A stretch of DNA of 64,000 bases, from contig CANGEV010000011.1 in NCBI GenBank assembly GCA_947452995.1, forward strand, positions 1 to 64,000. Direction: 5' to 3'. Shown one piece after another: positions 1 to 64,000 of the stretch. Source of the DNA: Chitinophagales bacterium. GTDB taxonomy: Bacteria; Bacteroidota; Bacteroidia; Chitinophagales; CAIODY01. The stretch's first letter is position 1. Each line of letters starts with the position of its first letter. The notes beneath the pieces were generated by a model. The model made no database searches. It was not told where the DNA came from and was given only the letters and a program-made list of their open reading frames with translations. The position numbers and the translations under genes are program-made.

Positions 1-1135
1 GAGAATTTACGCTTACTGTCGGTAATGGCAAAACCGTTACAATTGCTGTAGCTGTATTCAAACAGCCGCTTGAGATTGTCCCCGTGACCGTATAGGTCGT
101 AGTCGTTGTTGGATTTGCAGTAACGCTCGCGCCTGTCGTAGCGCTGAGTCCATTACTTGGCGACCAGCTATACGTGTTCGCTCCGTTAGCAGTAAGTGTT
201 GTACTTGCGCCGTTACAAATACTCGGTAAGTTAACCGTTACCGTAGGTAAAGGCAAAACTGTAACAATAGCAGTCGCTGTGTTCAAACAACCATTGGTAG
301 CTGTTCCCGTGATCGTATAAGTTGTAGTCGTTGTTGGATTTGCTGTAACGCTCGCACCTGTCGTAGCGCTGAGTCCAGTACTTGGCGACCAGGTATAGGT
401 ATTCGCTCCGTTAGCAATTAGCGTTGTACTTGCGCCGTTACATATGCTCGGAGAATTTACGGTCACTGTTGGCAAAGTTAAAACACTAACTGTTGCAGTC
501 GCCGTATTCAAACAACCATTGGCAGACGTTCCTGTGATCGTGTATGTCGTAGTCGTTGTTGGGTTCGCTGTAACGCTCGCACCTGTCGTAGCGCTGAGTC
601 CAGTACTTGGCGACCAGCTATACGTGTTCGCTCCGTTAGCAGTAAGGGTAGTGCTTAAGCCTTTACAAATACTCGGTGAGTTAACTGTTACCGTAGGTAA
701 AGGCAAAACAGTAACAACAGCAGTCGCCGTATTCAAACAGCCATTCACACCCGTTCCTGTGATCGTATAAGTCGTAGTCGTTGTTGGATTTGCTGTAACG
801 CTCGTACCTGTCGTAGTGCTTAAGCCAGTACTCGGCGACCAGGTATAGGTATTCGCTCCGTTAGCAATTAGCGTTGTACTTGCGCCGTTACAAATGCTCG
901 GTGAGTTAACCGTTACCGTAGGTAATGGCAAAACAGTCACTGTTGCAGTCGCCGTATTCAAACAACCATTGGTAGCCGTTCCCGTGATCGTATAAGTTGT
1001 AGTCGTTGTTGGATTTGCTGTAACGCTCGCACCTGTCGTAGCGCTGAGTCCAGTACTCGGCGACCAGCTATAAGTATTCGCACCACTTGCTGTTAGCGTT
1101 GCACTCGCTCCGGTACATTTGCTCGGTGAGTTAAC
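1..1135 (-). repeat. 225-bp tandem repeats encoding 75-residue Ig-like domains
   Basis: The anchor agtcgttgtt recurs at 101, 326, 551, 776 and 1001, a spacing of exactly 225 bp. Each unit reads on the minus strand as an Ig-like domain with the pattern CxGxxTTLxANGANTYxWSPSTGLS and TTTTTYTITGT, followed by GCLNTATATVTV. Five units are seen and the array continues past the left edge. The copies are very similar in nucleotides, which suggests recent expansion or homogenisation. Confidence 0.9.
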
Positions 1136-4100
1136 AGTAATTGTTGGAGGAGTTGCAACCTGTACTACTACAGTATCAAATACCGGGCAATAAGCGCCAT
1201 TCAACTTCACTATGTAGGAGGTAGTTACTGTTGGACTAACGCTAATTGTTGCCGATGTTGAATTTGTTATTGTGGAAGTTGGAATAGAGGTCCATTGATA
1301 TCCTATTGTAGCTGGTGTGCTCGTGATTGGACCTGTTACTATAGCGCTCAATGATACAGGAGTTGCACCACATTTTGATGTATCCTTGCCTGCATTTATT
1401 TTGTTAACTTGAAGTTGATTGACTATAAAGGTCTTGCTAGTCGAACATCCGTTATTCGTTGCTGTTACTGTGTAGGTCGTTGTGACACTAGGTGAAACAA
1501 TTATTGGCGAACTTGTCGATGTAAATCCTGCTGGAGTTGATGTCCATGAGTAGGTGGTAGTAGGGCTTACAACTGAACTAGAACACCCTTTGAAAGTGAT
1601 ATCTGGTCGATCGCTTGCATTTGTTACTAATGTTCCATTTGTTCCATTTCCATAGGCAGCACCGCAACCTGAATTATAAGTATCAGAATAAGCATAGGTA
1701 CAAAGTTTAGAACTAGCAGGTATTCCTGTTGCTGTAGCAATAGAAGCAATAGTAGATTTTGCTACTCGATCAGAGCTTGTATAACAACTTGTACCAGCAT
1801 CATAACATGTTTGTACTAGCAAATTTGAAACGCCATCCCAATTATAGGGTGTTTGAAAATTAAAGGTATTGATACCTGCTACGGTATTATAGGAAGTGGT
1901 TGTATAAACTTGCGTTAATGGAGTTGTAAGATCTAGACTCGTTGTAGATCCGTTATTTATTGAATTATAACTAACACAAGCCATTTTTATAGTGAAGCCT
2001 GCGTATTGTCCGTTTGCATTACAGGAAGGGCCGCTACTGTTTTTCGCGAGTACATTAAAGGATAATCCACTCAAAGTTCCAGCAGTGAAACCTTTTGCTA
2101 TTAATTCACTCGCAAGAATTAGCATCTGACATTTGCTTTCTGTCCATACGCCATAAAATGGAGTAGGCGTGTTTGATCCGGTACTTCCGTTATTCGTTCC
2201 AATGGCATAATTTGAAGGACTGGCGCAATTGGTTGTTGTTGCACCGCAAGATGGAGGTGCTAATCCTTTAACAGTTAAGGTGTCTTTTATCAACTGACCA
2301 AGTGCGTTATAGCGGCATATAGAATCTTTTCCACTAATCGTAATGATGGGTTTTGGACCTCCTACTAAAATAGTAGTATCTAGAAATCCAATGCAATTTG
2401 TATCTCCAGCTGGAGGTATTATGGTAAATTGTATATGTTTGGTCCCCTTGCAATTATATTTAACTTTTAATGGAGGACATGTACTTACATTGTTTAATGC
2501 ACCGCTAATTATGGAGTAACACGTGTCTAATTTTAAATTGTACGTATAACCGTTTTTGACAGTGCCTGGATAGCTAATCGTGAGCGTATCATTATAGGAG
2601 CAAAGTGTGGAATTGCTTAGGGTTAAAGGCGGCTTGGTAGGAAGTTTATTTATAATAATTGTTTTACAGAAGGTATCTGAACTGCAACCAATATTACTCT
2701 TTACGATTAGGCAAGCGGTATATGTCCCAAGCTGCGTATAAATATGCGTTGGATTTTGGATGTTGAGTGCGTTATTTGGATTTGTACTAGTTGAATATGG
2801 ATCGCCAAAATTCCATGACCAATAATTTAAGTATGATCCAGGAGTACTCGTAAAGGAAGAATCATAAAACTGAAGCACCGAACCTTTACAATATTTTTGA
2901 GGTGCAAAGAAATTTGCATTCGGTTTTGGTGGAATCGTAATTAAGGTATAAAGTGTATCAGGACATCCATAACCAGCATAAGGAAATACAGCCAACGCTA
3001 AGGTAACCGGACTCGTTGGTGCTGGCGTCATTGTATAGGATTGTCCACTGCCTAATAATGTATTTACCGTTGAATTATACCAATAGTAGTATTGAAATCC
3101 TGGAGGCCCAGTTAATGTAGCAGAAGTAGCTCCAGGACAAAATCCTTGTACAATGGCACTAATTCCGCAGCCAAGATTAATGTCGACATAGGCATAACCA
3201 AAATGTGCTCCGTAACCACAGTCGTGTGTACTAAATTCTAAAGCAATTGTTTTACCTCCCAAATTGTTTAATGCTAAAGATGCTTGGCTCCAAGGTTTAT
3301 AAAAAACGCCAGCTGTGCTTGAAGCAGAAAAACCAGGTAAACTCGAACTCGCAATAAAGGTGAACGATGCACATGGTACTGTGACACTTGGTCCTGCAAT
3401 TGAATCAAAAACGCGAACCATAAAGCCAGGCTGCTCGGAAGCAGGATGTCCCGGATCTTCAAAGACAACCGCATAATTATAAATTAAGTTATATGTATTC
3501 GCTCCAGGAGGTATTCTGATATAATAAATCATTCTTTCCGCACCATAATTCGTAAGGTCGTTTCCTAATCTAGCCGAGAATCCACCACCTCCTAATGCCG
3601 CCGGACATTTCACAGGGAAATTACCATAGGGGTCGTTTCCTGCAACAGGTGTTGGATTCGTAATACTTGCTCCAGGAAATCCCGTAGGAACGATTGTATG
3701 TTGTGTTAAGGTTGGTGCTGATGCGGTGAGTGTATAAACATTCGTCGCATAAGTACCTACAAAGCATTTCCATTTGGTGAAATTTCCATATTCGAAATCA
3801 ATATTCGGCGGACAACAACTAACAGGGTTTATATTTATCATTGTTTGCGCACTATTACATCCCGAAGCATTCGTTTGATAGATATAATAATTGCCACTCT
3901 GCGCCGGACCAATCGCTGTTATAGTATCCTTGTTCTGATTGGAATAAAAACCATTCGGTCCACCCCAATGAATACTGCAGCCAGCCGAAGAAACCGCATT
4001 TACAATAACATCCGAAGACTTGCAAGGGGTGAATATGCTGCCTGTGAGTCCATTTACTGTTATTCCTGTTGGTGATGGAGGAATAATGCCCGTCATCGTT

Positions 4101-4459
4101 ATAATAACCATCGCAGTATCACACAATGATGGCGTTCCATTATCACAAATTCGGTAGACGAAGGTGTCTTTACCACAATAACCACTAAATGGTGTATAGC
4201 TGATAAAGCCTGTTGGTGAATTGATCAATCCAATACTTCCATGTTTTGGATAAGTTTGTAATGATCCTTGGATGGTAATTGTTTGGAGCGCATCCGGATC
4301 ATAGTCGTTTGAAATTACTTGACAACTAATGGCAACACCATTCGTGGTACTATAAAAGTCGTGAATAGCTATCGGAGCCGTATTTTGTGCCATGCTTCGA
4401 CCAACAATGCTAAGCATTGAAAGTAGAACGAGGCAAAGTATGTATATCTTATTTTTCAT
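1..4459 (-). CDS. Giant secreted multidomain adhesin-like protein, C-terminus beyond window
   Basis: The frame is open from an ATG at 4459 to the window edge, giving at least 1486 residues with no stop. It starts with a signal peptide (MKNKIYILCLVLLSMLSIVG...MAQ). Reading onward I see a cadherin/tandem-type beta domain (about residues 26-123, with DPDALQTITI and GKDTFVYRICD), an Ig-like domain (about 125-215), a lectin-like module rich in Gly and Asn (about 217-435), a PKD domain (about 513-600, WSWNFGDP and THIYTQLGTYTACL), a second lectin-like module (about 745-965), two more Ig-like domains, and then Ig-like repeats of exactly 75 residues. This layout is typical of T9SS-exported surface or gliding adhesins that end in a CHU_C-type domain; that end is not visible. 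The PorP/SprF-like gene lies 9 bp upstream, so the two are probably one operon. Function as an adhesin is inferred from domain type. Confidence 0.85.
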   Translation of the reverse strand, partial: MKNKIYILCLVLLSMLSIVGRSMAQNTAPIAIHDFYSTTNGVAISCQVISNDYDPDALQTITIQGSLQTYPKHGSIGLINSPTGFISYTPFSGYCGKDTFVYRICDNGTPSLCDTAMVIITMTGIIPPSPTGITVNGLTGSIFTPCKSSDVIVNAVSSAGCSIHWGGPNGFYSNQNKDTITAIGPAQSGNYYIYQTNASGCNSAQTMININPVSCCPPNIDFEYGNFTKWKCFVGTYATNVYTLTASAPTLTQHTIVPTGFPGASITNPTPVAGNDPYGNFPVKCPAALGGGGFSARLGNDLTNYGAERMIYYIRIPPGANTYNLIYNYAVVFEDPGHPASEQPGFMVRVFDSIAGPSVTVPCASFTFIASSSLPGFSASSTAGVFYKPWSQASLALNNLGGKTIALEFSTHDCGYGAHFGYAYVDINLGCGISAIVQGFCPGATSATLTGPPGFQYYYWYNSTVNTLLGSGQSYTMTPAPTSPVTLALAVFPYAGYGCPDTLYTLITIPPKPNANFFAPQKYCKGSVLQFYDSSFTSTPGSYLNYWSWNFGDPYSTSTNPNNALNIQNPTHIYTQLGTYTACLIVKSNIGCSSDTFCKTIIINKLPTKPPLTLSNSTLCSYNDTLTISYPGTVKNGYTYNLKLDTCYSIISGALNNVSTCPPLKVKYNCKGTKHIQFTIIPPAGDTNCIGFLDTTILVGGPKPIITISGKDSICRYNALGQLIKDTLTVKGLAPPSCGATTTNCASPSNYAIGTNNGSTGSNTPTPFYGVWTESKCQMLILASELIAKGFTAGTLSGLSFNVLAKNSSGPSCNANGQYAGFTIKMACVSYNSINNGSTTSLDLTTPLTQVYTTTSYNTVAGINTFNFQTPYNWDGVSNLLVQTCYDAGTSCYTSSDRVAKSTIASIATATGIPASSKLCTYAYSDTYNSGCGAAYGNGTNGTLVTNASDRPDITFKGCSSSVVSPTTTYSWTSTPAGFTSTSSPIIVSPSVTTTYTVTATNNGCSTSKTFIVNQLQVNKINAGKDTSKCGATPVSLSAIVTGPITSTPATIGYQWTSIPTSTITNSTSATISVSPTVTTSYIVKLNGAYCPVFDTVVVQVATPPTITVNSPSKCTGASATLTASGANTYSWSPSTGLSATTGASVTANPTTTTTYTITGTATNGCLNTATATVTVLPLPTVTVNSPSICNGASTTLIANGANTYTWSPSTGLSTTTGTSVTANPTTTTTYTITGTGVNGCLNTATAVVTVLPLPTVTVNSPSICKGLSTTLTANGANTYSWSPSTGLSATTGASVTANPTTTTTYTITGTSANGCLNTATATVSVLTLPTVTVNSPSICNGASTTLIANGANTYTWSPSTGLSATTGASVTANPTTTTTYTITGTATNGCLNTATAIVTVLPLPTVTVNLPSICNGASTTLTANGANTYSWSPSNGLSATTGASVTANPTTTTTYTVTGTISSGCLNTATAIVTVLPLPTVSVNS

Positions 4460-4468
4460 CTAAATAAA

Positions 4469-5527
4469 TTAGAAATAATAACAATCTATTTTACGAGGTT
4501 GGTAACGCTGCGCCTTGTTTTTCCAATGATTAGAAATCATTGAAACGGATAATTCATGAGAACCAGGAGCTGAGTTTCCTAACTTGTTCATCACTACATC
4601 ATAGGAGTAACCTATTTTATAGATGAATTCGCCTTCTGTAATTTCTGTTCCCATTGTCATCACTAATGCATGAATGTTTTTATTGAACAAAATGCTGCTT
4701 CGCTCCCTGAACCATACGCCGCCATATACAGCTTGTCTTTGTAAGTTCCCTCCAAACATCAATTCTTGGAAATAATCTTGCTTTTGAATAATAAACCCAA
4801 ATGCCATCAAGTCTCTTGCTTTGTGAATATTACCTGGATAAAATGGCTTCGTGCAAGTATATTGCAATGAGAATTTAGCGGGCAACTGACCATCTTGTTT
4901 TAATAAACTCTGCTGCGGTTGCGTAATATGTGAAACAGCGAAAGCAAACAAATGCGTAGCGATTATTTTAGAACTGTGCTTACGTAACTGATTATAACGT
5001 CCCAAAATACCAACTGAAAAATCTGCAAAATAGTGCTGATTCGATAAGTTACTCAAATTTGCATTGCTAATAGCACTCGGAACAACTAGTCCCGCTATCG
5101 GATCTAATTGATCCTTAAAAACGAGCTTGGAATAATCTAATGACTGACTGTAAAGACCAGCTTTAAATCCTACTTGAATGATATTACTTTTATGACGAGG
5201 ATCGGGGTGAATCGCATAACTGTAAATTGCTTCTGCAGCATTCGTTCTTAAATAACCGCTTCCTTCGATATCAGATATTATATTTAATCCAATTCCGCCA
5301 ACTTTTGGAACTTGCATATCGAAACTTGCAGTGTATGTAGCATAACCTGTCGGAATTTTGAAGTATAATTTTTGATAAATCAAGCCTGCTCTAAAATGGC
5401 CACTCATTCCTGCAAAGGCAGGATTCACAAACACCGGCTGATTATAGTATTGTGAAAAATGAGGATCTTGCGCCTTAGCACAAAAGCTTAGTACCAACAA
5501 AATAAAGAGTAGTAGTTGTTTTTTCAT
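4469..5527 (-). CDS. PorP/SprF family type IX secretion-associated outer-membrane protein
   Basis: This 352-residue protein has a signal peptide (MKKQLLLFILLVLSFCAKAQ) followed at once by the family hallmark DPHFSQYYNQPVFVNPAFAGMSGHFR. PorP/SprF proteins are outer-membrane beta-barrels. Some are core T9SS parts, and others serve one type B cargo protein encoded beside them. The stop is 9 bp before the start of the giant repeat protein, so this copy is most likely the dedicated partner of that cargo. In Flavobacterium johnsoniae sprF lies downstream of sprB; here the helper gene comes first. The second family member in the window (37038-38069) sits in the T9SS locus instead. The family call is firm and the pairing is inferred from position. 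Confidence 0.9.
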   Translation of the reverse strand: MKKQLLLFILLVLSFCAKAQDPHFSQYYNQPVFVNPAFAGMSGHFRAGLIYQKLYFKIPTGYATYTASFDMQVPKVGGIGLNIISDIEGSGYLRTNAAEAIYSYAIHPDPRHKSNIIQVGFKAGLYSQSLDYSKLVFKDQLDPIAGLVVPSAISNANLSNLSNQHYFADFSVGILGRYNQLRKHSSKIIATHLFAFAVSHITQPQQSLLKQDGQLPAKFSLQYTCTKPFYPGNIHKARDLMAFGFIIQKQDYFQELMFGGNLQRQAVYGGVWFRERSSILFNKNIHALVMTMGTEITEGEFIYKIGYSYDVVMNKLGNSAPGSHELSVSMISNHWKNKAQRYQPRKIDCYYF

Positions 5528-5743
5528 ACTCTATTCATTTTGGTAACCTAAAGCGATTTCTCAAGGTGAGAAAAGAAATGCCCTGTGTTTGCCGTTATAA
5601 TTTACCCGCATTCGAGTTATCCCTTCTAAAATACAAATTTTTATTGGTCTTAAGAATAAGTTGACTTACTTATTTTTGTAGGGCTTTTACTGTTGCTAAT
5701 TGTCAAATTTATGTTATTCTATTTCGAGAAAGATTTGAATTTG

Positions 5744-5751
5744 TAAATTTG
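5744..5751 (+). promoter_or_regulatory. Bacteroidota -7 box (TAAATTTG)
   Basis: TAAATTTG matches TAnnTTTG and ends 30 nt before the ATG at 5782. It lies in the 254-bp divergent region between the PorP/SprF-like gene and the DoxX-thioredoxin gene. A second match, TATTTTTG, lies at 5671-5678. No clear -33 TTG is seen for the nearer box. Confidence 0.5.
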
Positions 5752-5781
5752 AGTATTACAAGCTCATAATTATCCTTTTAT

Positions 5782-6861
5782 ATGACATTATCTTCTGCCA
5801 ATTATCGTAAAATAGGTCTAGCATTGCGCTGGATCGTAATTTTCATGTTCTTGCTTTCTGCGTTTTCTAAGCTATATCCTAATACCGTTGATTTTACAAA
5901 GCAGTTGGTGGATTTAGGGATAGTTAATTGGTGTAAAGCCCCATTGCTAGCTCGTTTGGCTATCAGCTTGGAGTTTTTCTTAGCTTTTGCCTTGATGCAA
6001 CGCAATTATTTACGTCGGGTTGTCATTCCAGCAACAATTGCCCTACTGGTATTTTTTTGCATTCATTTGCTAATTCAAATGTCCATTCATGGCGCCTTTG
6101 CGGGTAATTGTGGCTGCTTTGGAAATCTTTTGCCGATGTCTCCTTTCGCAGCCTTTGTGAAGAATCTTGTAGCAATAGGTTTGCTTGCATTGCTTTGGAA
6201 AAAAAGGGAATTAATAGGAGAGGAGAAAAATAATTATCATGTTCTTCTTTGGTTATTGTCAGGGACTACCGCTATTGTTTTTATGGCCTCACCGTATGCG
6301 CCATGTAAAACAAACCCTGCTCCGGTAGTAATGGAGAACCAAGTTGAAATTATCCCTACCTCAAATAAAATTGTCGAACCTGTAGCAACTAATACAAAAT
6401 CCTCAGTTAAAGCTGATTCCGCTACCCTTAAAAACAGGATTGTTGAAAAAGCTCCTTTACCTAAATCTTCTCGTTTTGCACCGTATAATAACTTCGGAGG
6501 GAAAGTCGTTACAGTCGATAATGGTAAGAAAATTATCTGTCAGTTTGTACCTGGTTGCGACCATTGTCAGCATGTTGGAAAACTGTTAGTGACACTTGCT
6601 AAAAAGGAAAAACTACCGCCTATGTATATCATCTTCATGGATGAAGAAGCGGAAAAAATTCCTACTTTCTTTAAAATAATTGGCGCCTCCTTCCCGTATC
6701 AGTTAATGGATCCCGCTACTTTTTTTGGGACCTTGAAAGTGCCTAATACACCTGGCGTAACCTACCTCTGGAATGGCAACGAACGTTATAATAGTGCCGG
6801 CGCTGAAAAAGACAGCTTTCAAACACAGGCCTTCCTCAAAGCTGTCAAGACTGTTCAGTAA
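5782..6861 (+). CDS. DoxX/MauE-like membrane protein fused to a thioredoxin-like domain
   Basis: The N-terminal half (about residues 1-175) has five hydrophobic segments and resembles the MauE/DoxX family. It includes a Cys pair in NCGCFGN of the kind linked to vitamin-K-epoxide-like or thiol-redox membrane proteins. A linker rich in Lys, Ser and Pro (about 180-235) follows. The C-terminal domain is thioredoxin-like with the motif CDHC at 259-262 and a cis-Pro region (NTPGVTYLW). The likely job is thiol-disulfide exchange at the inner membrane, with the thioredoxin domain in the periplasm; the substrate is unknown. The gene stands alone between a divergent neighbour and the VWA gene 86 bp downstream. 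Domain assignment is by motif; the redox role is inferred. Confidence 0.75.
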   Translation: MTLSSANYRKIGLALRWIVIFMFLLSAFSKLYPNTVDFTKQLVDLGIVNWCKAPLLARLAISLEFFLAFALMQRNYLRRVVIPATIALLVFFCIHLLIQMSIHGAFAGNCGCFGNLLPMSPFAAFVKNLVAIGLLALLWKKRELIGEEKNNYHVLLWLLSGTTAIVFMASPYAPCKTNPAPVVMENQVEIIPTSNKIVEPVATNTKSSVKADSATLKNRIVEKAPLPKSSRFAPYNNFGGKVVTVDNGKKIICQFVPGCDHCQHVGKLLVTLAKKEKLPPMYIIFMDEEAEKIPTFFKIIGASFPYQLMDPATFFGTLKVPNTPGVTYLWNGNERYNSAGAEKDSFQTQAFLKAVKTVQ

Positions 6862-6901
6862 AACGAGATTTTTTTTGATTTTAGGATAAAAGGAATGGAA
6901 G

Positions 6902-6922
6902 TATTGAACGTATCATTCAATA
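6902..6922. promoter_or_regulatory. Inverted repeat upstream of the VWA gene
   Basis: TATTGAA (6902-6908) and TTCAATA (6916-6922) form a perfect 7-bp inverted repeat with a 7-nt centre, 25 bp before the ATG at 6948. Its size and place fit an operator, but no regulator is identified. Confidence 0.3.
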
Positions 6923-6947
6923 TTAATCATTCTAAATTCTAAGTATC

Positions 6948-7682
6948 ATGGAAAACAAGAAATCAAAAATCTTTAATCTGCTCTTGCTTGATGAAAGTGG
7001 CTCAATGTCAAGTATTCACGACCAGACCATTTCCGCATTCAATGAAATTATTCAAACAATGCAAAACCTTGAAAAGGATTTGCAAGGGCAAGCACAATTC
7101 GTAAGTCTGCATACATTTAACAATCAAGCGGTAAAAAAGATTCTTGATCTAGAAAGCGTTGGCTCCGCCCAATTACTCGACAATAAAACGTATGCTCCGA
7201 ATGGTAGCACACCTTTATTAGATGCACTCGGGACAGGTATTAGCCTGCTTGAAAAACAAATTAATGCAGTGGCTCAAGTCGAAGGTCCTGCTTTCAATTA
7301 TCAAGTATTAGTAACCGTTCTTACTGATGGTTATGAAAATTCATCAAGTCATTATACCAAGCAAGCTATAAGAAGCATGATAGATCGTTTGCAAGAAGGT
7401 AATTGGACCTTCACGTATATCGGAGCCGATCATGATGTCTTGAGTCAATCTTCCGATATGGGTATTAAACATTCCTATGCATTTAGCAAAGATGGAAAAG
7501 GGATGGAAGCTTTACTGAAAATGGAGAAAGAATCACGTGTGAATTTTAATCGTTCCATCTTTAATACTTCTTCAAAACCAACAGCGGATTTCTTCGATGA
7601 AAAAGGAAAAACGAATGACGAATCTAGCAATAGCACTAAGGATGCCGATAAGTCATTCATCAAACGAATTTTAGGACGATAA
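6948..7682 (+). CDS. von Willebrand factor type A domain protein
   Basis: This 244-residue protein is mostly one VWA domain. The metal-ion-dependent adhesion site is intact: DESGS at residues 15-19, a Thr in NGSTPLLDAL, and an Asp in VTVLTDGYEN. There is no signal peptide or membrane segment, so it is probably cytosolic. The last 40 residues are polar, ending with a basic tail (KRILGR). Such small stand-alone VWA proteins occur in phage, tellurite-resistance-like and chaperone contexts, but none of those partner genes is here. A strong terminator follows at 7712-7743. The domain call is secure and the role is unknown. Confidence 0.8.
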   Translation: MENKKSKIFNLLLLDESGSMSSIHDQTISAFNEIIQTMQNLEKDLQGQAQFVSLHTFNNQAVKKILDLESVGSAQLLDNKTYAPNGSTPLLDALGTGISLLEKQINAVAQVEGPAFNYQVLVTVLTDGYENSSSHYTKQAIRSMIDRLQEGNWTFTYIGADHDVLSQSSDMGIKHSYAFSKDGKGMEALLKMEKESRVNFNRSIFNTSSKPTADFFDEKGKTNDESSNSTKDADKSFIKRILGR

Positions 7683-7711
7683 TTGGTTTTGTTTTGTGAT
7701 AAGAAAAAATG

Positions 7712-7743
7712 CCCCTTTTTGTACCAACAAGAAGGGGTTTTTT
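7712..7743 (+). terminator. Rho-independent terminator after the VWA gene
   Basis: CCCCTT (7712-7717) pairs with AAGGGG (7732-7737). An inner TTGT/ACAA stem (7719-7722 with 7727-7730) closes a 4-nt loop, and a T-run follows to 7742. Confidence 0.8.
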
Positions 7744-7788
7744 GTAGAAATTTTCGATTCATTTTTATCGATTTTATTCAACAATGCT

Positions 7789-7796
7789 TATTTTTG
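7789..7796 (+). promoter_or_regulatory. -7 box (TATTTTTG) immediately before the START-domain gene
   Basis: TATTTTTG ends 4 nt before a GTG at 7801. With the usual Bacteroidota spacing the transcript would begin at or next to that GTG, so this box both explains expression and supports the GTG start. Confidence 0.6.
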
Positions 7797-7800
7797 CCGC

Positions 7801-8466
7801 GTGAGTAAAATCTTTCAATTTACACTATTGCTGCTATTTGCCGGTTTGTCATTTCAAGCATCCTGTGCTGCTGCCGACAAAATGGGTGCTTGGCATTTGG
7901 AAAAAGACAAGGATCAAATACAGATTTATACGCGTGAAGTTGCAGGTAAGCAGTTGAAAGAACTTAAAGTAGTAACGCATTTTAATGTTAATGCGCACAC
8001 CTTTATTGCCTTTATCAGCGATATTTCTGCCCAACCGAAGTACTTATATAATTGCCTTGCCTCTAAATTGTTGAAGTCGAATAGTGAGAAGGAGCATGTC
8101 TATTATCAACAAACAGGATTGCCTTGGCCTTGTACCAATCGGGATGGTGTTTATAAGCAACTGGTACAACCGGATTTAAAAAATAATGTGGTCTATATTC
8201 GTATCGAATCTTTATGTAAATATTTGCCGGAAAAAGATGGTTTTGTACGAGTTCCTTCACTGACTGCATTTTGGAAGTTGAATATACTTCCAGACAATAC
8301 CATTCTTGCTGAATATCAATTAAGTTTGGATCCAGGAGGCTTGGTACCTTCTTGGCTAGTGAATATGTTTATTGATAAAGCTCCGTATGAGAGTTTTGTC
8401 AAAATGAAAAAAATGGTGCATGAGAAGAAATATCAGAATGTCCTGTTTCCTTTCTTAACGAAATAA
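7801..8466 (+). CDS. START-domain (lipid-binding fold) exported protein
   Basis: I choose the GTG at 7801 because it begins a signal peptide (VSKIFQFTLLLLFAGLSFQASC), follows a -7 box by 4 nt, and avoids reading through the upstream terminator as the longer frame from 7696 would. The mature part, of a 221-residue product, matches the START/polyketide-cyclase-like fold: WHLEKDKDQIQIYTREVAG near the front, then VVTHFN, TGLPWPCTNRDGVY and a final amphipathic helix. Bacteroidota START proteins of this type are exported and of unknown ligand. The stop is 1 bp before tcdA, so the two are co-transcribed. The Cys in QASC could be a lipobox, but the consensus is weak. Confidence 0.75.
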   Translation: MSKIFQFTLLLLFAGLSFQASCAAADKMGAWHLEKDKDQIQIYTREVAGKQLKELKVVTHFNVNAHTFIAFISDISAQPKYLYNCLASKLLKSNSEKEHVYYQQTGLPWPCTNRDGVYKQLVQPDLKNNVVYIRIESLCKYLPEKDGFVRVPSLTAFWKLNILPDNTILAEYQLSLDPGGLVPSWLVNMFIDKAPYESFVKMKKMVHEKKYQNVLFPFLTK

Positions 8467-8467
8467 C

Positions 8468-9214
8468 ATGTCTGAAGAATTAAATACTAATGTTCCGTTT
8501 TGGATGAGTCGAACTGAGTTGCTCGTCGGTGAAGAAGGTATTCAACGTTTGCAAAATGCGCATGTCTTAGTGGCTGGCTTAGGTGGAGTAGGAGGGATTT
8601 GTGCCGAAGCAATTGTACGTGCAGGCGTTGGAGAAATCACTATTATTGATGCGGACGTAGTGGAGGCTTCCAATTGTAATCGTCAGATCATTGCACTTCA
8701 AACAAACGTAGGCGAATCTAAAGTGGCTATCATGGAACGTCGACTAAAAGACATCAATCCCTTGGTGAAGGTCAATGTTTTTAATGTCTACATCAAAGAT
8801 GATTTGGCAGATTCAATTTTAGATGCAGCTAAGTACGACTATGCTTGCGATTGTATCGATACCTTAAGCAGCAAGGTCTTCTTCATTAAAAAAGTATTGG
8901 ATCGTAGAATCCCTTTAGTAAGCTCCATGGGTGCAGGTCGAAAACTCGATCCTACTTGCGTGAAGATAGTGCCAATCGAACAAACTAAAATTTGTCCCCT
9001 TGCGCGTGACGTTCGTAAAATGCTCCATAAAATCGGCATTCGTAAAGGTTTTGACGCGGTTTATTCAACAGAGTTGATTCAGGATGATAAAATGACCATC
9101 AATCCTAAAGGAAGTAAAAAGCGCTCTTTCATCGGCACCATCTCTTATATTCCAAATGTATTTGGCTTGATGTGTGCGAGCGTGGTGATTAGAAACATTC
9201 TAAAAAAAGCTTAG
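8468..9214 (+). CDS. tcdA: tRNA threonylcarbamoyladenosine dehydratase (TcdA)
   Basis: This 248-residue E1-like protein has the adenylate-binding glycine loop VLVAGLGGVGGICAEA (about residues 33-48) and the acidic end of the next strand (IIDADVVEASNCNRQ). It also has the family segments LVSSMGAGRKLDP and KICPLARDVRK. TcdA (YgdL/CsdL) uses ATP to cyclise t6A37 of tRNA to ct6A. tsaE, which belongs to the pathway that makes t6A, is also in the window (56117). The gene begins 1 bp after the START-domain gene. Length is normal for the family. The alternative, a MoeB/ThiF paralogue, is less likely because no thiamine or molybdopterin genes adjoin it. Confidence 0.9.
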   Translation: MSEELNTNVPFWMSRTELLVGEEGIQRLQNAHVLVAGLGGVGGICAEAIVRAGVGEITIIDADVVEASNCNRQIIALQTNVGESKVAIMERRLKDINPLVKVNVFNVYIKDDLADSILDAAKYDYACDCIDTLSSKVFFIKKVLDRRIPLVSSMGAGRKLDPTCVKIVPIEQTKICPLARDVRKMLHKIGIRKGFDAVYSTELIQDDKMTINPKGSKKRSFIGTISYIPNVFGLMCASVVIRNILKKA

Positions 9215-9250
9215 TTTTTAGTAATTTCACTACTCTAAAATATCTTGATT

Positions 9251-10435
9251 ATGAAAAAGTTTTTATCCCTTATTGGGTTGCTTTTGATGTTAAATCTTGG
9301 TGCTATTAAAGCCCAAACCTCATCAGCTAGTACAGATACTACTATGTTTGTGATTAAAACTGTAAATGGTGCTGAATATTTAGCTAAAGTTCTGAGCGAT
9401 GACGGTCGCGAAGTATTAGTAGAGACAAATACAGTGGGTAAGCTATATCTTAAAAAGAATGAAATTGTTTTGATGCAGAAAGTGGTGAGTAAGTTAGATG
9501 TGCAAGACAAAATTGAAGCAGCAACCTTTAAGAAGCCTGAGGCGCCTCAAGATATCTTTACGACTCGTTATATTTTTACCACGAACGCGCTACCTATTTC
9601 GAAAGGGGCCAACTACGCCATGACCAATATTCACGGACCAGAAATTCACTTCTCCGTTACGGATCGCTTAAATGTTGGTATCATGACTAGCTGGATTGGC
9701 TCTCCACTTATTCTTGCGACGAAATATACTTTCAAAAAGTCTGAATCGAAATTAAATTTTGCACTTGGAACTTTGTTAGGGACATCTGGATTTTTATATC
9801 AAGGACGCGGATATATGGGATTGCATTGGGGAACAGTAACGTTTGGCGATAGAGAGAATAATGTCTCTTTATCTGCCGGAGGCGCGTATTTTAATATCGG
9901 GAATGAAGTGAGTCGTATCACAAATAAAGGATATGGCATCTATAATAATGTCATTGAAGTAACAGACAATCAAACAATGGGGCAATCTAATTATAGACTG
10001 GTTTCAGGGGATGACTTACAAATTGGTAATGGACTAGCAGCAAGGACTGTTTTCGGTCCGATGATTGGAATTGCCGGTATCAAGAAAATTGGTGCGAAGG
10101 CTAGTTTCGTTCTCGATAATATTTTTTATCTCTATAATCATGAATATCTGTTTACCACCTCTACTTTTATTTCTTCACAATCAGGTACAGATGCGAATGG
10201 TAATTGGGTAAATACAAGCACCACCGCCTATAAATATGATTTCAATAAGGCCTTGAAGACGGTGGTTATTTTAATGCCTGGTATCCGAATTCAATCTTCA
10301 ACTAAAAGTGCTTTTCAATTTGCACTCCCAATCATCCAGGTTTATGGAAAAGGTAATCGTAGAAATGCAAATGATAAGCAGGCAAAATTCCTTGCTTTTC
10401 CAGCCCCGATGCTGACTATATTCTTTAAGTTGTAA
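9251..10435 (+). CDS. Predicted outer-membrane or surface protein, first of two tandem paralogues
   Basis: The ATG at 9251 (not the in-frame TTG at 9245) starts a signal peptide, MKKFLSLIGLLLMLNLGAIKAQ. The product is 394 residues. About residues 33-75 hold a beta-rich segment (FVIKTVNGAEYLAKVLSDDGREVLVETNTVGKLYL). The rest alternates polar and aromatic residues with many Gly-Tyr pairs and ends in FFKL, as outer-membrane barrels do. The next gene is a clear paralogue along its length. The function is not recognised. Confidence 0.7.
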   Translation: MKKFLSLIGLLLMLNLGAIKAQTSSASTDTTMFVIKTVNGAEYLAKVLSDDGREVLVETNTVGKLYLKKNEIVLMQKVVSKLDVQDKIEAATFKKPEAPQDIFTTRYIFTTNALPISKGANYAMTNIHGPEIHFSVTDRLNVGIMTSWIGSPLILATKYTFKKSESKLNFALGTLLGTSGFLYQGRGYMGLHWGTVTFGDRENNVSLSAGGAYFNIGNEVSRITNKGYGIYNNVIEVTDNQTMGQSNYRLVSGDDLQIGNGLAARTVFGPMIGIAGIKKIGAKASFVLDNIFYLYNHEYLFTTSTFISSQSGTDANGNWVNTSTTAYKYDFNKALKTVVILMPGIRIQSSTKSAFQFALPIIQVYGKGNRRNANDKQAKFLAFPAPMLTIFFKL

Positions 10436-10493
10436 TCGTTACGGCTGCTTATTTTGGTATGATTTTTGTTTTCTTATAGCAAATTCAATTGCC

Positions 10494-11441
10494 ATGAAAC
10501 GCTGTTTACCCTTTTTTATCTTTTTCTTTTTATTTAATTGTGTTGCTTTTGCGCAATATGATGCAGCAAAATCTAACCCTGCGCCGGAGGAAACAACCTA
10601 TGTGATCAAAACGGTTAGCGGAACTGAATATTTAGCTAAAATATTAAGCGACGATGGTCGTGAGGTATTTATTGAAACGAATACTGTTGGTAAGCTTTAT
10701 CTTAAAAAAACAGAAATTGTTTCAATGCAGAAGGTAATCGATAAGGCGGATGTTGCAGATAAAATCGAGCAAGGGCATTATCGTAAACCGTATACGCCAG
10801 AAGGGATTTTCACCACTCGTTATGTGATTACTACCAATGCATTACCTATTAAAAAAGGAGAAAACTATGCGATGACCAATTTTCATGGTCCTGAAATACA
10901 CTTTTCAGTTACTGATAGGTTCAATTTTGGTATCATGACATCTTGGATCGGCTCTCCAATAATCTTAGCGATGAAATACACCTTGAGTAAGGAAGAGGAT
11001 AAGGTAAAATATGCCTTAGGTACCTTACTAGGCAGTTCAGGCTTTTTGTGGGGAGGGCGTGGTTATATGGGCTTACATTGGGTAACCGCAACACGCGGAA
11101 CACGTCAGGATAATATTTCCGGTTCTTTAGGATATGCTTATTTTGGTTTAGATGGAGATCTTATTCATGGTCCTATGTTAGGGGTTGCAGGAGTTAAAAA
11201 GGTTGGTGAGCGTTCTAGTTTTGTATTGGATAATATGTTTTTGTTCGGCATGCAGAATTACGCTTATTACACAATTAGTGGTTCTGGCTTTACTTTCATG
11301 TCGATGATTATGCCTGGTCTACGTTTTCAATCCTCTCCAAAATCGGCAACACAAATTTCGTTGCCAATCGTGAGCAAATTCGGTTCTGGCAATAACTTTG
11401 CGTTTCCACTACCTATGCTCACTTTGTTCTTTAAATTGTAA
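10494..11441 (+). CDS. Predicted outer-membrane or surface protein, second tandem paralogue
   Basis: This 315-residue protein has a signal peptide (MKRCLPFFIFFFLFNCVAFAQ) and matches the previous gene closely: TVSGTEYLAKILSDDGREVFIETNTVGKLYLKK, TRYVITTNALPIKKGENYAMTN, and the shared C-terminus (LPMLTLFFKL). It lacks about 80 residues present in the first copy, mainly the segments after AYF and near the loop before GPM, which would be external loops of a barrel. The pair is a tandem duplication that has diverged in its loops. The function is not recognised. Confidence 0.7.
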   Translation: MKRCLPFFIFFFLFNCVAFAQYDAAKSNPAPEETTYVIKTVSGTEYLAKILSDDGREVFIETNTVGKLYLKKTEIVSMQKVIDKADVADKIEQGHYRKPYTPEGIFTTRYVITTNALPIKKGENYAMTNFHGPEIHFSVTDRFNFGIMTSWIGSPIILAMKYTLSKEEDKVKYALGTLLGSSGFLWGGRGYMGLHWVTATRGTRQDNISGSLGYAYFGLDGDLIHGPMLGVAGVKKVGERSSFVLDNMFLFGMQNYAYYTISGSGFTFMSMIMPGLRFQSSPKSATQISLPIVSKFGSGNNFAFPLPMLTLFFKL

Positions 11442-11460
11442 ATGCGTTTACTCTTAAAAT

Positions 11461-11497
11461 AAAAAAAGTCCAACACTAAAAGCGTTGGACTTTTTTT
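11461..11497. terminator. Bidirectional terminator between convergent genes
   Basis: AAAAAAAGTCCAAC (11461-11474) and GTTGGACTTTTTTT (11484-11497) form a perfect 14-bp stem with a 9-nt loop. The T-runs on both strands can stop the plus-strand paralogue pair and the minus-strand heme-motif gene. Confidence 0.85.
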
Positions 11498-11514
11498 ATG
11501 TAGGATTTTATAAA

Positions 11515-11988
11515 TTAATCGCAGTACAAATGATCGGTCGTACTGCCGTTATGACATCCATTACAAGCGCCTGTGCGCGTAACTTGACTCATGTAGTGCA
11601 TCGTACCACTCGGACCTTTAGCTGCAGGATAAAGTCCGCCACTAAAATCAATGGCGTTAGTGGTATAGAAATTTCCTTTCGCATCTACTTCTAAGGTTGC
11701 AACTAAATTGCCCGTACCATTCGCGCCTGTATATAAATAGACAGTTGAGTTGGGTTGTAGGGTTACTAAATCTGCTTTATACATGGTGCCGGCTGCTGTA
11801 AACCAGCCATCCCCTTGACCGCCACTTTTATGACAATTCATACAGTTTTGTCCCATATTATGACTTTCATTCTCATTGTAGTTCGAGGTATTGCTACTGC
11901 TTGAACCTTCTTTCTCACAAGCAGTTTGGCTTAACACTAAGGCTCCTGCTAATGCAAGAGTGACTGCGCTGATGATTATTTTTTTCAT
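11515..11988 (-). CDS. Small exported diheme-type c cytochrome-like protein
   Basis: The ATG at 11988 begins MKKIIISAVTLALAGALVLSQTAC, a lipoprotein-like signal peptide ending in a Cys; this start is preferred to the longer frame from 12027, which overlaps thiL. The 157-residue product has two CxxCH heme-attachment motifs, CMNCH near the front and CNGCH near the end. Between them lies a beta-type domain (STVYLYTGANGTGNLVATLEVDAKGNFY). This points to an electron-transfer or heme-binding lipoprotein in the periplasm or at the surface. thiL is 11 bp upstream on the same strand. No cytochrome maturation genes are nearby. Heme attachment is inferred from motifs alone. Confidence 0.7.
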   Translation of the reverse strand: MKKIIISAVTLALAGALVLSQTACEKEGSSSSNTSNYNENESHNMGQNCMNCHKSGGQGDGWFTAAGTMYKADLVTLQPNSTVYLYTGANGTGNLVATLEVDAKGNFYTTNAIDFSGGLYPAAKGPSGTMHYMSQVTRTGACNGCHNGSTTDHLYCD

Positions 11989-11999
11989 AATTAAAATAT

Positions 12000-13061
12000 T
12001 TATTTTGTTTCTGTAAAAGCATTCCATCCTGCGGCTGCAATGTCTACTTCACTTCCTTGTTTACTTACCATACGCAAGCCTAAACTTGGGTCTGTGATAT
12101 GGCCTATTATACTGATGTCCTCTAGATCTTTTACTTTTTCAAAATCTTCTTGTTTGATAGTGAAAAGTAATTCATAATCTTCGCCACCATTCATATAAGC
12201 CGTAATGGTGTCAATCTTCATCTTCACAGCCATTTCGTAAGTATCGGAATGAATCGGGATTTTCTCTTCATAAACTCGTGCACCACAAACACTTTGTCGG
12301 CAAATATGCGTTAATTCACTACTCAAGCCGTCCGAGATATCCATCATTGCTGTTGGTTGGACTCCCTTTTCTGCTAAAAGTTTAATGATATCTTTTCTTG
12401 CCTCTGGTTTTAATTGTCTGCCTAGGATATAATGTTGATTTTCAAGGTCTGGTTGAATAGCTGGATGATCTTTAAAAATTTGCTTTTCGCGTTCTAGCAA
12501 TTGCAATCCCATAAAGGCTGCGCCAAGATCGCCTGAAACGCAGATTAAGTCATTCACACCTGCGCCATTACGATAAACTACTTTACTTTTTTCTACCTCA
12601 CCTATAGCTGTAATACTTATAAAAAGTCCTTTAAGCGAGCTTGTGGTATCGCCACCGATCATTTCGACGCCATAATGCTGGCATGCGAGATACATCCCTG
12701 TATAAAGTTCTTCCATGGCTTCCACCGTGTATTTGCTTGAAATCGCGACTGAAACGGTAATGTATTTTGGTGTGCCATTCATTGCGTAGATGTCACTTAG
12801 GTTAACAACCACGCTTTTATACCCAAGATGTTTTAATGGAGTATAAGCAAGATCGAAATGAATTCCTTCTGCAAGGATATCAGTAGTTATAAGTTCAAAA
12901 TGCGTATCGGAGCCAGTTTCGATGACAGCACAGTCATCACCAATTCCTTTAATTATACGTTGATCTTGCGGAGGGAAATTTTTGGTCAAATGATCAATCA
13001 ATCCAAATTCTCCTAATTCTGCAATTGGAGTAGTGCTTGGTGTTTTTTGTTCTTCTTGCAT
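12000..13061 (-). CDS. thiL: Thiamine-monophosphate kinase
   Basis: This 353-residue protein has the ThiL/PurM-like motifs: GEFGLIDHL near the N-terminus, IKGIGDDCAVIE, TTDILAEGIHFDL, NLSDIYAMNGTP, IGGDTTSS, DISDGLSSEL and NGGEDYELLFT. ThiL phosphorylates thiamine monophosphate to thiamine diphosphate with ATP. The start at 13061 is chosen because a TACCTTTG -7 box ends 4 nt before this ATG; the longer frame from 13124 would run through the promoter. The heme-motif gene follows after 11 bp. The thiL assignment is firm by motif set and length. Confidence 0.93.
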   Translation of the reverse strand: MQEEQKTPSTTPIAELGEFGLIDHLTKNFPPQDQRIIKGIGDDCAVIETGSDTHFELITTDILAEGIHFDLAYTPLKHLGYKSVVVNLSDIYAMNGTPKYITVSVAISSKYTVEAMEELYTGMYLACQHYGVEMIGGDTTSSLKGLFISITAIGEVEKSKVVYRNGAGVNDLICVSGDLGAAFMGLQLLEREKQIFKDHPAIQPDLENQHYILGRQLKPEARKDIIKLLAEKGVQPTAMMDISDGLSSELTHICRQSVCGARVYEEKIPIHSDTYEMAVKMKIDTITAYMNGGEDYELLFTIKQEDFEKVKDLEDISIIGHITDPSLGLRMVSKQGSEVDIAAAGWNAFTETK

Positions 13062-13065
13062 CTTA

Positions 13066-13073
13066 CAAAGGTA
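13066..13073 (-). promoter_or_regulatory. -7 box (TACCTTTG) of thiL
   Basis: Read on the minus strand, TACCTTTG is followed by TAAG and then the ATG of thiL. The 4-nt gap predicts a leaderless transcript. Confidence 0.65.
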
Positions 13074-13194
13074 ATGAATTCGATTCAAAAGCATGTCTTG
13101 AATCATCGATGTGTGGCTTTGCACGAATTCTTTAACAAATAATTAGGTGCAAAAATTTTACTTTGAGCAATAAAGATGACATTTTTGTAACCGT

Positions 13195-13575
13195 ATGCGA
13201 AGAATATTGTCGCTTTTATTGTTGACGTTGTGGTTGCTAATGAATGGCAGCTCATCCTATGCATTTTCTAAGGTGAATGAATCTTTAGGGACTTCAAAGG
13301 CAACGTTAGCAAATGGGGTTACGAATCTTAAAGCATCATTTTTTGAGCAGCGTGTTCCGGATGAGGAAGATCATGCTGTTTATTATGAGGAAGAGGAGGA
13401 TGAAGATGACGAAGAATTGTTTCATCAAGCCGCACGTTTGCATGCGGTTATTTTATATCAACTATTATTTTTATTTGATGGTTATGCCTTTCGCACGGCA
13501 ACTTTGCTAACCCAAGAGGAAGATTTTCCGTTAGTAACACCTGTTTATTTAGCTTTTCAGAATTTTAGAATATAA
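13195..13575 (+). CDS. Small exported acidic protein at the head of the inorganic-carbon cluster
   Basis: This 126-residue protein has a signal peptide (MRRILSLLLLTLWLLMNGSSSYAF). A strongly acidic stretch follows at about residues 62-77 (DEEDHAVYYEEEEDEDDEEL), then a hydrophobic segment (LHAVILYQLLFLFDGYAF). It precedes the SulP transporter gene by about 70 bp on the same strand and is the first gene after the divergent thiL. It may be part of the SulP-porin-dabA-dabB unit, although a small hairpin (13575-13594) lies between. I do not recognise the family. The acidic run could bind cations, but that is only a guess. Confidence 0.6.
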   Translation: MRRILSLLLLTLWLLMNGSSSYAFSKVNESLGTSKATLANGVTNLKASFFEQRVPDEEDHAVYYEEEEDEDDEELFHQAARLHAVILYQLLFLFDGYAFRTATLLTQEEDFPLVTPVYLAFQNFRI

Positions 13576-13611
13576 AACGGCCATCCTTCCGTTTAATCTA
13601 ATTTTCTAACT

Positions 13612-13629
13612 ATAGTCGTGATCGACTAT
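13612..13629. promoter_or_regulatory. Inverted repeat just upstream of the SulP start
   Basis: ATAGTCG (13612-13618) and CGACTAT (13623-13629) form a perfect 7-bp inverted repeat with centre TGAT. It ends 16 nt before the preferred SulP ATG at 13646. It could be an operator or an RNA hairpin in the leader. No T-run follows, so it is not a terminator. Confidence 0.35.
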
Positions 13630-13645
13630 GCAATTCATTTTTTTT

Positions 13646-15253
13646 ATGTCTTCAAATTCTTCTGTAGAAGTGCCAAAGGATGGTTTGGCTGGGCTTCGTC
13701 AAAATTTTTTAAGTGAAATAAGTTCTGGTTTTATTGTGTCGCTCTTAGCATTGCCTTTAAGTTTAGGGATTGCAAAAGCGAGTGATTTTCCTAATCCAAT
13801 GTATGGTGTGTTAAGCGCGATAATTGGAGGTATATTAGTAAGTATATTCGCCGGCTCAAGGCTTACAATCAAAGGCCCAGCAGCAGGCTTAATCGTTATT
13901 TGTGCAGGTTCGATAGCCGCATTTGGCGGAGGCGAAATGGGATGGAAAATGACGCTTGGCGCAATTGTAGTGGCATCAGGACTACAGATATTATTCGGCC
14001 TATTGAAGTTGGGTAAGTTATCCGACTTTTTTCCGCTATCAGCAGTGCATGGAATGTTAGCCGCAATTGGGTTGATAATCATTTCTAAACAGTTGCACAT
14101 TTTGTTAGGTGTAAATCCGTTGAATGAACACGGTAAGCCTATGGTAGAGCCCTTAGAATTACTAGCGGCTTTGCCAAAAACATTTGCTAGCATACCTGAT
14201 CATTTGAATGTTGTAAAGGTTGGTTTGGTGTCCTTAGCATTAGTGTTGGGAATTCCGATGTTGCCTTTTAAGTGGTTGAAAAAAATTCCTTTACCAGTGA
14301 TCATATTAATTATTGCCATTCCTTTTGCTGCTAGCTTAGGATTGAAAGGTACAAAAGGTGCTTTGCTGAAGTTTGATAAGCCATTTACAGACTTAGTACA
14401 TTTTAATGCATCCTTCGCAGGTATTGGTCAAATGGGGACTTTTATTCAATATGTGATTTTATTTGCAATCATTGGTTCTTTGGAATCCTTATTAACTGCC
14501 AAGGCGATTGACTTATTAGATCCTTTCAAACGTAAATCAGATTTTAACAAAGATTTAATAGCGGTTGGTTCTGGAAACGTTTTATCAGGCCTGCTAGGAG
14601 GTTTGCCAATGATTTCTGAGGTTGCGCGTAGTTCTTCAAATGTTAGCAATGGTGCAAAAACAAGATGGGCCAATTTCTTCCATGGTTTGTTTTTACTTTT
14701 GTTTATGCTACTGGCTGTTCCTGTTTTGCAATTAATCCCAACAGCAGCATTGAGCGCCTTGTTAATAGGTGTTGGTATTAAGCTTGCCCATCCTAAGGAG
14801 TTTAAGCATGCGTATCAAATTGGAAAGGAGCAATTGTTGGTATTTGTTGTAACAGTTGTGTTTACCTTGGGCGTTGATTTATTAGTTGGAATTGCTGCCG
14901 GGATTTTAACGGAGTTTGTGGTGAATTTAGTTAATGGAAAGCCTTTGAAAAGAGCGTTTAAAGCCAATGTTGAAGTGGTTGATTTGAACGAAAATACTAT
15001 GTTAATACGTTTAAATGAAGCTGCGGTGTTCTCTAATTTTATGGGTATTAAGAAACAATTGTACGCAATTGAAGGAGGTAAGTCGATTCAAATTGATTGT
15101 AGCAATTGCAATTTGTTGGATCATTCTGCGATGGAAAATATACATTTGTTTGAGCATGATTATGCACATACAGGCGGTTCTGTAGAATTGATAGGGTTGA
15201 ATCAACATAAGTCGCTGTCAAATCATAATTTATCAGCACGAAAATTAAAATAA
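13646..15253 (+). CDS. SulP-family anion transporter, likely bicarbonate
   Basis: This 535-residue protein has the SulP core from about residue 15, with FLSEISSGFIVSLLALPLSLGIA, the signature FAGSRLTIKGPAAGLI and 10 or more further membrane helices. A STAS domain occupies about 440-520 (LIRLNEAAVFSNFMGIKKQL, DCSNCNLLDHSAMENI). The ATG at 13646 fits the family start better than the ATG at 13628, which adds only a few hydrophobic residues and lies inside an inverted repeat. SulP proteins carry bicarbonate, sulfate or dicarboxylates. Here the porin follows after 8 bp and then dabA-dabB, which supports bicarbonate (BicA-like) transport. No sulfur-assimilation genes adjoin it. Substrate is inferred from context. 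Confidence 0.85.
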   Translation: MSSNSSVEVPKDGLAGLRQNFLSEISSGFIVSLLALPLSLGIAKASDFPNPMYGVLSAIIGGILVSIFAGSRLTIKGPAAGLIVICAGSIAAFGGGEMGWKMTLGAIVVASGLQILFGLLKLGKLSDFFPLSAVHGMLAAIGLIIISKQLHILLGVNPLNEHGKPMVEPLELLAALPKTFASIPDHLNVVKVGLVSLALVLGIPMLPFKWLKKIPLPVIILIIAIPFAASLGLKGTKGALLKFDKPFTDLVHFNASFAGIGQMGTFIQYVILFAIIGSLESLLTAKAIDLLDPFKRKSDFNKDLIAVGSGNVLSGLLGGLPMISEVARSSSNVSNGAKTRWANFFHGLFLLLFMLLAVPVLQLIPTAALSALLIGVGIKLAHPKEFKHAYQIGKEQLLVFVVTVVFTLGVDLLVGIAAGILTEFVVNLVNGKPLKRAFKANVEVVDLNENTMLIRLNEAAVFSNFMGIKKQLYAIEGGKSIQIDCSNCNLLDHSAMENIHLFEHDYAHTGGSVELIGLNQHKSLSNHNLSARKLK

Positions 15254-15261
15254 TTTGTATT

Positions 15262-16569
15262 ATGAAAAATAGAGTGGTAAAAAAAATAATGTATTTATTA
15301 TTTACATGCGGGGTTATGAGTGCTTCTGCAACAAATTCTCCGAATAATCCTTTGAGTTGGTCATTAAATTCGGAAAATACTCATTATGTGAAAGTTAATG
15401 CCGTAGGGCAGTTCTGGTTACGTCATACAGATATGAATCCAGGGTCTATTTATAATGGGTATGCCAAGAGTAAAGGCTTAGATATTGGTATACGTCGTTT
15501 TCGCGTGCAGTTCCAATCGCAATTAAGTGATAAAGTTTTCATGTATGCTCAGTTGGGATTGAATAATTTTCATTCATATAGTGATCGTCAAACCGGTTTT
15601 TATGTAATGGATGCAAACGCAGATTATGAAGTAGTCAAAGACAAATTAGCACTAGGTAGCGGTTTGAGCTCTTGGGTTGGTTTTTCTCGTTTCTCCTCTC
15701 CAGCGGCTTCTACCATAATGGGAGTAGATGCACCTTTGCAATTCCAAGCAACGAATGATGTAACAGATCAATTCATTCGTCGTCTTGGTGTATATGCAAA
15801 AGGGTATTTAGGTAAATTGAATTATCGTGTTTCAATGGTGCAGCCATTTGATATTCAAAAAAGCCCGATTGCGTCATCCGTTTCAATTTCGAAGCAGGCT
15901 TCGTTTAGTCCGCAGCCACCAAACATGCAATGGAATGCATATTTGAATTATGAGTTTAAAGATAAAGAGCAAAATAAAACGCCCTATTTCGCAGGAACAT
16001 ATTTAGGGTCTAAAACTGTAAGTTCATTCGGAGGCGGTATTACCTATCAGCGCAACGCAATGTGGGCATTAGATACGAAAGGGGATACTATTTTTCATCC
16101 TTTATTGCTTGCTTCATTAGATTATTTTTATGATGCGCCAATTGGACATAAAGGTGCTGCAATAAGTGTATATGCTGATATTGCGTACACCGACTTTGGA
16201 GCCAATTATCTTCGTATGGCAGGGGCAATGAACCCAATGAATGGCTCAGTTGATAAATCGATTTTAAATGCACAAGGGAATCGTTTTCCTGCATATGGGA
16301 CAGGAACTTCTTTCTACACCCAAGTAGGTTATAAGCTTTCTCAAAAAATTGCTACCTTGAACTTCATGCCGTATGCTTCTTTGCAAAGATCCTATTATAC
16401 TGCGCTAAAGGTTCCGATGAACTTCTATGAAGTTGGTTTGAATTTACTAATGGACGGACATAATTCTAAACTTACCATTGGGTATCAAGATCGCCCGATA
16501 TTCAAATCGACAGGGGATTTAATCACGCGAAAGGGAGCACTTATCCTGCAACTACAAACGGCATTATAA
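15262..16569 (+). CDS. Outer-membrane porin of the inorganic-carbon operon
   Basis: This 435-residue protein has a signal peptide (about MKNRVVKKIMYLLFTCGVMSASA). It then shows phosphate-selective-porin-like beta-barrel features: alternating polar and aromatic residues, IGIRRFRVQFQSQLSDKVFMYAQLGLNN near the front, and a terminal strand ending KGALILQLQTAL. It is 8 bp after the SulP gene and 8 bp before dabA, inside one operon. It presumably lets bicarbonate or another small anion through the outer membrane. The barrel call is by pattern and the substrate by neighbours. It could also be a general OprP/OprO-type anion porin. Confidence 0.75.
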   Translation: MKNRVVKKIMYLLFTCGVMSASATNSPNNPLSWSLNSENTHYVKVNAVGQFWLRHTDMNPGSIYNGYAKSKGLDIGIRRFRVQFQSQLSDKVFMYAQLGLNNFHSYSDRQTGFYVMDANADYEVVKDKLALGSGLSSWVGFSRFSSPAASTIMGVDAPLQFQATNDVTDQFIRRLGVYAKGYLGKLNYRVSMVQPFDIQKSPIASSVSISKQASFSPQPPNMQWNAYLNYEFKDKEQNKTPYFAGTYLGSKTVSSFGGGITYQRNAMWALDTKGDTIFHPLLLASLDYFYDAPIGHKGAAISVYADIAYTDFGANYLRMAGAMNPMNGSVDKSILNAQGNRFPAYGTGTSFYTQVGYKLSQKIATLNFMPYASLQRSYYTALKVPMNFYEVGLNLLMDGHNSKLTIGYQDRPIFKSTGDLITRKGALILQLQTAL

Positions 16570-16577
16570 TTCATACC

Positions 16578-19127
16578 ATGGGAAAACATTCATTCGATTT
16601 TGAACATACTTTGCATGATATCATGCATTATCTGCCATCGCAGATGACCTTGAAGGATTTCGTGCACCATAATTCATTACATGCCTTCCAAAACATGAAG
16701 TTTTATGAAGGTATTTTTAGAGCCTCAAAAATCTTTGGTTTTAAGGTAAGCTTGCAACTGACAGAATTTAGAGAGCTTTATAAAAAAGGTCGAATCACAG
16801 AATCTGTTATTGAACGAATTATCGTTGAGCGTAAAGGAGAGGAAAACTTAGAAGCTTGGGTGAAGAAAGTCTTATATCAAGAGTATGATTCAAGCATTCC
16901 TTCCAAAATAGGCTTGTTGCGAGCCAATTGGAAAAGTGCTTATCGTATCGACTTGGATACATTAACGCATCCTCTTTTATATCGAATATTAGCCTCCTAC
17001 TTAGATCAGGGTATTTCTGTTTGGGAATTTCCTGAACAAACGGATTCGTTTTTAGGGGCGATACGTTCTATGGAACAAAGTGCTGGCGCTTCATTCCTTC
17101 GAACAGCTAAGGCTCGTGCAATGCTGATGGATGAAAGTTTGACCATTGAAAAATTATTAGCGCGTGTTGTAGGGGATGAGTCTTATTACGAACAGTATTT
17201 ATATGATTTGTGCTTTAGTCATAGAGGTTGGAGCGGAATGGTTGCTGTTTTAACAGAAAATCCTGGCGCACTATTAGTAAAGCGACCAATTACATTGAAG
17301 GAACTTTGCCTATTTGAGTTAATACTTGAGGTTGATGCACTGAATGCGGAGTTAGGAAATGATTGGAAAGCAATTGCCACATTAACGAAAGACTCGCCGA
17401 TTGAAATTTTAGCAGAAACACCATTAACTGAATTAGATGAAGTAATAAAAATTTGGCAAGATGCGTTTGAGTGGAATTACTATGATCAAGTAGTAGTGGG
17501 CATTCAAGGTAATCTAAAGCGTAAACGCGCTTTACATGATAAAACTAGCTTTCAAGCAATTTTTTGTATAGATGAACGCGAGTGTTCCTTGCGTCGTCAT
17601 TTAGAGCTTGTTGCACCGGATGCAATAACTTTCGGTGCACCAGGGTTCTTCGGCGTAGAATTCTATTACCTCCAGCAGGATACTAAATTTTTAGATAAGC
17701 TTTGTCCGGCACCGGTTACGCCTAAGTACCTAGTTAAGGAGATTGCCAAGCATACGCATCACGACTCCGACATCATGTTCTCACCAAGTTCACATAAGTT
17801 GGAGACGAATGTGTTTAGTACTTTTTATCTAGGTGCTTTGGCAATACCGAAGCTTTTGCAAGGTATTTTTATGCCGAAGATGACGCCATCTATCTCTGAT
17901 GCTTTCTCACATATGACAAAAGGAAGTACGCTGACAATTGAGAATAAAGATGTCAACGATCGAGAATATGATTTGCAAGTAGGTTTTACGATTGAGGAAA
18001 TGACTACACGTGTCGAAAACTTCTTACGCGGGATTGGTTTGATATCGAATTTTGCAGATTTAATATATGTTGTTTCACACGGGAGTTCGAGTGCTAACAA
18101 TCCGCATCATGGTGCACATGATTGCGGCGCCTGTAGCGGACGTCCTGGAGCAACGAATGCACGTGTTTTTGCTGGAATGGCTAATCATCCTAAAGTGCGT
18201 CATGAATTAGCATTGAAAGGGATTCAGATTCCAAGCACTACAGTTTTTGTACCATCAATGCACGATACGGCTGCCGACACTATAGGATATTATGATGAGC
18301 ATTTAATTCCTGCTAATCAATTGCATGTCCATCAAGACAATAAACAGTCATTTGAAGATGCGCTTGATCTAAATGCAAAAGAACGTTCTCGTCGTTTTGC
18401 TTCTATTTCAACCAAACAACCAATAAAGAAAATTCGTCAAGCAATTTATAATCGCTCAGTAGAATTATTTGAGCCACGTCCTGAACTTGGGCATGGTACC
18501 AATTCTCTTTGTATTGTCGGTAGGAGAGAGCTCACACGCGGTTTGTTTTTAGATCGTCGTGCCTTTTTGAATTCATATGATTATCGAACTGACTTAGAAG
18601 GAAAATATTTGGCGAATGTGATGGCGCCAATAGGAGTTGTTTGTGGGGGCATTAATCTCGAGTACTATTTTTCACGTGTAGACAATGTAAAATTGGGTTG
18701 TGGCACAAAATTGCCTCATAATGTAGTTGGATTAATAGGCGTTGCGAATAGCAGTGACGGTGATCTTCGCCCTGGCTTGCCTTGGCAAATGATCGAACCG
18801 CATGATCCTGTTCGTTTATTAGTGGTGGTTGAACATTTTCCAGAAGTTGTTTTGAAAGTGATTCAAAGCAACGCCGCTATGTATGAATGGTATAAAAACG
18901 AGTGGGTGCATATCATGGCTCTTCATCCTGAAACGCAGGAGTTCTTCTATTATCGCAATGGACATTTCTTGCATTATCATGCTGACGCGATGAATGCGAA
19001 GGCCTTGGAGAATGTACATCATCTCTTTGAGGAAGCACCTGAAATGATGACGAACGCGATTGCGCATGCAACTTTTGAAAATTTACCTATTTATCAAATC
19101 GAGAATAACATTCAATGGAAATCATAG
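16578..19127 (+). CDS. dabA: DabA, catalytic subunit of an energy-coupled inorganic-carbon transporter
   Basis: This 849-residue protein belongs to the DUF2309/UPF0753 family now known as DabA. The four residues matching the beta-carbonic-anhydrase-like zinc site are present: C330 and D332 in FCIDERE, H501 in VSHGSSS, and C516 in GAHDCGACSG. The spacing between the last pair (15 residues) equals that of characterised Halothiobacillus DabA. DabA works at the inner face of the membrane with DabB to hydrate CO2 one way into bicarbonate. dabB overlaps its end by 13 bp. The neighbours SulP and porin extend the module. The product is full length and looks active. Confidence 0.93.
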   Translation: MGKHSFDFEHTLHDIMHYLPSQMTLKDFVHHNSLHAFQNMKFYEGIFRASKIFGFKVSLQLTEFRELYKKGRITESVIERIIVERKGEENLEAWVKKVLYQEYDSSIPSKIGLLRANWKSAYRIDLDTLTHPLLYRILASYLDQGISVWEFPEQTDSFLGAIRSMEQSAGASFLRTAKARAMLMDESLTIEKLLARVVGDESYYEQYLYDLCFSHRGWSGMVAVLTENPGALLVKRPITLKELCLFELILEVDALNAELGNDWKAIATLTKDSPIEILAETPLTELDEVIKIWQDAFEWNYYDQVVVGIQGNLKRKRALHDKTSFQAIFCIDERECSLRRHLELVAPDAITFGAPGFFGVEFYYLQQDTKFLDKLCPAPVTPKYLVKEIAKHTHHDSDIMFSPSSHKLETNVFSTFYLGALAIPKLLQGIFMPKMTPSISDAFSHMTKGSTLTIENKDVNDREYDLQVGFTIEEMTTRVENFLRGIGLISNFADLIYVVSHGSSSANNPHHGAHDCGACSGRPGATNARVFAGMANHPKVRHELALKGIQIPSTTVFVPSMHDTAADTIGYYDEHLIPANQLHVHQDNKQSFEDALDLNAKERSRRFASISTKQPIKKIRQAIYNRSVELFEPRPELGHGTNSLCIVGRRELTRGLFLDRRAFLNSYDYRTDLEGKYLANVMAPIGVVCGGINLEYYFSRVDNVKLGCGTKLPHNVVGLIGVANSSDGDLRPGLPWQMIEPHDPVRLLVVVEHFPEVVLKVIQSNAAMYEWYKNEWVHIMALHPETQEFFYYRNGHFLHYHADAMNAKALENVHHLFEEAPEMMTNAIAHATFENLPIYQIENNIQWKS

Positions 19128-20974
19128 TTTATATTTTGTTCTTACTTCCAATAATTACTTTTCTTGGAAGTTTATTGTTTAAGAATCATCAAGAGCAAGC
19201 CCTTTCGCGAATTGCAACAGGGATGTCTATTGTACAGTTAATAGGTTATATTTCCTTAGCGATTATTTTTTTAATTTCTCGTATTTCAACTAAGGACGTA
19301 CATTTTTTAACAGCGTACGATAGAAATGAATTTCGTTTCGGAGTTGATTTCTTTATTGATAAGTTAAGTCTTACTTATGGAATTGTTTCATTTTTTGTCT
19401 TGGCTATCATTGCAAAGGTGAGTAAAACATATATGCATCGAGAAAGTGGTTATAAGCGATTTTATAATCACTTATTACTATTCTCCATTGGTTTAAACTT
19501 AGTATGCGTATCCGGTAATTTTGAAACATTTTTCTTGGGCTGGGAGATTGTTGGCATCGCTTCTTTCTTGTTGATTTCATTTTATCGAGATCGCTACCTC
19601 CCTGTTCGAAATGCAATGAAGGTTTTGTCATTTTATAGAATGGGAGACGTTGCCCTGATTGCTGGCGTTTGGTTTATTCATCATATGATGCATACCAATA
19701 TTATGTTTACTGATTTGAATAGCGATAAATTCGTCCTTGCGTTAGGAGCTCATCCTAATTACGTTTGGAGTATTGGATTGCTATTTTTGTTTGCTGCTGC
19801 CGTGAAATCGGCTCAATTTCCATTCTCATCTTGGTTGCCTCGTGCAATGGAAGGCCCTACTGTTAGTAGTGCAATCTTCTATGGATCGCTAAGCGTACAT
19901 CTTGGAGTCTTCTTATTGATTCGTACCATGCCTATCTGGCAGGCCCTTGATTCTTTTAGATATGTACTGGCGGGTTTAGGTCTGTTAAGTTTCTTAATAG
20001 GATCGCTTTCTGGATCTGTTCAGTCGACCGCAAAAACTCAAATTGCCTATTCTTCTTTAGCGCAAATTGGAATAATGTTCGTTGAATTAGCGTTCGGTTT
20101 GCCAGTGCTTGCCTTAGTACATTTTGTACTTAATGCTATGTTGCGAGTTTATCAATTATTGGTTTCACCTTCTATTATGAGCTACCTGATTCATCAGCAG
20201 TTTTACAACTATGATCCGAGTAAAAAATATATATTAAATAAATTGCCTAAACGACTGCGCAATACACTTTACATACTTTCTGTAAAAGAATTTAACCTCG
20301 ATTATTTTTGGTATCATGGCATTTGGAAGACTTTTAAGAAGATAGGATCCTCTTTTGTTTTTGTTGGTAACAAATATATTTTAGTGGTATTGTCCTTATT
20401 TGGACTCCTAGTAACAGGTTTACTCTATTATGGTGTGGATCGCTTTGAAATGAGATATGTTTCAATTTTATTCGCTTTAATCTCGTTGATACTGATATTT
20501 TTTGCTTGGACCAATCGCCGCTCTGCTTTGATTTCGTGGACTGCAATTGCAATAAGTCAACTCTTTTTTATGCTTTCAGTCGTGCAAAATCATACGTTTG
20601 ATACTATTCAAGTATTGATTTATTTTAGTGGTGAGATTGGTGCATTTATTTTAGGTTGGTTCGCTTTATACAAAGTGCAATCGATAGAAAACTCAGTTAA
20701 TTTAAACGCTTTTCATGGTCATGTGTATGAACATCCTCGATATGCACTTGCTTTTCTCATAAGCGCATTAACGATGATTGGATTTCCGATCTCTCCTACA
20801 TTTTTAGGGTATGATTTATTATTCAGCGAAATAGAAACGAATCAAACATTCTTGCTCGTTATTAGTTCGATTACGTTTATTGTTTTGGAATTAGCTGTTT
20901 TACGGATTTATGCACGTGTATTCTTAGGTCAGCACGTAAAGACGTATCATGAAATAGCCTTTAGAAGTTCTTAG
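19115..20974 (+). CDS. dabB: DabB, proton-antiporter-like membrane subunit of the carbon pump
   Basis: This 619-residue polytopic protein is of the Nqo12/NuoL/MrpA (Proton_antipo_M) type. It has about 14 membrane helices and the core segment LGWEIVGIASFLLISFYRDR, with HNxA-like segments later (KSAQFPFSSWLPRAMEGPTVSSA). It starts inside the end of dabA (13-bp overlap), which implies translational coupling. In DAB complexes DabB is thought to couple cation flow to DabA. It is not complex I: no other nuo or mrp gene is present. The last 14 bp overlap the convergent lamin-tail gene. Confidence 0.92.
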   Translation: MEIIVYILFLLPIITFLGSLLFKNHQEQALSRIATGMSIVQLIGYISLAIIFLISRISTKDVHFLTAYDRNEFRFGVDFFIDKLSLTYGIVSFFVLAIIAKVSKTYMHRESGYKRFYNHLLLFSIGLNLVCVSGNFETFFLGWEIVGIASFLLISFYRDRYLPVRNAMKVLSFYRMGDVALIAGVWFIHHMMHTNIMFTDLNSDKFVLALGAHPNYVWSIGLLFLFAAAVKSAQFPFSSWLPRAMEGPTVSSAIFYGSLSVHLGVFLLIRTMPIWQALDSFRYVLAGLGLLSFLIGSLSGSVQSTAKTQIAYSSLAQIGIMFVELAFGLPVLALVHFVLNAMLRVYQLLVSPSIMSYLIHQQFYNYDPSKKYILNKLPKRLRNTLYILSVKEFNLDYFWYHGIWKTFKKIGSSFVFVGNKYILVVLSLFGLLVTGLLYYGVDRFEMRYVSILFALISLILIFFAWTNRRSALISWTAIAISQLFFMLSVVQNHTFDTIQVLIYFSGEIGAFILGWFALYKVQSIENSVNLNAFHGHVYEHPRYALAFLISALTMIGFPISPTFLGYDLLFSEIETNQTFLLVISSITFIVLELAVLRIYARVFLGQHVKTYHEIAFRSS

Positions 20975-23564
20975 TGCTGTTTACGAAAAATGGAATTAAA
21001 GTGTTTTTTGTTTTGTCATTTAATTCTCCGTATCGTATCCAGACGTAATAGATTGCTGTTGGACCCACCCTGCAATCTTCTGTCAACCCATTCCATATCA
21101 ACCATTCTTGGTTTGATATGGTCTGGGGGCCACAGATGGTTTTGATTAGTTCACCATTCTCGTTTATAATTTTAATTTCTCCAATTAAATTGTCCTTTTT
21201 GCTTTTCTTTTTAAGAAAAAGATAGTCGTCAAGGCCATCTCCGTTAGGCGTTATCACCTTTGGGTAAATAATCCAGTCTTCGCTGCTGTCTTGATACTTT
21301 TTAGCTATCGAAGCTGCATTTTCAAGTCCAGGACTGCCGTAATTATCATTCGCTGCGCCACTTGCCCAATTTTCTGCCAGTAAACCGGAAATTTTGTAAT
21401 CACGTCTTTCCAATGCGACTCCTTCTACATCATTAATCAAGGGGTGTTGCCAATGCGCATGATAGGCGATTTCTTCTATTTTATGACCATGTCTATTAAT
21501 CATAACTATACGGTCCGTATCATCGTTCATGCTGCAAATTGAAGCATATGGAATAATATTTTTTTTATTGTGATGTGTATAGTTAGCACAGGTTATTTCA
21601 GGGTCCTTGCTCAAGCATATAATCTCCCCAGGTAGAATATTTCTAGTATTATCCACTAAACCATAATAAGTTTCGACAATTCCTGCAGATAGTTTTCCGA
21701 TTTTTATTTTGTGAAGATCTAAGCACTTTGAACTACTATTAAATAATTCTAAAAAATCATTGTCGCCCGGTTTTGGGTTAAATAGTATTTCATTAATGTT
21801 TAATTCTCCGCTATCCGCTTCAAATCCATAACCAATATCTAATCTCTCTGTAGCAGAGATGCTTTGTCCATAACAATTTAAGGCCCCAAGTATACGTATC
21901 GTATAAATTGATGTTGTATCTAATTGTTCAACCGTATTAAAGGTGATTATATTCGGATACTTATAGTTATAATTTACGTTTCTCAAGGTGTCTTGCAATT
22001 GCCAACATACCGCTTTTATTTCCTGTGTGCGATCAGCGCGAATAGATTCATTCAACACGATACTGATTTCATGTGAATTATTAATTTGCCCATGTACGCC
22101 CTTAAATTCTTCATGTGGACTCAATAATATTTGTTGGCTGTTTACAAGTCCTGGAGTGCCTCCCTTACTAGCTTTGCTGGCACACCAATTGGATTTGGAT
22201 GCACATGGATGTGCAAGATCTAAACGTTCTATACTAAATCCCCCCTCGCTTTTAAATTCATCCAGATAAAAACTTTGTTCGTATGCAACCATATCTAATA
22301 GACTACTATCAGCATTTAATAAAATGATTTTATCGCCAGTATTATTTAATGTTGGAAACGGATTGATTTCAATACAATTTTTCTGCTGAAACAGCTTACT
22401 TGTATTATTAGCGCATAGTATTACATATTCGTTTTTATGTAACCAATAATCTGTTTCGATTCTTACTAATTGACTACTGTCTCCGATATAGAATTTTGTG
22501 AGATTCAAACTGTCTTCTGATCGATTATATAGTTCAATGAATTCAGTGTTTGGTAAACCAATACTCGGGCTGGGATCTGGCAAAAACTCACTAATTACAA
22601 CATCTTGATAATTTGCCTCCGTATTATTCAAAGGTATATTCATTCCTTGCATACCATTCCCGGCTTCGTCAATAATATTCGACGCAAATACAAAATGAAG
22701 TCCCTTAGCTAATTTGAAGGGGCTATACACGTGTATTTTGTCGAAGTCCACGTTGTCTCTAAAAACAGTATCTGCTGCAATCCCGTCAATACGAAAGTTG
22801 TTCTTTAACGCGGATTCTTTCTTTACACTTTCTGAAAATGTAGTCACAATTTCAGATGGTCTTAAATAGGAGAGGGCTGTGATATAAGGCGCTTGAAAGT
22901 CTAGGATACTATCTCCAATATACCAATCGTCAAAATAAAATAGTTTCGCTCGCGTACTTGTATAGATAGATTGAATACCACAAAATTGTACTTGAAAATT
23001 AAGCGTATCTAAAACTGAATTACCCAATTCGAATTGATGACTACCTAAGCTATCGATACTTATTGCCCAATAGTTATTGCAGTGCCTCGCTCTTAGTCTA
23101 AATGTATTCGTACTCTTGGATAACAAGCCTGTTTTGCCGGCTATTAATGTCTTTACCGTATTCCCTGTTCTCTTTTGTAAACGCCAAGTATCGTTATTCC
23201 CGTTTTCACCAACTTCTATATAATACCCTGAAAAGGTACTGTCGCCTTCATTACTTGAACTACAAGCCAAATACCATCGCAGCTGATTGGTAGCAGAAGG
23301 AGAAAATTTTAAACTAACCCATAACTGTTGTTCTTGCCAAGTACTATCTGTTAATGTATGCCAAAGGTGCGCAGTGTCTGCATAGCTATACCCATTTAAC
23401 TGTAGTTGCTTTGCTGTATTGATTTCATAATTAACGGTATCTCCAAAGAATTGTGATTTGTTATCGATGTTGAAATGCTCATCAAGAATTATGTTTTGCG
23501 CATTTATATTATGAACACTCAAAAAAATTAGACCCAATAAAATTAGAATTCCCACTGCTCTCAT
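20961..23564 (-). CDS. Secreted lamin-tail-domain protein with T9SS-type C-terminus
   Basis: The ATG at 23564 starts a signal peptide (MRAVGILILLGLIFLSVHNINAQ); the frame also contains an upstream TTG at 23579. The 867-residue product has an N-terminal jelly-roll-like region (about 25-220), a lamin-tail domain (QDVVISEFLPDPSPSIGLPN to FSIERLDLAHPC), a second lamin-tail copy (LNINEILFNPKPGDNDFLEL onward), and a C-terminal domain opening with VITPNGDGLDDY. That last motif marks the gliding-motility-associated CHU_C/FlgD-Ig-like tail of T9SS cargo. It lies 34 bp after the S8 protease gene on the same strand and is probably co-transcribed. Export by T9SS is inferred from the tail. The specific role is unknown. 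Confidence 0.8.
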   Translation of the reverse strand: MRAVGILILLGLIFLSVHNINAQNIILDEHFNIDNKSQFFGDTVNYEINTAKQLQLNGYSYADTAHLWHTLTDSTWQEQQLWVSLKFSPSATNQLRWYLACSSSNEGDSTFSGYYIEVGENGNNDTWRLQKRTGNTVKTLIAGKTGLLSKSTNTFRLRARHCNNYWAISIDSLGSHQFELGNSVLDTLNFQVQFCGIQSIYTSTRAKLFYFDDWYIGDSILDFQAPYITALSYLRPSEIVTTFSESVKKESALKNNFRIDGIAADTVFRDNVDFDKIHVYSPFKLAKGLHFVFASNIIDEAGNGMQGMNIPLNNTEANYQDVVISEFLPDPSPSIGLPNTEFIELYNRSEDSLNLTKFYIGDSSQLVRIETDYWLHKNEYVILCANNTSKLFQQKNCIEINPFPTLNNTGDKIILLNADSSLLDMVAYEQSFYLDEFKSEGGFSIERLDLAHPCASKSNWCASKASKGGTPGLVNSQQILLSPHEEFKGVHGQINNSHEISIVLNESIRADRTQEIKAVCWQLQDTLRNVNYNYKYPNIITFNTVEQLDTTSIYTIRILGALNCYGQSISATERLDIGYGFEADSGELNINEILFNPKPGDNDFLELFNSSSKCLDLHKIKIGKLSAGIVETYYGLVDNTRNILPGEIICLSKDPEITCANYTHHNKKNIIPYASICSMNDDTDRIVMINRHGHKIEEIAYHAHWQHPLINDVEGVALERRDYKISGLLAENWASGAANDNYGSPGLENAASIAKKYQDSSEDWIIYPKVITPNGDGLDDYLFLKKKSKKDNLIGEIKIINENGELIKTICGPQTISNQEWLIWNGLTEDCRVGPTAIYYVWIRYGELNDKTKNTLIPFFVNSTKNF

Positions 23565-23598
23565 GGGAATTAAACGCAATAAGAACTCTTTTTATTGT

Positions 23599-26500
23599 TT
23601 AGTGTTGCACAATAAATTTTGAAGTACCATTCCGATTACCATTTTCAAATCTGATTAAATAGATCCCATTAGGGTAATTTGTTACTTCAAATTCTGCTGT
23701 ACTTAAATTCGCTGGAATTTCTTTGCTTGAAATCGCTTTACCCGTTATATCAATTATAGTCAATTTGGTTGTATTAGAGTAAAGTTCGTTCCAATAGATA
23801 TTCAGTTGATCGGAGCTTGGATTTGGATTTAATGAAAAATTTAATTTGTTTTCACTGGTTTCTGAATTCAAGCCTTTAATCTGAATCGTTTCGATTTGCT
23901 TATTAATTTCGATAGGCTCGGTGGAGAGCGCTACTTCCCGTATATCAACCGCTTCGAAGCTTAAGTTCTGATAGCTGCCGCTGATAATGTTCTGCATGCT
24001 GCTAGAATCTTCTTGCGACATTCTTGCAGCTCCGTTACATGTTTGGTAGGATGTCGAACTCGATACAACTTGTGCGCCTCCTGTGCAAAGTACCTTGTAC
24101 CATATAGTGTAATTATCGTTAATGTTTAATCCTGTTATTGTGTAAACAGGATTTGTTAAGGCTGTAACACTGTATCCCGAACTTCCTACTTTTGACCAAT
24201 AAAGACGGTACCCTAAATTAGTCATCGCAAGTGGGTGTGAAGGCCATGTTACATTTACCTGCCCACAATGATTCAACACTGCACTTGCAGTTGGAGAGAC
24301 TGCAATATTTGAACATCCGGCGACAGTACTTGCATTCACTGTTTGACTAAAAAATGCTTGTCCATTGCTATTATACCTAGCCCAGATTTGATAGTTAGCA
24401 CCCGATTGTAAATTATTAATTGTATACGTACTTATTGAAGGTGATAGATTAGTATAAGTATAACCGTTTGTACCTGCTAATCGCCAATATAATTGAATGC
24501 CATTGCAATTTGTAATAGAGGGTATTTGCACCGTTAAATTCGAGGTGTTATTTGCTGATATGGCTAGACTTGGTGCATTGGCTTGTATACTTAAACGATA
24601 ATTCCCGCTCGCATTAATTCCTTCACCTTGCAATTGAATGTATAATGTTTCTCCCAAATAGCTTGCAAGGGTAATCGAACTTATCGATAGGATCCCTGTA
24701 TTACTGCATCCAATATTATTCCATACCGGGCTTCCACAGCTGTTGTTGCTGAGTATATATGCATTTAAAATTGTATTGAAATTAGTAGTTGAATAGTTAC
24801 TTCTAAAAGTTAAACTTGTACTACCCATGTTCGGGATGACGCATTTAAACCAAACACTTTTTATGGGTGAATTAGTTGTTCCGCAAGTGCTGTTCGCCTC
24901 ATTAATTCCTGCATTTCCTGCCCCTGCTGTGTTCCCGTCAAAATAAACGAGGTTGGGTCCTGATGGGGGATTGGATGTGGGTGAATTAATAAGTCCTCCT
25001 AAAATGCTCGCCCCTTTATCATATGCTGAAACTTGCGTGCTATTGCCTACTTTCGGACTGTTCGAAGAATAATTCCATGCATTACATGCTTGGTCATTGC
25101 TCGGAACTTGTGAAGTAATACACGATCCATTATTTATTTGCGCGTAGGGGTTATAATTGGCAGAGCTGCTATTTGTACAACCTTCACAATTCAAGAATTG
25201 AAAAGCATCTACCTTGCCATAACCATATAAATTGTTTGGGACTACTCCGGTATATATATCCGTCTTGCGACAAGTAGTAATGGCTGTTTTAATCTGATTC
25301 CAATTTGCTGTCGGATTCTTTTGAAGGTAGTTGGCAATAATTCCACATACAGCAGGAGAAGCCGCGGATGTCCCTTTCATGGGGCCATGTAGTGTGTCAA
25401 CATACACACTAGTCGGGTTATTTGTTTTGGCCCAATTAATCCAATATAAATCTATGGCCGACATGGTCCATTCTCCTGGTGCTGAAATATCTGGTTTAGT
25501 TAATCCATTTCGCGTTGGTCCCATACTAGAAGTAGGATAAATTTTGCCAACGATATTTGCATCACAATTGTTTACTCCGCCAGTGAAAATTGGAAACTGA
25601 TTACGATTTAAATAATTTCCAACACTAATAACTTTCGGAGAGCAATTCCAATAGCCTACAATCGTTTGAGTTGTGTCTGGCAACTTATATTTAACTACTT
25701 CTGAATATTGTACCGGAGTCGGAATGTTACTTCTAATAAGTGAAGTTCCAGTAAAGTTAGGATGACTCCATACGTCGAATTTACCTGTACCTTTCGTGCT
25801 AAAACGCCAGGTATAATTAGTGATCGAATCAACATAAATCCCGATATATTCGAAGTAACGACCATTCTGTTTTTCTATATAACTTTCTACGATACCCATT
25901 CGTTTCCCATTTATATTGCGAATCGTATCATAGCGTAAGCTATTCTGCAAACTGCCCATAGAGTAGTCATTCAAGGCATTAAGCCATTTCGTTTTGCCTC
26001 GCTTTGAAACTATTCCTCCGTTCACATAGTCACAACCAATTGAAAATTGTGAATTATCCCACTGCGCGTAATCACTGTATAATTCAAAATAAGTAATGTA
26101 TTGACCGCCGCCTATTGAAAATGAATTGAACCACGTGAATGCTGAATCATTCGTTGGAATGGTATAGCCTAGATGAAGTTTATTTCCACCTGCATTCCCA
26201 GCTGCCGCCACGAATGCCCGTCCACTTTGAGCTGTCAATAGACCTTCCATTGCTTGTGTCGCCAAGTCAATATTGTCGTGCGCTCCTGAATAGGTGCCCA
26301 AGCTCGCGTTAATAACACACGGCTTACCTAACAAAGCCGCTTTACTAAAACAATAATTTGCCGCATCTAAAACACAGGTAATAAAATCATTTCCACTCGC
26401 TCCATTAAAGTCGATTGCAACGAAAACAATATCTGCATTGGGCGCCATTCCGCGATAGTTGTTGCGCTGTTGCCCATTACCCGCAGCAATTCCAGTTACG

Positions 26501-27114
26501 CCGGTGCCATGACCAAAATAATTCAAATTCGGACTATGCGTACATATTCCTGCATTGATCGCTGCACTATCCCAATCTCTTCCATAGTTATACGGACCAG
26601 GTGCTGTTCCTACGCCAGCCTTTGTTTGATCCCATAAATAACGTACTCTACTATTTCCATTGCTACGTTTAAAATCAGGATGATTGAAATCTAATCCAGA
26701 ATCCATTATGCCCACTATTACATTACTTCCATCATAACCTTGCGTTAATGGGGCAGCTCCAGAAGTTACATTGTTTACATTGCTATTAATTCTACTTTGA
26801 TCATCTAATAATTTCCCTTGATGATAGAAATGCTCGGCTTGCGTAAACCATTCACCTTTTAGAAAAGATTGGTAATTACTTATAGGCACTTCTACTGAAT
26901 AAATATCGTTGATAGAATAGCGAATGCGCCCTCCGAAAGCAAGTAGTTTTTGTTGTAAAATGGCAGGATCTGCCTTTACCAATAAAACATAATTTCCAGG
27001 CATACTTGCCTGTAAACTGCCTAAATGATTTAATACATTCGGGTGAATTTGCGCCGTTAAATCCGTTATGGTTAGGCTCAGTATAAAATAAAGTAATAGA
27101 CCGATTTTACGCAT
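23599..27114 (-). CDS. Secreted subtilisin-like S8 serine protease with T9SS sorting tail
   Basis: This 1171-residue protein has a signal peptide (MRKIGLLLYFILSLTITDLTAQ) and an inhibitor-like pro-region. The S8 catalytic domain has D138 in GIMDSGLDFNHPDF, H202 in FGHGTGVTGIAAG and S583 in GTSAASP. The large gap between H and S reflects inserted domains, one of which is beta-rich with many aromatic residues. After the protease domain come a Cys-rich linker, a CUB/pre-peptidase-like domain and two fibronectin-type-III-like domains. The last 80 residues form a T9SS type A sorting domain (NPNPSSDQLNIYW to IYLIRFENG...KFIVQH). The MscS gene stops 9 bp upstream of its ATG. A secreted protease role is strongly supported. 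Confidence 0.9.
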   Translation of the reverse strand: MRKIGLLLYFILSLTITDLTAQIHPNVLNHLGSLQASMPGNYVLLVKADPAILQQKLLAFGGRIRYSINDIYSVEVPISNYQSFLKGEWFTQAEHFYHQGKLLDDQSRINSNVNNVTSGAAPLTQGYDGSNVIVGIMDSGLDFNHPDFKRSNGNSRVRYLWDQTKAGVGTAPGPYNYGRDWDSAAINAGICTHSPNLNYFGHGTGVTGIAAGNGQQRNNYRGMAPNADIVFVAIDFNGASGNDFITCVLDAANYCFSKAALLGKPCVINASLGTYSGAHDNIDLATQAMEGLLTAQSGRAFVAAAGNAGGNKLHLGYTIPTNDSAFTWFNSFSIGGGQYITYFELYSDYAQWDNSQFSIGCDYVNGGIVSKRGKTKWLNALNDYSMGSLQNSLRYDTIRNINGKRMGIVESYIEKQNGRYFEYIGIYVDSITNYTWRFSTKGTGKFDVWSHPNFTGTSLIRSNIPTPVQYSEVVKYKLPDTTQTIVGYWNCSPKVISVGNYLNRNQFPIFTGGVNNCDANIVGKIYPTSSMGPTRNGLTKPDISAPGEWTMSAIDLYWINWAKTNNPTSVYVDTLHGPMKGTSAASPAVCGIIANYLQKNPTANWNQIKTAITTCRKTDIYTGVVPNNLYGYGKVDAFQFLNCEGCTNSSSANYNPYAQINNGSCITSQVPSNDQACNAWNYSSNSPKVGNSTQVSAYDKGASILGGLINSPTSNPPSGPNLVYFDGNTAGAGNAGINEANSTCGTTNSPIKSVWFKCVIPNMGSTSLTFRSNYSTTNFNTILNAYILSNNSCGSPVWNNIGCSNTGILSISSITLASYLGETLYIQLQGEGINASGNYRLSIQANAPSLAISANNTSNLTVQIPSITNCNGIQLYWRLAGTNGYTYTNLSPSISTYTINNLQSGANYQIWARYNSNGQAFFSQTVNASTVAGCSNIAVSPTASAVLNHCGQVNVTWPSHPLAMTNLGYRLYWSKVGSSGYSVTALTNPVYTITGLNINDNYTIWYKVLCTGGAQVVSSSTSYQTCNGAARMSQEDSSSMQNIISGSYQNLSFEAVDIREVALSTEPIEINKQIETIQIKGLNSETSENKLNFSLNPNPSSDQLNIYWNELYSNTTKLTIIDITGKAISSKEIPANLSTAEFEVTNYPNGIYLIRFENGNRNGTSKFIVQH

Positions 27115-27123
27115 AATTCTGTT

Positions 27124-28194
27124 TTAATGTCGCTCGTTTAGTTGTAAATTTTCTTGCTCTATGAATCGTAATATTGCCAGGTGTATTTCTTCTTTGGTGG
27201 CATTGAAAACAGTACTCTCAGCGGTTTCTAATGTGAAGGCTACCCAAATCTCTAAACCGTCTAAGCTTATAGATTTTAAATAAGGCGCTTTTTCGATTTT
27301 TATTAAAGTATGGCTCTTTAACAGTCGATCTATCTCTTGCAGAAGTTTTTTTACTGAATCACTCTTACTATTCACGCTTAAATAAAATGTAATCTCATGT
27401 CTGCGACATAATCTGCCACTTAAATTATCTGGAAGTCCTTCTACTAACTGTTTGTTAGGTACGCTTATGAGTGATTTATCTAAGGTCCTAAGTTTGGTAG
27501 ACCTAAAGCCTACTTTTTCAACTGTTCCTTCTATGCCATTAAAGCGAATGGTGTCTCCGACAATGAATGGCTTGTCTAATAGTAAAGTGAATGAACCGAA
27601 TATATTTTCAATGGTCTCCTTCAACGCCAAGCCAATGGCAACAGCTGAAAATCCAATAGTTGAAAGGATAGAAGTATTATTAAGGTTGAATATATATCGC
27701 AGACTTATAATGATCGTAACTACCGCCACCAACACTTTTATACTGTCTTTGAAGAAAGGTACAATCTGTCGATCAACATGACGATTGTTTTCTGAAAACT
27801 TTTGATAAAATATAAAAGCTAAAAAGTCGATGATTCTCCAGATAATCCAAGTATTAATTCCATAGCCAATCGCTCTGTAAATGGCGTGTAATAGGAAGCT
27901 GAGGTCGACTTCTTCTCGTGCCATTTCTTGCAAACTTGCAGGAAAGTGTAGTGCTTTAAAAGCGAAGTAAACGCTGGTATAAACGACAAACCATTCAAAT
28001 GGCTTATGCATTAAATAATGAAACTTCTTTGCTTCGTTTTCTGAAGTTAATCTTCTGAAAAGCTTATAAACGATTGCACTGAGTAATTGCGAAATATACT
28101 TTTTGAAAAAGTAGGCTAAAAGTACAAATGCAAAAAAAATGATCCACCTCGATAGTGAATTATCTAATATTTGATAGGCAAGAATTTTATCCAT
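27124..28194 (-). CDS. MscS-family mechanosensitive channel
   Basis: This 356-residue membrane protein has four to five N-terminal helices. The MscS pore helix and beta domain follow, with the signature IGFSAVAIGLALKETIENIFGSFTLLLDKPFIVGDTIRFNGIEGTVEKVGFRSTKLRT. MscS channels open under membrane tension during hypo-osmotic shock. The extra N-terminal helices make it longer than E. coli MscS. Its stop lies 9 bp before the S8 protease ATG, so the channel is likely the first gene of a three-gene unit, although a functional link to the secreted proteins is not obvious. Confidence 0.92.
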   Translation of the reverse strand: MDKILAYQILDNSLSRWIIFFAFVLLAYFFKKYISQLLSAIVYKLFRRLTSENEAKKFHYLMHKPFEWFVVYTSVYFAFKALHFPASLQEMAREEVDLSFLLHAIYRAIGYGINTWIIWRIIDFLAFIFYQKFSENNRHVDRQIVPFFKDSIKVLVAVVTIIISLRYIFNLNNTSILSTIGFSAVAIGLALKETIENIFGSFTLLLDKPFIVGDTIRFNGIEGTVEKVGFRSTKLRTLDKSLISVPNKQLVEGLPDNLSGRLCRRHEITFYLSVNSKSDSVKKLLQEIDRLLKSHTLIKIEKAPYLKSISLDGLEIWVAFTLETAESTVFNATKEEIHLAILRFIEQENLQLNERH

Positions 28195-28218
28195 AGCCTA
28201 AAATTAAGGATAATATTC

Positions 28219-28581
28219 TTAGCCTTTTTTCTTTCTTATGCGTTCAAAACTACTGTATAGGACAACGCCAAGAATAGCACCTAATCCATTATAAAAAGCA
28301 TCCCACCAATCGAAACTACGGTAGGTACAAAAAAGCCCTTGACAACACTCCAAGCCGAAGCCATAGAGAGCGCTGAAAAGGGCAATTTTAAAATATCTAT
28401 TTTTATCTTGATTACCAAAAGCTAAACTTGCAAACAAGGTCAATAAGCCATACATACTTAAATGTACTGCCTTATCAAAGTTTGTGATTTTAGGGTCTGG
28501 TAACTGATTTGTTGGCATTAGTGATAAAACCGCAATCAAAAGCGCCCACGTATAGAAGGGGAGTGATTTGCGATTAATCAT
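28219..28581 (-). CDS. VanZ-like small membrane protein
   Basis: This 120-residue protein has about four helices and the VanZ-family pattern: NFDKAVHLSMYGLLTLF, FSALYGFGLECCQGLF and SFDWWDAFYNGLGAILGVVLYS. It begins 3 bp after gcvH, which is a common arrangement in Bacteroidota. The molecular role of these short VanZ-like proteins is not known. The name comes from teicoplanin resistance, but resistance should not be assumed here. Confidence 0.8.
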   Translation of the reverse strand: MINRKSLPFYTWALLIAVLSLMPTNQLPDPKITNFDKAVHLSMYGLLTLFASLAFGNQDKNRYFKIALFSALYGFGLECCQGLFCTYRSFDWWDAFYNGLGAILGVVLYSSFERIRKKKG

Positions 28582-28584
28582 ACA

Positions 28585-28965
28585 TTAATGACCAATTAAT
28601 GCTTTGTATGCTTCTGCTGTAAGCAATGAGTCGAATTCAGCAGGGTTTGCTACTGTCAATTTAATCATCCAACCATCACCATATGGATCTTTGTTTACAG
28701 ATTCTGGAGCTGCATCCAAACCGCCATTCACCTCAGCCACAACACCACTCATAGGCAAGAACAAATCACTTACAGTCTTAACCGCTTCTACTGTACCGAA
28801 GATGGCATCTGCAGCTAGTGTTTTTCCTTTGCTCGGAATATCTACATAAACGATATCGCCTAATTCACCTTGTGCGAATTCAGTAATACCAATTGTAGCA
28901 GTATTGCCTTCTAATTTCACCCATTCGTGTTCTTTTGTGTAACGTAAGTTGTCTGGAAATTGCAT
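28585..28965 (-). CDS. gcvH: Glycine cleavage system H protein
   Basis: This 126-residue protein has the family start [22 protein letters not shown] and the lipoyl-attachment Lys in [15 protein letters not shown]. The C-terminus ([19 protein letters not shown]) is also typical. H protein carries the methylamine intermediate between the P and T proteins. The vanZ-like gene follows after 3 bp. The gcvP and gcvT genes are not in the window. Confidence 0.96.
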
Positions 28966-29033
28966 AGTTGTAATTATTAGACCCTAAAAATACAATGATT
29001 TCACGATTTTTCCATTTCTCTTTTAATGAAGTT

Positions 29034-29041
29034 TATCTTTG
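29034..29041 (+). promoter_or_regulatory. -7 box (TATCTTTG) of hemW
   Basis: TATCTTTG is followed by 5 nt and the ATG at 29047. The longer frame from 29026 would have its first codons inside the promoter, so 29047 is the better start. Confidence 0.65.
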
Positions 29042-29046
29042 TGCCT

Positions 29047-30207
29047 ATGTCTGGTATTTATGTTCATATTCCGTTTTGTAAACAAGCGTGCGCCTATTGC
29101 AATTTCCACTTCGCTACCTCGCTCCGTTACAAAAGCGAATTAGTAGAGGCAATAGCCGCTGAATTCGAGCTCAAGAAAAAATCTATTCAAGAACAGCAGC
29201 CCCTTCAATCCATCTATTTCGGTGGTGGAACCCCCTCCTTATTAGCCGCTAACGAATTGGAAAAAATTATCCGTCCAATTCAAGAGCAAATCTCTTTCAA
29301 TACTACTCCTGAAATCACTTTAGAAGCGAATCCCGACGATTTAAGCACGTCGTATGTCAAAGACTTAATCAAGCTGGGTATCAACCGCCTCAGTATCGGT
29401 ATTCAGTCTTTCTTCGAAGACGATTTGCAATTCATGCATCGTGCACACAACGCCTCACAAGCAGAATATGCGGTCAAAGCAGCTCAAGATGCAGGGATTG
29501 AAAATATCAGTATTGATCTTATTTACGGCGTTCCTAACGCAAGCGAGCAGCAGTGGACAAAAAACGTGCAAAAAGCCATTGAATTGAATGTCCCACATAT
29601 CTCCGCTTACGCACTCACTGTCGAAGAGAATACACCACTTTATAAATCCATTCGTCTTAAAGAAAAAGCAGCGCCTTTGCCAGATGCTACTGTTCAACAA
29701 TATCAAATTTTAGTTGAAATACTCTCTGATGCGGGCTTTGATCATTATGAAATTTCAAATTTCGCCAAACAGGATTTTCAAGCCATTCATAATAGCGCCT
29801 ATTGGGAAGGCGAAGCCTATTGGGGCCTTGGTCCATCAGCCCATTCCTTCGATGGTATGCAACGTAGAAGTTGGAATATTGCGAACAATCAATCTTATAT
29901 AAAGGAAATAACTGAAGGTCGCTTGCCTGAAGAAGCCGAAATATTGTCCGACATTGATTTGTATAATGAAATGGTGATGATCGGATTACGTACTGCCAAA
30001 GGCTGCAATTTAAATTTGATTGAAAATAAATTCGGCAGAAAGGTGCGTGATTATTTTCAAACCCAAATGAGTAATGCCATACTTGCACAAAATGCTTTTC
30101 AAAATGACCAGCGCATTTGCCTAACAAGTAACGGACGTATGATGGCGGATGCAATTATGCGAGACGCCTTCTTAACGAACGATTTACTAGAAAGTCTGAA
30201 CCGTTAA
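29047..30207 (+). CDS. hemW: HemW, heme chaperone-type radical SAM protein
   Basis: The product is 386 residues from the ATG at 29047 (MSGIYVHIPFCKQACAYCNF). The Fe-S motif is CxxxCxxC, followed by the F-H extension typical of the HemN/HemW group. Later motifs are SIYFGGGTPSLL, EANPD, RLSIGIQSF, DLIYGVP and ISAYALTVEENTP. HemW proteins are often annotated as oxygen-independent coproporphyrinogen oxidase, but this short form lacking the N-terminal HemN extension is the heme chaperone. Its last 21 bp overlap the convergent lipoprotein-like gene. Confidence 0.9.
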   Translation: MSGIYVHIPFCKQACAYCNFHFATSLRYKSELVEAIAAEFELKKKSIQEQQPLQSIYFGGGTPSLLAANELEKIIRPIQEQISFNTTPEITLEANPDDLSTSYVKDLIKLGINRLSIGIQSFFEDDLQFMHRAHNASQAEYAVKAAQDAGIENISIDLIYGVPNASEQQWTKNVQKAIELNVPHISAYALTVEENTPLYKSIRLKEKAAPLPDATVQQYQILVEILSDAGFDHYEISNFAKQDFQAIHNSAYWEGEAYWGLGPSAHSFDGMQRRSWNIANNQSYIKEITEGRLPEEAEILSDIDLYNEMVMIGLRTAKGCNLNLIENKFGRKVRDYFQTQMSNAILAQNAFQNDQRICLTSNGRMMADAIMRDAFLTNDLLESLNR

Positions 30208-30603
30208 AAACTCCTGAAATTGGCAAGTACCATTCGCATTTAAGGACTTGCCTTCGTATTTTGTAAAAGTAGACGTTGAGGTTGTAATTTTACCTTTGGA
30301 GTAGTTAAAATACGGGCTTATTGTATACGTGTTGTCGAGATTTTGCGAAATCACCATATAACTCACCGGTGCAACATTGGTGGTTTTATAAGTAACTACT
30401 TTTTTAAATGCTGGATCTGATGTGCTGACATTGCTTAAAATAAAGGATTGCGTACGGGTCTCCATAAGAGTCGTTTTTGCACTATCAATTCGCCAATAAT
30501 GTACAAAGAATGAGTCGACCGGCGTCACAGTAGTTTTCTTTCTGCAAGCAGTGTCTGTAATAAATAGTAAAAACAATCCAGCTACAAGTATAAGGTACCT
30601 CAT
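30187..30603 (-). CDS. Small lipoprotein-like protein
   Basis: This 138-residue protein begins MRYLILVAGLFLLFITDTACRKK, a signal peptide ending in a Cys with a basic residue next to it, as in Bacteroidota lipoproteins. The rest is a lipocalin-like beta segment (VHYWRIDSAK, TYTISPYFNYSKGKITTST). gltX is 24 bp upstream on its 3' side, so both could share a transcript. The 3' end overlaps hemW by 21 bp tail to tail. Family not recognised. Confidence 0.6.
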   Translation of the reverse strand: MRYLILVAGLFLLFITDTACRKKTTVTPVDSFFVHYWRIDSAKTTLMETRTQSFILSNVSTSDPAFKKVVTYKTTNVAPVSYMVISQNLDNTYTISPYFNYSKGKITTSTSTFTKYEGKSLNANGTCQFQEFLTVQTF

Positions 30604-30627
30604 AATCAGTAATATTTGATTATAAAT

Positions 30628-32148
30628 TTAAAACAAACTGTTCGCCTTTTCTATTCTTTCTATACTTTCTTTTTGTCCAATGGTTGCTGCAATTTCAAAA
30701 ACAGGAGGCCCGAATTTGCCACCGCAAAGCATGATGCGCATCGGCATTTGAACTTCCCCAACCTTGATCCCCATTTCCTCTGCTAAGCCCTTAAAACAAG
30801 CTTCGATACTAGCATTGTCCCAAGTTGAAATTGTTTTTGCTCGCTCAACAAATGAAGTAAAGAATGTTTTTTTAGTATCATTCCATTTCGGACGAACTGC
30901 GTCAAAATCATATTCTTTCGGGGCTTCGAAGAAGAAGAAAGCATTGTCCCATACATCACTCATAAATGTACAACGCTCCTTCACCAAACTGCAAATATGT
31001 TCTAAATAGGCTCTTTCTACTTGCACCCCTTTAGCTGCTAATACAGGAACGGTGGCATCTGCTAAGGCCGAAGCACTCTGCATTTGCACATATTGATGAT
31101 TAAACCATTTACATTTCTCGAAATCGAATTTCGCACCAGCTTGATGTACACGAGCAATATCAAACAATTGTATCATTTCATCTAATGAAAAAATCTCGTG
31201 CGCCACGCCAGGATTCCATCCAAGTAATACCAAGAAATTAATCAAGGCTTGCGGTAAAAACCCGCGCTCGCGGAAGCCAGTCTGAAGCGTACCATCGGCC
31301 GTATGCCAGTCGAGTGAAAATACAGGGAAACCTAAACGATCGCCATCGCGCTTACTTAACTTACCATTACCGTCCGGTTTTAAAATCAATGGCAAATGCG
31401 CAAACTCAGGCATTTTCTCCTCCCATCCCAAATACTTATACAATAAGATATGTACCGGAGCACTAGGCAACCATTCCTCTCCTCTGAATGCATGCGTAAT
31501 CTCCATCAAATAATCGTCCACGACTACCGCCAAATGATAGGTCGGCATTCCATCCGCCTTCAATAAAACTTTATCATCCACTTGCGCTGTTTGAAAACTA
31601 ACCCATCCACGAATTAAATCATGAAATTTCACTTCATCCTTACGCGGCATTTTAATACGAACTACGTGAGGCTCTCCGGCCGCTAAACGCGCTTTCACTT
31701 CGTCAGAAGGTAATGTCAAAGAGTTTTTCATATACTCTCTCACCGCCCAATTATATTGCGGAGCAGGATTACCACCAGCTTTCAAGCGCTCACGCATGGC
31801 CTCTATCTCCTCTGGAGTATCAAATGCATAATACGCATAACCCGCTTCCACAAGTTGTTCTGCATATTGACGATACATTGGCTTACGCTCACTTTGACGG
31901 TAAGGACCATATTCCCCACCATAGCCAACTCCTTCGTCAGGCTCAATACCACACCACTTCAATGTTTCTATAATATATTCTTCTGCTCCTTTTACAAAGC
32001 GCGTCTGGTCAGTATCTTCTATACGGAGTATAAATTTACCTCCGAGCTTCTTCGCATACAAGTAATTGAATAGGGCAGTGCGAACACCTCCTATGTGAAG
32101 GCCTCCCGTTGGGGATGGCGCAAATCGAACGCGTACAGGTCTAGTCAT
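30628..32148 (-). CDS. gltX: Glutamyl-tRNA synthetase
   Basis: This 506-residue class I synthetase has the HIGH-type motif in RFAPSPTGGLHIGGVRTALFN and the KMSKS-type motif KLSKRDGDR. Between them are FRGEEWLPSAPVHILLY and the GluRS-type region PHVVRIKMP. The length is that of a standard discriminating or non-discriminating GluRS. The start is fixed by a TATTTTTG box 4 nt upstream of the ATG. Confidence 0.96.
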   Translation of the reverse strand: MTRPVRVRFAPSPTGGLHIGGVRTALFNYLYAKKLGGKFILRIEDTDQTRFVKGAEEYIIETLKWCGIEPDEGVGYGGEYGPYRQSERKPMYRQYAEQLVEAGYAYYAFDTPEEIEAMRERLKAGGNPAPQYNWAVREYMKNSLTLPSDEVKARLAAGEPHVVRIKMPRKDEVKFHDLIRGWVSFQTAQVDDKVLLKADGMPTYHLAVVVDDYLMEITHAFRGEEWLPSAPVHILLYKYLGWEEKMPEFAHLPLILKPDGNGKLSKRDGDRLGFPVFSLDWHTADGTLQTGFRERGFLPQALINFLVLLGWNPGVAHEIFSLDEMIQLFDIARVHQAGAKFDFEKCKWFNHQYVQMQSASALADATVPVLAAKGVQVERAYLEHICSLVKERCTFMSDVWDNAFFFFEAPKEYDFDAVRPKWNDTKKTFFTSFVERAKTISTWDNASIEACFKGLAEEMGIKVGEVQMPMRIMLCGGKFGPPVFEIAATIGQKESIERIEKANSLF

Positions 32149-32152
32149 AACA

Positions 32153-32160
32153 CAAAAATA
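32153..32160 (-). promoter_or_regulatory. -7 box (TATTTTTG) of gltX
   Basis: On the minus strand TATTTTTG is followed by TGTT and the gltX ATG (32148). A TTG lies about 21 nt further upstream, matching the -33 element. Confidence 0.7.
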
Positions 32161-32277
32161 AGCAGGAATCGTGCAAGTTTACAAGTAATCCACACTTATT
32201 AAAGGAATTATTTGTCGACCTCGCTACCGCATATGTGGAAATCCTTTGTTATTTTCGCATATACTCTAAAAGTACTT

Positions 32278-33729
32278 ATGAAAAAGTCTTTACTTTCTTT
32301 ATTCCTCGCCTTCTGTTTTACAGCTGTTTTGGCTAAAGGAAATGATACCTTGTATCTCTATTATGCTCCGCATGAATTGTCGCTTGATGCAGAAAACTGG
32401 AATCGCTTTTTAAGTAAAGTGCCCGCTGCAAATGATTCTAGCATTCGTCAAATAACGTTATATGCTTATCCTTCTGAAAAGCTAGTATCTAATAAACAAA
32501 AACGTTTGGCTGAATTACGCTCTTTTGCCCTCGATCGATATTTGGTCGATACTGGTATGGTCAATCCGAAAAGAGTGGGTGTTGTTTTAACCGAACTCTC
32601 TGAATATGCCGATGATCCTAATGCAGCTAGTTTAGCCAATACCATCATTATGATCATTGAACATAAGGGCGGTACTGGGTCTTATCGTGTACCGCAACTT
32701 TTTAATAATGCAGGAACTTACGCAGCTCAACATAAAAATGATGTAAGTACGGAAAATTCTACGTCTGATGCTGCAACTACCGATACAGATACAGAGAAAG
32801 AAAGTAATACTAAAGCCAAGACTAAAAAGCTTAAGAAAGTAGAACCTAAAATCGAAATCCCTTACTGGCAGTCGCCAATATTTAAAACCTTAGCACGTAA
32901 AGCGCAATCCTTCAAAGAGGAAAATGCGAAATATGAAATTACCGTAACAACCACCTCAGGTACGATCATTACCATTCCAAAGCAATCCTTGGTCGACTTT
33001 GATGGTAATATAATTAAAGACAAAGTAGAAATTCAAGTGCGTGAACTCTATAAGCGTTCTGACTTTATTCAAAACAATTTATCGAATGTGTACGATAAAA
33101 CTGTAATGGAAGCGACTGGTGCTGTTCAAGTAACGGTCATTTATAAAGATGATGTTTTACGTCTCGCGCCAGGCCGTGCTATTACCGTTGAATTCGTACA
33201 GAAAAATAAAAAAATTCCAACGCGCGGTATGAAAGGCTATATCATCGATACCCTAGATGGCCACCTAAATTGGACCTTACCAGAACTTCCACCTAAAGAA
33301 GTAAAAGCGACTCTTGGAGGATATAAGAAAGCATTTGAAGAACAAGAGGCGAATGAAGGCTGGAATACCGTTGAATCAAACCATTTGGGTTGGGTTTCTT
33401 GTCAGCGTACCATCGCCCAAGATCCTACTACGGTACTAACTATCTCTACCGATTCTACATTAGGAGCTTCATTGTGCGCTGTAGTTAAAGGCGCTAATGC
33501 TGTCATTCCTTTTGCATATTACCATGGTAAATACACCGCTAATGTCCCTATGGGAACTATCGTAACCGTTGTCGGTCTTGCTGAAAAAGGGGCTGATAAA
33601 GGTAAAGAACAATATTTATCCATTAAAGAAATTAAGGTTACATCAGAAAACCCTAGCGATGTGATCACATTCGCTAAAACAACGGCCACAGCAATTCGTA
33701 CCGAACTAACCAAATTAGATCGCTATTAA
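32278..33729 (+). CDS. Exported protein of unknown function with an OmpA-C-like segment
   Basis: The ATG at 32278 starts a clear signal peptide (MKKSLLSLFLAFCFTAVLAKG); the longer frame from 32212 lacks one. The product is 483 residues. About 40-125 resembles a degenerate OmpA-C-like domain (RQITLYAYPSEKL, KRLAELRSFALDRYLVDTG). A low-complexity Thr/Lys linker follows (about 155-195). Then a beta domain spans about 220-340 (VTTTSGTIITIPKQSLVDFDG, VEIQVRELYKRSDFI), of a type I have seen in uncharacterised Bacteroidota envelope proteins. The C-terminal part is beta-rich. It stands alone, bounded by gltX (divergent) and a terminator at 33743-33782. Function not recognised. Confidence 0.65.
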   Translation: MKKSLLSLFLAFCFTAVLAKGNDTLYLYYAPHELSLDAENWNRFLSKVPAANDSSIRQITLYAYPSEKLVSNKQKRLAELRSFALDRYLVDTGMVNPKRVGVVLTELSEYADDPNAASLANTIIMIIEHKGGTGSYRVPQLFNNAGTYAAQHKNDVSTENSTSDAATTDTDTEKESNTKAKTKKLKKVEPKIEIPYWQSPIFKTLARKAQSFKEENAKYEITVTTTSGTIITIPKQSLVDFDGNIIKDKVEIQVRELYKRSDFIQNNLSNVYDKTVMEATGAVQVTVIYKDDVLRLAPGRAITVEFVQKNKKIPTRGMKGYIIDTLDGHLNWTLPELPPKEVKATLGGYKKAFEEQEANEGWNTVESNHLGWVSCQRTIAQDPTTVLTISTDSTLGASLCAVVKGANAVIPFAYYHGKYTANVPMGTIVTVVGLAEKGADKGKEQYLSIKEIKVTSENPSDVITFAKTTATAIRTELTKLDRY

Positions 33730-33742
33730 ACACTGCTAATAG

Positions 33743-33782
33743 TATAAAAAAAGGCGCATCAATTGATACGCCTTTTTTTATA
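33743..33782. terminator. Strong bidirectional terminator
   Basis: A perfect 14-bp stem, TATAAAAAAAGGCG (33743-33756) with CGCCTTTTTTTATA (33769-33782), encloses an inner ATC-AATT-GAT hairpin. It serves the convergent genes ending at 33729 and 33796. Confidence 0.88.
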
Positions 33783-33795
33783 CCTGAAAACCGAG

Positions 33796-34143
33796 CTATT
33801 CATGCGAATGTTTGTCCGTTTTCTTATGTGTTGCCTTATGAGGAGCTACTTTGTGTCCTTTGAGCATTTCTATAAAATGTTCTATAATGCTTTGGTTAGG
33901 GTCTATTTTACCGCCTCGGAATTCTCTATATAGATGAATAAGGCCTTCTGTAATTGCGATGAAAGGACTGCTTTCCGCGTCTTTAAAGGTGCTTCCTAAT
34001 AGTTTTATACCAGACACAAACCAATTACCAGAATGAGATAAATCACGAATTTGTCCATGAATCTCTTTTTCAATAAATACTTTCTCTGTCTCCAAATATT
34101 CCTTCCGCTGCAATAAATCAGCATATGTCTTAATTCGTTTCAT
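33796..34143 (-). CDS. Conserved-looking small protein, unknown
   Basis: This 115-residue soluble protein has an amphipathic N-terminus (MKRIKTYADLLQRKEYLETEKVFIEKEIHGQ) and a tail rich in His and Lys (GHKVAPHKATHKKTDKHSHE) that could bind metal. Its start overlaps the end of the holin-like gene by 14 bp, so the two are translated together. The pair resembles the YqjE/YqjK-type envelope stress modules of other bacteria only in layout. Function not recognised. Confidence 0.55.
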   Translation of the reverse strand: MKRIKTYADLLQRKEYLETEKVFIEKEIHGQIRDLSHSGNWFVSGIKLLGSTFKDAESSPFIAITEGLIHLYREFRGGKIDPNQSIIEHFIEMLKGHKVAPHKATHKKTDKHSHE

Positions 34144-34495
34144 CTTCTCCTTCGTTTTGTAGTTGATTGAGCAATACGCGAGTGAATAAGTTTTTCAACA
34201 TCCGTAGAACAGGGCCTCTAAGCCAAGATATGAATAACACTAATAAGAGAATATTGAATCCTAGGGTGTATATAGCGGCTTGCTGCAAATCTTTTGTCAC
34301 TGCATAAACACTCCAAGTGAGTAAAAACTCTAAGAAAATAAATATCAAAGTTAAAAGACAAATTAAGATAATGGCAAAGGTTAAATTTGCCCCTAAGTTG
34401 GCTAAGCTGCCAACCGTACTTAATTTTGTATATTCTATACGATTGTCGACATAGCGTTTACCACTTTGATATAAATCTTCCCAATTGTTTTGCAT
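34130..34495 (-). CDS. Phage-holin-superfamily-III/YqjE-like membrane protein
   Basis: This 121-residue protein has an N-terminal amphipathic helix (LYQSGKRYVDNRIEYTKLSTVGSLA). Two hydrophobic hairpins follow: IILICLLTLIFIFLEFLLTWSVY and AAIYTLGFNILLLVLFISWL. The layout matches the small actinobacterial holin-like/YqjE family found on many bacterial chromosomes and usually not phage-related. It overlaps the downstream gene by 14 bp. Confidence 0.6.
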   Translation of the reverse strand: MQNNWEDLYQSGKRYVDNRIEYTKLSTVGSLANLGANLTFAIILICLLTLIFIFLEFLLTWSVYAVTKDLQQAAIYTLGFNILLLVLFISWLRGPVLRMLKNLFTRVLLNQLQNEGEDETN

Positions 34496-34557
34496 TATTA
34501 AATGTACGCATAACTTGGGGGAAAGTTCTAAATAAATTAATAGATATACTAATGCAT

Positions 34558-34590
34558 AAAAAAAAGCCGATTTTTCAATCGGCTTTTTTT
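34558..34590 (-). terminator. Rho-independent terminator
   Basis: AAGCCGATT (34564-34572) pairs with AATCGGCTT (34577-34585), with flanking A- and T-runs and a TTTC loop. On the minus strand it ends transcripts of the gene at 34597-35319 before the holin-like gene begins. Confidence 0.8.
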
Positions 34591-34596
34591 ATGGAA

Positions 34597-35319
34597 TTAT
34601 TTTTTACCTGGAGGTGGGATAATGAAAGTTGAATCATTACGTACGATATAGGTATATCCTGGCTTAACAGTTATTACTTGATTACCACGAACGATTTGCG
34701 GAATCTTAGGATTACGAATTATATCGGGACAGTTGTTTACTGTAGCAGGTTTTACGTCTTTACCAGTGGTGGCAGGCTCTTTTTTATCACTAGCCTTCGT
34801 ATCGGCTGGAGTAGTTGCTGTTGTAGTTGCTGTTGTAGTTGCTGTTGTAGTTGCTGCTGCGCTAGCTGTTTCTGTAGGTAATTGACCAGTTCCTTTTCCT
34901 GTTACTTTTGGGAGATTTTTTGATTTTCCTTTAGAACCTCTAGTCGCTATGCTTTCACCATCAATGCGTGCTACTTTTCCTCCAACATAATGATCACAAG
35001 TATATAAAGAACGAACATATGCTTCATCATCTTTTGAGAAAGTATATTCCTTCAATAATCCGTCAACCAATTCATGAACAATTGCAGGATCTCCGCCCAT
35101 ACGACTCAAGCTACTTGCTATCATGTAGTCGATTTCAAAATCGCCAGTGATTTTTTTTGAGGCTTTAAAGTCCTTTAGAGGGGTATAGACCTTTTCATAT
35201 TTGTGGTTATTCCACATATTGATCAAGTCATTTAAGTAGTCGTCTTGTGCAAGGGCACTACTCTTAGTAAGACTAAGAAACATGAAGGTAGCGATTAGAA
35301 CGCTTAATATTTTTTTCAT
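34597..35319 (-). CDS. Exported low-complexity Thr/Ala-repeat protein, unknown
   Basis: The ATG at 35319 opens a signal peptide (MKKILSVLIATFMFLSLTKSSALAQ). The product is 240 residues. An alpha-helical N-terminal part (about 26-110) looks TPR-like (NDLINMWNNHKYEKVYTPL, YMIASSLSRMGG). A Thr/Ala linker of four TTAT-type repeats follows, then a short C-terminal beta segment with two conserved-looking strands (VRGNQVITVKPGYTYIVRNDSTFIIPPP). A -7 box (TATCTTTG) lies at 35341-35348 on the minus strand. Function not recognised. Confidence 0.65.
   Translation of the reverse strand: MKKILSVLIATFMFLSLTKSSALAQDDYLNDLINMWNNHKYEKVYTPLKDFKASKKITGDFEIDYMIASSLSRMGGDPAIVHELVDGLLKEYTFSKDDEAYVRSLYTCDHYVGGKVARIDGESIATRGSKGKSKNLPKVTGKGTGQLPTETASAAATTTATTTATTTATTPADTKASDKKEPATTGKDVKPATVNNCPDIIRNPKIPQIVRGNQVITVKPGYTYIVRNDSTFIIPPPGKK
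34811..34858 (-). repeat. Four tandem 12-bp repeats within a coding region
   Basis: The unit gtagttgctgtt repeats four times (the last with one change), giving a Thr-Thr-Ala-Thr protein repeat in the linker of the exported protein at 34597-35319. Such a tract may change copy number by slippage without breaking the frame. Confidence 0.85.
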
Positions 35320-35340
35320 GAGGTTAAAGTTTGTCTGCCT

Positions 35341-35348
35341 CAAAGATA
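35341..35348 (-). promoter_or_regulatory. -7 box (TATCTTTG) of the Thr/Ala-repeat gene
   Basis: On the minus strand TATCTTTG ends 21 nt before the ATG at 35319. Confidence 0.5.
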
Positions 35349-35385
35349 AGCGCAAACTGAGGTAGATACAAATTATTCAAAATAA

Positions 35386-35413
35386 AAATGCCCCTCCAAA
35401 TGGAAGGGCATTT
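35386..35413 (-). terminator. Rho-independent terminator of gldJ
   Basis: AAATGCCC (35386-35393) pairs with GGGCATTT (35406-35413), with an inner TCCA/TGGA stem. On the minus strand a T-rich run follows. Confidence 0.8.
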
Positions 35414-35429
35414 CAATATTTTGTTAAAA

Positions 35430-36974
35430 TTATTTCTTTTTGTTGCTTCTATAGGATTTTCCTGCAGGAACCTGATCTCCGGTAGGAGAACCGAAATGCG
35501 TCATGGCACAACGGAATCCGATGAAAGAAGTTGATTTTTCTTCAGATAAGAAGCGACGATTGCCTGGCGCTAGGAAGAAAGGACCATCATTCCAAGAACC
35601 GCCTTTGAATACGCGTGCATTGTTGTTAATCAACGACTTGTCATTCCAAGGGTCCGTATCACGTGCTTTTGCATCACTCTTGTAGTACATAACTTTAGAG
35701 AAAGAAGTAGAGTCCATTTCCTCTCCAATAGTGATGTTGTTTGCAGTACGGTAGTTACGACGACCAATAGCTTCAGAATCTTTAATTGCATGATAGGTGA
35801 TATGACCTAAGCTGTCTTTTTCTACAGGCTTAAATTCTTCATCTAGTGATTTGGTCGCAAAAACGTTACCGCGATAGGAGTTCAAATCTGCAACATCAAG
35901 TGGCGATAATGCGCGATAAACATCGGCTGTCCATTCCGCTACGTTACCAGCCATATTGTATAAGCCGTAATCATTCGGCATATATGCTTTAACAGGAGCG
36001 GTAAATTCTGCGTTATCATTCAAACCTCCAGCAACCCCCATATAATCACCGACACCACGCTTATAGTTAGCCAACATTGCACCATGCCATTCTGTACCCA
36101 TAGCACCTGGATCACGCAAGCTATAACCATTCCAAGGATACATTTTACCATGCAAGTTATTCTCTTCGCCGTTTGCTGGATTGTTACCAATCAACGCTAA
36201 AGCAGCAAATTCCCATTCAGCTTCGGTAGGTAAACGATATTCCGGCAATAACATACCATCTTCGATACGAACACCACGTTGTCCCATTCCGTTTCCGTTG
36301 TCAGGATTGTAGTCGCGCATTGGTGTTTTTACAGCACCTTGATATTGGCCCACTAAATAAGCTTCTGAGTTGAAGTTATCCGCGTCCTTTTGTTGCGTAT
36401 TAACATTCAAAATGCCGTTACGAATCAAAATCATTTCATTCACACGATCGGTACGCCATTTACAAAAATCAACAGCCTGCAACCAAGAAACACCTACAAC
36501 AGGGTACTGACGGTAAGCAGGATGACGCATGTAGTTGTCGACAAATGGCTCGTTATAAGCCATTTTGTTACGCCAAACCAACGTATCTGGCAAAGCCTTA
36601 CGATAAACTTCAGGATATGTTCCTCCATAAGTACGAAGTGTCCAATAGAGATACTCCAAGTACATTTCGTTTGAAACCTCTGTTTCATCCATGTAGAACG
36701 AAGAAACCGTTACACGACGCGGAATATTATTGAATTCGTAAGCAACGTCCTGCTCAACAGCACCCATTTTAAAGGAACCTCCTTGGATGAAAACCAATCC
36801 TGGACCCGTTTCTTGGCCAGGATATGCTTTTGATTCAAAGCCACCCCATTTTGGGTCGTTTATAGCCCAACCAGTTCCGGTTGAAACCGGTTTGTCACCA
36901 CCACATGAGCTTAAAAGCGCAACAGCAGTGATGCTTGCGAATAGCCAATGGATTTTCATGAACGATTTTTTCAT
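35430..36974 (-). CDS. gldJ: GldJ, lipoprotein of the gliding/type IX secretion machinery
   Basis: This 514-residue protein has a lipoprotein signal ending in ALLSSC. The GldJ-type lead follows (TGTGWAINDPKWGGF, GPGLVFIQGGSFKMG) and then a sulfatase-modifying-factor (FGE-like) fold with MDETEVSNEMYLEYLYW, YRLPTEAEWEFAALA, GLYNMAGNVAEWTADV and ARVFKGGSWNDGPFFL. GldJ and GldK share this fold; GldK is normally beside gldLMN. Position next to porU-porV, as in Flavobacterium johnsoniae, and the GldJ-like lead favour GldJ. It is needed for gliding and for stability of the GldK-containing ring. The ATG at 36974 is used; an in-frame TTG lies 9 bp upstream. A TATATTTG box is at 37006-37013. Confidence 0.87.
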   Translation of the reverse strand: MKKSFMKIHWLFASITAVALLSSCGGDKPVSTGTGWAINDPKWGGFESKAYPGQETGPGLVFIQGGSFKMGAVEQDVAYEFNNIPRRVTVSSFYMDETEVSNEMYLEYLYWTLRTYGGTYPEVYRKALPDTLVWRNKMAYNEPFVDNYMRHPAYRQYPVVGVSWLQAVDFCKWRTDRVNEMILIRNGILNVNTQQKDADNFNSEAYLVGQYQGAVKTPMRDYNPDNGNGMGQRGVRIEDGMLLPEYRLPTEAEWEFAALALIGNNPANGEENNLHGKMYPWNGYSLRDPGAMGTEWHGAMLANYKRGVGDYMGVAGGLNDNAEFTAPVKAYMPNDYGLYNMAGNVAEWTADVYRALSPLDVADLNSYRGNVFATKSLDEEFKPVEKDSLGHITYHAIKDSEAIGRRNYRTANNITIGEEMDSTSFSKVMYYKSDAKARDTDPWNDKSLINNNARVFKGGSWNDGPFFLAPGNRRFLSEEKSTSFIGFRCAMTHFGSPTGDQVPAGKSYRSNKKK

Positions 36975-37005
36975 CTTGTTCAACGGTTTATAGTATATCT
37001 TATGG

Positions 37006-37013
37006 CAAATATA
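37006..37013 (-). promoter_or_regulatory. -7 box (TATATTTG) of gldJ
   Basis: On the minus strand TATATTTG lies 31 nt before the gldJ ATG, inside the 63-bp gap after the PorP/SprF gene. gldJ can therefore be transcribed independently. Confidence 0.5.
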
Positions 37014-37037
37014 GAATTTTTTGCCTAAAAATCAACT

Positions 37038-38069
37038 CTATTTAAAAAAATTAGGGCAACGTAATCTGCTTGGCTGTCCTTTTTCATTGGCATATGGCAT
37101 AGCACCCACACTTTTCTTTTGATTCTCCCAACTATATGCTAACGATAATTCATGCCCTATACGAGGAGCATTCCATTTTGTTGCAGTCACTTGCTCGAAT
37201 GAGTAATTTATTCGCCAATTTCCATTATTCCACCCCAAAAACAGATTCCACCCATCACCTTGAAATACTGTATTTCTAAGGCTCAAACCAATATTTAACC
37301 CACCAATATCACCCATCACACCTAAGGATAATTTTTTCATCTTCAGCTGCGAGTTAAAATCAAAAAATGGTGCAATTCCCCAACTTGTACTGTGTAATGA
37401 TTTAGGCGGATGGAAACGGTATGAACCATGAAAATCCATTAATATCGGCGTCGCTAGTTTTTTCTCCCAGCCCCAACCACTTTGATCTAAATGTTTAAGT
37501 CCGATACCCAAAAAGCCGTCTTTGTATTCTGCCAGAATGCCGGCACCAATATCCATTTTACCGCGCGATTGTAAGTTGGCAATTGACTCATAATTAAAAA
37601 CGGAGCCATTCACTTGTCCACTTAAAGGGTCTATTTGTTGTAAGACAGTCAGCTTAGAAAAATCAACGTTGAAAGTCTCGTATCCAGCCTCCAAGCCTCC
37701 ATGCAAACGTACTTTGTTAGAAATAAGTGTTTGATAAGCATAGGAAAGCCAAACACCTTCTTGCTGAAAAATTCGATTGAATTGATCTTGATGAACAACT
37801 TGCAAGCCTATACCTCCATGCAGCTTCGGAAAATATGCGTCAAATGAGCTCGCGTAAGATACATAGGAGCCAAGACCTGTATATTGATTACGATAGTGTG
37901 CAGTCCATTTATTTTGGCCATGAATACCTGCCGTAGCGCAGTTTAGATAAAGCGGAGAGCCAAAAAGCTGGCTAAAACGCAAATCTTGAGCACGCGCAGA
38001 AAATGTCATTCCAAGTATTAGTAGTAATACTTTAACATTTCGAAATAATATTTTTACTGCTCTACACAA
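37038..38069 (-). CDS. PorP/SprF family protein of the T9SS locus
   Basis: This 343-residue protein has a signal segment (VLLLILGMTFSARAQ) followed by DLRFSQLFGSPLYLNCATAG, the PorP/SprF hallmark, and many Gly/aromatic barrel strands. Ending CPNFFK is typical of this family. The only canonical start is a TTG at 38069: no ATG or GTG occurs in frame before the end of the signal peptide, and an in-frame stop lies 4 codons upstream of it. It sits head to head with porU and just upstream of gldJ, so a core T9SS or PorP role is likely, but assignment within the family is not certain. Confidence 0.85.
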   Translation of the reverse strand: MCRAVKILFRNVKVLLLILGMTFSARAQDLRFSQLFGSPLYLNCATAGIHGQNKWTAHYRNQYTGLGSYVSYASSFDAYFPKLHGGIGLQVVHQDQFNRIFQQEGVWLSYAYQTLISNKVRLHGGLEAGYETFNVDFSKLTVLQQIDPLSGQVNGSVFNYESIANLQSRGKMDIGAGILAEYKDGFLGIGLKHLDQSGWGWEKKLATPILMDFHGSYRFHPPKSLHSTSWGIAPFFDFNSQLKMKKLSLGVMGDIGGLNIGLSLRNTVFQGDGWNLFLGWNNGNWRINYSFEQVTATKWNAPRIGHELSLAYSWENQKKSVGAMPYANEKGQPSRLRCPNFFK

Positions 38070-38090
38070 TATTTTACCTCACTTTTGCGT

Positions 38091-38098
38091 TAGATTTG
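38091..38098 (+). promoter_or_regulatory. Candidate -7 box (TAGATTTG) of porU
   Basis: TAGATTTG lies 38 nt before the porU ATG at 38137, in the divergent gap shared with the PorP/SprF gene. Confidence 0.4.
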
Positions 38099-38136
38099 AA
38101 GTCCGTACAAAAGTATAGATTTATTTGCCGACCTAT

Positions 38137-41100
38137 ATGTCAAATTTTAAGACAGGCTTACTATTAATTATTAGCACTTTGTTGCTAAACAGCTTTTTCT
38201 CAGAAAAGGTAGTAGCACAGTCATATCACTATCAGTTGGAATGGGACACAATCGCACAAGTATATGTGAAGTCGGACGGATCTAAAATAGAATCTTGGCG
38301 TTTTAAAGGAGCTGATTGGTCGGCGCAATATCTGAATGTGCCTGTATTTATAACCAAAATTGCATGTGGTACCAACCAGACATTGAATATTAAACTACAA
38401 AATGCTGTTTATGTTCCTTTAAAAGTTCAGTCACCAAAGTGGTTGCCTGAAATGTCTAGTATTCCTGTTGTTCGCACCAAAAAGCAATTCGCGGCGGGAA
38501 AGGCATTTATTGTTGTTGAAGTTTTTCCGCTTCGTTATAATGCAGCCACTGGAAAAGTAGAAGGTTTGCAATCCTTCCATTTAAATACTACGGCGCTGCC
38601 TGATCCTAAGGTGCAGACAAAGCAATTGGATTATGCAAACAACTCTGTACTTTCCAATGGTGATTGGTATAAAGTCTCTACGGCAACAGAGGGAGTTTAT
38701 AAAGTCGATAGAAGCTTCCTTTCTCAATTAGGCATAGATCCTGCAAGTGTAAACCCAAATCGTTTTGGCGTTTTTGGTCGGGAAAATGGAATCATTCCAG
38801 AAGATAATGCTGATACACGCAAGGATGATTTGGCAAATATTCCATATCAATGGTTGGGCGATGCCGATAATCAATGGGAGGATGGCGAATACGCTTTGTT
38901 TTATACACCAAGCCCAGATAAAATTTATTTGGAGAACGGCTTTTTAACACATAAAAAAAATATTTATAGTGATAAATTGTATTACTACTTGAACTTCAGC
39001 CAAGATCAAGCCTCAAGAATGAGTGGATATCCTTCATTAAACAATCCGACTTGCAGTACAAATCAATACGTGGCTTTTCAGTACAGAGATAAGGATGAGA
39101 AAAATGTAGTGATGAGTGGTCGACAGTGGTTTGAGAAAGACGATTTCGCCTTTACAAAAACAAAGTCGTTTACGTATAGCTTCCCAAATCGAGATATCAG
39201 TAAAAGTGTGCATCTTAAAATTGCATCTGCAGGGCGATATACTAACTCAAGTTATTTGACAGTATCAATGAACGGGACGCAACAATTGATGCATTCCTAT
39301 CATCCTACCTATGATGGCTATGAAAATGAATATGCACACTATATTGCAAGTAGTACCAATGCAAATAGTGGCGACCAAGATATTCAATTAGATTTTAGTT
39401 ATTCCGAAACGAATGGAAATGCTTGGTTAGATTATATAGAATTGCAGGCACTTTGCAATTTGAAGCAGACTAAAAACGTGTTTATTTTTTCCAATCCATC
39501 TATCATGAGTCAAGGTGGTATTTGTGCCTATACACTTACATGTAAAGATGCGAATCAGCAATTATGGGATGTAAGTGATCCGGTGCATCCGAACTTACAA
39601 ATAGGAGTTTTTTCAGGGAATGATTATTTGTTCAACGTCGATAATACGGTGTTTTCACGTTATGTGGCATTGAACCCAGCAGAACCAAGTTCATTTGTTA
39701 ACCCAAGCTTCGTTGCTAAGATTGCAAATCAGGATATTCATGGAATGGTTCAAGGATTTCCTTCGATGCTAATTGTGAGTCCTCCAGCCTTTATGTCTGT
39801 TGCAGCTAAAATCAAATCATTACATGATGGTCTTGGGCAAAAGGTGATTGCCCTCAGTACGGATAAAATTTATGAAGAGTTTGGTGGTGGCCGTCCTGAT
39901 CCAGGAGCGATTCGCGATATGGTTCGATGCTTTTATATGCAAGCGAATGGCGACGAAAGTAAAATGCCGAAGTACGTATTATTATTGGGTGATGGTTCCT
40001 ATGATAACAGAAGTATTATAAAAGGGAATACTGCATTTATTCCAACCTATCAGTCATATAATTCAACAGAGCCCGTGTTTAGTTATGGGTCGGATGACTT
40101 TTTTGCTTTAATGGATGATGGCGAAGGTGAGAATATTGAAAATGGGTATCAATTATTAGATCTTTCTGTAGGGCGTTTACCTGTAAAAACCGTAGATGAA
40201 GCAGAGGATGTGTATCGTAAATTAGAGCATTATATCCACGGCTCTTTGGGCAGTTGGCGTAGTACGATGACCTTTGTAGCGGATGATGAAAATTTGAATT
40301 TGCATGTGAATCAGAGTGATGGTTATGCAGAGAATATTCGCGTTAGTCAGCCAGCCTTCAATATTGATAAAATTTATTTGGATGCGTATAAGCAAGAGGT
40401 TTCATCTGGAGGAGCGCGCTATCCTGATGCGCATGATGCCATTATTCGACGTTTAGAAAGTGGTACTTTAATCATGAATTATACAGGACATGGAGGCGAA
40501 AGTGGATGGGCGCATGAACGAGTCTTTCAGACAGATGATATTGAAGCTTTGAGTAATTACGATAAGTTATCGATTTTCATTACGGCGACTTGTCAGTTTA
40601 GTCGCTATGATCGTCCAGATATGGTTACTGCTGGAGAGCGTTTAATTTTAAATCCAAAAGGTGGCGCCATTGCTTTGCTTACAACCGTTCGATTGGTTTA
40701 TTCATCCGATAATCAGGCGATGAATACAGCTGTCTATAAAAATTTCTTCGATAAGAAAGCCAATGGGCAACATTATACGTTTGGTGAAGTGGTGCAAATG
40801 GCAAAGAATGATAATGGAGTAGGAAAGAGTGAGAATAATCGAAAGTTTACATTGTTGGGCGATCCTGCATTGCCATTGCCATTTGCAAGTTTTGAAGTGC
40901 GTAATGTTACCTTAAATGGAAAGTCCTTAGATAATAATGGTGATACTATTCATGCATTAGATAGAATAAGTATCCAAGGCGATATCACGGATAGCAATGG
41001 TCTTGTTTTGAGTGATTATAATGGGATACTTTCTCCTACCATTTTTGATAAGGCTGTTGCAGTAAGTACTTTAGCTAACGACCCTGCTTCCGAATTTCCG

Positions 41101-41985
41101 GATGGAAGTTATGTTCGTAATTTCAATCTGCAGAAGAATGCGATTTACAGAGGCGCGGCTAGCGTTAAGAATGGTCATTTCAAGTATAGCTTCATCGTGC
41201 CGAAGGATATCAGTTATTATTATGGTCCGGCTAAATGGAGCTCGTATGCTAATAATACATCCGAAGATGCTATAGGAGCTGATTTCAGGATATTAGTCGG
41301 CGGTATTAATGCGCATCCTGAATTAGATAAAAAAGGACCTAAAATAAAAGCATATTTCAACGCGGCTAATTTCGCGAAGAATGGTACCACAGATGCAAAT
41401 CCATTATTATTGGTTGAACTGTTTGATTCAAGTGGGATAAATACCGTTGGTAATGGAATTGGTCATGAATTAACCGCCGTCTTAGATGATGATTTTAGCA
41501 ATGCATTTATTTTGAATGACTTTTATCAAGGGGTATTAGATGACTATCAAAGAGGTAAAATAAACTATCAATTAAACGGACTTAAGGAAGGTAAACATAC
41601 ATTGCGCGTTAAAGCATGGGATGTTTACAACAATTCTAGTGAAGTGATGTTGATGTTTGAGGTGAAAAACGGGACGATGGTTGAGATGGATCATATATAT
41701 AACTATCCAAATCCATTTACTAGCAAAACTCAGTTTCTGTTCGATCACAATCAGGCGGAAAGCTATTTGGATGTGCGCATTCAAATATTTACGGTAAGTG
41801 GGAAATGTGTTAAAACTATTCATGATGCTAGCGTTGCCAATGGCTATCATTTGGATGGGATTGAATGGGATGGCACAGATGATTATGGCGACAAGTTAGG
41901 AAGAGGTGTTTACTTTTATAAGGTAATCCTTCGGACAGCCAATGGAAATAAGACAAGTGCATTTCAAAAGCTCGTAATTTTGTGA
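38137..41985 (+). CDS. porU: PorU, type IX secretion system C25-family sortase/signal peptidase
   Basis: The ATG at 38137 begins a signal peptide (MSNFKTGLLLIISTLLLNSFFSEKVVAQ); the longer frame starts with a TTG at 38125. The 1282-residue protein has the gingipain-type C25 peptidase domain with the catalytic pair H785 (MNYTGHGGESGW) and C819 (ITATCQFSRYD). Earlier, it has the PorU N-terminal beta region, and it ends in a C-terminal CTD-like domain (YNYPNPFTSKTQFLF to KLVIL). PorU removes the CTD of cargo at the cell surface and attaches A-LPS. porV follows after 40 bp. The length matches the family. Confidence 0.93.
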   Translation: MSNFKTGLLLIISTLLLNSFFSEKVVAQSYHYQLEWDTIAQVYVKSDGSKIESWRFKGADWSAQYLNVPVFITKIACGTNQTLNIKLQNAVYVPLKVQSPKWLPEMSSIPVVRTKKQFAAGKAFIVVEVFPLRYNAATGKVEGLQSFHLNTTALPDPKVQTKQLDYANNSVLSNGDWYKVSTATEGVYKVDRSFLSQLGIDPASVNPNRFGVFGRENGIIPEDNADTRKDDLANIPYQWLGDADNQWEDGEYALFYTPSPDKIYLENGFLTHKKNIYSDKLYYYLNFSQDQASRMSGYPSLNNPTCSTNQYVAFQYRDKDEKNVVMSGRQWFEKDDFAFTKTKSFTYSFPNRDISKSVHLKIASAGRYTNSSYLTVSMNGTQQLMHSYHPTYDGYENEYAHYIASSTNANSGDQDIQLDFSYSETNGNAWLDYIELQALCNLKQTKNVFIFSNPSIMSQGGICAYTLTCKDANQQLWDVSDPVHPNLQIGVFSGNDYLFNVDNTVFSRYVALNPAEPSSFVNPSFVAKIANQDIHGMVQGFPSMLIVSPPAFMSVAAKIKSLHDGLGQKVIALSTDKIYEEFGGGRPDPGAIRDMVRCFYMQANGDESKMPKYVLLLGDGSYDNRSIIKGNTAFIPTYQSYNSTEPVFSYGSDDFFALMDDGEGENIENGYQLLDLSVGRLPVKTVDEAEDVYRKLEHYIHGSLGSWRSTMTFVADDENLNLHVNQSDGYAENIRVSQPAFNIDKIYLDAYKQEVSSGGARYPDAHDAIIRRLESGTLIMNYTGHGGESGWAHERVFQTDDIEALSNYDKLSIFITATCQFSRYDRPDMVTAGERLILNPKGGAIALLTTVRLVYSSDNQAMNTAVYKNFFDKKANGQHYTFGEVVQMAKNDNGVGKSENNRKFTLLGDPALPLPFASFEVRNVTLNGKSLDNNGDTIHALDRISIQGDITDSNGLVLSDYNGILSPTIFDKAVAVSTLANDPASEFPDGSYVRNFNLQKNAIYRGAASVKNGHFKYSFIVPKDISYYYGPAKWSSYANNTSEDAIGADFRILVGGINAHPELDKKGPKIKAYFNAANFAKNGTTDANPLLLVELFDSSGINTVGNGIGHELTAVLDDDFSNAFILNDFYQGVLDDYQRGKINYQLNGLKEGKHTLRVKAWDVYNNSSEVMLMFEVKNGTMVEMDHIYNYPNPFTSKTQFLFDHNQAESYLDVRIQIFTVSGKCVKTIHDASVANGYHLDGIEWDGTDDYGDKLGRGVYFYKVILRTANGNKTSAFQKLVIL

Positions 41986-42025
41986 TGCGATAAATAGGTT
42001 TTACATTTACATAATAGAATACACT

Positions 42026-43222
42026 ATGAATAAGCGTTTATTAAAAGTAGCCTTGATGGCTTTAGTAGGTTTAGGTTTAACGGCGAACTCTTCTACGAGT
42101 TTGGCCGGGAATACTATTTCAAATACTACGATTAACACAATTAATACAGCGGTGCCTTTCTTGCGCATCGCTCCTGATGCGCGTTCTGGAGCAATGGGCG
42201 ATGTTGGTATTGCACTTTCTGAAGATGCAAATGCTACGTATTATAATCCTGCCAAGCTAGCCTTCGCTTCTAAAAATATGGCAATGGCTGCAACTTATAC
42301 ACCTTGGTTGAAGGCTTTAAATATTAATGATATCTACCTTACTTATTTGAGTGGATATAAGAAAGTAGGTAAAAATCAGGCTATTGGCGCCTCTTTACGT
42401 TATTTTTCTTTGGGGGATATTACCTTCACGAACTATTCAGGTGATGCAATTGGCAATTTCCGTCCGCGTGAATTGTCGTTTGATGTTGATTATAGCCGTT
42501 TATTAAGTAAGCATTTGAGTGTTGGTTTGGCGATGCGATATATCTATAGTAATCTTGCAGCGGGACAAACCGTGAATGGTGCGCAAGTTCGTTCTGCTAA
42601 CGGAGCTGCAGCTGATTTGAGTTTTTATTACTGGAAGAATGTTAAACTAGGTGATCAGAAAGCGAAATGGTCCTTGGGTTCTTCTGTGACGAATATTGGT
42701 ACTAAAATGACCTATACGCGTTCTGCGGTAAATAAAGATTTCTTGCCGGCAAACTTAGGAATTGGAACTGCGTTGAAAATGGATATTGACAAGTACAATA
42801 CAGTTGAGTTTGCATTTGATATGAATAAATTATTGGTTCCGACACCTTCCATGTCTGATTCGGTTTTGAATTATCAATCAGCTTCTCCTATTTCTGGTGC
42901 GATACATTCCTTCAATGATGCTCCTGGTGGAATGAGTGAAGAGTTTAGAGAAATCAATTATTCTGCAGGTGTTGAATATTGGTACAATAATTTATTCGCT
43001 TTACGTTCTGGATATTTCTATGAGAACCCTACGAAGGGGAATCGTCAGTATCTAACATTCGGAATGGGTATTCACTATACGGTGTTTAATTTCAATTTCT
43101 CTTATTTAGTTGCCGCGAATAAAGGTGCTGGTCAGACTAGCCCATTGAATAATACCTTGCGTTTCTCTTTATTGTTTGATTTTAATGCGATGGCGGCTGA
43201 CGAAAAGCCAGTAAATCCTTAA
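42026..43222 (+). CDS. porV: PorV, type IX secretion outer-membrane shuttle protein
   Basis: This 398-residue barrel has a signal peptide and the PorV hallmark VPFLRIAPDARSGAMGDVGIALSEDANATYYNPAKLAF. The FadL-like strands then run to the end, with FSLLFDFNAM near the C-terminus. PorV binds CTD cargo at the translocon and delivers it to PorU. The porU-porV order is as in Flavobacterium johnsoniae. ispF begins 9 bp downstream, so porV and the housekeeping genes may share transcripts. Confidence 0.94.
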   Translation: MNKRLLKVALMALVGLGLTANSSTSLAGNTISNTTINTINTAVPFLRIAPDARSGAMGDVGIALSEDANATYYNPAKLAFASKNMAMAATYTPWLKALNINDIYLTYLSGYKKVGKNQAIGASLRYFSLGDITFTNYSGDAIGNFRPRELSFDVDYSRLLSKHLSVGLAMRYIYSNLAAGQTVNGAQVRSANGAAADLSFYYWKNVKLGDQKAKWSLGSSVTNIGTKMTYTRSAVNKDFLPANLGIGTALKMDIDKYNTVEFAFDMNKLLVPTPSMSDSVLNYQSASPISGAIHSFNDAPGGMSEEFREINYSAGVEYWYNNLFALRSGYFYENPTKGNRQYLTFGMGIHYTVFNFNFSYLVAANKGAGQTSPLNNTLRFSLLFDFNAMAADEKPVNP

Positions 43223-43231
43223 TAATTTTCT

Positions 43232-43717
43232 ATGTCTAATATGCGTATTGGCTTCGGCTATGATGTTCACCAATTACAGGAGGGACGAGATTTATGGTTG
43301 GGTGGTGTTCAGATTCCTGCAGAAAAAGGAGCTCTGGGGCATAGCGATGCCGATGTTATTTTGCATGCTTTATGCGATGCCATTCTAGGGGCGATGAATG
43401 CGGGTGATATTGGTAAGCATTTTCCAGATACAGACAAAAGCTTTAAAAATATCGACAGTAAGATTCTATTGCAACGCGTGATAGAAGTGATGAAGTCAAA
43501 GGATTATCATATCGTCAATGTCGATTGTTCATTGTCTTTAGAAAGGCCGAAAATAGCACCTCATTTAGATGCGATGCGCGCAGCCATTGCACCGATATTA
43601 GAGGTAAGTGAAGAAGATGTTTCCATTAAAGCTACGACAGGGGAGAAGATGGGTTTTGTTGGTCGTCAGGAAGGTCTTTGTGCTTATGCAGTGGTTTTGT
43701 TAGAAAAGAATAATTAG
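43232..43717 (+). CDS. ispF: 2-C-methyl-D-erythritol 2,4-cyclodiphosphate synthase
   Basis: This 161-residue protein has the full IspF signature: RIGFGYDVHQL (zinc ligands D and H), LGHSDADVILHALCDAILGA, DIGKHFPDTD and IKATTGEKMGFVGRQEG. It forms the cyclic diphosphate in the MEP isoprenoid pathway. The next ATG, at 43241 (MRIGFGYDV), could also be the start. It lies between porV (9 bp) and queE (5 bp). Confidence 0.96.
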   Translation: MSNMRIGFGYDVHQLQEGRDLWLGGVQIPAEKGALGHSDADVILHALCDAILGAMNAGDIGKHFPDTDKSFKNIDSKILLQRVIEVMKSKDYHIVNVDCSLSLERPKIAPHLDAMRAAIAPILEVSEEDVSIKATTGEKMGFVGRQEGLCAYAVVLLEKNN

Positions 43718-43722
43718 AATTG

Positions 43723-44319
43723 ATGAATTACCCGATAGTTGAACATTTTTATACGATACAAGGTGAAGGTTGCTATGCAGGCCGTTCTGCCTATTTTATT
43801 CGATTGGCAGGTTGTGATGTAGGCTGTGTGTGGTGTGATACCAAAGAAAGCTGGGATGCTTCCAAACATCCTACCTACTCTGTTGAAACAATTGTTTCTT
43901 GGGTAGTCGACAGCGGCGCTGATTTGGTAGTGATTACCGGAGGTGAACCATTAATGCATAATTTAACGGAGTTGACTGCGTCATTGCATGCTAAACATAT
44001 TCAGTGTAATCTTGAAACAAGTGGTGCGTATGAATTGAGTGGCGACTTTGATTGGATTTGCGTCTCTCCTAAAAAATTTAAAAAAGCACTACCGAGCGTT
44101 TTAGAAGAAGCAGATGAATTGAAAGTGGTTATTTTCAATGAGCATGATTTTAAATGGGCACAAACCTTCGAAGAACAAGTCCATGAAGATTGTTTATTCT
44201 ATCTTCAGCCAGAATGGGATAGCCGCCAAGAACAAATTCCTGCGATTATAAAATTTATTAAAGAACATACACAATGGAGTATGTCTTTACAATGGCATAA
44301 ATATCTAGCGATTCCTTAA
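43723..44319 (+). CDS. queE: 7-carboxy-7-deazaguanine synthase
   Basis: The 198-residue radical SAM protein begins MNYPIVEHFYTIQGEGCYAGR and carries CDVGCVWCDTKESW as the Fe-S motif, followed by VITGGEPLMHN. QueE forms 7-carboxy-7-deazaguanine on the route to queuosine. The ATG at 43723 is preferred to the TTG at 43720. It ends 2 bp from the convergent MBL-fold gene. Confidence 0.94.
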   Translation: MNYPIVEHFYTIQGEGCYAGRSAYFIRLAGCDVGCVWCDTKESWDASKHPTYSVETIVSWVVDSGADLVVITGGEPLMHNLTELTASLHAKHIQCNLETSGAYELSGDFDWICVSPKKFKKALPSVLEEADELKVVIFNEHDFKWAQTFEEQVHEDCLFYLQPEWDSRQEQIPAIIKFIKEHTQWSMSLQWHKYLAIP

Positions 44320-44321
44320 TA

Positions 44322-45173
44322 TTACGCAAGCGCTTCGGCTAGCGTCATTAACTTGTCGGAGCGAATACCTTTTTCTGTCATTTGCAAGGTTCCACATTCA
44401 TTTACGGCATCGTGTTCGTAGAAGAGAATCCAATTTTCTTCACAAGCTTTCTTTAAGAATAATTCTTTCTCTGCAAGCGTTAGCAGTGGTCGCATATCAT
44501 AGCCCATTACATACGGCAAAGGAATGTGTGCATAAGAAGGCAATAGATCGGCCATATAAGCTACTTTCTTTCCGTTTACTTCAATGACAGGAATCATCAT
44601 CGCCTCAGTATGTCCGTAAGCGAAAAATATTTCCACGCCAGGGAAGGCTTTATAGAACTGTTCTTCGGTAGGGATCATTTTTATTTTGCCGTGCTCTTGT
44701 AGTGGGACGAAGTTCTCTTTTAGGAAAGAAGCTTTTTCCCGCGCATTAGGCTTAATTGCCCAATCCCAATGTTTTTCATTACACCAATAAGTGGCATTTG
44801 GGAAAGCAGGTACTAATTCATCGTTTTCTAATTTATTAACAGCTCCACCGCAATGGTCGAAATGTAAGTGTGTTAAGAATACATCGGTGATTTCCTCCGC
44901 TTTAAAACCTTTGTTGTTGAGATCTTCTAATAAGCTTGGTAAGTAGTCGGGCTCATAATGATTAAAGAATTTAGCATCTTGTTTGTTGCCCATACCGCAA
45001 TCAATCAGCATTTTACGATTATCAAATTCTAATAGCAAGCAACGCATAGCCCAAGTGCAGAGGTTGTTTTCATCAGGAGGCACTAATGACTTCCACATTT
45101 TTTTAGGTACGACGCCGAACATGGCACCTCCATCCAATTTAAACGTTCCTGTATTGATAATTGTCAGTTTCAT
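44322..45173 (-). CDS. MBL-fold metallo-hydrolase
   Basis: The ATG at 45173 (MKLTIINTGTFKLDGG) is chosen over the longer frame from 45239. The 283-residue protein has the metal motif HLHFDHCGG, later ligands in GHTEAMM and MADLLPS, and a C-terminal H in FYEHDAV. It resembles lactonase-like or quinoprotein-type MBL hydrolases (YtnP/AiiA group), but the substrate cannot be told. It lies between convergent queE and divergent purA. Confidence 0.8.
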   Translation of the reverse strand: MKLTIINTGTFKLDGGAMFGVVPKKMWKSLVPPDENNLCTWAMRCLLLEFDNRKMLIDCGMGNKQDAKFFNHYEPDYLPSLLEDLNNKGFKAEEITDVFLTHLHFDHCGGAVNKLENDELVPAFPNATYWCNEKHWDWAIKPNAREKASFLKENFVPLQEHGKIKMIPTEEQFYKAFPGVEIFFAYGHTEAMMIPVIEVNGKKVAYMADLLPSYAHIPLPYVMGYDMRPLLTLAEKELFLKKACEENWILFYEHDAVNECGTLQMTEKGIRSDKLMTLAEALA

Positions 45174-45203
45174 AAAATGTAGATAACTTGAAAACTTATG
45201 TGA

Positions 45204-46517
<1,314 letters not shown>

Positions 46518-46664
46518 TTTTTAGTTTTTAAAAAATAAAAATTTCAAATTTCCAAATCCTGTTTACGTTTGTGAACGTTGGAATGTTGAAAAAATATTTT
46601 TCTAAAAATTTGCGAGTGTGAAATAGGTTTTGAAAATTTACATCATCAAAATTAACAAAGAGCG

Positions 46665-46889
46665 ATGGCAGCTAAAAAAGCAGTGACTAAGAAAGCAGCG
46701 AAGGCAGCTAAACCAGCAGCGAAGAAAGAAACAAAACCTTCCGCTAAGAGTGTAGCAAAAGCACCTGCAAAGAAAAAGAAAAATGTAGACGATGATTTAG
46801 AGATGATCGGCGGAATGGATGATGATGATTTCGGCGCTGATATGGATCTAAACATCTTCAGTGATTTTGAAGATGATGATGATTTCTAA
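46665..46889 (+). CDS. Histone H1-like (Hc1-type) DNA-binding protein with acidic tail
   Basis: This 74-residue protein has two opposite halves. Residues 1-40 are Lys/Ala-rich (MAAKKAVTKKAAKAAKPAAK) like chlamydial Hc1 or the C-terminus of eukaryotic H1. Residues 41-74 are strongly acidic (DDDLEMIGGMDDDDFGADMD and a final EDDDDF). The basic half should bind DNA, and the acidic half may regulate binding or act as a partner site. The upstream gap from purA (147 bp) is AT-rich and contains ACGTT-TGTG-AACGT (46565-46578), a possible operator. Binding is inferred from composition. Confidence 0.7.
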   Translation: MAAKKAVTKKAAKAAKPAAKKETKPSAKSVAKAPAKKKKNVDDDLEMIGGMDDDDFGADMDLNIFSDFEDDDDF

Positions 46890-46944
46890 TTAATGACACA
46901 CACATACGAGTTAGTAATAGTAATAACCTTTAAAAACCAAACAT

Positions 46945-48240
46945 ATTAGAACTTATACCATACACTCTAACCAGTTACTATTACTTAAAGAAAATGCCCT
47001 TCAACGGGCATTTTCTTTTGATAGCTGTTGCTGTCTTTTATCCGAAGGGGATGGTGGAGATAAATATGGTGCCTTTGATTTTTTAATTGCCTATGACGTT
47101 CTAGATTCTATCTTACTGGAAACGGCTACATCAGATGAACGGCAACAATTTCTTTTACGCAATGCAGGTGAATATGTCTTTTGTGCGCTTAGCTATGATC
47201 TAAAGAATTATTACGAACCAAGCTTAGCTTCTCACAATCCTGATTTTTGTGATACACCTGGAAGCTGTTGGATTGTTTATCGGCATGTACTTCAATTGAA
47301 GGCCGAGAAATTAAGTATTCATAGTGCTGCGAATCAAACTTCTCTAGAATGGGATTTCGTTAATCCGGAAATTGTTCATACCCCCACTGCTATAGAATCA
47401 ATAAATCCTTTAGGGATTAAATTAAAGTATCGAACGCCGAAAAAAGAGTATATAGCGGATGTAAATAAAATTCAAGATGCGATTAGAAGTGGAAGTGTTT
47501 ACGAACTGAATTATTGTCAAGAATTTTATGCCGAAGCGGTGACGCTTGATCCTGTTGATTTATTTAAACGCATGCGCCAAATAAACGCTGCTCCTTTCAG
47601 TGTTTTTTTTAAATGGCAAGGACAGTATTTGATGAGTGCTAGTCCTGAGCGTTTTTTAGCCAAACGCGGGGCGCAATTGATCGCGCAGCCTATCAAGGGT
47701 ACTCGACGTCGTTTGGCTGATGAAGTGGCTGATAATGTGCAAAGAAATGAATTGAGGTCTTGTGTTAAAGAACGTGCAGAAAATGTGATGATTGTCGATT
47801 TAATGCGGAATGATTTAGCGCGTTGTTGCGAAGTCGGTACAATTAAAGTGGAAGAGCTTTTTGGAATTTATAGTTTTTCGCGTGTACACCAAATGATTTC
47901 TACTATTGCAGGTAATGTAAAGGAGGGAATTAGTTTTGAAGAGATTCTTGAAAAAACCTTTCCAATGGGGAGTATGACTGGCGCGCCTAAAGTGGAGGCG
48001 ATGAAATTAATTGACCAATTCGAAAAAGTAAAACGTGGTTGGTTTAGTGGTTCGATAGGTTATGTTTCACCCAATGGGGATTTTGATTTGAACGTTGTGA
48101 TCCGAACCTTGATTTATAATTCCAAAGCAGGATATTTAAGTTTACAAACCGGAGGCGCCATTACAATTGATTCTGTGCCGGAGCAAGAATATCAAGAATC
48201 GCTTTTAAAGGCGGAAGCTTGGATTCAATTGCTTGCTTAA
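46945..48240 (+). CDS. pabB: PabB/TrpE-like chorismate-binding enzyme lacking a canonical start codon
   Basis: The clear chorismate-binding domain runs through SVYELNYCQEF, SASPERFL, PIKGTRRR, NELRSCVKERAENVMIVDLMRNDL, SRVHQMISTI, MGSMTGAPKVEAM and LQTGGAITIDSVPEQEY. That is the component I signature of p-aminobenzoate (or anthranilate) synthase. The frame is open upstream to 46927 and carries family-like N-terminal sequence (GAFDFLIAYDVLDSI, FCALSYDLKNYYEP). The first ATG-equivalent is ATT at 46945 (ATT AGA ACT TAT), where relatives have an ATG-R-T start; from there the product is 431 residues. The only later TTG (47296) would cut off the conserved N-terminus. A terminator hairpin overlaps codons 16-24. 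The start is therefore uncertain. Confidence 0.8.
   Translation: MRTYTIHSNQLLLLKENALQRAFSFDSCCCLLSEGDGGDKYGAFDFLIAYDVLDSILLETATSDERQQFLLRNAGEYVFCALSYDLKNYYEPSLASHNPDFCDTPGSCWIVYRHVLQLKAEKLSIHSAANQTSLEWDFVNPEIVHTPTAIESINPLGIKLKYRTPKKEYIADVNKIQDAIRSGSVYELNYCQEFYAEAVTLDPVDLFKRMRQINAAPFSVFFKWQGQYLMSASPERFLAKRGAQLIAQPIKGTRRRLADEVADNVQRNELRSCVKERAENVMIVDLMRNDLARCCEVGTIKVEELFGIYSFSRVHQMISTIAGNVKEGISFEEILEKTFPMGSMTGAPKVEAMKLIDQFEKVKRGWFSGSIGYVSPNGDFDLNVVIRTLIYNSKAGYLSLQTGGAITIDSVPEQEYQESLLKAEAWIQLLA
46991..47018 (+). terminator. Terminator-like hairpin inside the 5' end of the pabB frame
   Basis: AAAATGCCC (46991-46999) and GGGCATTTT (47006-47014) pair with a 6-nt loop and are followed by CTTTT. It has the form of the other terminators in the window and could end the histone-like transcript, yet it overlaps codons that read as the pabB N-terminus. 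Confidence 0.65.
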
Positions 48241-48986
48241 AATACAGGCGTAATTGTTTTATGTGGGCGCTTTTGTATTAGAATTGATTTTGTAACTGCT
48301 GTTCCTATAACTGCTCCCATGAAGACATCACTAGCCCAATGTTTATTATCGTGGATACGACTTAATCCTACAGCTGTGGCTAAGAGGTAGATAGGTATGT
48401 GGTAGTATTTATTGGGGATAAAATGACAAATTGCAGTGGCCATAGCAAAGGCATCTGCGGTATGTCCGCTCGGGAAGGACAGGTTGTTGTGAGTATTAAA
48501 AATACTGCGAATATTATAAGGATTATTAGTTGCATAAGGGCGCGTGCGTTGCACGGAGTATTTTAGAATTCCTACTACGGCATCTGTTATAATGAGTGCT
48601 TTAAAACTTTGTAAACCCGCATTTGTAAGTGCGTAATTATGCGTTACACAACCCAAAACTCCGATGCCAGCGCTAATTCCAAGTGGGATATAACCCCGTC
48701 CGATTGGCTCGATGAATTTAGTTATACGATCACTTTGAGGTGTTCTCCAATTCTGCGCAAACGTTTTTATTTGTGCATCATAGGTAAAGAGAATCATTTC
48801 TGCACCAGTAGTAGCAATCGCACCAATGATTAACTTATCTGAGGGGTGTGTAATTTTTTTACAAAGATATTTACTCGAGTAATAATAGCTTTTAATATAG
48901 CCACGATCCACACAACGTTGCGCGGAAGCATTGAAAATAGGTAGCAAGAATAAGCTAACTAGCAAGAGTTTATATATCGTACGCAT
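48237..48986 (-). CDS. PAP2-family phosphatase
   Basis: This 249-residue membrane protein has a signal-like N-terminus and the three PAP2 motifs: KYSVQRTRPYA, FPSGHTADAF and GLSRIHDNKHWASDVFMGA. The likely substrate is a lipid phosphate or undecaprenyl pyrophosphate. Its stop overlaps the pabB stop by 4 bp (tail to tail). It begins 8 bp after the PLP-enzyme gene on the same strand. Confidence 0.9.
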   Translation of the reverse strand: MRTIYKLLLVSLFLLPIFNASAQRCVDRGYIKSYYYSSKYLCKKITHPSDKLIIGAIATTGAEMILFTYDAQIKTFAQNWRTPQSDRITKFIEPIGRGYIPLGISAGIGVLGCVTHNYALTNAGLQSFKALIITDAVVGILKYSVQRTRPYATNNPYNIRSIFNTHNNLSFPSGHTADAFAMATAICHFIPNKYYHIPIYLLATAVGLSRIHDNKHWASDVFMGAVIGTAVTKSILIQKRPHKTITPVF

Positions 48987-48994
48987 CTCCGAAT

Positions 48995-50191
48995 TTAAGC
49001 ATTCTTGATGGAATCAAGAATATTAGCTTCTACTTTTTGGATACGGTCGAATGCTTCTTGAATTATATTTTCCGAAGTGGAAAAGCAAATTCGAATAGAT
49101 CCTTCGGAATGGGCTTCAAACCACTGTTTTCCACCTGGCACTAGCGCAACGCGAGCATTAGTTAAAATAGCTTGAATGAGTTTATCGGAGGTACATTGCG
49201 GAATAGTAATCTTTGGAAAGGCTAGGTAAGTAGCTTCCGGAGCTGCGGGTAAAGCAAGGAATGAAATGGATTGTATTCGATTAAAAACAATTTGGCGCAT
49301 TTGCATTAAATGGGCTCTGAATTCAATTAGCCAATCTTCGGCTTGCGTGAGCGCTGCTGTCCCTGCAATTTGTGAAAGCGTCGCTATTCCGAATGCGGTG
49401 GTGGCATGTGCTGATTTTTCAAAAACAATATCGTAGTGCGTCTTATTGTCGCAGATAATATAGCCAATACGTAAACCTGCTAGGCCAAAGTTTTTAGATA
49501 ATCCAGAAACGACTATTTTTTTATCGTAAGCCGTGAGTGTTTGGTTGAGAATCGAAGTACAAGTTGTTTCGTAATATAGGTCGCTCCAAATTTCATCACT
49601 CACCAACCACGCATTATATTTCGAAGCGAGTGAAATCAGTTCGTTTAGGTGTGTAGGAGCGATTTGTTTGCCAAGCGGATTATTGGGATTGCATATAAAA
49701 ATTGCCTTAGCTCCGTTTTGTAATTCTTTCTCGACAGCGTCTAGGTCGAAGTTTGCAGAATCTTTTAGAAGAGGAAGGGCGATAGCGGTTGCGCCTGCCG
49801 CCTCTACTGCTTTTCTAAAAAGGAAATCAACAGGATCGGGAATAATTGCCTTTTCTCCGTGTTGTAGAATACTGCTCGCGACAATAAAGAGGCCATGTGC
49901 AGCAGAATTAACGGGAAGAATGTTTTCTGCTTTTGCAGTTGCATGATAGTTTTTATGATACCAATAGGCGATTGCTTCTTTGAAGACTGGTTCACCATGT
50001 GCAGCGCCGTAGGAGAAATAACCTGTATCGGCACATGTATGAATTGCATTTCTAATGGCGGGTGCAACAGGGAAGTCGGGATCTGCTGCCGTAAGCGGGA
50101 TTACATCCGCGTCAACAGCTGCCCAACGATAGTTGAAGGCATGCGTTCTTAAGAAATCAAAATTTATATTTTCGTGCTTGAATGAATTCAT
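48995..50191 (-). CDS. PLP-dependent class I/II aminotransferase
   Basis: This 398-residue fold-type I enzyme has the family landmarks AADPDFPVAPAI, NPNNPLGKQI, SDEIWSDLYY and the Schiff-base Lys in SGLSKNFGLAGLRIGY. The C-terminal Arg is in GSIRICFS. The PDFPVAPAI and SDEIWSDL segments resemble MalY/PatB C-S lyases as well as aspartate-type aminotransferases, so the substrate is open. The fusion oxidoreductase gene is 1 bp upstream, implying coupling of the two. Confidence 0.82.
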   Translation of the reverse strand: MNSFKHENINFDFLRTHAFNYRWAAVDADVIPLTAADPDFPVAPAIRNAIHTCADTGYFSYGAAHGEPVFKEAIAYWYHKNYHATAKAENILPVNSAAHGLFIVASSILQHGEKAIIPDPVDFLFRKAVEAAGATAIALPLLKDSANFDLDAVEKELQNGAKAIFICNPNNPLGKQIAPTHLNELISLASKYNAWLVSDEIWSDLYYETTCTSILNQTLTAYDKKIVVSGLSKNFGLAGLRIGYIICDNKTHYDIVFEKSAHATTAFGIATLSQIAGTAALTQAEDWLIEFRAHLMQMRQIVFNRIQSISFLALPAAPEATYLAFPKITIPQCTSDKLIQAILTNARVALVPGGKQWFEAHSEGSIRICFSTSENIIQEAFDRIQKVEANILDSIKNA

Positions 50192-50192
50192 T

Positions 50193-52175
50193 TTAATGCA
50201 TGGATAAAGGAATGTCGTATTGTTGCGCTGAAGTAATGCTTTTTAGGTTTTCTAGTAAGGCATCTCCTTCTGTAATATACTGCTTGATTCTGTCAATTCT
50301 TAATTGATAGAATTTTTGGTAAATAGTCTCAATTGAGTCAGACTCCTTCTGTTCGGCTAATAACATTCGAAGGGCAATAGCATCTTCGAGGGCTGCATTA
50401 GCACCTTGACTGGTGAGAGGCAGTACAGGATGGGCGGCATCTCCCATCAACATTACCTTTCCTTGATGGAATTTTGGCAATGCATCCATTCTGTTTGAAA
50501 ACCATTGAAACACAAAATTAAAATCGGTAGCACGAATGGCTTCTCTAAAATCTTTTGGAAAATTTCCCGTTGCATTATGACAGAAAGTACGCATGGATTC
50601 TACATCGAACTGCACTTCTGGTTGTTGTTCTTTGATGTATTGTACAAACCAAATTATGCGATTTTTCCCAAGTGGTAATATGCCCATGCTTATTCTTTGT
50701 TTTGCATCAATTACCTTAATGAATTCGTTTGCTTCGAACTCCGAAAGCGTAAAGTCGATCATGCCAAGTATTTCAACTTCGCCTGCGATTTCAAGTTGAG
50801 CGTCTGGGAATAAATCTTGTCGGATTTCTGAACGTACGCCATCACAGCCAATAATCATATCACTCGTACAACTGCAATTGTTTTTTAGTTGTATGCCTTT
50901 TACTTGGTTTTCGGAATCCTTAATAAGCGATTGGTAGGGTGATTCAAATTCAAAGATTTCTTTCGGTAAATTCTCGTTTAAAATTTTGTACAAATCCTTT
51001 CTTCGCAAGGCAAGACAGTTGTACATATCTTTCTCAATTACTCGTTCACCTTCTGGATTGAGCGCGATGAATTTATTGATAGGGTTTCCAAGCTGACGTG
51101 CTTTAGAACCGAAGCCAAGTACATCCAATGCGTCCAAACCATTATCTAAAATCAAAAAACCAAATCCTTTGTGACGATGCGGAAGTTCGCGTTCATGAAT
51201 CTTTATTTCTACCTTATTATTCACCAGGGTATTCGCTAGCGCCATTCCAGTAATTCCTCCACCGACGATGCACGCCGATTTTATTTGTAATGCATCTCGC
51301 TTAATTTTATAAATGGTTCTGTTTACTCTATATACCGTAGTATTTCGATGTTGCTCTTCAATTAATTCTCCCGTTTTTAACGTGTCAGTAATAAACCGTT
51401 TAACTTCTTCTTCTTGTAATCCACTTAAGGCTTGTAATTCCGTCAACGACATGGTGCCTAGCGGACTGAATAGTTCGATTAACGGTGGCGTTTTAGTAGA
51501 TTCTGGTTGAAGTGAATCATTGCTTAAGTAATTAATTATTTTCTCCCAATAGCCAATACTTTCCGAAGGTGCTTTACCATCGCTTAAAAAAGTAGAGTCA
51601 ATCCAACGGTTGCCTTGTGCATTTTCAAATATTAACGTAGGGAAACGTCTTACTTGAAGATTACTTAGTTCTTCGATATCTTTTGCAAAAAACTTATGCG
51701 TTGTAAAGGATGCAAAATCTGACTTAAACGTTTCAATATCTAAGCCTACTTCAATTGCTGCATTTATAATTACCTCTGCTTTTGAAATGTCTTTTTCTTG
51801 TAGAAATAATTTTTCTCTGATCAAGCGTAAGTAGTCAGCTGCTTTTTGTTCGTCTTGAATTTTTGCAGCATAATAACCAATGGAAGCAGGAAACGATGAA
51901 TTTATCGGATGTTCCCACCACATGTCGCCATTCATCACAACGCCATATTTCTTGCTTTGCTCATTCCAAAGTTGTGAGAGATAAGCCTCTTTCGAATCAA
52001 ATCCTTCTGGCGTAGGGAATTGGTCCCAAGAGCGTAGAAGGCCGCCCATCTTATATTCAACTTCAATACTATTCCTATACTTTTCAAGAAAATGAAGAAA
52101 ATAGGGTTCCATGATCCAACAAGTGGAACAAACCGGATCGGTATAATATTTAATTTTTATTCGTTTGTCTTGCAT
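50193..52175 (-). CDS. DsbA-like / winged-helix / FAD-monooxygenase fusion protein
   Basis: This single 660-residue frame has three parts. Residues 1-215 are a DsbA-like (FrnE/YjbH-type) thioredoxin fold with CSTC at 16-19, MGGLLRSW and the cis-Pro region RRFPTLIF. Residues 235-290 look like a small winged helix (SLTELQALSGLQEEEVKRFI, TTVYRVN). Residues 300-650 are a class A flavin monooxygenase with IVGGGITG (303-310), GCDGVRSE (443-450) and MGDAAHP (577-583). There is no signal peptide, so it is cytosolic. Stop is 1 bp before the PLP-enzyme start. I know YjbH-type DsbA proteins and FAD monooxygenases singly but do not recognise this fusion. It may be a self-contained redox oxygenase or a detoxification factor. 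Confidence 0.82.
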   Translation of the reverse strand: MQDKRIKIKYYTDPVCSTCWIMEPYFLHFLEKYRNSIEVEYKMGGLLRSWDQFPTPEGFDSKEAYLSQLWNEQSKKYGVVMNGDMWWEHPINSSFPASIGYYAAKIQDEQKAADYLRLIREKLFLQEKDISKAEVIINAAIEVGLDIETFKSDFASFTTHKFFAKDIEELSNLQVRRFPTLIFENAQGNRWIDSTFLSDGKAPSESIGYWEKIINYLSNDSLQPESTKTPPLIELFSPLGTMSLTELQALSGLQEEEVKRFITDTLKTGELIEEQHRNTTVYRVNRTIYKIKRDALQIKSACIVGGGITGMALANTLVNNKVEIKIHERELPHRHKGFGFLILDNGLDALDVLGFGSKARQLGNPINKFIALNPEGERVIEKDMYNCLALRRKDLYKILNENLPKEIFEFESPYQSLIKDSENQVKGIQLKNNCSCTSDMIIGCDGVRSEIRQDLFPDAQLEIAGEVEILGMIDFTLSEFEANEFIKVIDAKQRISMGILPLGKNRIIWFVQYIKEQQPEVQFDVESMRTFCHNATGNFPKDFREAIRATDFNFVFQWFSNRMDALPKFHQGKVMLMGDAAHPVLPLTSQGANAALEDAIALRMLLAEQKESDSIETIYQKFYQLRIDRIKQYITEGDALLENLKSITSAQQYDIPLSMH

Positions 52176-52292
52176 GTGTTTAGTTTTTGTCGATTCCTGT
52201 AAAATCGTGTAACTAAAGAGATTGAGGACTTCGAAAAACTACCCATTCTTCTAAGTAATATACGCAGTTTTTAACGGTGAATGAAACATTTG

Positions 52293-52300
52293 TATCTTTG
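52293..52300 (+). promoter_or_regulatory. -7 box (TATCTTTG) of ruvX
   Basis: TATCTTTG is followed by AAAC and the ATG of ruvX (52305), a leaderless arrangement. Confidence 0.7.
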
Positions 52301-52304
52301 AAAC

Positions 52305-52721
52305 ATGCCTAGAATACTTGCTATTGATTATGGAAAGAAAAGATGTGGAATTGCTGTTACCGATAATGAGCAAATTATCGCTACGGCACTCACAACTGTT
52401 CCTGCGAATGAGTTGCTAGCATTCTTAAAGGATTACTTAAAAAGTGAGCACGTAATTCGTTTTGTAATTGGGGAGCCGAAAGATTTGCAAGGCGGTACCA
52501 CGCATGCTACGATTCCTGTTGCCAATTTTGTGGCTTTATTGGAAAAGGAGTTACCTGCAATTCCAATTACTATGATTGACGAACGATTTACTTCTAAAAT
52601 GGCCTCGCAGGCTATGTTTATGAGTGGTAAGTCGAAAAAACAAAGACAAGATAAGGGACAGATAGATCAAGTGAGTGCGGTAATAATTTTGCAAGACTAT
52701 ATGTCGCGTAATCCTTCTTAA
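52305..52721 (+). CDS. ruvX: Putative pre-16S rRNA nuclease / Holliday junction resolvase (YqgF/RuvX)
   Basis: This 138-residue RNase H-fold protein has the family set ILAIDYGKKRCGIAVTD, VIGEPKDLQGG and IDERFTSKMA. The later Asp (QIDQVSAVIILQDY) completes the metal site. The YqgF family trims the 5' end of 16S rRNA in E. coli. def follows after 17 bp but with its own -7 box. Confidence 0.92.
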   Translation: MPRILAIDYGKKRCGIAVTDNEQIIATALTTVPANELLAFLKDYLKSEHVIRFVIGEPKDLQGGTTHATIPVANFVALLEKELPAIPITMIDERFTSKMASQAMFMSGKSKKQRQDKGQIDQVSAVIILQDYMSRNPS

Positions 52722-52726
52722 TTGTT

Positions 52727-52734
52727 TATTTTTG
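52727..52734 (+). promoter_or_regulatory. -7 box (TATTTTTG) of def
   Basis: TATTTTTG is followed by CACT and the def ATG at 52739. It lies in the 17-bp gap after ruvX. Confidence 0.68.
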
Positions 52735-52738
52735 CACT

Positions 52739-53320
52739 ATGATTTTACCTATTGTAGCATACGGTTCACCTGTTTTAAAGAAGAAAGCAACGGATATCAG
52801 TAAGGATTATCCAGAATTAAAACAATTGATTGAGAATATGTGGGAGACGATGTACAATGCTTCCGGAGTTGGCTTAGCGGCTCCTCAAATAGGGAAAGCG
52901 ATTCGTTTGTTTATCATCGACAGTGCGCAATTGATGGAAGATATCGATGAGGAAGATGAAGACGCGCCTTTGTTGAAAGATGGCTGCAAGAAGGTTTTTA
53001 TCAATGCCGAGATTTTAGAATGTACAGGCGAGATTTTCTCCTATAATGAAGGCTGTTTGAGTATTCCTAACATACGCGAAGATGTGGAGCGTCATGAAAC
53101 GATTCGCATTAAATATTTGGACGAAAACTTTAAAGAGCATATCGATACTTTTTCTGCTATCAATGCCCGTATCATTCAACATGAATATGATCATATTGAA
53201 GGGATTTTGTTTACGGATCATTTAAAACCCTTGAAGCGTACTCTTTTGAAAAAGAAATTGGAAGATATTAATAAGGGGGCTGTACGTACGTCTTATCGCA
53301 TGAAGACAGGCGTAAAATAA
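52739..53320 (+). CDS. def: Peptide deformylase
   Basis: This 193-residue enzyme has all three deformylase motifs: GVGLAAPQIG, EGCLSIP and QHEYDHIEG. An insert rich in Asp and Glu (about residues 63-80, MEDIDEEDEDAPLL) is common in Bacteroidota deformylases. It removes the formyl group from nascent chains. The glycosyltransferase gene follows 27 bp later. Confidence 0.96.
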   Translation: MILPIVAYGSPVLKKKATDISKDYPELKQLIENMWETMYNASGVGLAAPQIGKAIRLFIIDSAQLMEDIDEEDEDAPLLKDGCKKVFINAEILECTGEIFSYNEGCLSIPNIREDVERHETIRIKYLDENFKEHIDTFSAINARIIQHEYDHIEGILFTDHLKPLKRTLLKKKLEDINKGAVRTSYRMKTGVK

Positions 53321-53347
53321 GAATGATAATTATTGTAACTTGCAAGT

Positions 53348-54487
53348 ATGTGGTGGATTAGTCTGCTTGTACTTCTTTTTTTAGCTTATATCTTGTTGAT
53401 TTTAGTGTATCATCAAGGTTTTGAGCGAACGCCTATTGTAGAGCGAAGTGCTAAAAGGCATACGAGTATTTCAATTGTCATTCCTGTACGTAACGAAGCA
53501 GCGAATATTGCGGCCTTATTGCAAGATATTCGGGAGCAGCAGTATTCAATAGAACTTTTCGAAATTATAGTAGTGGATGATCATTCAACGGATCAGACGC
53601 TTCAATTGGTTCAGAAATTTCAGGAGACTCATCCTGAGTTATCGATTCAAATTTTAGAGTTGCGCCATTCGAAGGTGGAACAAGCATTCAAAAAAGCAGC
53701 GATTGAAATGGCCTTAGCAAATGCAACAGGTACTTTGATTTTAACTACGGATGGCGATTGTCGCGTGCCAAGTTATTGGTTACAAAGTTTTGCAAGCTAT
53801 TATGAAAAGGAGCATTGCAAATTAATGACAGGTCCTGTTAAATTTGAATACAGGCCTGGTCGATTAGTGGAAGAGTTTCAGGCATTGGATTTTGTGTGTA
53901 TGATGGGTATTACGGCCGGAGCGATACAGACAGGCTTGCATCATATGGGCAACGGAGCGAATCTTTGTTATGAGCGAGCTGCTTTTGATGAGGTAGGTGG
54001 TTATAAGGATAATTCAAATTACGCGAGTGGAGATGATTTGTTTTTAATGCATAAAATAGCTGCACGCTTTCCTGGTCAGGTTCGATTTGTAAAGAACTTG
54101 GAAGCGCAGGTTGTAACGAAGCCGCAAGAAACGTGGTTAGCTTTTTTACAACAACGATTGAGATGGAGCAGTAAATCGACCGCTTATCAAGAAAAACAAA
54201 TGACGTTTATTTTGGGATTGGTTTATCTGGTGAATTTATTAACGCCTGTTATACTATTGATTGGGTTATGTTATGGTCCTGCGCGTATGCCTCTTCTAGG
54301 GATTTTAGGCATTAAATGGTTGGTAGATTTACGTTTTCTGCATGTAGTGACAGGGTACTTTAATATGCGACGTTTGATGCGTTCTATTATTCCGATTGGG
54401 GTATTACATATTCTATATATTGTTGGGGTAGGTACCTTAGGAACCTTAGTTAGTTTTGATTGGAAAGGAAGAAAAATTCGTCGCTAG
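53348..54487 (+). CDS. Membrane-anchored family 2 glycosyltransferase
   Basis: This 379-residue protein has one N-terminal membrane helix, a GT-A domain (ISIVIPVRNEAANIAAL, IIVVDDHSTDQT, TTDGDCRVP) and the QQRLRW motif of processive transferases. About three C-terminal helices follow. The acceptor and sugar are unknown. In Bacteroidota such genes often sit near porX, as here, but a role in A-LPS is only a guess. Confidence 0.88.
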   Translation: MWWISLLVLLFLAYILLILVYHQGFERTPIVERSAKRHTSISIVIPVRNEAANIAALLQDIREQQYSIELFEIIVVDDHSTDQTLQLVQKFQETHPELSIQILELRHSKVEQAFKKAAIEMALANATGTLILTTDGDCRVPSYWLQSFASYYEKEHCKLMTGPVKFEYRPGRLVEEFQALDFVCMMGITAGAIQTGLHHMGNGANLCYERAAFDEVGGYKDNSNYASGDDLFLMHKIAARFPGQVRFVKNLEAQVVTKPQETWLAFLQQRLRWSSKSTAYQEKQMTFILGLVYLVNLLTPVILLIGLCYGPARMPLLGILGIKWLVDLRFLHVVTGYFNMRRLMRSIIPIGVLHILYIVGVGTLGTLVSFDWKGRKIRR

Positions 54488-54537
54488 ACACAATATTTAG
54501 GGATGTTCTTGCGTTATACTATTAACAATTTCAAATT

Positions 54538-56094
54538 ATGCATAACAAGATTCGAATTTTATGGGCTGACGACGAGATGGAGCTTTTGAAAGCGCATTTG
54601 TTGTTCTTGGAAGAAAAAGGCTATGAGGTAATTGGAGTCAGCAATGGCTACGATGCGTTGGATGCTTTACAGCGAGAGCAGTTTGATGTAGTTTTTTTAG
54701 ATGAACATATGCCTGGCTTGACAGGTTTGGAACTGATACCGAAGATAAGAGAGAAACATCCGTTTATTCCGGTGGTAATGATTACGAAAAGTGAAGAGGA
54801 GAATATCATGGAGGAAGCGATTGGTTCGCAGATTGCGGACTATTTGATTAAGCCGGTGAAGGCAAATCAGATTTTACTTTGTTTGAAGCGGTTGATTGAC
54901 AATAAGCGATTAGTGAGTGAGAAAACGACTAGTAATTATCGTCAGGAGTTTCAGGCTATGTTGGCGGAGTTGAACAATAGCTTAAGTGCAGATGAGTGGG
55001 CTGAATTGTACAAGAAGATGGTGTATTGGGAGTTGGAGCTAGATCGTTCGGAAAGTCGTGAAATGCAGGAAATTGTTGCTATGCAGAAACAGGAGGCGGG
55101 TAATGGCTTTTGTAAGTTTGTTTCGAAGCGATATACGGATTGGATGAGTAAACCGGATGATAAGACGCCTGTCTTGAGTCATTCATTGATGACGAAGAAG
55201 GTATTGCCTTTTATCGATGAAACGATTCCGACTTATTTTGTTTTGATCGACAACCTGCGCTATGACCAGTGGAAGATAATTCAGCCGATGTTGAATACGT
55301 TCACCCGGACCATAGAGGAAAGTCATTACTTCGCTATCTTGCCTACCGCGACACAATATGCGCGAAATGCCCTTTTTGCAGGGCTTACGCCATTAGATAT
55401 CTCGAAAAAATTTCCGGATAAGTGGGTGAATGATACTGAAGAGGAAGGAAAGAATTTGCATGAAGAATTTTTCTTGCAGGAGTTGTTGAAGCGCTCTGGA
55501 AAGAATGGAAAAATGTCGTTTCAAAAAATTACGACCACCCAACATGGGAGTGAGCTTGTTAATAACGTATTGAATTTGATGGGCAATTCATTAAATGTGA
55601 TTGTCTATAATTTTATGGATATGTTGAGTCATGCGCGGACGGAGATGGAAGTATTGAAAGAATTAGCGCCAGATGAACGTGCTTATAGAAGTATTACTGC
55701 TAGCTGGTTTGAGCACAGCCCATTGTATGAGGCGTTAAAGAAATTACAAGGGAAGACTGCGCAAATTATTATCACGACTGATCATGGATCTATTCGAGTG
55801 AATGATGCGACCAAAGTAGTAGGAGATCGACAGACGTCTCATAACCTACGCTATAAAACAGGTAAGAGTTTGCAGTATAGTGATAAAGATGCCTTTGGGG
55901 TGCGCAAGCCGGAAGATATTAAGTTGCCGAGTGCGTTTGTTAGTTCAGAGTTTATTTTCGCCAAGGAGCAGAACTTCTTAGTGTATGGTAATAATTTCAA
56001 CCAGTATGCTAATTTCTATAGGAATTCATTTCAGCATGGAGGTTTATCTATCGAAGAAATGATTGTTCCTTTTGCTCGATTGCTGACTAAATAA
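54538..56094 (+). CDS. porX: PorX, response regulator with PglZ-type effector domain (T9SS regulator)
   Basis: This 518-residue protein has an N-terminal CheY-like receiver with acidic D11 and D12, phospho-acceptor D55 (VVFLDEHMPG) and the conserved Lys in YLIKPVK. A long PglZ/alkaline-phosphatase-like domain (about 200-515) follows, with FVLIDNLRYDQW and ITTDHGS. That architecture is the PorX family, which with PorY controls T9SS genes in Porphyromonas gingivalis; its PglZ domain has phosphodiesterase activity on oligonucleotides. tsaE and ald follow, a gene order that I recall as common in Bacteroidota. The PorY kinase is not in the window. Confidence 0.94.
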   Translation: MHNKIRILWADDEMELLKAHLLFLEEKGYEVIGVSNGYDALDALQREQFDVVFLDEHMPGLTGLELIPKIREKHPFIPVVMITKSEEENIMEEAIGSQIADYLIKPVKANQILLCLKRLIDNKRLVSEKTTSNYRQEFQAMLAELNNSLSADEWAELYKKMVYWELELDRSESREMQEIVAMQKQEAGNGFCKFVSKRYTDWMSKPDDKTPVLSHSLMTKKVLPFIDETIPTYFVLIDNLRYDQWKIIQPMLNTFTRTIEESHYFAILPTATQYARNALFAGLTPLDISKKFPDKWVNDTEEEGKNLHEEFFLQELLKRSGKNGKMSFQKITTTQHGSELVNNVLNLMGNSLNVIVYNFMDMLSHARTEMEVLKELAPDERAYRSITASWFEHSPLYEALKKLQGKTAQIIITTDHGSIRVNDATKVVGDRQTSHNLRYKTGKSLQYSDKDAFGVRKPEDIKLPSAFVSSEFIFAKEQNFLVYGNNFNQYANFYRNSFQHGGLSIEEMIVPFARLLTK

Positions 56095-56103
56095 GAAAGA
56101 CTG

Positions 56104-56111
56104 TATCTTTG
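56104..56111 (+). promoter_or_regulatory. -7 box (TATCTTTG) of tsaE
   Basis: TATCTTTG is followed by 5 nt and the ATG at 56117, with a TTG about 21 nt upstream as the -33 element. The -7 box lies 10 bp after the porX stop. Confidence 0.65.
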
Positions 56112-56116
56112 TATGG

Positions 56117-56554
56117 ATGGAACATACAATTAATATCGAGTGGGATAGTGTAGCGGACTTGCCTGCTGTCGCCAAACAGCTATTGGAAGCCTGTCCGACG
56201 CTTCGCGTTTTTACATTGACGGGAGATTTAGGTGCCGGCAAGACGACCTTGACGAAGGCGATTTGTTCTCTTTTGGGATATTCTGGTAATGTCGCGAGTC
56301 CGACTTACCCGGTGATTGCCGTTTACGGATTAGCTAACGGAGCGGAGATCATTCATATGGATTGTTATCGTTTGAAATCGGAGGAAGAGGCCGAGCAAAT
56401 AGGCATTCCTTATTATTTGGATAGCGGCGCCTATTGTTTTATCGAATGGCCTGGGGTGATTGAAAATTTATTACCTTTAAATTACGCTTCGATAGAAATT
56501 TTTAATACTTCTGCTACCGGTAGAAAATTGACGCTTAACAAACACATTTTATGA
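56117..56554 (+). CDS. tsaE: tRNA threonylcarbamoyladenosine biosynthesis ATPase TsaE
   Basis: This 145-residue protein has the Walker A loop GDLGAGKTTLTKA and the family segment SPTYPVIAVY followed by HMDCYRL. TsaE works with TsaB and TsaD in t6A37 synthesis. Its stop overlaps the ald start by 4 bp (ATGA). Confidence 0.94.
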   Translation: MEHTINIEWDSVADLPAVAKQLLEACPTLRVFTLTGDLGAGKTTLTKAICSLLGYSGNVASPTYPVIAVYGLANGAEIIHMDCYRLKSEEEAEQIGIPYYLDSGAYCFIEWPGVIENLLPLNYASIEIFNTSATGRKLTLNKHIL

Positions 56555-57768
56555 GTACTCCAACTTCCCCTTTAGGCGCTTCACAATGGCTCACGCAAGA
56601 GCAGTTATTGCCCATGCAACAACAACGAATGTCGATGTCTATCGGAGTCCCGAAGGAAAAGTCGTTTCAGGAAAATCGTGTGGCACTCACGCCAGAGGCT
56701 GTTTCAATTTTAGTGAATAACGGCCATCAGGTGTTTGTAGAGACTAAAGCCGGCGAGGGGGCGCATTTCTACGATAATGATTTCTCAGAGGCCGGTGCGC
56801 AAATTGTGTATTCGCCTGAAGAGGTTTTTAAATCAGATGTGATTCTTAAAGTAGCTCCGCTCATGGAGGCGGAGGCTGAATGGTTGAAGCCAAATCAGAT
56901 CATCATTTCGGCGATTCATCTTCCAACCTTACAAGCAAGTTTTCTCGAAAAATTGATGCAGAAGAAAGTAACTGCACTCGCTTTTGAATATATCAAAGAT
57001 AGTAGCGGTACTTTTCCTATCGTGCGGAGCATGAGTGAGATTGCCGGGAATGCGGCTATCCTCATCGCCTCTGAATTGTTGGGCAACGCGCAACACGGCG
57101 GCGGAGGAACGCTTTTAGGAGGTATCACTGGTGTCCCGCCCGCGAAAGTGGTGGTGTTGGGTGCAGGTGTTGTCGGCGAATATGCTACCAGAACGGCTTT
57201 GGGACTTGGTGCGGAAGTGAAGGTTTTTGATAATTCTACTTACAAATTAATGCGTCTCCAAAATAATATTGGGATGCGTATCTATACTTCGATTATCCAT
57301 CCAGAGATCTTGAAGCAGGAGTTGAGCAGCGCGGATGTGGCGATTGGTTCGATTCATTCTGAGGCGGGTCGTTCTAAATTAATTGTCACCGATGAGATGG
57401 TGCAGAATATGAAAGCAGGCTCCGTTATAATCGACGTGAGCATCGATCAAGGGGGGTGCTTTGAAACGTCGGAATTGACTTCCCACAATAAGCCTACCTT
57501 TAAAAAGTATGATGTGATACACTATGGCGTTCCGAACATCGCGAGTCGTTTTGCACGTACTGCATCTTTCGCTATTAGTAATGTGCTTACACCTAAATTG
57601 ATCAAAGCTGGTCAGACAGGCGGTTTGGAAGCATTATTTCATACGAATGATGGCACCCGTCATGGTATTTATTTGTATAAAGGTGCTGTCGCAAATCGTC
57701 ATTTGAGTGAACGGTTCAACTTGAAGTATACGGATCTTGATTTGATATTTAGTGCTTCGCAACTTTGA
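56551..57768 (+). CDS. ald: Alanine dehydrogenase
   Basis: This 405-residue enzyme has the AlaDH/PNT signature GVPKEKSFQENRVALTPEAV, the NAD-binding segment VVVLGAGVVGEYATRTALGLG and VSIDQGGCFETS. It interconverts alanine and pyruvate with ammonia and NAD. An extra N-terminal extension of about 30 residues (SQWLTQEQLLPMQQQ) precedes the usual start, and the ATGA overlap with tsaE supports using it. Confidence 0.9.
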   Translation: MSTPTSPLGASQWLTQEQLLPMQQQRMSMSIGVPKEKSFQENRVALTPEAVSILVNNGHQVFVETKAGEGAHFYDNDFSEAGAQIVYSPEEVFKSDVILKVAPLMEAEAEWLKPNQIIISAIHLPTLQASFLEKLMQKKVTALAFEYIKDSSGTFPIVRSMSEIAGNAAILIASELLGNAQHGGGGTLLGGITGVPPAKVVVLGAGVVGEYATRTALGLGAEVKVFDNSTYKLMRLQNNIGMRIYTSIIHPEILKQELSSADVAIGSIHSEAGRSKLIVTDEMVQNMKAGSVIIDVSIDQGGCFETSELTSHNKPTFKKYDVIHYGVPNIASRFARTASFAISNVLTPKLIKAGQTGGLEALFHTNDGTRHGIYLYKGAVANRHLSERFNLKYTDLDLIFSASQL

Positions 57769-58312
57769 TGGTGAATGGTGAATGGTTAAAATTAATTTTG
57801 AACCATCTTACATTTTTAATTTTGATTTATATCTAGTGGGATTGTTTGTGGATGAGCCTTCGACAGGCTCTAATGCTCAGTTAATAAAATACAGATTCCT
57901 TACTATTTCTCTCTATCATCAACGTAATCTGTCATTTCAAGCAAAGCGAGAAATCTCAATAGAATTATGTTTTAAAGGAGTGTTCGAAGACACGAAGTAG
58001 TAAAGGCACAAAGTTTTTGAAATAAAGCCCTGCTGAATAGCAGGGCGACATGCTAATAGAAATAAATTTGCGGTACACGAATTCAAACCCTGCCGCAGGG
58101 CAGGGTGACATTTTAATTTTATCTCAACGCAGGTAACAGCAATTTTGAAAAGGTGTTCGAAGGCACGAAGGGGAGAAGGCTCGAAGGTTTAGCTGGCAAC
58201 TGATTTTTTTCTTTATGTCTTCCCACTGCAATTTTAAAAGAGTGTTTGAATATAAAGAAGAACAGATTCCTCACTGCGTTCGTAATGACTGACATAGTAT
58301 TTTATAGAAAAA

Positions 58313-58348
58313 GGATTGCTGGGCTGGCGTAAGCCAGCCCAGCAATCC
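58313..58348. repeat. Perfect 16-bp inverted repeat with 4-nt loop
   Basis: GGATTGCTGGGCTGGC (58313-58328) is followed by GTAA and the exact complement GCCAGCCCAGCAATCC (58333-58348). No long T-run follows, so it is not a simple terminator. Confidence 0.9.
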
Positions 58349-58445
58349 TCCTCTTCCTCATCGACAAACGCGGTCATTCCGAGCAGAGCGAGGAATCTCA
58401 AAGAAATGTAATTTAAAGGCTAATCGAATTCCGATAATTAATTTG

Positions 58446-58470
58446 TCCGACTCGTGAGACACGAGTCGGA
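58446..58470. repeat. Perfect 11-bp inverted repeat with 3-nt loop
   Basis: TCCGACTCGTG (58446-58456), AGA, CACGAGTCGGA (58460-58470). It is distinct in sequence from the other palindromes of the region. Confidence 0.88.
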
Positions 58471-58515
58471 GCGGTGGAAAATACGGTAACAGCTTCATTA
58501 TCACCCGCCAGCAAT

Positions 58516-58542
58516 AAAAAAGGACCCATCGGGTCCTTTTTT
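58516..58542. terminator. Bidirectional terminator between ald and the TonB receptor gene
   Basis: AAAAAAGGACCC (58516-58527) and GGGTCCTTTTTT (58531-58542) form a perfect 12-bp stem with a 3-nt loop and T-runs on both strands, 22 bp from the end of the TonB receptor gene. Confidence 0.88.
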
Positions 58543-58564
58543 GTGGGTAGTATTTTGAAAAAAT

Positions 58565-60991
58565 TTAGAAATCTATCTTGTAATACAATAAAGGCAAGAA
58601 GCCAAGTTGGTATTGCTTTACTATAGGGTCTTTTCCTGTTTTGATATTATCAGGTTGATAAGTATAACTTAATTCGTTTCGATGTATCGGCTCATTATTT
58701 TTATTTTTAATTAATTCTGTAACGTTGATTAAATCGATCGCGATTTCATGTGTGATGCCGTGCTTATGCGAATTGTATTTCCAACCTAATTTCATATCGA
58801 AGCGGAAGTAGTTGGCCATTCTTTTTTCATTTCTTTTACTATCTAACACCACCAATTCTCCTTTAAGTCTTGATGCAGCAGTGTCGGGGTCGGTATATCT
58901 TTTTCCTCCGCCAATCGTCAATTTACCGCTCACGTTAAAGGCTGATTTTCCAATCTTCTTCTCTGTTCCTGCCACTGCATTCACTGCATATTGCCCATTA
59001 AAATCTGTATTACGCCATACCTTGTCATTACCCATCGCTTTTGAATCATACAAAGACCCCGTGAGTAAGAAGAAGTAACCTTTGTTGAAGAATTTTTCTA
59101 CCGTTAATTCTACCCCCATATTTTTACCAACTCCTTTATTCACTAAAGTGTCAGGGAACATACGAGAAAAGCCAGATCCTTCGTTCAAGATAGAGAAGCT
59201 ACTGCCTGCACGCGTTTCGATTGGGACATTAAACAAATATTGATAATACGTTTCAGCCTTAATACGCAAGAAAGGATTCAACTGCTTTTCATATCCTAAT
59301 ACCACTTGATGCGAACGGGTGAAGTCCATGTTTTTGTTATACATTCCATCGCTGCTCGGTTTGTCGGTACCTTGGCGATAGAAATACGTATAATAAGGCT
59401 GCATCTGACTGTGTAAACCATAGCCTAAGGTTAACTTTTGTTGATTTGGTAAGGAGTAGTTGAAGCCGATGCGTGGCTCTATACTTTTACTGTTTGTTCC
59501 TGTATAATATTGCGCATGCAAACCGGCTGTCATGAAGAATTTCTCATTGAAGGAATGTTTCATCTGTACATAAGGTTGAATTAAAAATGCGCTTCCTTCA
59601 TAGTTCCAACGGTATTTCCAATTAGGCGTAAACTCGCGGATACTATCCTTATAATTGAAGCTAAAGCGATCCGCATGGATACCTGCTTTTAAGGTTGTTG
59701 CACTATTGATTTTGTGATTTACAAACCATGAAATGCTCCACTTGCTTTGTCCGAAATGATAGCCCATGATAGGATGAATATCGGTTACTTTATAAGCTGA
59801 GTCGCGATAAACACGATCATGATGCGCATCAACGGCTTGACCTTGATTGGCGATCGTAATTTTAGTAAATGTTTTAGGGTTGATGATATGACTGAAGGAA
59901 GCACCTGCCACATAAATCGACGAACCAAAATATTGGTCGCGATCGTTTTCACCATATAATTCTGTTGGCGGAACCGTGTCTTTATGTACAATTAAATCAA
60001 TATTACTGATACCTCCGATTGCAAAGAAGGCTAGCTTGCTTTTCTTTCCAATAGGGAAGTTGAAACGTAATGACGCATCTTGATATTCAGGTATAGATTT
60101 TGTGCCGATAGGAATACGTGCTTTCTGTAAAAAGTTGAAATTACTATAACGATAAGTCGCCAAGAAAGATGCTTTGTGTTTTTTGCTCAAAGGACCTTCG
60201 ATTGCAGCTTCTGTACCGAGGATACCTACTTGACCGGTGAATTCTACTTTGTCTTTATTCCCATTGCGCATGTGAAGATCAAATACAGATGCCACGGCAT
60301 TACCGTATTCAGCTGCAAAGGCACCCGTCATGAAGTCGGAATTAGAAAGGTATTTATTGTTGATGATACTTAAAGGACCACCAGAGCTTCCTGGGATGGC
60401 GAAGTGGTTGGGGTTGAAAATGTCGATGTCTTCAAAGCGCCAGAGTACGCCAAGTGGCGAGTTTCCACGCACTACGATATCATTACGGCTATCGTCAGTA
60501 CCTTGAACGCCGGCGAAATTAGAGGCCATACGCGCTGGATCTTGACGGCTGCCCGCATAACGCTCGGTTTCATGTACATCGAAGGTACGCGTGCTCACGG
60601 TAGCCATTTCGTTGATGGTTTCTCCGGTTTTGCGTGCACCGATTTTTACCTCTCCTAAATTCTTCTTCACACTCTCTTCCATTTCAACGGTGAGGTCGAC
60701 TTGCTTTCCGCTATTCACTTCAATATTAGTAAGGACACGCTCATTATAACCCACATAACGGGCAACAAATTGGTGTTTACCCACCGGCACATTTTTTATG
60801 ATGAAGTTTCCTGCAGAATCTGCCTCTGCTACTAAGTTTTGATTGGCATCATCTGTACAAGCGATCACGGCCATAGCGAGCGGTGATTTCGAGTCTTTGT
60901 CGATGATAATACCTTTTACTGTTTGTGTTCCTTGCGCGAAGGCGGCGAGGTTCAAAAGGTTTAAGGAGATGAAAAGTAAAGATTTACGCAT
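58565..60991 (-). CDS. TonB-dependent outer-membrane receptor with carboxypeptidase-regulatory-like domain
   Basis: This 808-residue protein has a signal peptide (MRKSLLFISLNLLNLAAFAQ). A CarboxypepD_reg-like domain spans about 22-105 (VKGIIIDKDSKSPLAMAVIA, VPVGKHQFVARYVGYNERVL). The plug follows (RQDPARMASNFAGVQGTDDSRNDIVVRGNSP), then a beta-barrel to the end (LGFLPLLYYKIDF). The substrate is not indicated: no SusD gene or siderophore genes adjoin. crcB is 24 bp upstream on the same strand. A terminator lies just past the stop. Confidence 0.9.
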   Translation of the reverse strand: MRKSLLFISLNLLNLAAFAQGTQTVKGIIIDKDSKSPLAMAVIACTDDANQNLVAEADSAGNFIIKNVPVGKHQFVARYVGYNERVLTNIEVNSGKQVDLTVEMEESVKKNLGEVKIGARKTGETINEMATVSTRTFDVHETERYAGSRQDPARMASNFAGVQGTDDSRNDIVVRGNSPLGVLWRFEDIDIFNPNHFAIPGSSGGPLSIINNKYLSNSDFMTGAFAAEYGNAVASVFDLHMRNGNKDKVEFTGQVGILGTEAAIEGPLSKKHKASFLATYRYSNFNFLQKARIPIGTKSIPEYQDASLRFNFPIGKKSKLAFFAIGGISNIDLIVHKDTVPPTELYGENDRDQYFGSSIYVAGASFSHIINPKTFTKITIANQGQAVDAHHDRVYRDSAYKVTDIHPIMGYHFGQSKWSISWFVNHKINSATTLKAGIHADRFSFNYKDSIREFTPNWKYRWNYEGSAFLIQPYVQMKHSFNEKFFMTAGLHAQYYTGTNSKSIEPRIGFNYSLPNQQKLTLGYGLHSQMQPYYTYFYRQGTDKPSSDGMYNKNMDFTRSHQVVLGYEKQLNPFLRIKAETYYQYLFNVPIETRAGSSFSILNEGSGFSRMFPDTLVNKGVGKNMGVELTVEKFFNKGYFFLLTGSLYDSKAMGNDKVWRNTDFNGQYAVNAVAGTEKKIGKSAFNVSGKLTIGGGKRYTDPDTAASRLKGELVVLDSKRNEKRMANYFRFDMKLGWKYNSHKHGITHEIAIDLINVTELIKNKNNEPIHRNELSYTYQPDNIKTGKDPIVKQYQLGFLPLLYYKIDF

Positions 60992-61015
60992 GTGTGGTTG
61001 TTTAGAGTAAATAGT

Positions 61016-61387
61016 TTAATTTTTTGATGATTGCAAAATAGTCCAAACGGCAAATAAGCTTGCAAATACCGAGCCAAAAACATAAAGAAATGTTAATACG
61101 AACAGTCGGTTTTGGAGCAGTTTTATTGTTTCAAGTGAAAAGGTCGAAAAAGTCGTGAATCCACCACAGAATCCGGTCATAAGGAGTAATTTCCAAGATA
61201 ATTGCGCTTCATTTTCACCGAATCGGATAAAAAACAGGGCAATTAAGATACAGCCGAGGGTGTTGATAAGGAAAGTCGCCCAAGGGAATTGCTGACCGTC
61301 GAAGGGTAAAACAGTAGAAAATAGATAGCGACTCACGGCACCTATTGCTCCGCCGAGGGCTACCAAGAGAATATTCTGAAAGCTCAT
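61016..61387 (-). CDS. crcB: Fluoride exporter CrcB/FluC
   Basis: This 123-residue protein has four helices and the FluC motifs GGAIGAVSRYLFS, FPWATFLINTLGCILIALFF and GFCGGFTTFSTFSLE, which lines the fluoride path. It dimerises to form the channel. No crcB fluoride riboswitch was recognised in the 66-bp gap to the divergent gene. It lies just upstream of the TonB receptor gene. Confidence 0.93.
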   Translation of the reverse strand: MSFQNILLVALGGAIGAVSRYLFSTVLPFDGQQFPWATFLINTLGCILIALFFIRFGENEAQLSWKLLLMTGFCGGFTTFSTFSLETIKLLQNRLFVLTFLYVFGSVFASLFAVWTILQSSKN

Positions 61388-61453
61388 GCCCTAAGATACT
61401 AAATTTTAATGCAATTATAAGTCGTAGGAATACGTTTACTTTGCAATCAGCTC

Positions 61454-62677
61454 ATGCCAGATTTTATCCTGTTTATTCGAATTTTTGTACCACTTTTTTT
61501 GTTTTTGTGGTGGACGCGTCGCGTGCAATGGGGTAATGCTATCACATCCAATGTGTTTATACTTTGGGGGATTTTGTTGTTGAAGACAGCAGTAGGCGTT
61601 CTATATCTGGAGTGGCATCATCGAACTTTAGGTGTATGTGATTCTGATGCGTATTTACGCACTGTTCGCATTTTTAATAGTGCCTTGCCGCATCATATTG
61701 GTCACTATCTGCAGTTTTTGATTTATCCCGGTGGCGAGTATTTACCTCCTGATCTTTGGTATTATATAAAGCATACCCGTTTCTGGAGTGATAAAGGGAT
61801 GATGCTGTTTGTGAAAGTATTGTCGCTCTGTTCTATACTTGGCGGAGGTAAAACGGTATGGGTCATTTTCTGGTATAATGTGCTGGCGATGTTGGGACCA
61901 GTCTATTTACTGAAGCGTGTGGCTCGTTTCTTCAGACAGGACGTCAATTATATTTGGTTACTCGTTTTTTTAGTTCCACAAGTTTTATTTTGGGGATCGG
62001 GCTTGCATAAGGAAGGATGGATTATTTCTATGCAATGCTTTGCTATAGGTGCGTTCATGGATTTGGAACAGAATAGTTCTATCAAAAGCATCCTTAAAAG
62101 TAGATCCTTTTATACGTTTTTGCTTGCGTTGAGCGTTTTATTAGTGATAAGAGGCTTCGATGCAATTGTCATCGTCATCGTTTTAGCTTTGTTCTTTGTA
62201 AAATCAGGACGGGTGATTATTTATTCGTTTTTAGTTTTGATAGGGCTGTTGTTCCTCAGTGAATTTTTAAACTTCGGAATAGGAAACTATTTAGTGCAGA
62301 AACAGCAAGCGTATTTACATAACGGAGCGGTGGTGTCGGTGCAGCAGGTATTGGATTTGCAGGGACATCAGGTGTGGAGCTTTGTGCGGAGTATCCCAAT
62401 GGCCATCGCGTTTGCGATGATTGGGAAGCCGGGCTTACGCATAGAGTCGATGTATTTCGGTATGCAACTGCTAGAGGTGTTTATTTTAGTGTTGTTGTTG
62501 ATTCGCCGAGTGCACCACGTGTGGATTTGGCGTTTCATCAGCATTGCTTTATTGCAAATGACCTTCATAGGTTGGGTGGTTACAAATCAAGGTTCGGCAG
62601 TGCGATATGCGTCTGTACCTTGGTTTTGGCTTGGTCTCAGCATTATTTGTGTTAGTTTGAGTGTTAAAAGGAAGTAA
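61454..62677 (+). CDS. Polytopic membrane protein of unknown function
   Basis: This 407-residue protein has about nine or ten hydrophobic helices: IFVPLFLFLWW near the start, VFILWGILLLKTAVGVLYL, YNVLAMLGPVYLLKRV, LVFLVPQVLFWGSGLHKEGW, VIVIVLALFFV, and LGLSIICVSLSV at the end. Charged residues cluster in the first loops (EWHHRTLGVCDSDAYLRTV). The overall look is of a polymerase- or GT39-like envelope protein, but no definite motif is found. It is between divergent crcB and clpX. Function not recognised. Confidence 0.6.
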   Translation: MPDFILFIRIFVPLFLFLWWTRRVQWGNAITSNVFILWGILLLKTAVGVLYLEWHHRTLGVCDSDAYLRTVRIFNSALPHHIGHYLQFLIYPGGEYLPPDLWYYIKHTRFWSDKGMMLFVKVLSLCSILGGGKTVWVIFWYNVLAMLGPVYLLKRVARFFRQDVNYIWLLVFLVPQVLFWGSGLHKEGWIISMQCFAIGAFMDLEQNSSIKSILKSRSFYTFLLALSVLLVIRGFDAIVIVIVLALFFVKSGRVIIYSFLVLIGLLFLSEFLNFGIGNYLVQKQQAYLHNGAVVSVQQVLDLQGHQVWSFVRSIPMAIAFAMIGKPGLRIESMYFGMQLLEVFILVLLLIRRVHHVWIWRFISIALLQMTFIGWVVTNQGSAVRYASVPWFWLGLSIICVSLSVKRK

Positions 62678-62715
62678 AAAGCATCACTAAAAACGGAAAA
62701 GCGCGGTTCCTTTTG

Positions 62716-62723
62716 TAAATTTG
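62716..62723 (+). promoter_or_regulatory. -7 box (TAAATTTG) of clpX
   Basis: TAAATTTG lies 25 nt before the clpX ATG at 62749, after the end of the upstream membrane-protein gene. Confidence 0.5.
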
Positions 62724-62748
62724 CGCTCGCGTTAGCGTATATAGCATT

Positions 62749-64000
62749 ATGTCGAAAAAAAATAATACCGTGTTGGAATGCTCTTTTTGTGGTAAAAAAG
62801 CCACTGAAGCAGCAATGATGATTGGAGGAGGACTCTCTAATATTTGTGATGAATGTGTGGAACGTGCCCATGAGATGGTGATTCAGGAGGTGAAGGGTGG
62901 TCGTCCTAGCTTAGGAAAGTCTGTCCTTTCTGTTCCTAGCTTACCAAAAGAAGTGAAGCCAAAGGATATTAAGCTTTACCTCGATCAGTATGTAATTGGT
63001 CAGGATGATGCGAAGAAATCGTTGGCTGTAGCCGTTTATAACCACTTTAAGCGTATCTCTCAACCATTGAATGACGAAATCGAAATTGAAAAGTCGAACC
63101 TAGTTATGATTGGTCAGACCGGTACGGGTAAAACGCTTCTAGCGCGTACGGTGGCGAAGTATTTGAATTTGCCTTTTGCGATTGTGGATGCGACGGTATT
63201 CACAGAAGCGGGATATGTAGGCGAAGACGTTGAAAGCATCTTGACACGTTTGTTGCAAGTGTGTGATTATAACGTAGAGCAAGCAGAACATGGCATCGTG
63301 TATATTGACGAAGTTGATAAATTAGGTCGTCGTGGCGATAACCCAAGTATTACTAAAGATGTGAGTGGGGAAGGTGTTCAACAATCTTTGTTGAAACTTT
63401 TAGAAGGAACGGAAGTACTAGTACCGCCACATGGTGGTCGTAAGCATCCGGAGCAGAAGTTGATTAAAGTGAATACAAAAAATATCTTGTTCATTTGCGG
63501 TGGTGCTTTCGATGGCATCGAACGTATCATCAGCTCGCGTGTACAGAGTCGTTCAATCGGTTATGGCTCGCAAGATGAATTGAATGAAGAGGATAAGAAA
63601 AATGTCTTGCAGTTTATCAATCAAAATGACTTGAAGAAGTTTGGTTTGATACCGGAGTTGGTGGGTCGTATGCCGGTGGTGGTTGCTTTGGATCAGTTAG
63701 ATATTCCTGCCTTGCGCATGATCTTGACAGAACCTAAGAATGCGATTATCAAGCAGTATAAGCGTTTGTTTGCTTTGGAAGGTATTGAATTAACGGTAGC
63801 AGAAGATGTGCTAGATTTTATTGCGGAGCAAGCCTTTGAAAACAAGCTAGGAGCACGTGGTTTACGCAGTATGTGTGAGCTGTTGATGGCTGACTTGATG
63901 TACGAATTACCTAGCGGAGACGTTGCTGCGTTTACGCTTACAATGGATTATGCGGCCAACAAATTGACCGGAAAAATCCTGAAAAAATTGAAAGCGGCTT
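62749..64000 (+). CDS. clpX: ClpX, ATP-binding unfoldase of the Clp protease, 3' end beyond window
   Basis: 417 codons are visible and the frame is still open. The N-terminal zinc finger is intact (CSFCGKKA ... NICDECVE). The AAA+ core has Walker A GQTGTGKTLLARTVA, Walker B GIVYIDEVDKL, the ClpX segment FTEAGYVGEDVESI, sensor I in LFICGGAFDGIE and sensor II LGARGLRSM. The pore-side IGF-type loop appears as SRSIGYGSQ, IGY rather than IGF. ClpX feeds substrates to ClpP. No clpP gene precedes it here. Near full length (the family is about 410-425 residues), so only a few codons are missing. Confidence 0.96.
   Translation, partial: MSKKNNTVLECSFCGKKATEAAMMIGGGLSNICDECVERAHEMVIQEVKGGRPSLGKSVLSVPSLPKEVKPKDIKLYLDQYVIGQDDAKKSLAVAVYNHFKRISQPLNDEIEIEKSNLVMIGQTGTGKTLLARTVAKYLNLPFAIVDATVFTEAGYVGEDVESILTRLLQVCDYNVEQAEHGIVYIDEVDKLGRRGDNPSITKDVSGEGVQQSLLKLLEGTEVLVPPHGGRKHPEQKLIKVNTKNILFICGGAFDGIERIISSRVQSRSIGYGSQDELNEEDKKNVLQFINQNDLKKFGLIPELVGRMPVVVALDQLDIPALRMILTEPKNAIIKQYKRLFALEGIELTVAEDVLDFIAEQAFENKLGARGLRSMCELLMADLMYELPSGDVAAFTLTMDYAANKLTGKILKKLKAA

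Follow-up and report, generated by a model that had tools for sequence, protein, structure and literature searches.

DAB pumps are known chiefly from autotrophs and from a few Firmicutes. In DAB2 of Halothiobacillus neapolitanus, the zinc ligands C351, H524 and C539 and the Asp-Arg dyad D353-R355 are all required, the finger glutamate E444 is essential, its loss abolishing activity, and the system has elsewhere raised cell DIC or rescued E. coli lacking carbonic anhydrase (CA) (PMC13144422). Some SulP transporters have elsewhere had the same effects, and one that was suspected of carrying DIC gave no rescue of E. coli (PMC12628692). Among regulatory peptides, the published arrest-peptide leaders include some from Bacteroidota in which stalling occurs at the stop codon (PMC9973294, PMC9426467, PMC10987492). 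The locus reported here, from a 64,000-nucleotide stretch of Chitinophagales DNA that we analysed as a whole (the window), brings features of these systems together in one operon. We found no description of a SulP-porin-DAB unit, or of a SulP-DabA fusion, in the open-access literature, a scope that does not extend to the original DAB paper (PMC10184468).

Five ORFs on the plus strand, encoding a leader, a SulP transporter, a porin, DabA and DabB, follow one another with gaps of 52, 8, 8 and -13 bp (Table 1); the tight packing of the last four, already given in a preliminary description of this DNA, was found again. Matches of SulP to PF00916 (6.2e-58), DabA to PF10070 (1.5e-210) and DabB to PF00361 (8e-36) all lie far above the cut-offs, and a PF10070 subunit is thus encoded side by side with a PF00361 partner, the arrangement by which the DAB/DAC family is recognized. 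The closest named relative is Chitinophagales bacterium MAG22 (locus L002), whose DabA is 91% identical to that of the window. With a probability of roughly two in three, we read the operon as a SulP-coupled DAB that imports inorganic carbon, with a porin for anions and a leader that tunes expression, probably feeding housekeeping carboxylations and not autotrophy. An OprP-like porin would pass anions, bicarbonate among them, across the outer membrane; DabA, as a zinc vectorial carbonic anhydrase, and DabB, as a NuoL-like ion channel, would use an ion gradient to drive cytoplasmic hydration of CO2 to bicarbonate; the dedicated SulP would move bicarbonate at the DAB site, most likely inward; the bicarbonate would probably supply acetyl-CoA carboxylase and, via CO2, PEP carboxykinase; and the exported nascent chain of the leader would adjust expression of the whole. 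Elsewhere in the window lie two adjoining, similar secreted proteins of ~300-400 residues (9245-10435 and 10494-11441; the second is without a Pfam match) and, directly downstream of thiL on the minus strand (11515-12027), a small, apparently secreted protein that has two haem-type Cys-x-x-Cys-His motifs and weak matches to cytochromes.

Table 1. Features of the SulP-DAB operon and its upstream region (window positions).
Feature	Position	Strand	Basis
Candidate Bacteroidota -7 promoter element, CATTTTTG	13180..13187	+	TAnnTTTG with one mismatch, 7 nt upstream of leader
Leader ORF, 126 aa	13195-13575	+	ORF call
Predicted RNA hairpin from the leader's stop codon	13575..13594	+	MFE fold
Predicted RNA hairpin spanning the annotated start of SulP	13611..13630	+	MFE fold
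SulP (SLC26-like) transporter, DAB-linked lineage, 541 aa	13628-15253	+	PF00916, BicA PDB match, tree
Outer-membrane porin, OprP/OprO-like barrel, 435 aa	15262-16569	+	AlphaFold2 model, OprO/OprP structural matches
DabA, 849 aa	16578-19127	+	PF10070; 9rd0_A match
DabB, NuoL-like, 619 aa	19115-20974	+	PF00361; AlphaFold2 model matching NuoL

The distribution of this unit was surveyed in sampled genomes, many of them in many contigs, with genes taken from our own ORF calls. A PF10070 search was positive in 20 of 296 genomes of the phylum, searches with a DabA profile were positive in 78 of 395 genomes of the class and 42 of 299 of the order, and flanks were retrieved for more than 100 loci chosen by DabA similarity, 98 of which, mostly from Bacteroidota, belong to the DabA lineage of the window. 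The preliminary description had held that SulP or porin genes unconserved next to dabAB would speak against the unit; at 81 of the 98 loci SulP is in fact either fused to DabA or encoded within 6.5 kb on the same strand, and at 4 more it is encoded solely on the other strand. Chance neighbourhood can be set aside, since none of the 8 loci of a second Bacteroidota DabA lineage, in which the DabB gene comes first, has SulP nearby, nor do these have a porin. Gene order varies (SulP-porin-dabAB, dabAB-SulP-porin, SulP-dabAB-porin and porin-dabAB-SulP were all seen) and the partners stay, which argues for functional linkage beyond one inherited layout. At four loci (L174, L176, L187, L188) SulP and DabA are joined, in that order, in a single ORF of ~1400 aa, both Pfam domains having been verified in the 1400-aa ORF of L174; these natural fusions make the proposed contact between SulP and DabA directly testable. 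Genome G832 (locus L110) has an open frame as long as these. A same-strand outer-membrane barrel gene is present at 47 of the 98 loci, as a window-type porin (25), DUF2490 (20) or Porin_O_P (3), some loci having more than one, and beta-CA at 26; where ample flank was available (80 loci), the counts were 66 for SulP, 37 for a barrel and 22 for beta-CA (representatives served to verify the labels DUF2490, Porin_O_P and Pro_CA). The complete outer-to-inner route that had been suggested for the operon is therefore common, but not obligatory, because the outer-membrane protein varies in type and none was found on the same strand at about half of the loci.

The SulP proteins themselves reinforce this association. 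In a tree of 129 sequences, the window protein falls in a branch of 59 that is near-exclusively DAB-linked (54 DAB-adjacent, 4 fused, 1 other); SulPs linked to carbonic anhydrase form its sister group (split support 0.995), and sulfate-type controls fall outside both. Taken together, the linkage at 81 of 98 loci, the fusions and this near-exclusive branch establish the unit as a conserved module, and the SulP-coupled DAB is a variant of the DAB/DAC systems that is conserved in Bacteroidota. The window SulP, with the motif PMISEVA, has BicA as its top PDB sequence match (1.8e-23), but its earlier designation as BicA-type does not stand: it scores 130.8 bits against a cut-off of 880 bits for the NCBIfam BicA equivalog, and it belongs to a separate lineage. 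That shortfall, and the fact that PF00916 members transport many different anions, could be taken to mean that the substrate of this SulP is sulfate or another oxyanion and that it lies beside dabAB by reason of co-regulation alone; we consider this highly improbable, given that SulP-DabA fusions exist and that the branch is almost solely DAB-linked and separate from the sulfate-type controls. Further architectures were also seen among the surveyed loci. A 734-aa SulP divergent from dabA (L044:5851-8055 and L045:11416-13620) has an extra C-terminal part of ~200 aa, which gave no match to the beta-CA profile and, in L044, to no Pfam family; SulP-carbonic anhydrase fusions lie downstream of dabAB in two loci (L112:8705-10870 and L117:11513-13729) that also carry a separate SulP before dabA.

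DabA of the window has DabA2 of Halothiobacillus (9rd0_A) as its top PDB match (5.6e-62), and its residues C330, D332, H501 and C516 align with C351, D353, H524 and C539 of DAB2. All four residues previously listed as the zinc site are indeed kept, but the ligands proper are C330, H501 and C516, whereas D332 belongs, with R334, to the counterpart of the Asp-Arg dyad D353-R355. Ligands and dyad are invariant in 98 of 98 DabA proteins of the lineage. On the other hand, the counterpart of the finger glutamate E444 is F416, and a glutamate occurs at this position in none of the 98 (it is present in 6 of 8 DabA proteins of the second lineage). Since this residue is essential in DAB2, either coupling must differ here or the complex may have changed; the earlier expectation that DabA should be active draws support from the zinc site, but it does not follow that the protein works as DAB2 does.

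DabB offers a candidate for a different ion path. Its AlphaFold2 model matches NuoL (Z 43-46 over residues 1-441), to which it is also similar in sequence, and E144, R175, D178, K231, K307 and H336 are retained among 97 relatives, in which the positions of NuoL H254, H338 and K342 hold Tyr, Asn (95) and Arg. In the C-terminal motif GFPI..F.G.D, D567 aligns by sequence with NuoL D400 and is kept in 96 of 97, although the C-terminal part aligns weakly with subunits of complex I (a NuoN match at E 0.1). Second-lineage DabB proteins do not have this motif, and their residue at the E144 position is hydrophobic or Ala. From these sequence patterns, we infer that the coupling ion would pass via D567 of DabB rather than via the DabA finger. 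The loss of the finger glutamate and the retention of NuoL-like acids in DabB provide, in effect, a natural test of how CO2 hydration is coupled to the flow of ions. DabB2 (9rd0) is absent among the structural matches listed for the DabB model, which has no bearing on its fold.

The third component of the unit, the porin, gave no match to Pfam, Porin_O_P (PF07396) included, and a weak match to that family was seen in 2 of 25 relatives. Its AlphaFold2 model (mean pLDDT 83) is a barrel with about 16 long strands, matching OprO (Z 24.9) and OprP (Z 24.5) at 11-13% identity, and on this modelled structure it is an OprP/OprO-like outer-membrane barrel. Many Arg and two Lys are conserved in the family; a selectivity for anions would be in keeping with the operon as we read it.

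The wider genome bears on the use to which imported carbon might be put. Searches of the genome gave no match to RuBisCO, PEP carboxylase or PYC/OADA, which speaks against RuBisCO-based autotrophy, agrees with the preliminary remark that no carbon-fixation genes are seen here, and likewise speaks against pyruvate carboxylase and PEP carboxylase as sinks. The genome does encode PEPCK, subunits of acetyl-CoA carboxylase and a rhodopsin. The rhodopsin gene (G000 contig C33:40-702) is a possible source of a light-driven ion gradient, and it has been proposed that light stimulates anaplerotic carbon uptake in Bacteroidetes that carry a rhodopsin (PMC4148732). A second unit, of SulP and beta-CA, lies on contig C10 of the same genome (L194:4039-6623) behind its own acidic leader, which ends in DAPPPEQA; genes named from sequence as elongation factor P (efp) and as accB and accC lie 1.2 kb and 1.8-2.3 kb downstream, respectively. 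With a beta-CA already in the genome, the DAB is not filling in for a missing enzyme.

The presence of carbonic anhydrase is also an argument for pH and ion homeostasis, in which the DAB would hydrate CO2 and SulP would exchange the bicarbonate for another anion, setting cytoplasmic pH or anion balance. SLC26/SulP proteins are often exchangers, and the beta-CA found at 26 of the 98 loci fits poorly with the accumulation of bicarbonate against a gradient: a cytoplasmic CA beside the DAB would short-circuit the bicarbonate pool, which counts against carbon supply. Nevertheless, we regard the homeostatic function as unlikely, in that the characterised DAB and MpsAB systems supply carbon (PMC13144422, PMC6689103) and the SulP-CA unit of this genome is situated 1.2-2.3 kb upstream of acetyl-CoA carboxylase genes, though not directly in their operon. 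Import of inorganic carbon for housekeeping carboxylations remains our preferred reading.

The first gene of the operon, for which the preliminary description offered no reading, is of a different kind. The leader has a hydrophobic, signal-like N-terminus (signal regions were assessed by hydropathy), an acidic middle (EEEEDEDDEE) and a tail, TPVYLAFQNFRI, that runs up to the stop; searched against protein families, its 126 residues gave no match beyond a spurious one far under the cut-off. An unannotated ORF of ~100-150 aa opens 83 of the 98 loci by a loose rule, and by a stricter one a leader is found at 73 of 107 first genes, as against 7 of 185 control genes and none of the 5 from the second lineage. 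Among the seven positive controls is a HYC_CC_PP protein that precedes a large, presumed TonB-type receptor ORF. A HYC_CC_PP family protein of leader-like architecture precedes another operon in L049 (13512-13919, minus strand), and this family may represent a related class of Bacteroidota leader peptides. The leader is not a trait of every SulP, for just 7 of 40 SulP loci away from dabAB have one, all seven ending in a proline motif, and none was seen in the first nine sulfate-type SulP loci. Across the set, the acidic middle is barely conserved, conservation being confined to the signal and the last residues. In 52 of the 53 leaders of the non-proline class, a C-terminal motif, [YF][LI]x[FY][CHR][NSC][LFIW][RK][IVL], lies at a distance of 0-8 residues from the stop codon (likelihood ratio 363, versus 126-138 in shuffles); leaders of a second class carry a PP motif close to the end (160 versus 73-81). 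A simple tail pattern, written post hoc, occurs in 32 of the 53 leaders, compared with 5 of 1396 ORFs similar to them in length and 2 of 940 long ORFs. When the window is compared with L002, for which synonymous distances are near saturation, dN/dS is 0.29 for the leader (0.08 in the signal region, 0.35 over the last 14 codons) and 0.02-0.04 for the remaining operon genes.

The flanks of the leader are consistent with a position at the head of the transcript. L002 has the octamer of Table 1 in the same place, and perfect TAnnTTTG boxes, compared with which that of the window is weak, occur near 55 of 78 leader starts versus 10-16% in controls. Between leader and first gene such boxes are depleted (3 versus 7.4 expected), and the leader is thus probably the first ORF of the transcript. 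The whole leader-SulP gap of the window gives an MFE fold with a z of -4.4, translation of SulP might instead begin at the in-frame ATG at 13646, and L002 has hairpins of different sequence at both the leader stop and the SulP start. Stop-anchored hairpins can be dismissed as a general attenuator, as they are not enriched (26 of 76 versus 50 of 151 controls); leader-to-gene regions as a whole show somewhat more structure than controls do (mean z -1.62 versus -0.93, p 7e-6).

By analogy with described peptides, the first gene is most likely a regulatory leader whose exported nascent chain would tune expression. All four features used to define arrest-peptide leaders (PMC10987492) are found in it, namely an unannotated upstream ORF, a secretion signal (here by hydropathy) or TM segment, a conserved C-terminus and a spacer of more than 30 residues. 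CutF-like peptides are defined by a length below 150 aa, a signal peptide, PP in the last 15 residues and a same-strand gene downstream, and the window leader falls outside this class, its tail being without PP. More specifically, and as a tentative proposal, acidic exported nascent chains ending in [YF][LI]x[FY][HCR]x[LFW][RK] or PP by the stop might respond to a signal from the envelope, such as pH, cations or carbon status, by stalling the ribosome and so control the SulP-porin-DAB and SulP-carbonic anhydrase operons of Bacteroidota, the DAB under such control being a SulP-DabA-DabB complex with its ion path via DabB D567 and not via the DabA finger. For the first gene alone, a quite different role is a serious possibility, if the less likely one: the leader could be an ordinary secreted accessory protein, periplasmic, acidic and perhaps cation-binding, as its coding evidence, its signal-like N-terminus and the lack of enrichment of stop-anchored hairpins (34% versus 33%) would allow. 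Such a protein would not readily account for conservation that is restricted to the signal and the last residues, for a motif held so close to the stop codon in all but one of the 53 non-proline leaders, for promoter boxes that precede the leader and are depleted after it, or for the recurrence of the ORF at the head of separate units (two each in L136 and L175, and both units of the window's genome).

Comparison with known systems places each component in a recognizable family. The window SulP shares PF00916 with BicA and with SulP-carbonic anhydrase transporters, and neighbours and fusions of the latter kind occur within the DAB loci themselves; it has Glu at the position aligned with the Na+-site Asp of BicA. 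The porin has the 16-stranded barrel of the anion-selective OprP and OprO in common with them, but at 11-13% identity and without a Porin_O_P match. DAB2 of H. neapolitanus (PDB 9rd0, PMC13144422) consists, as here, of a PF10070 zinc subunit and a NuoL-like PF00361 partner, but has the finger glutamate that the window's lineage is without; it differs also from the ~620-aa DabB, with its NuoL-like E144 and D567 and with Tyr, Asn and Arg at the His254, His338 and Lys342 positions (NuoL numbering), and the operon adds a SulP and, often in this lineage, an outer-membrane barrel. MpsAB of Staphylococcus aureus resembles the operon in being a DAC system of a heterotroph, encoded by two genes, but is described as a Na+/HCO3- system (PMC6689103). 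The leader is like CutF/CruR and the NSP-stop and NAP-stop peptides of Bacteroidota (PMC9973294, PMC9426467, PMC10987492) in architecture, being a small first ORF with a signal-like N-terminus, a long spacer and a conserved C-terminal end upstream of the genes to be controlled. It differs from CutF/CruR in being acidic, without their metal-binding Cys motif, and in preceding inorganic-carbon operons; if leaders of this type work as proposed, sensing by exported nascent chains would reach beyond copper and protein secretion and take in inorganic carbon.
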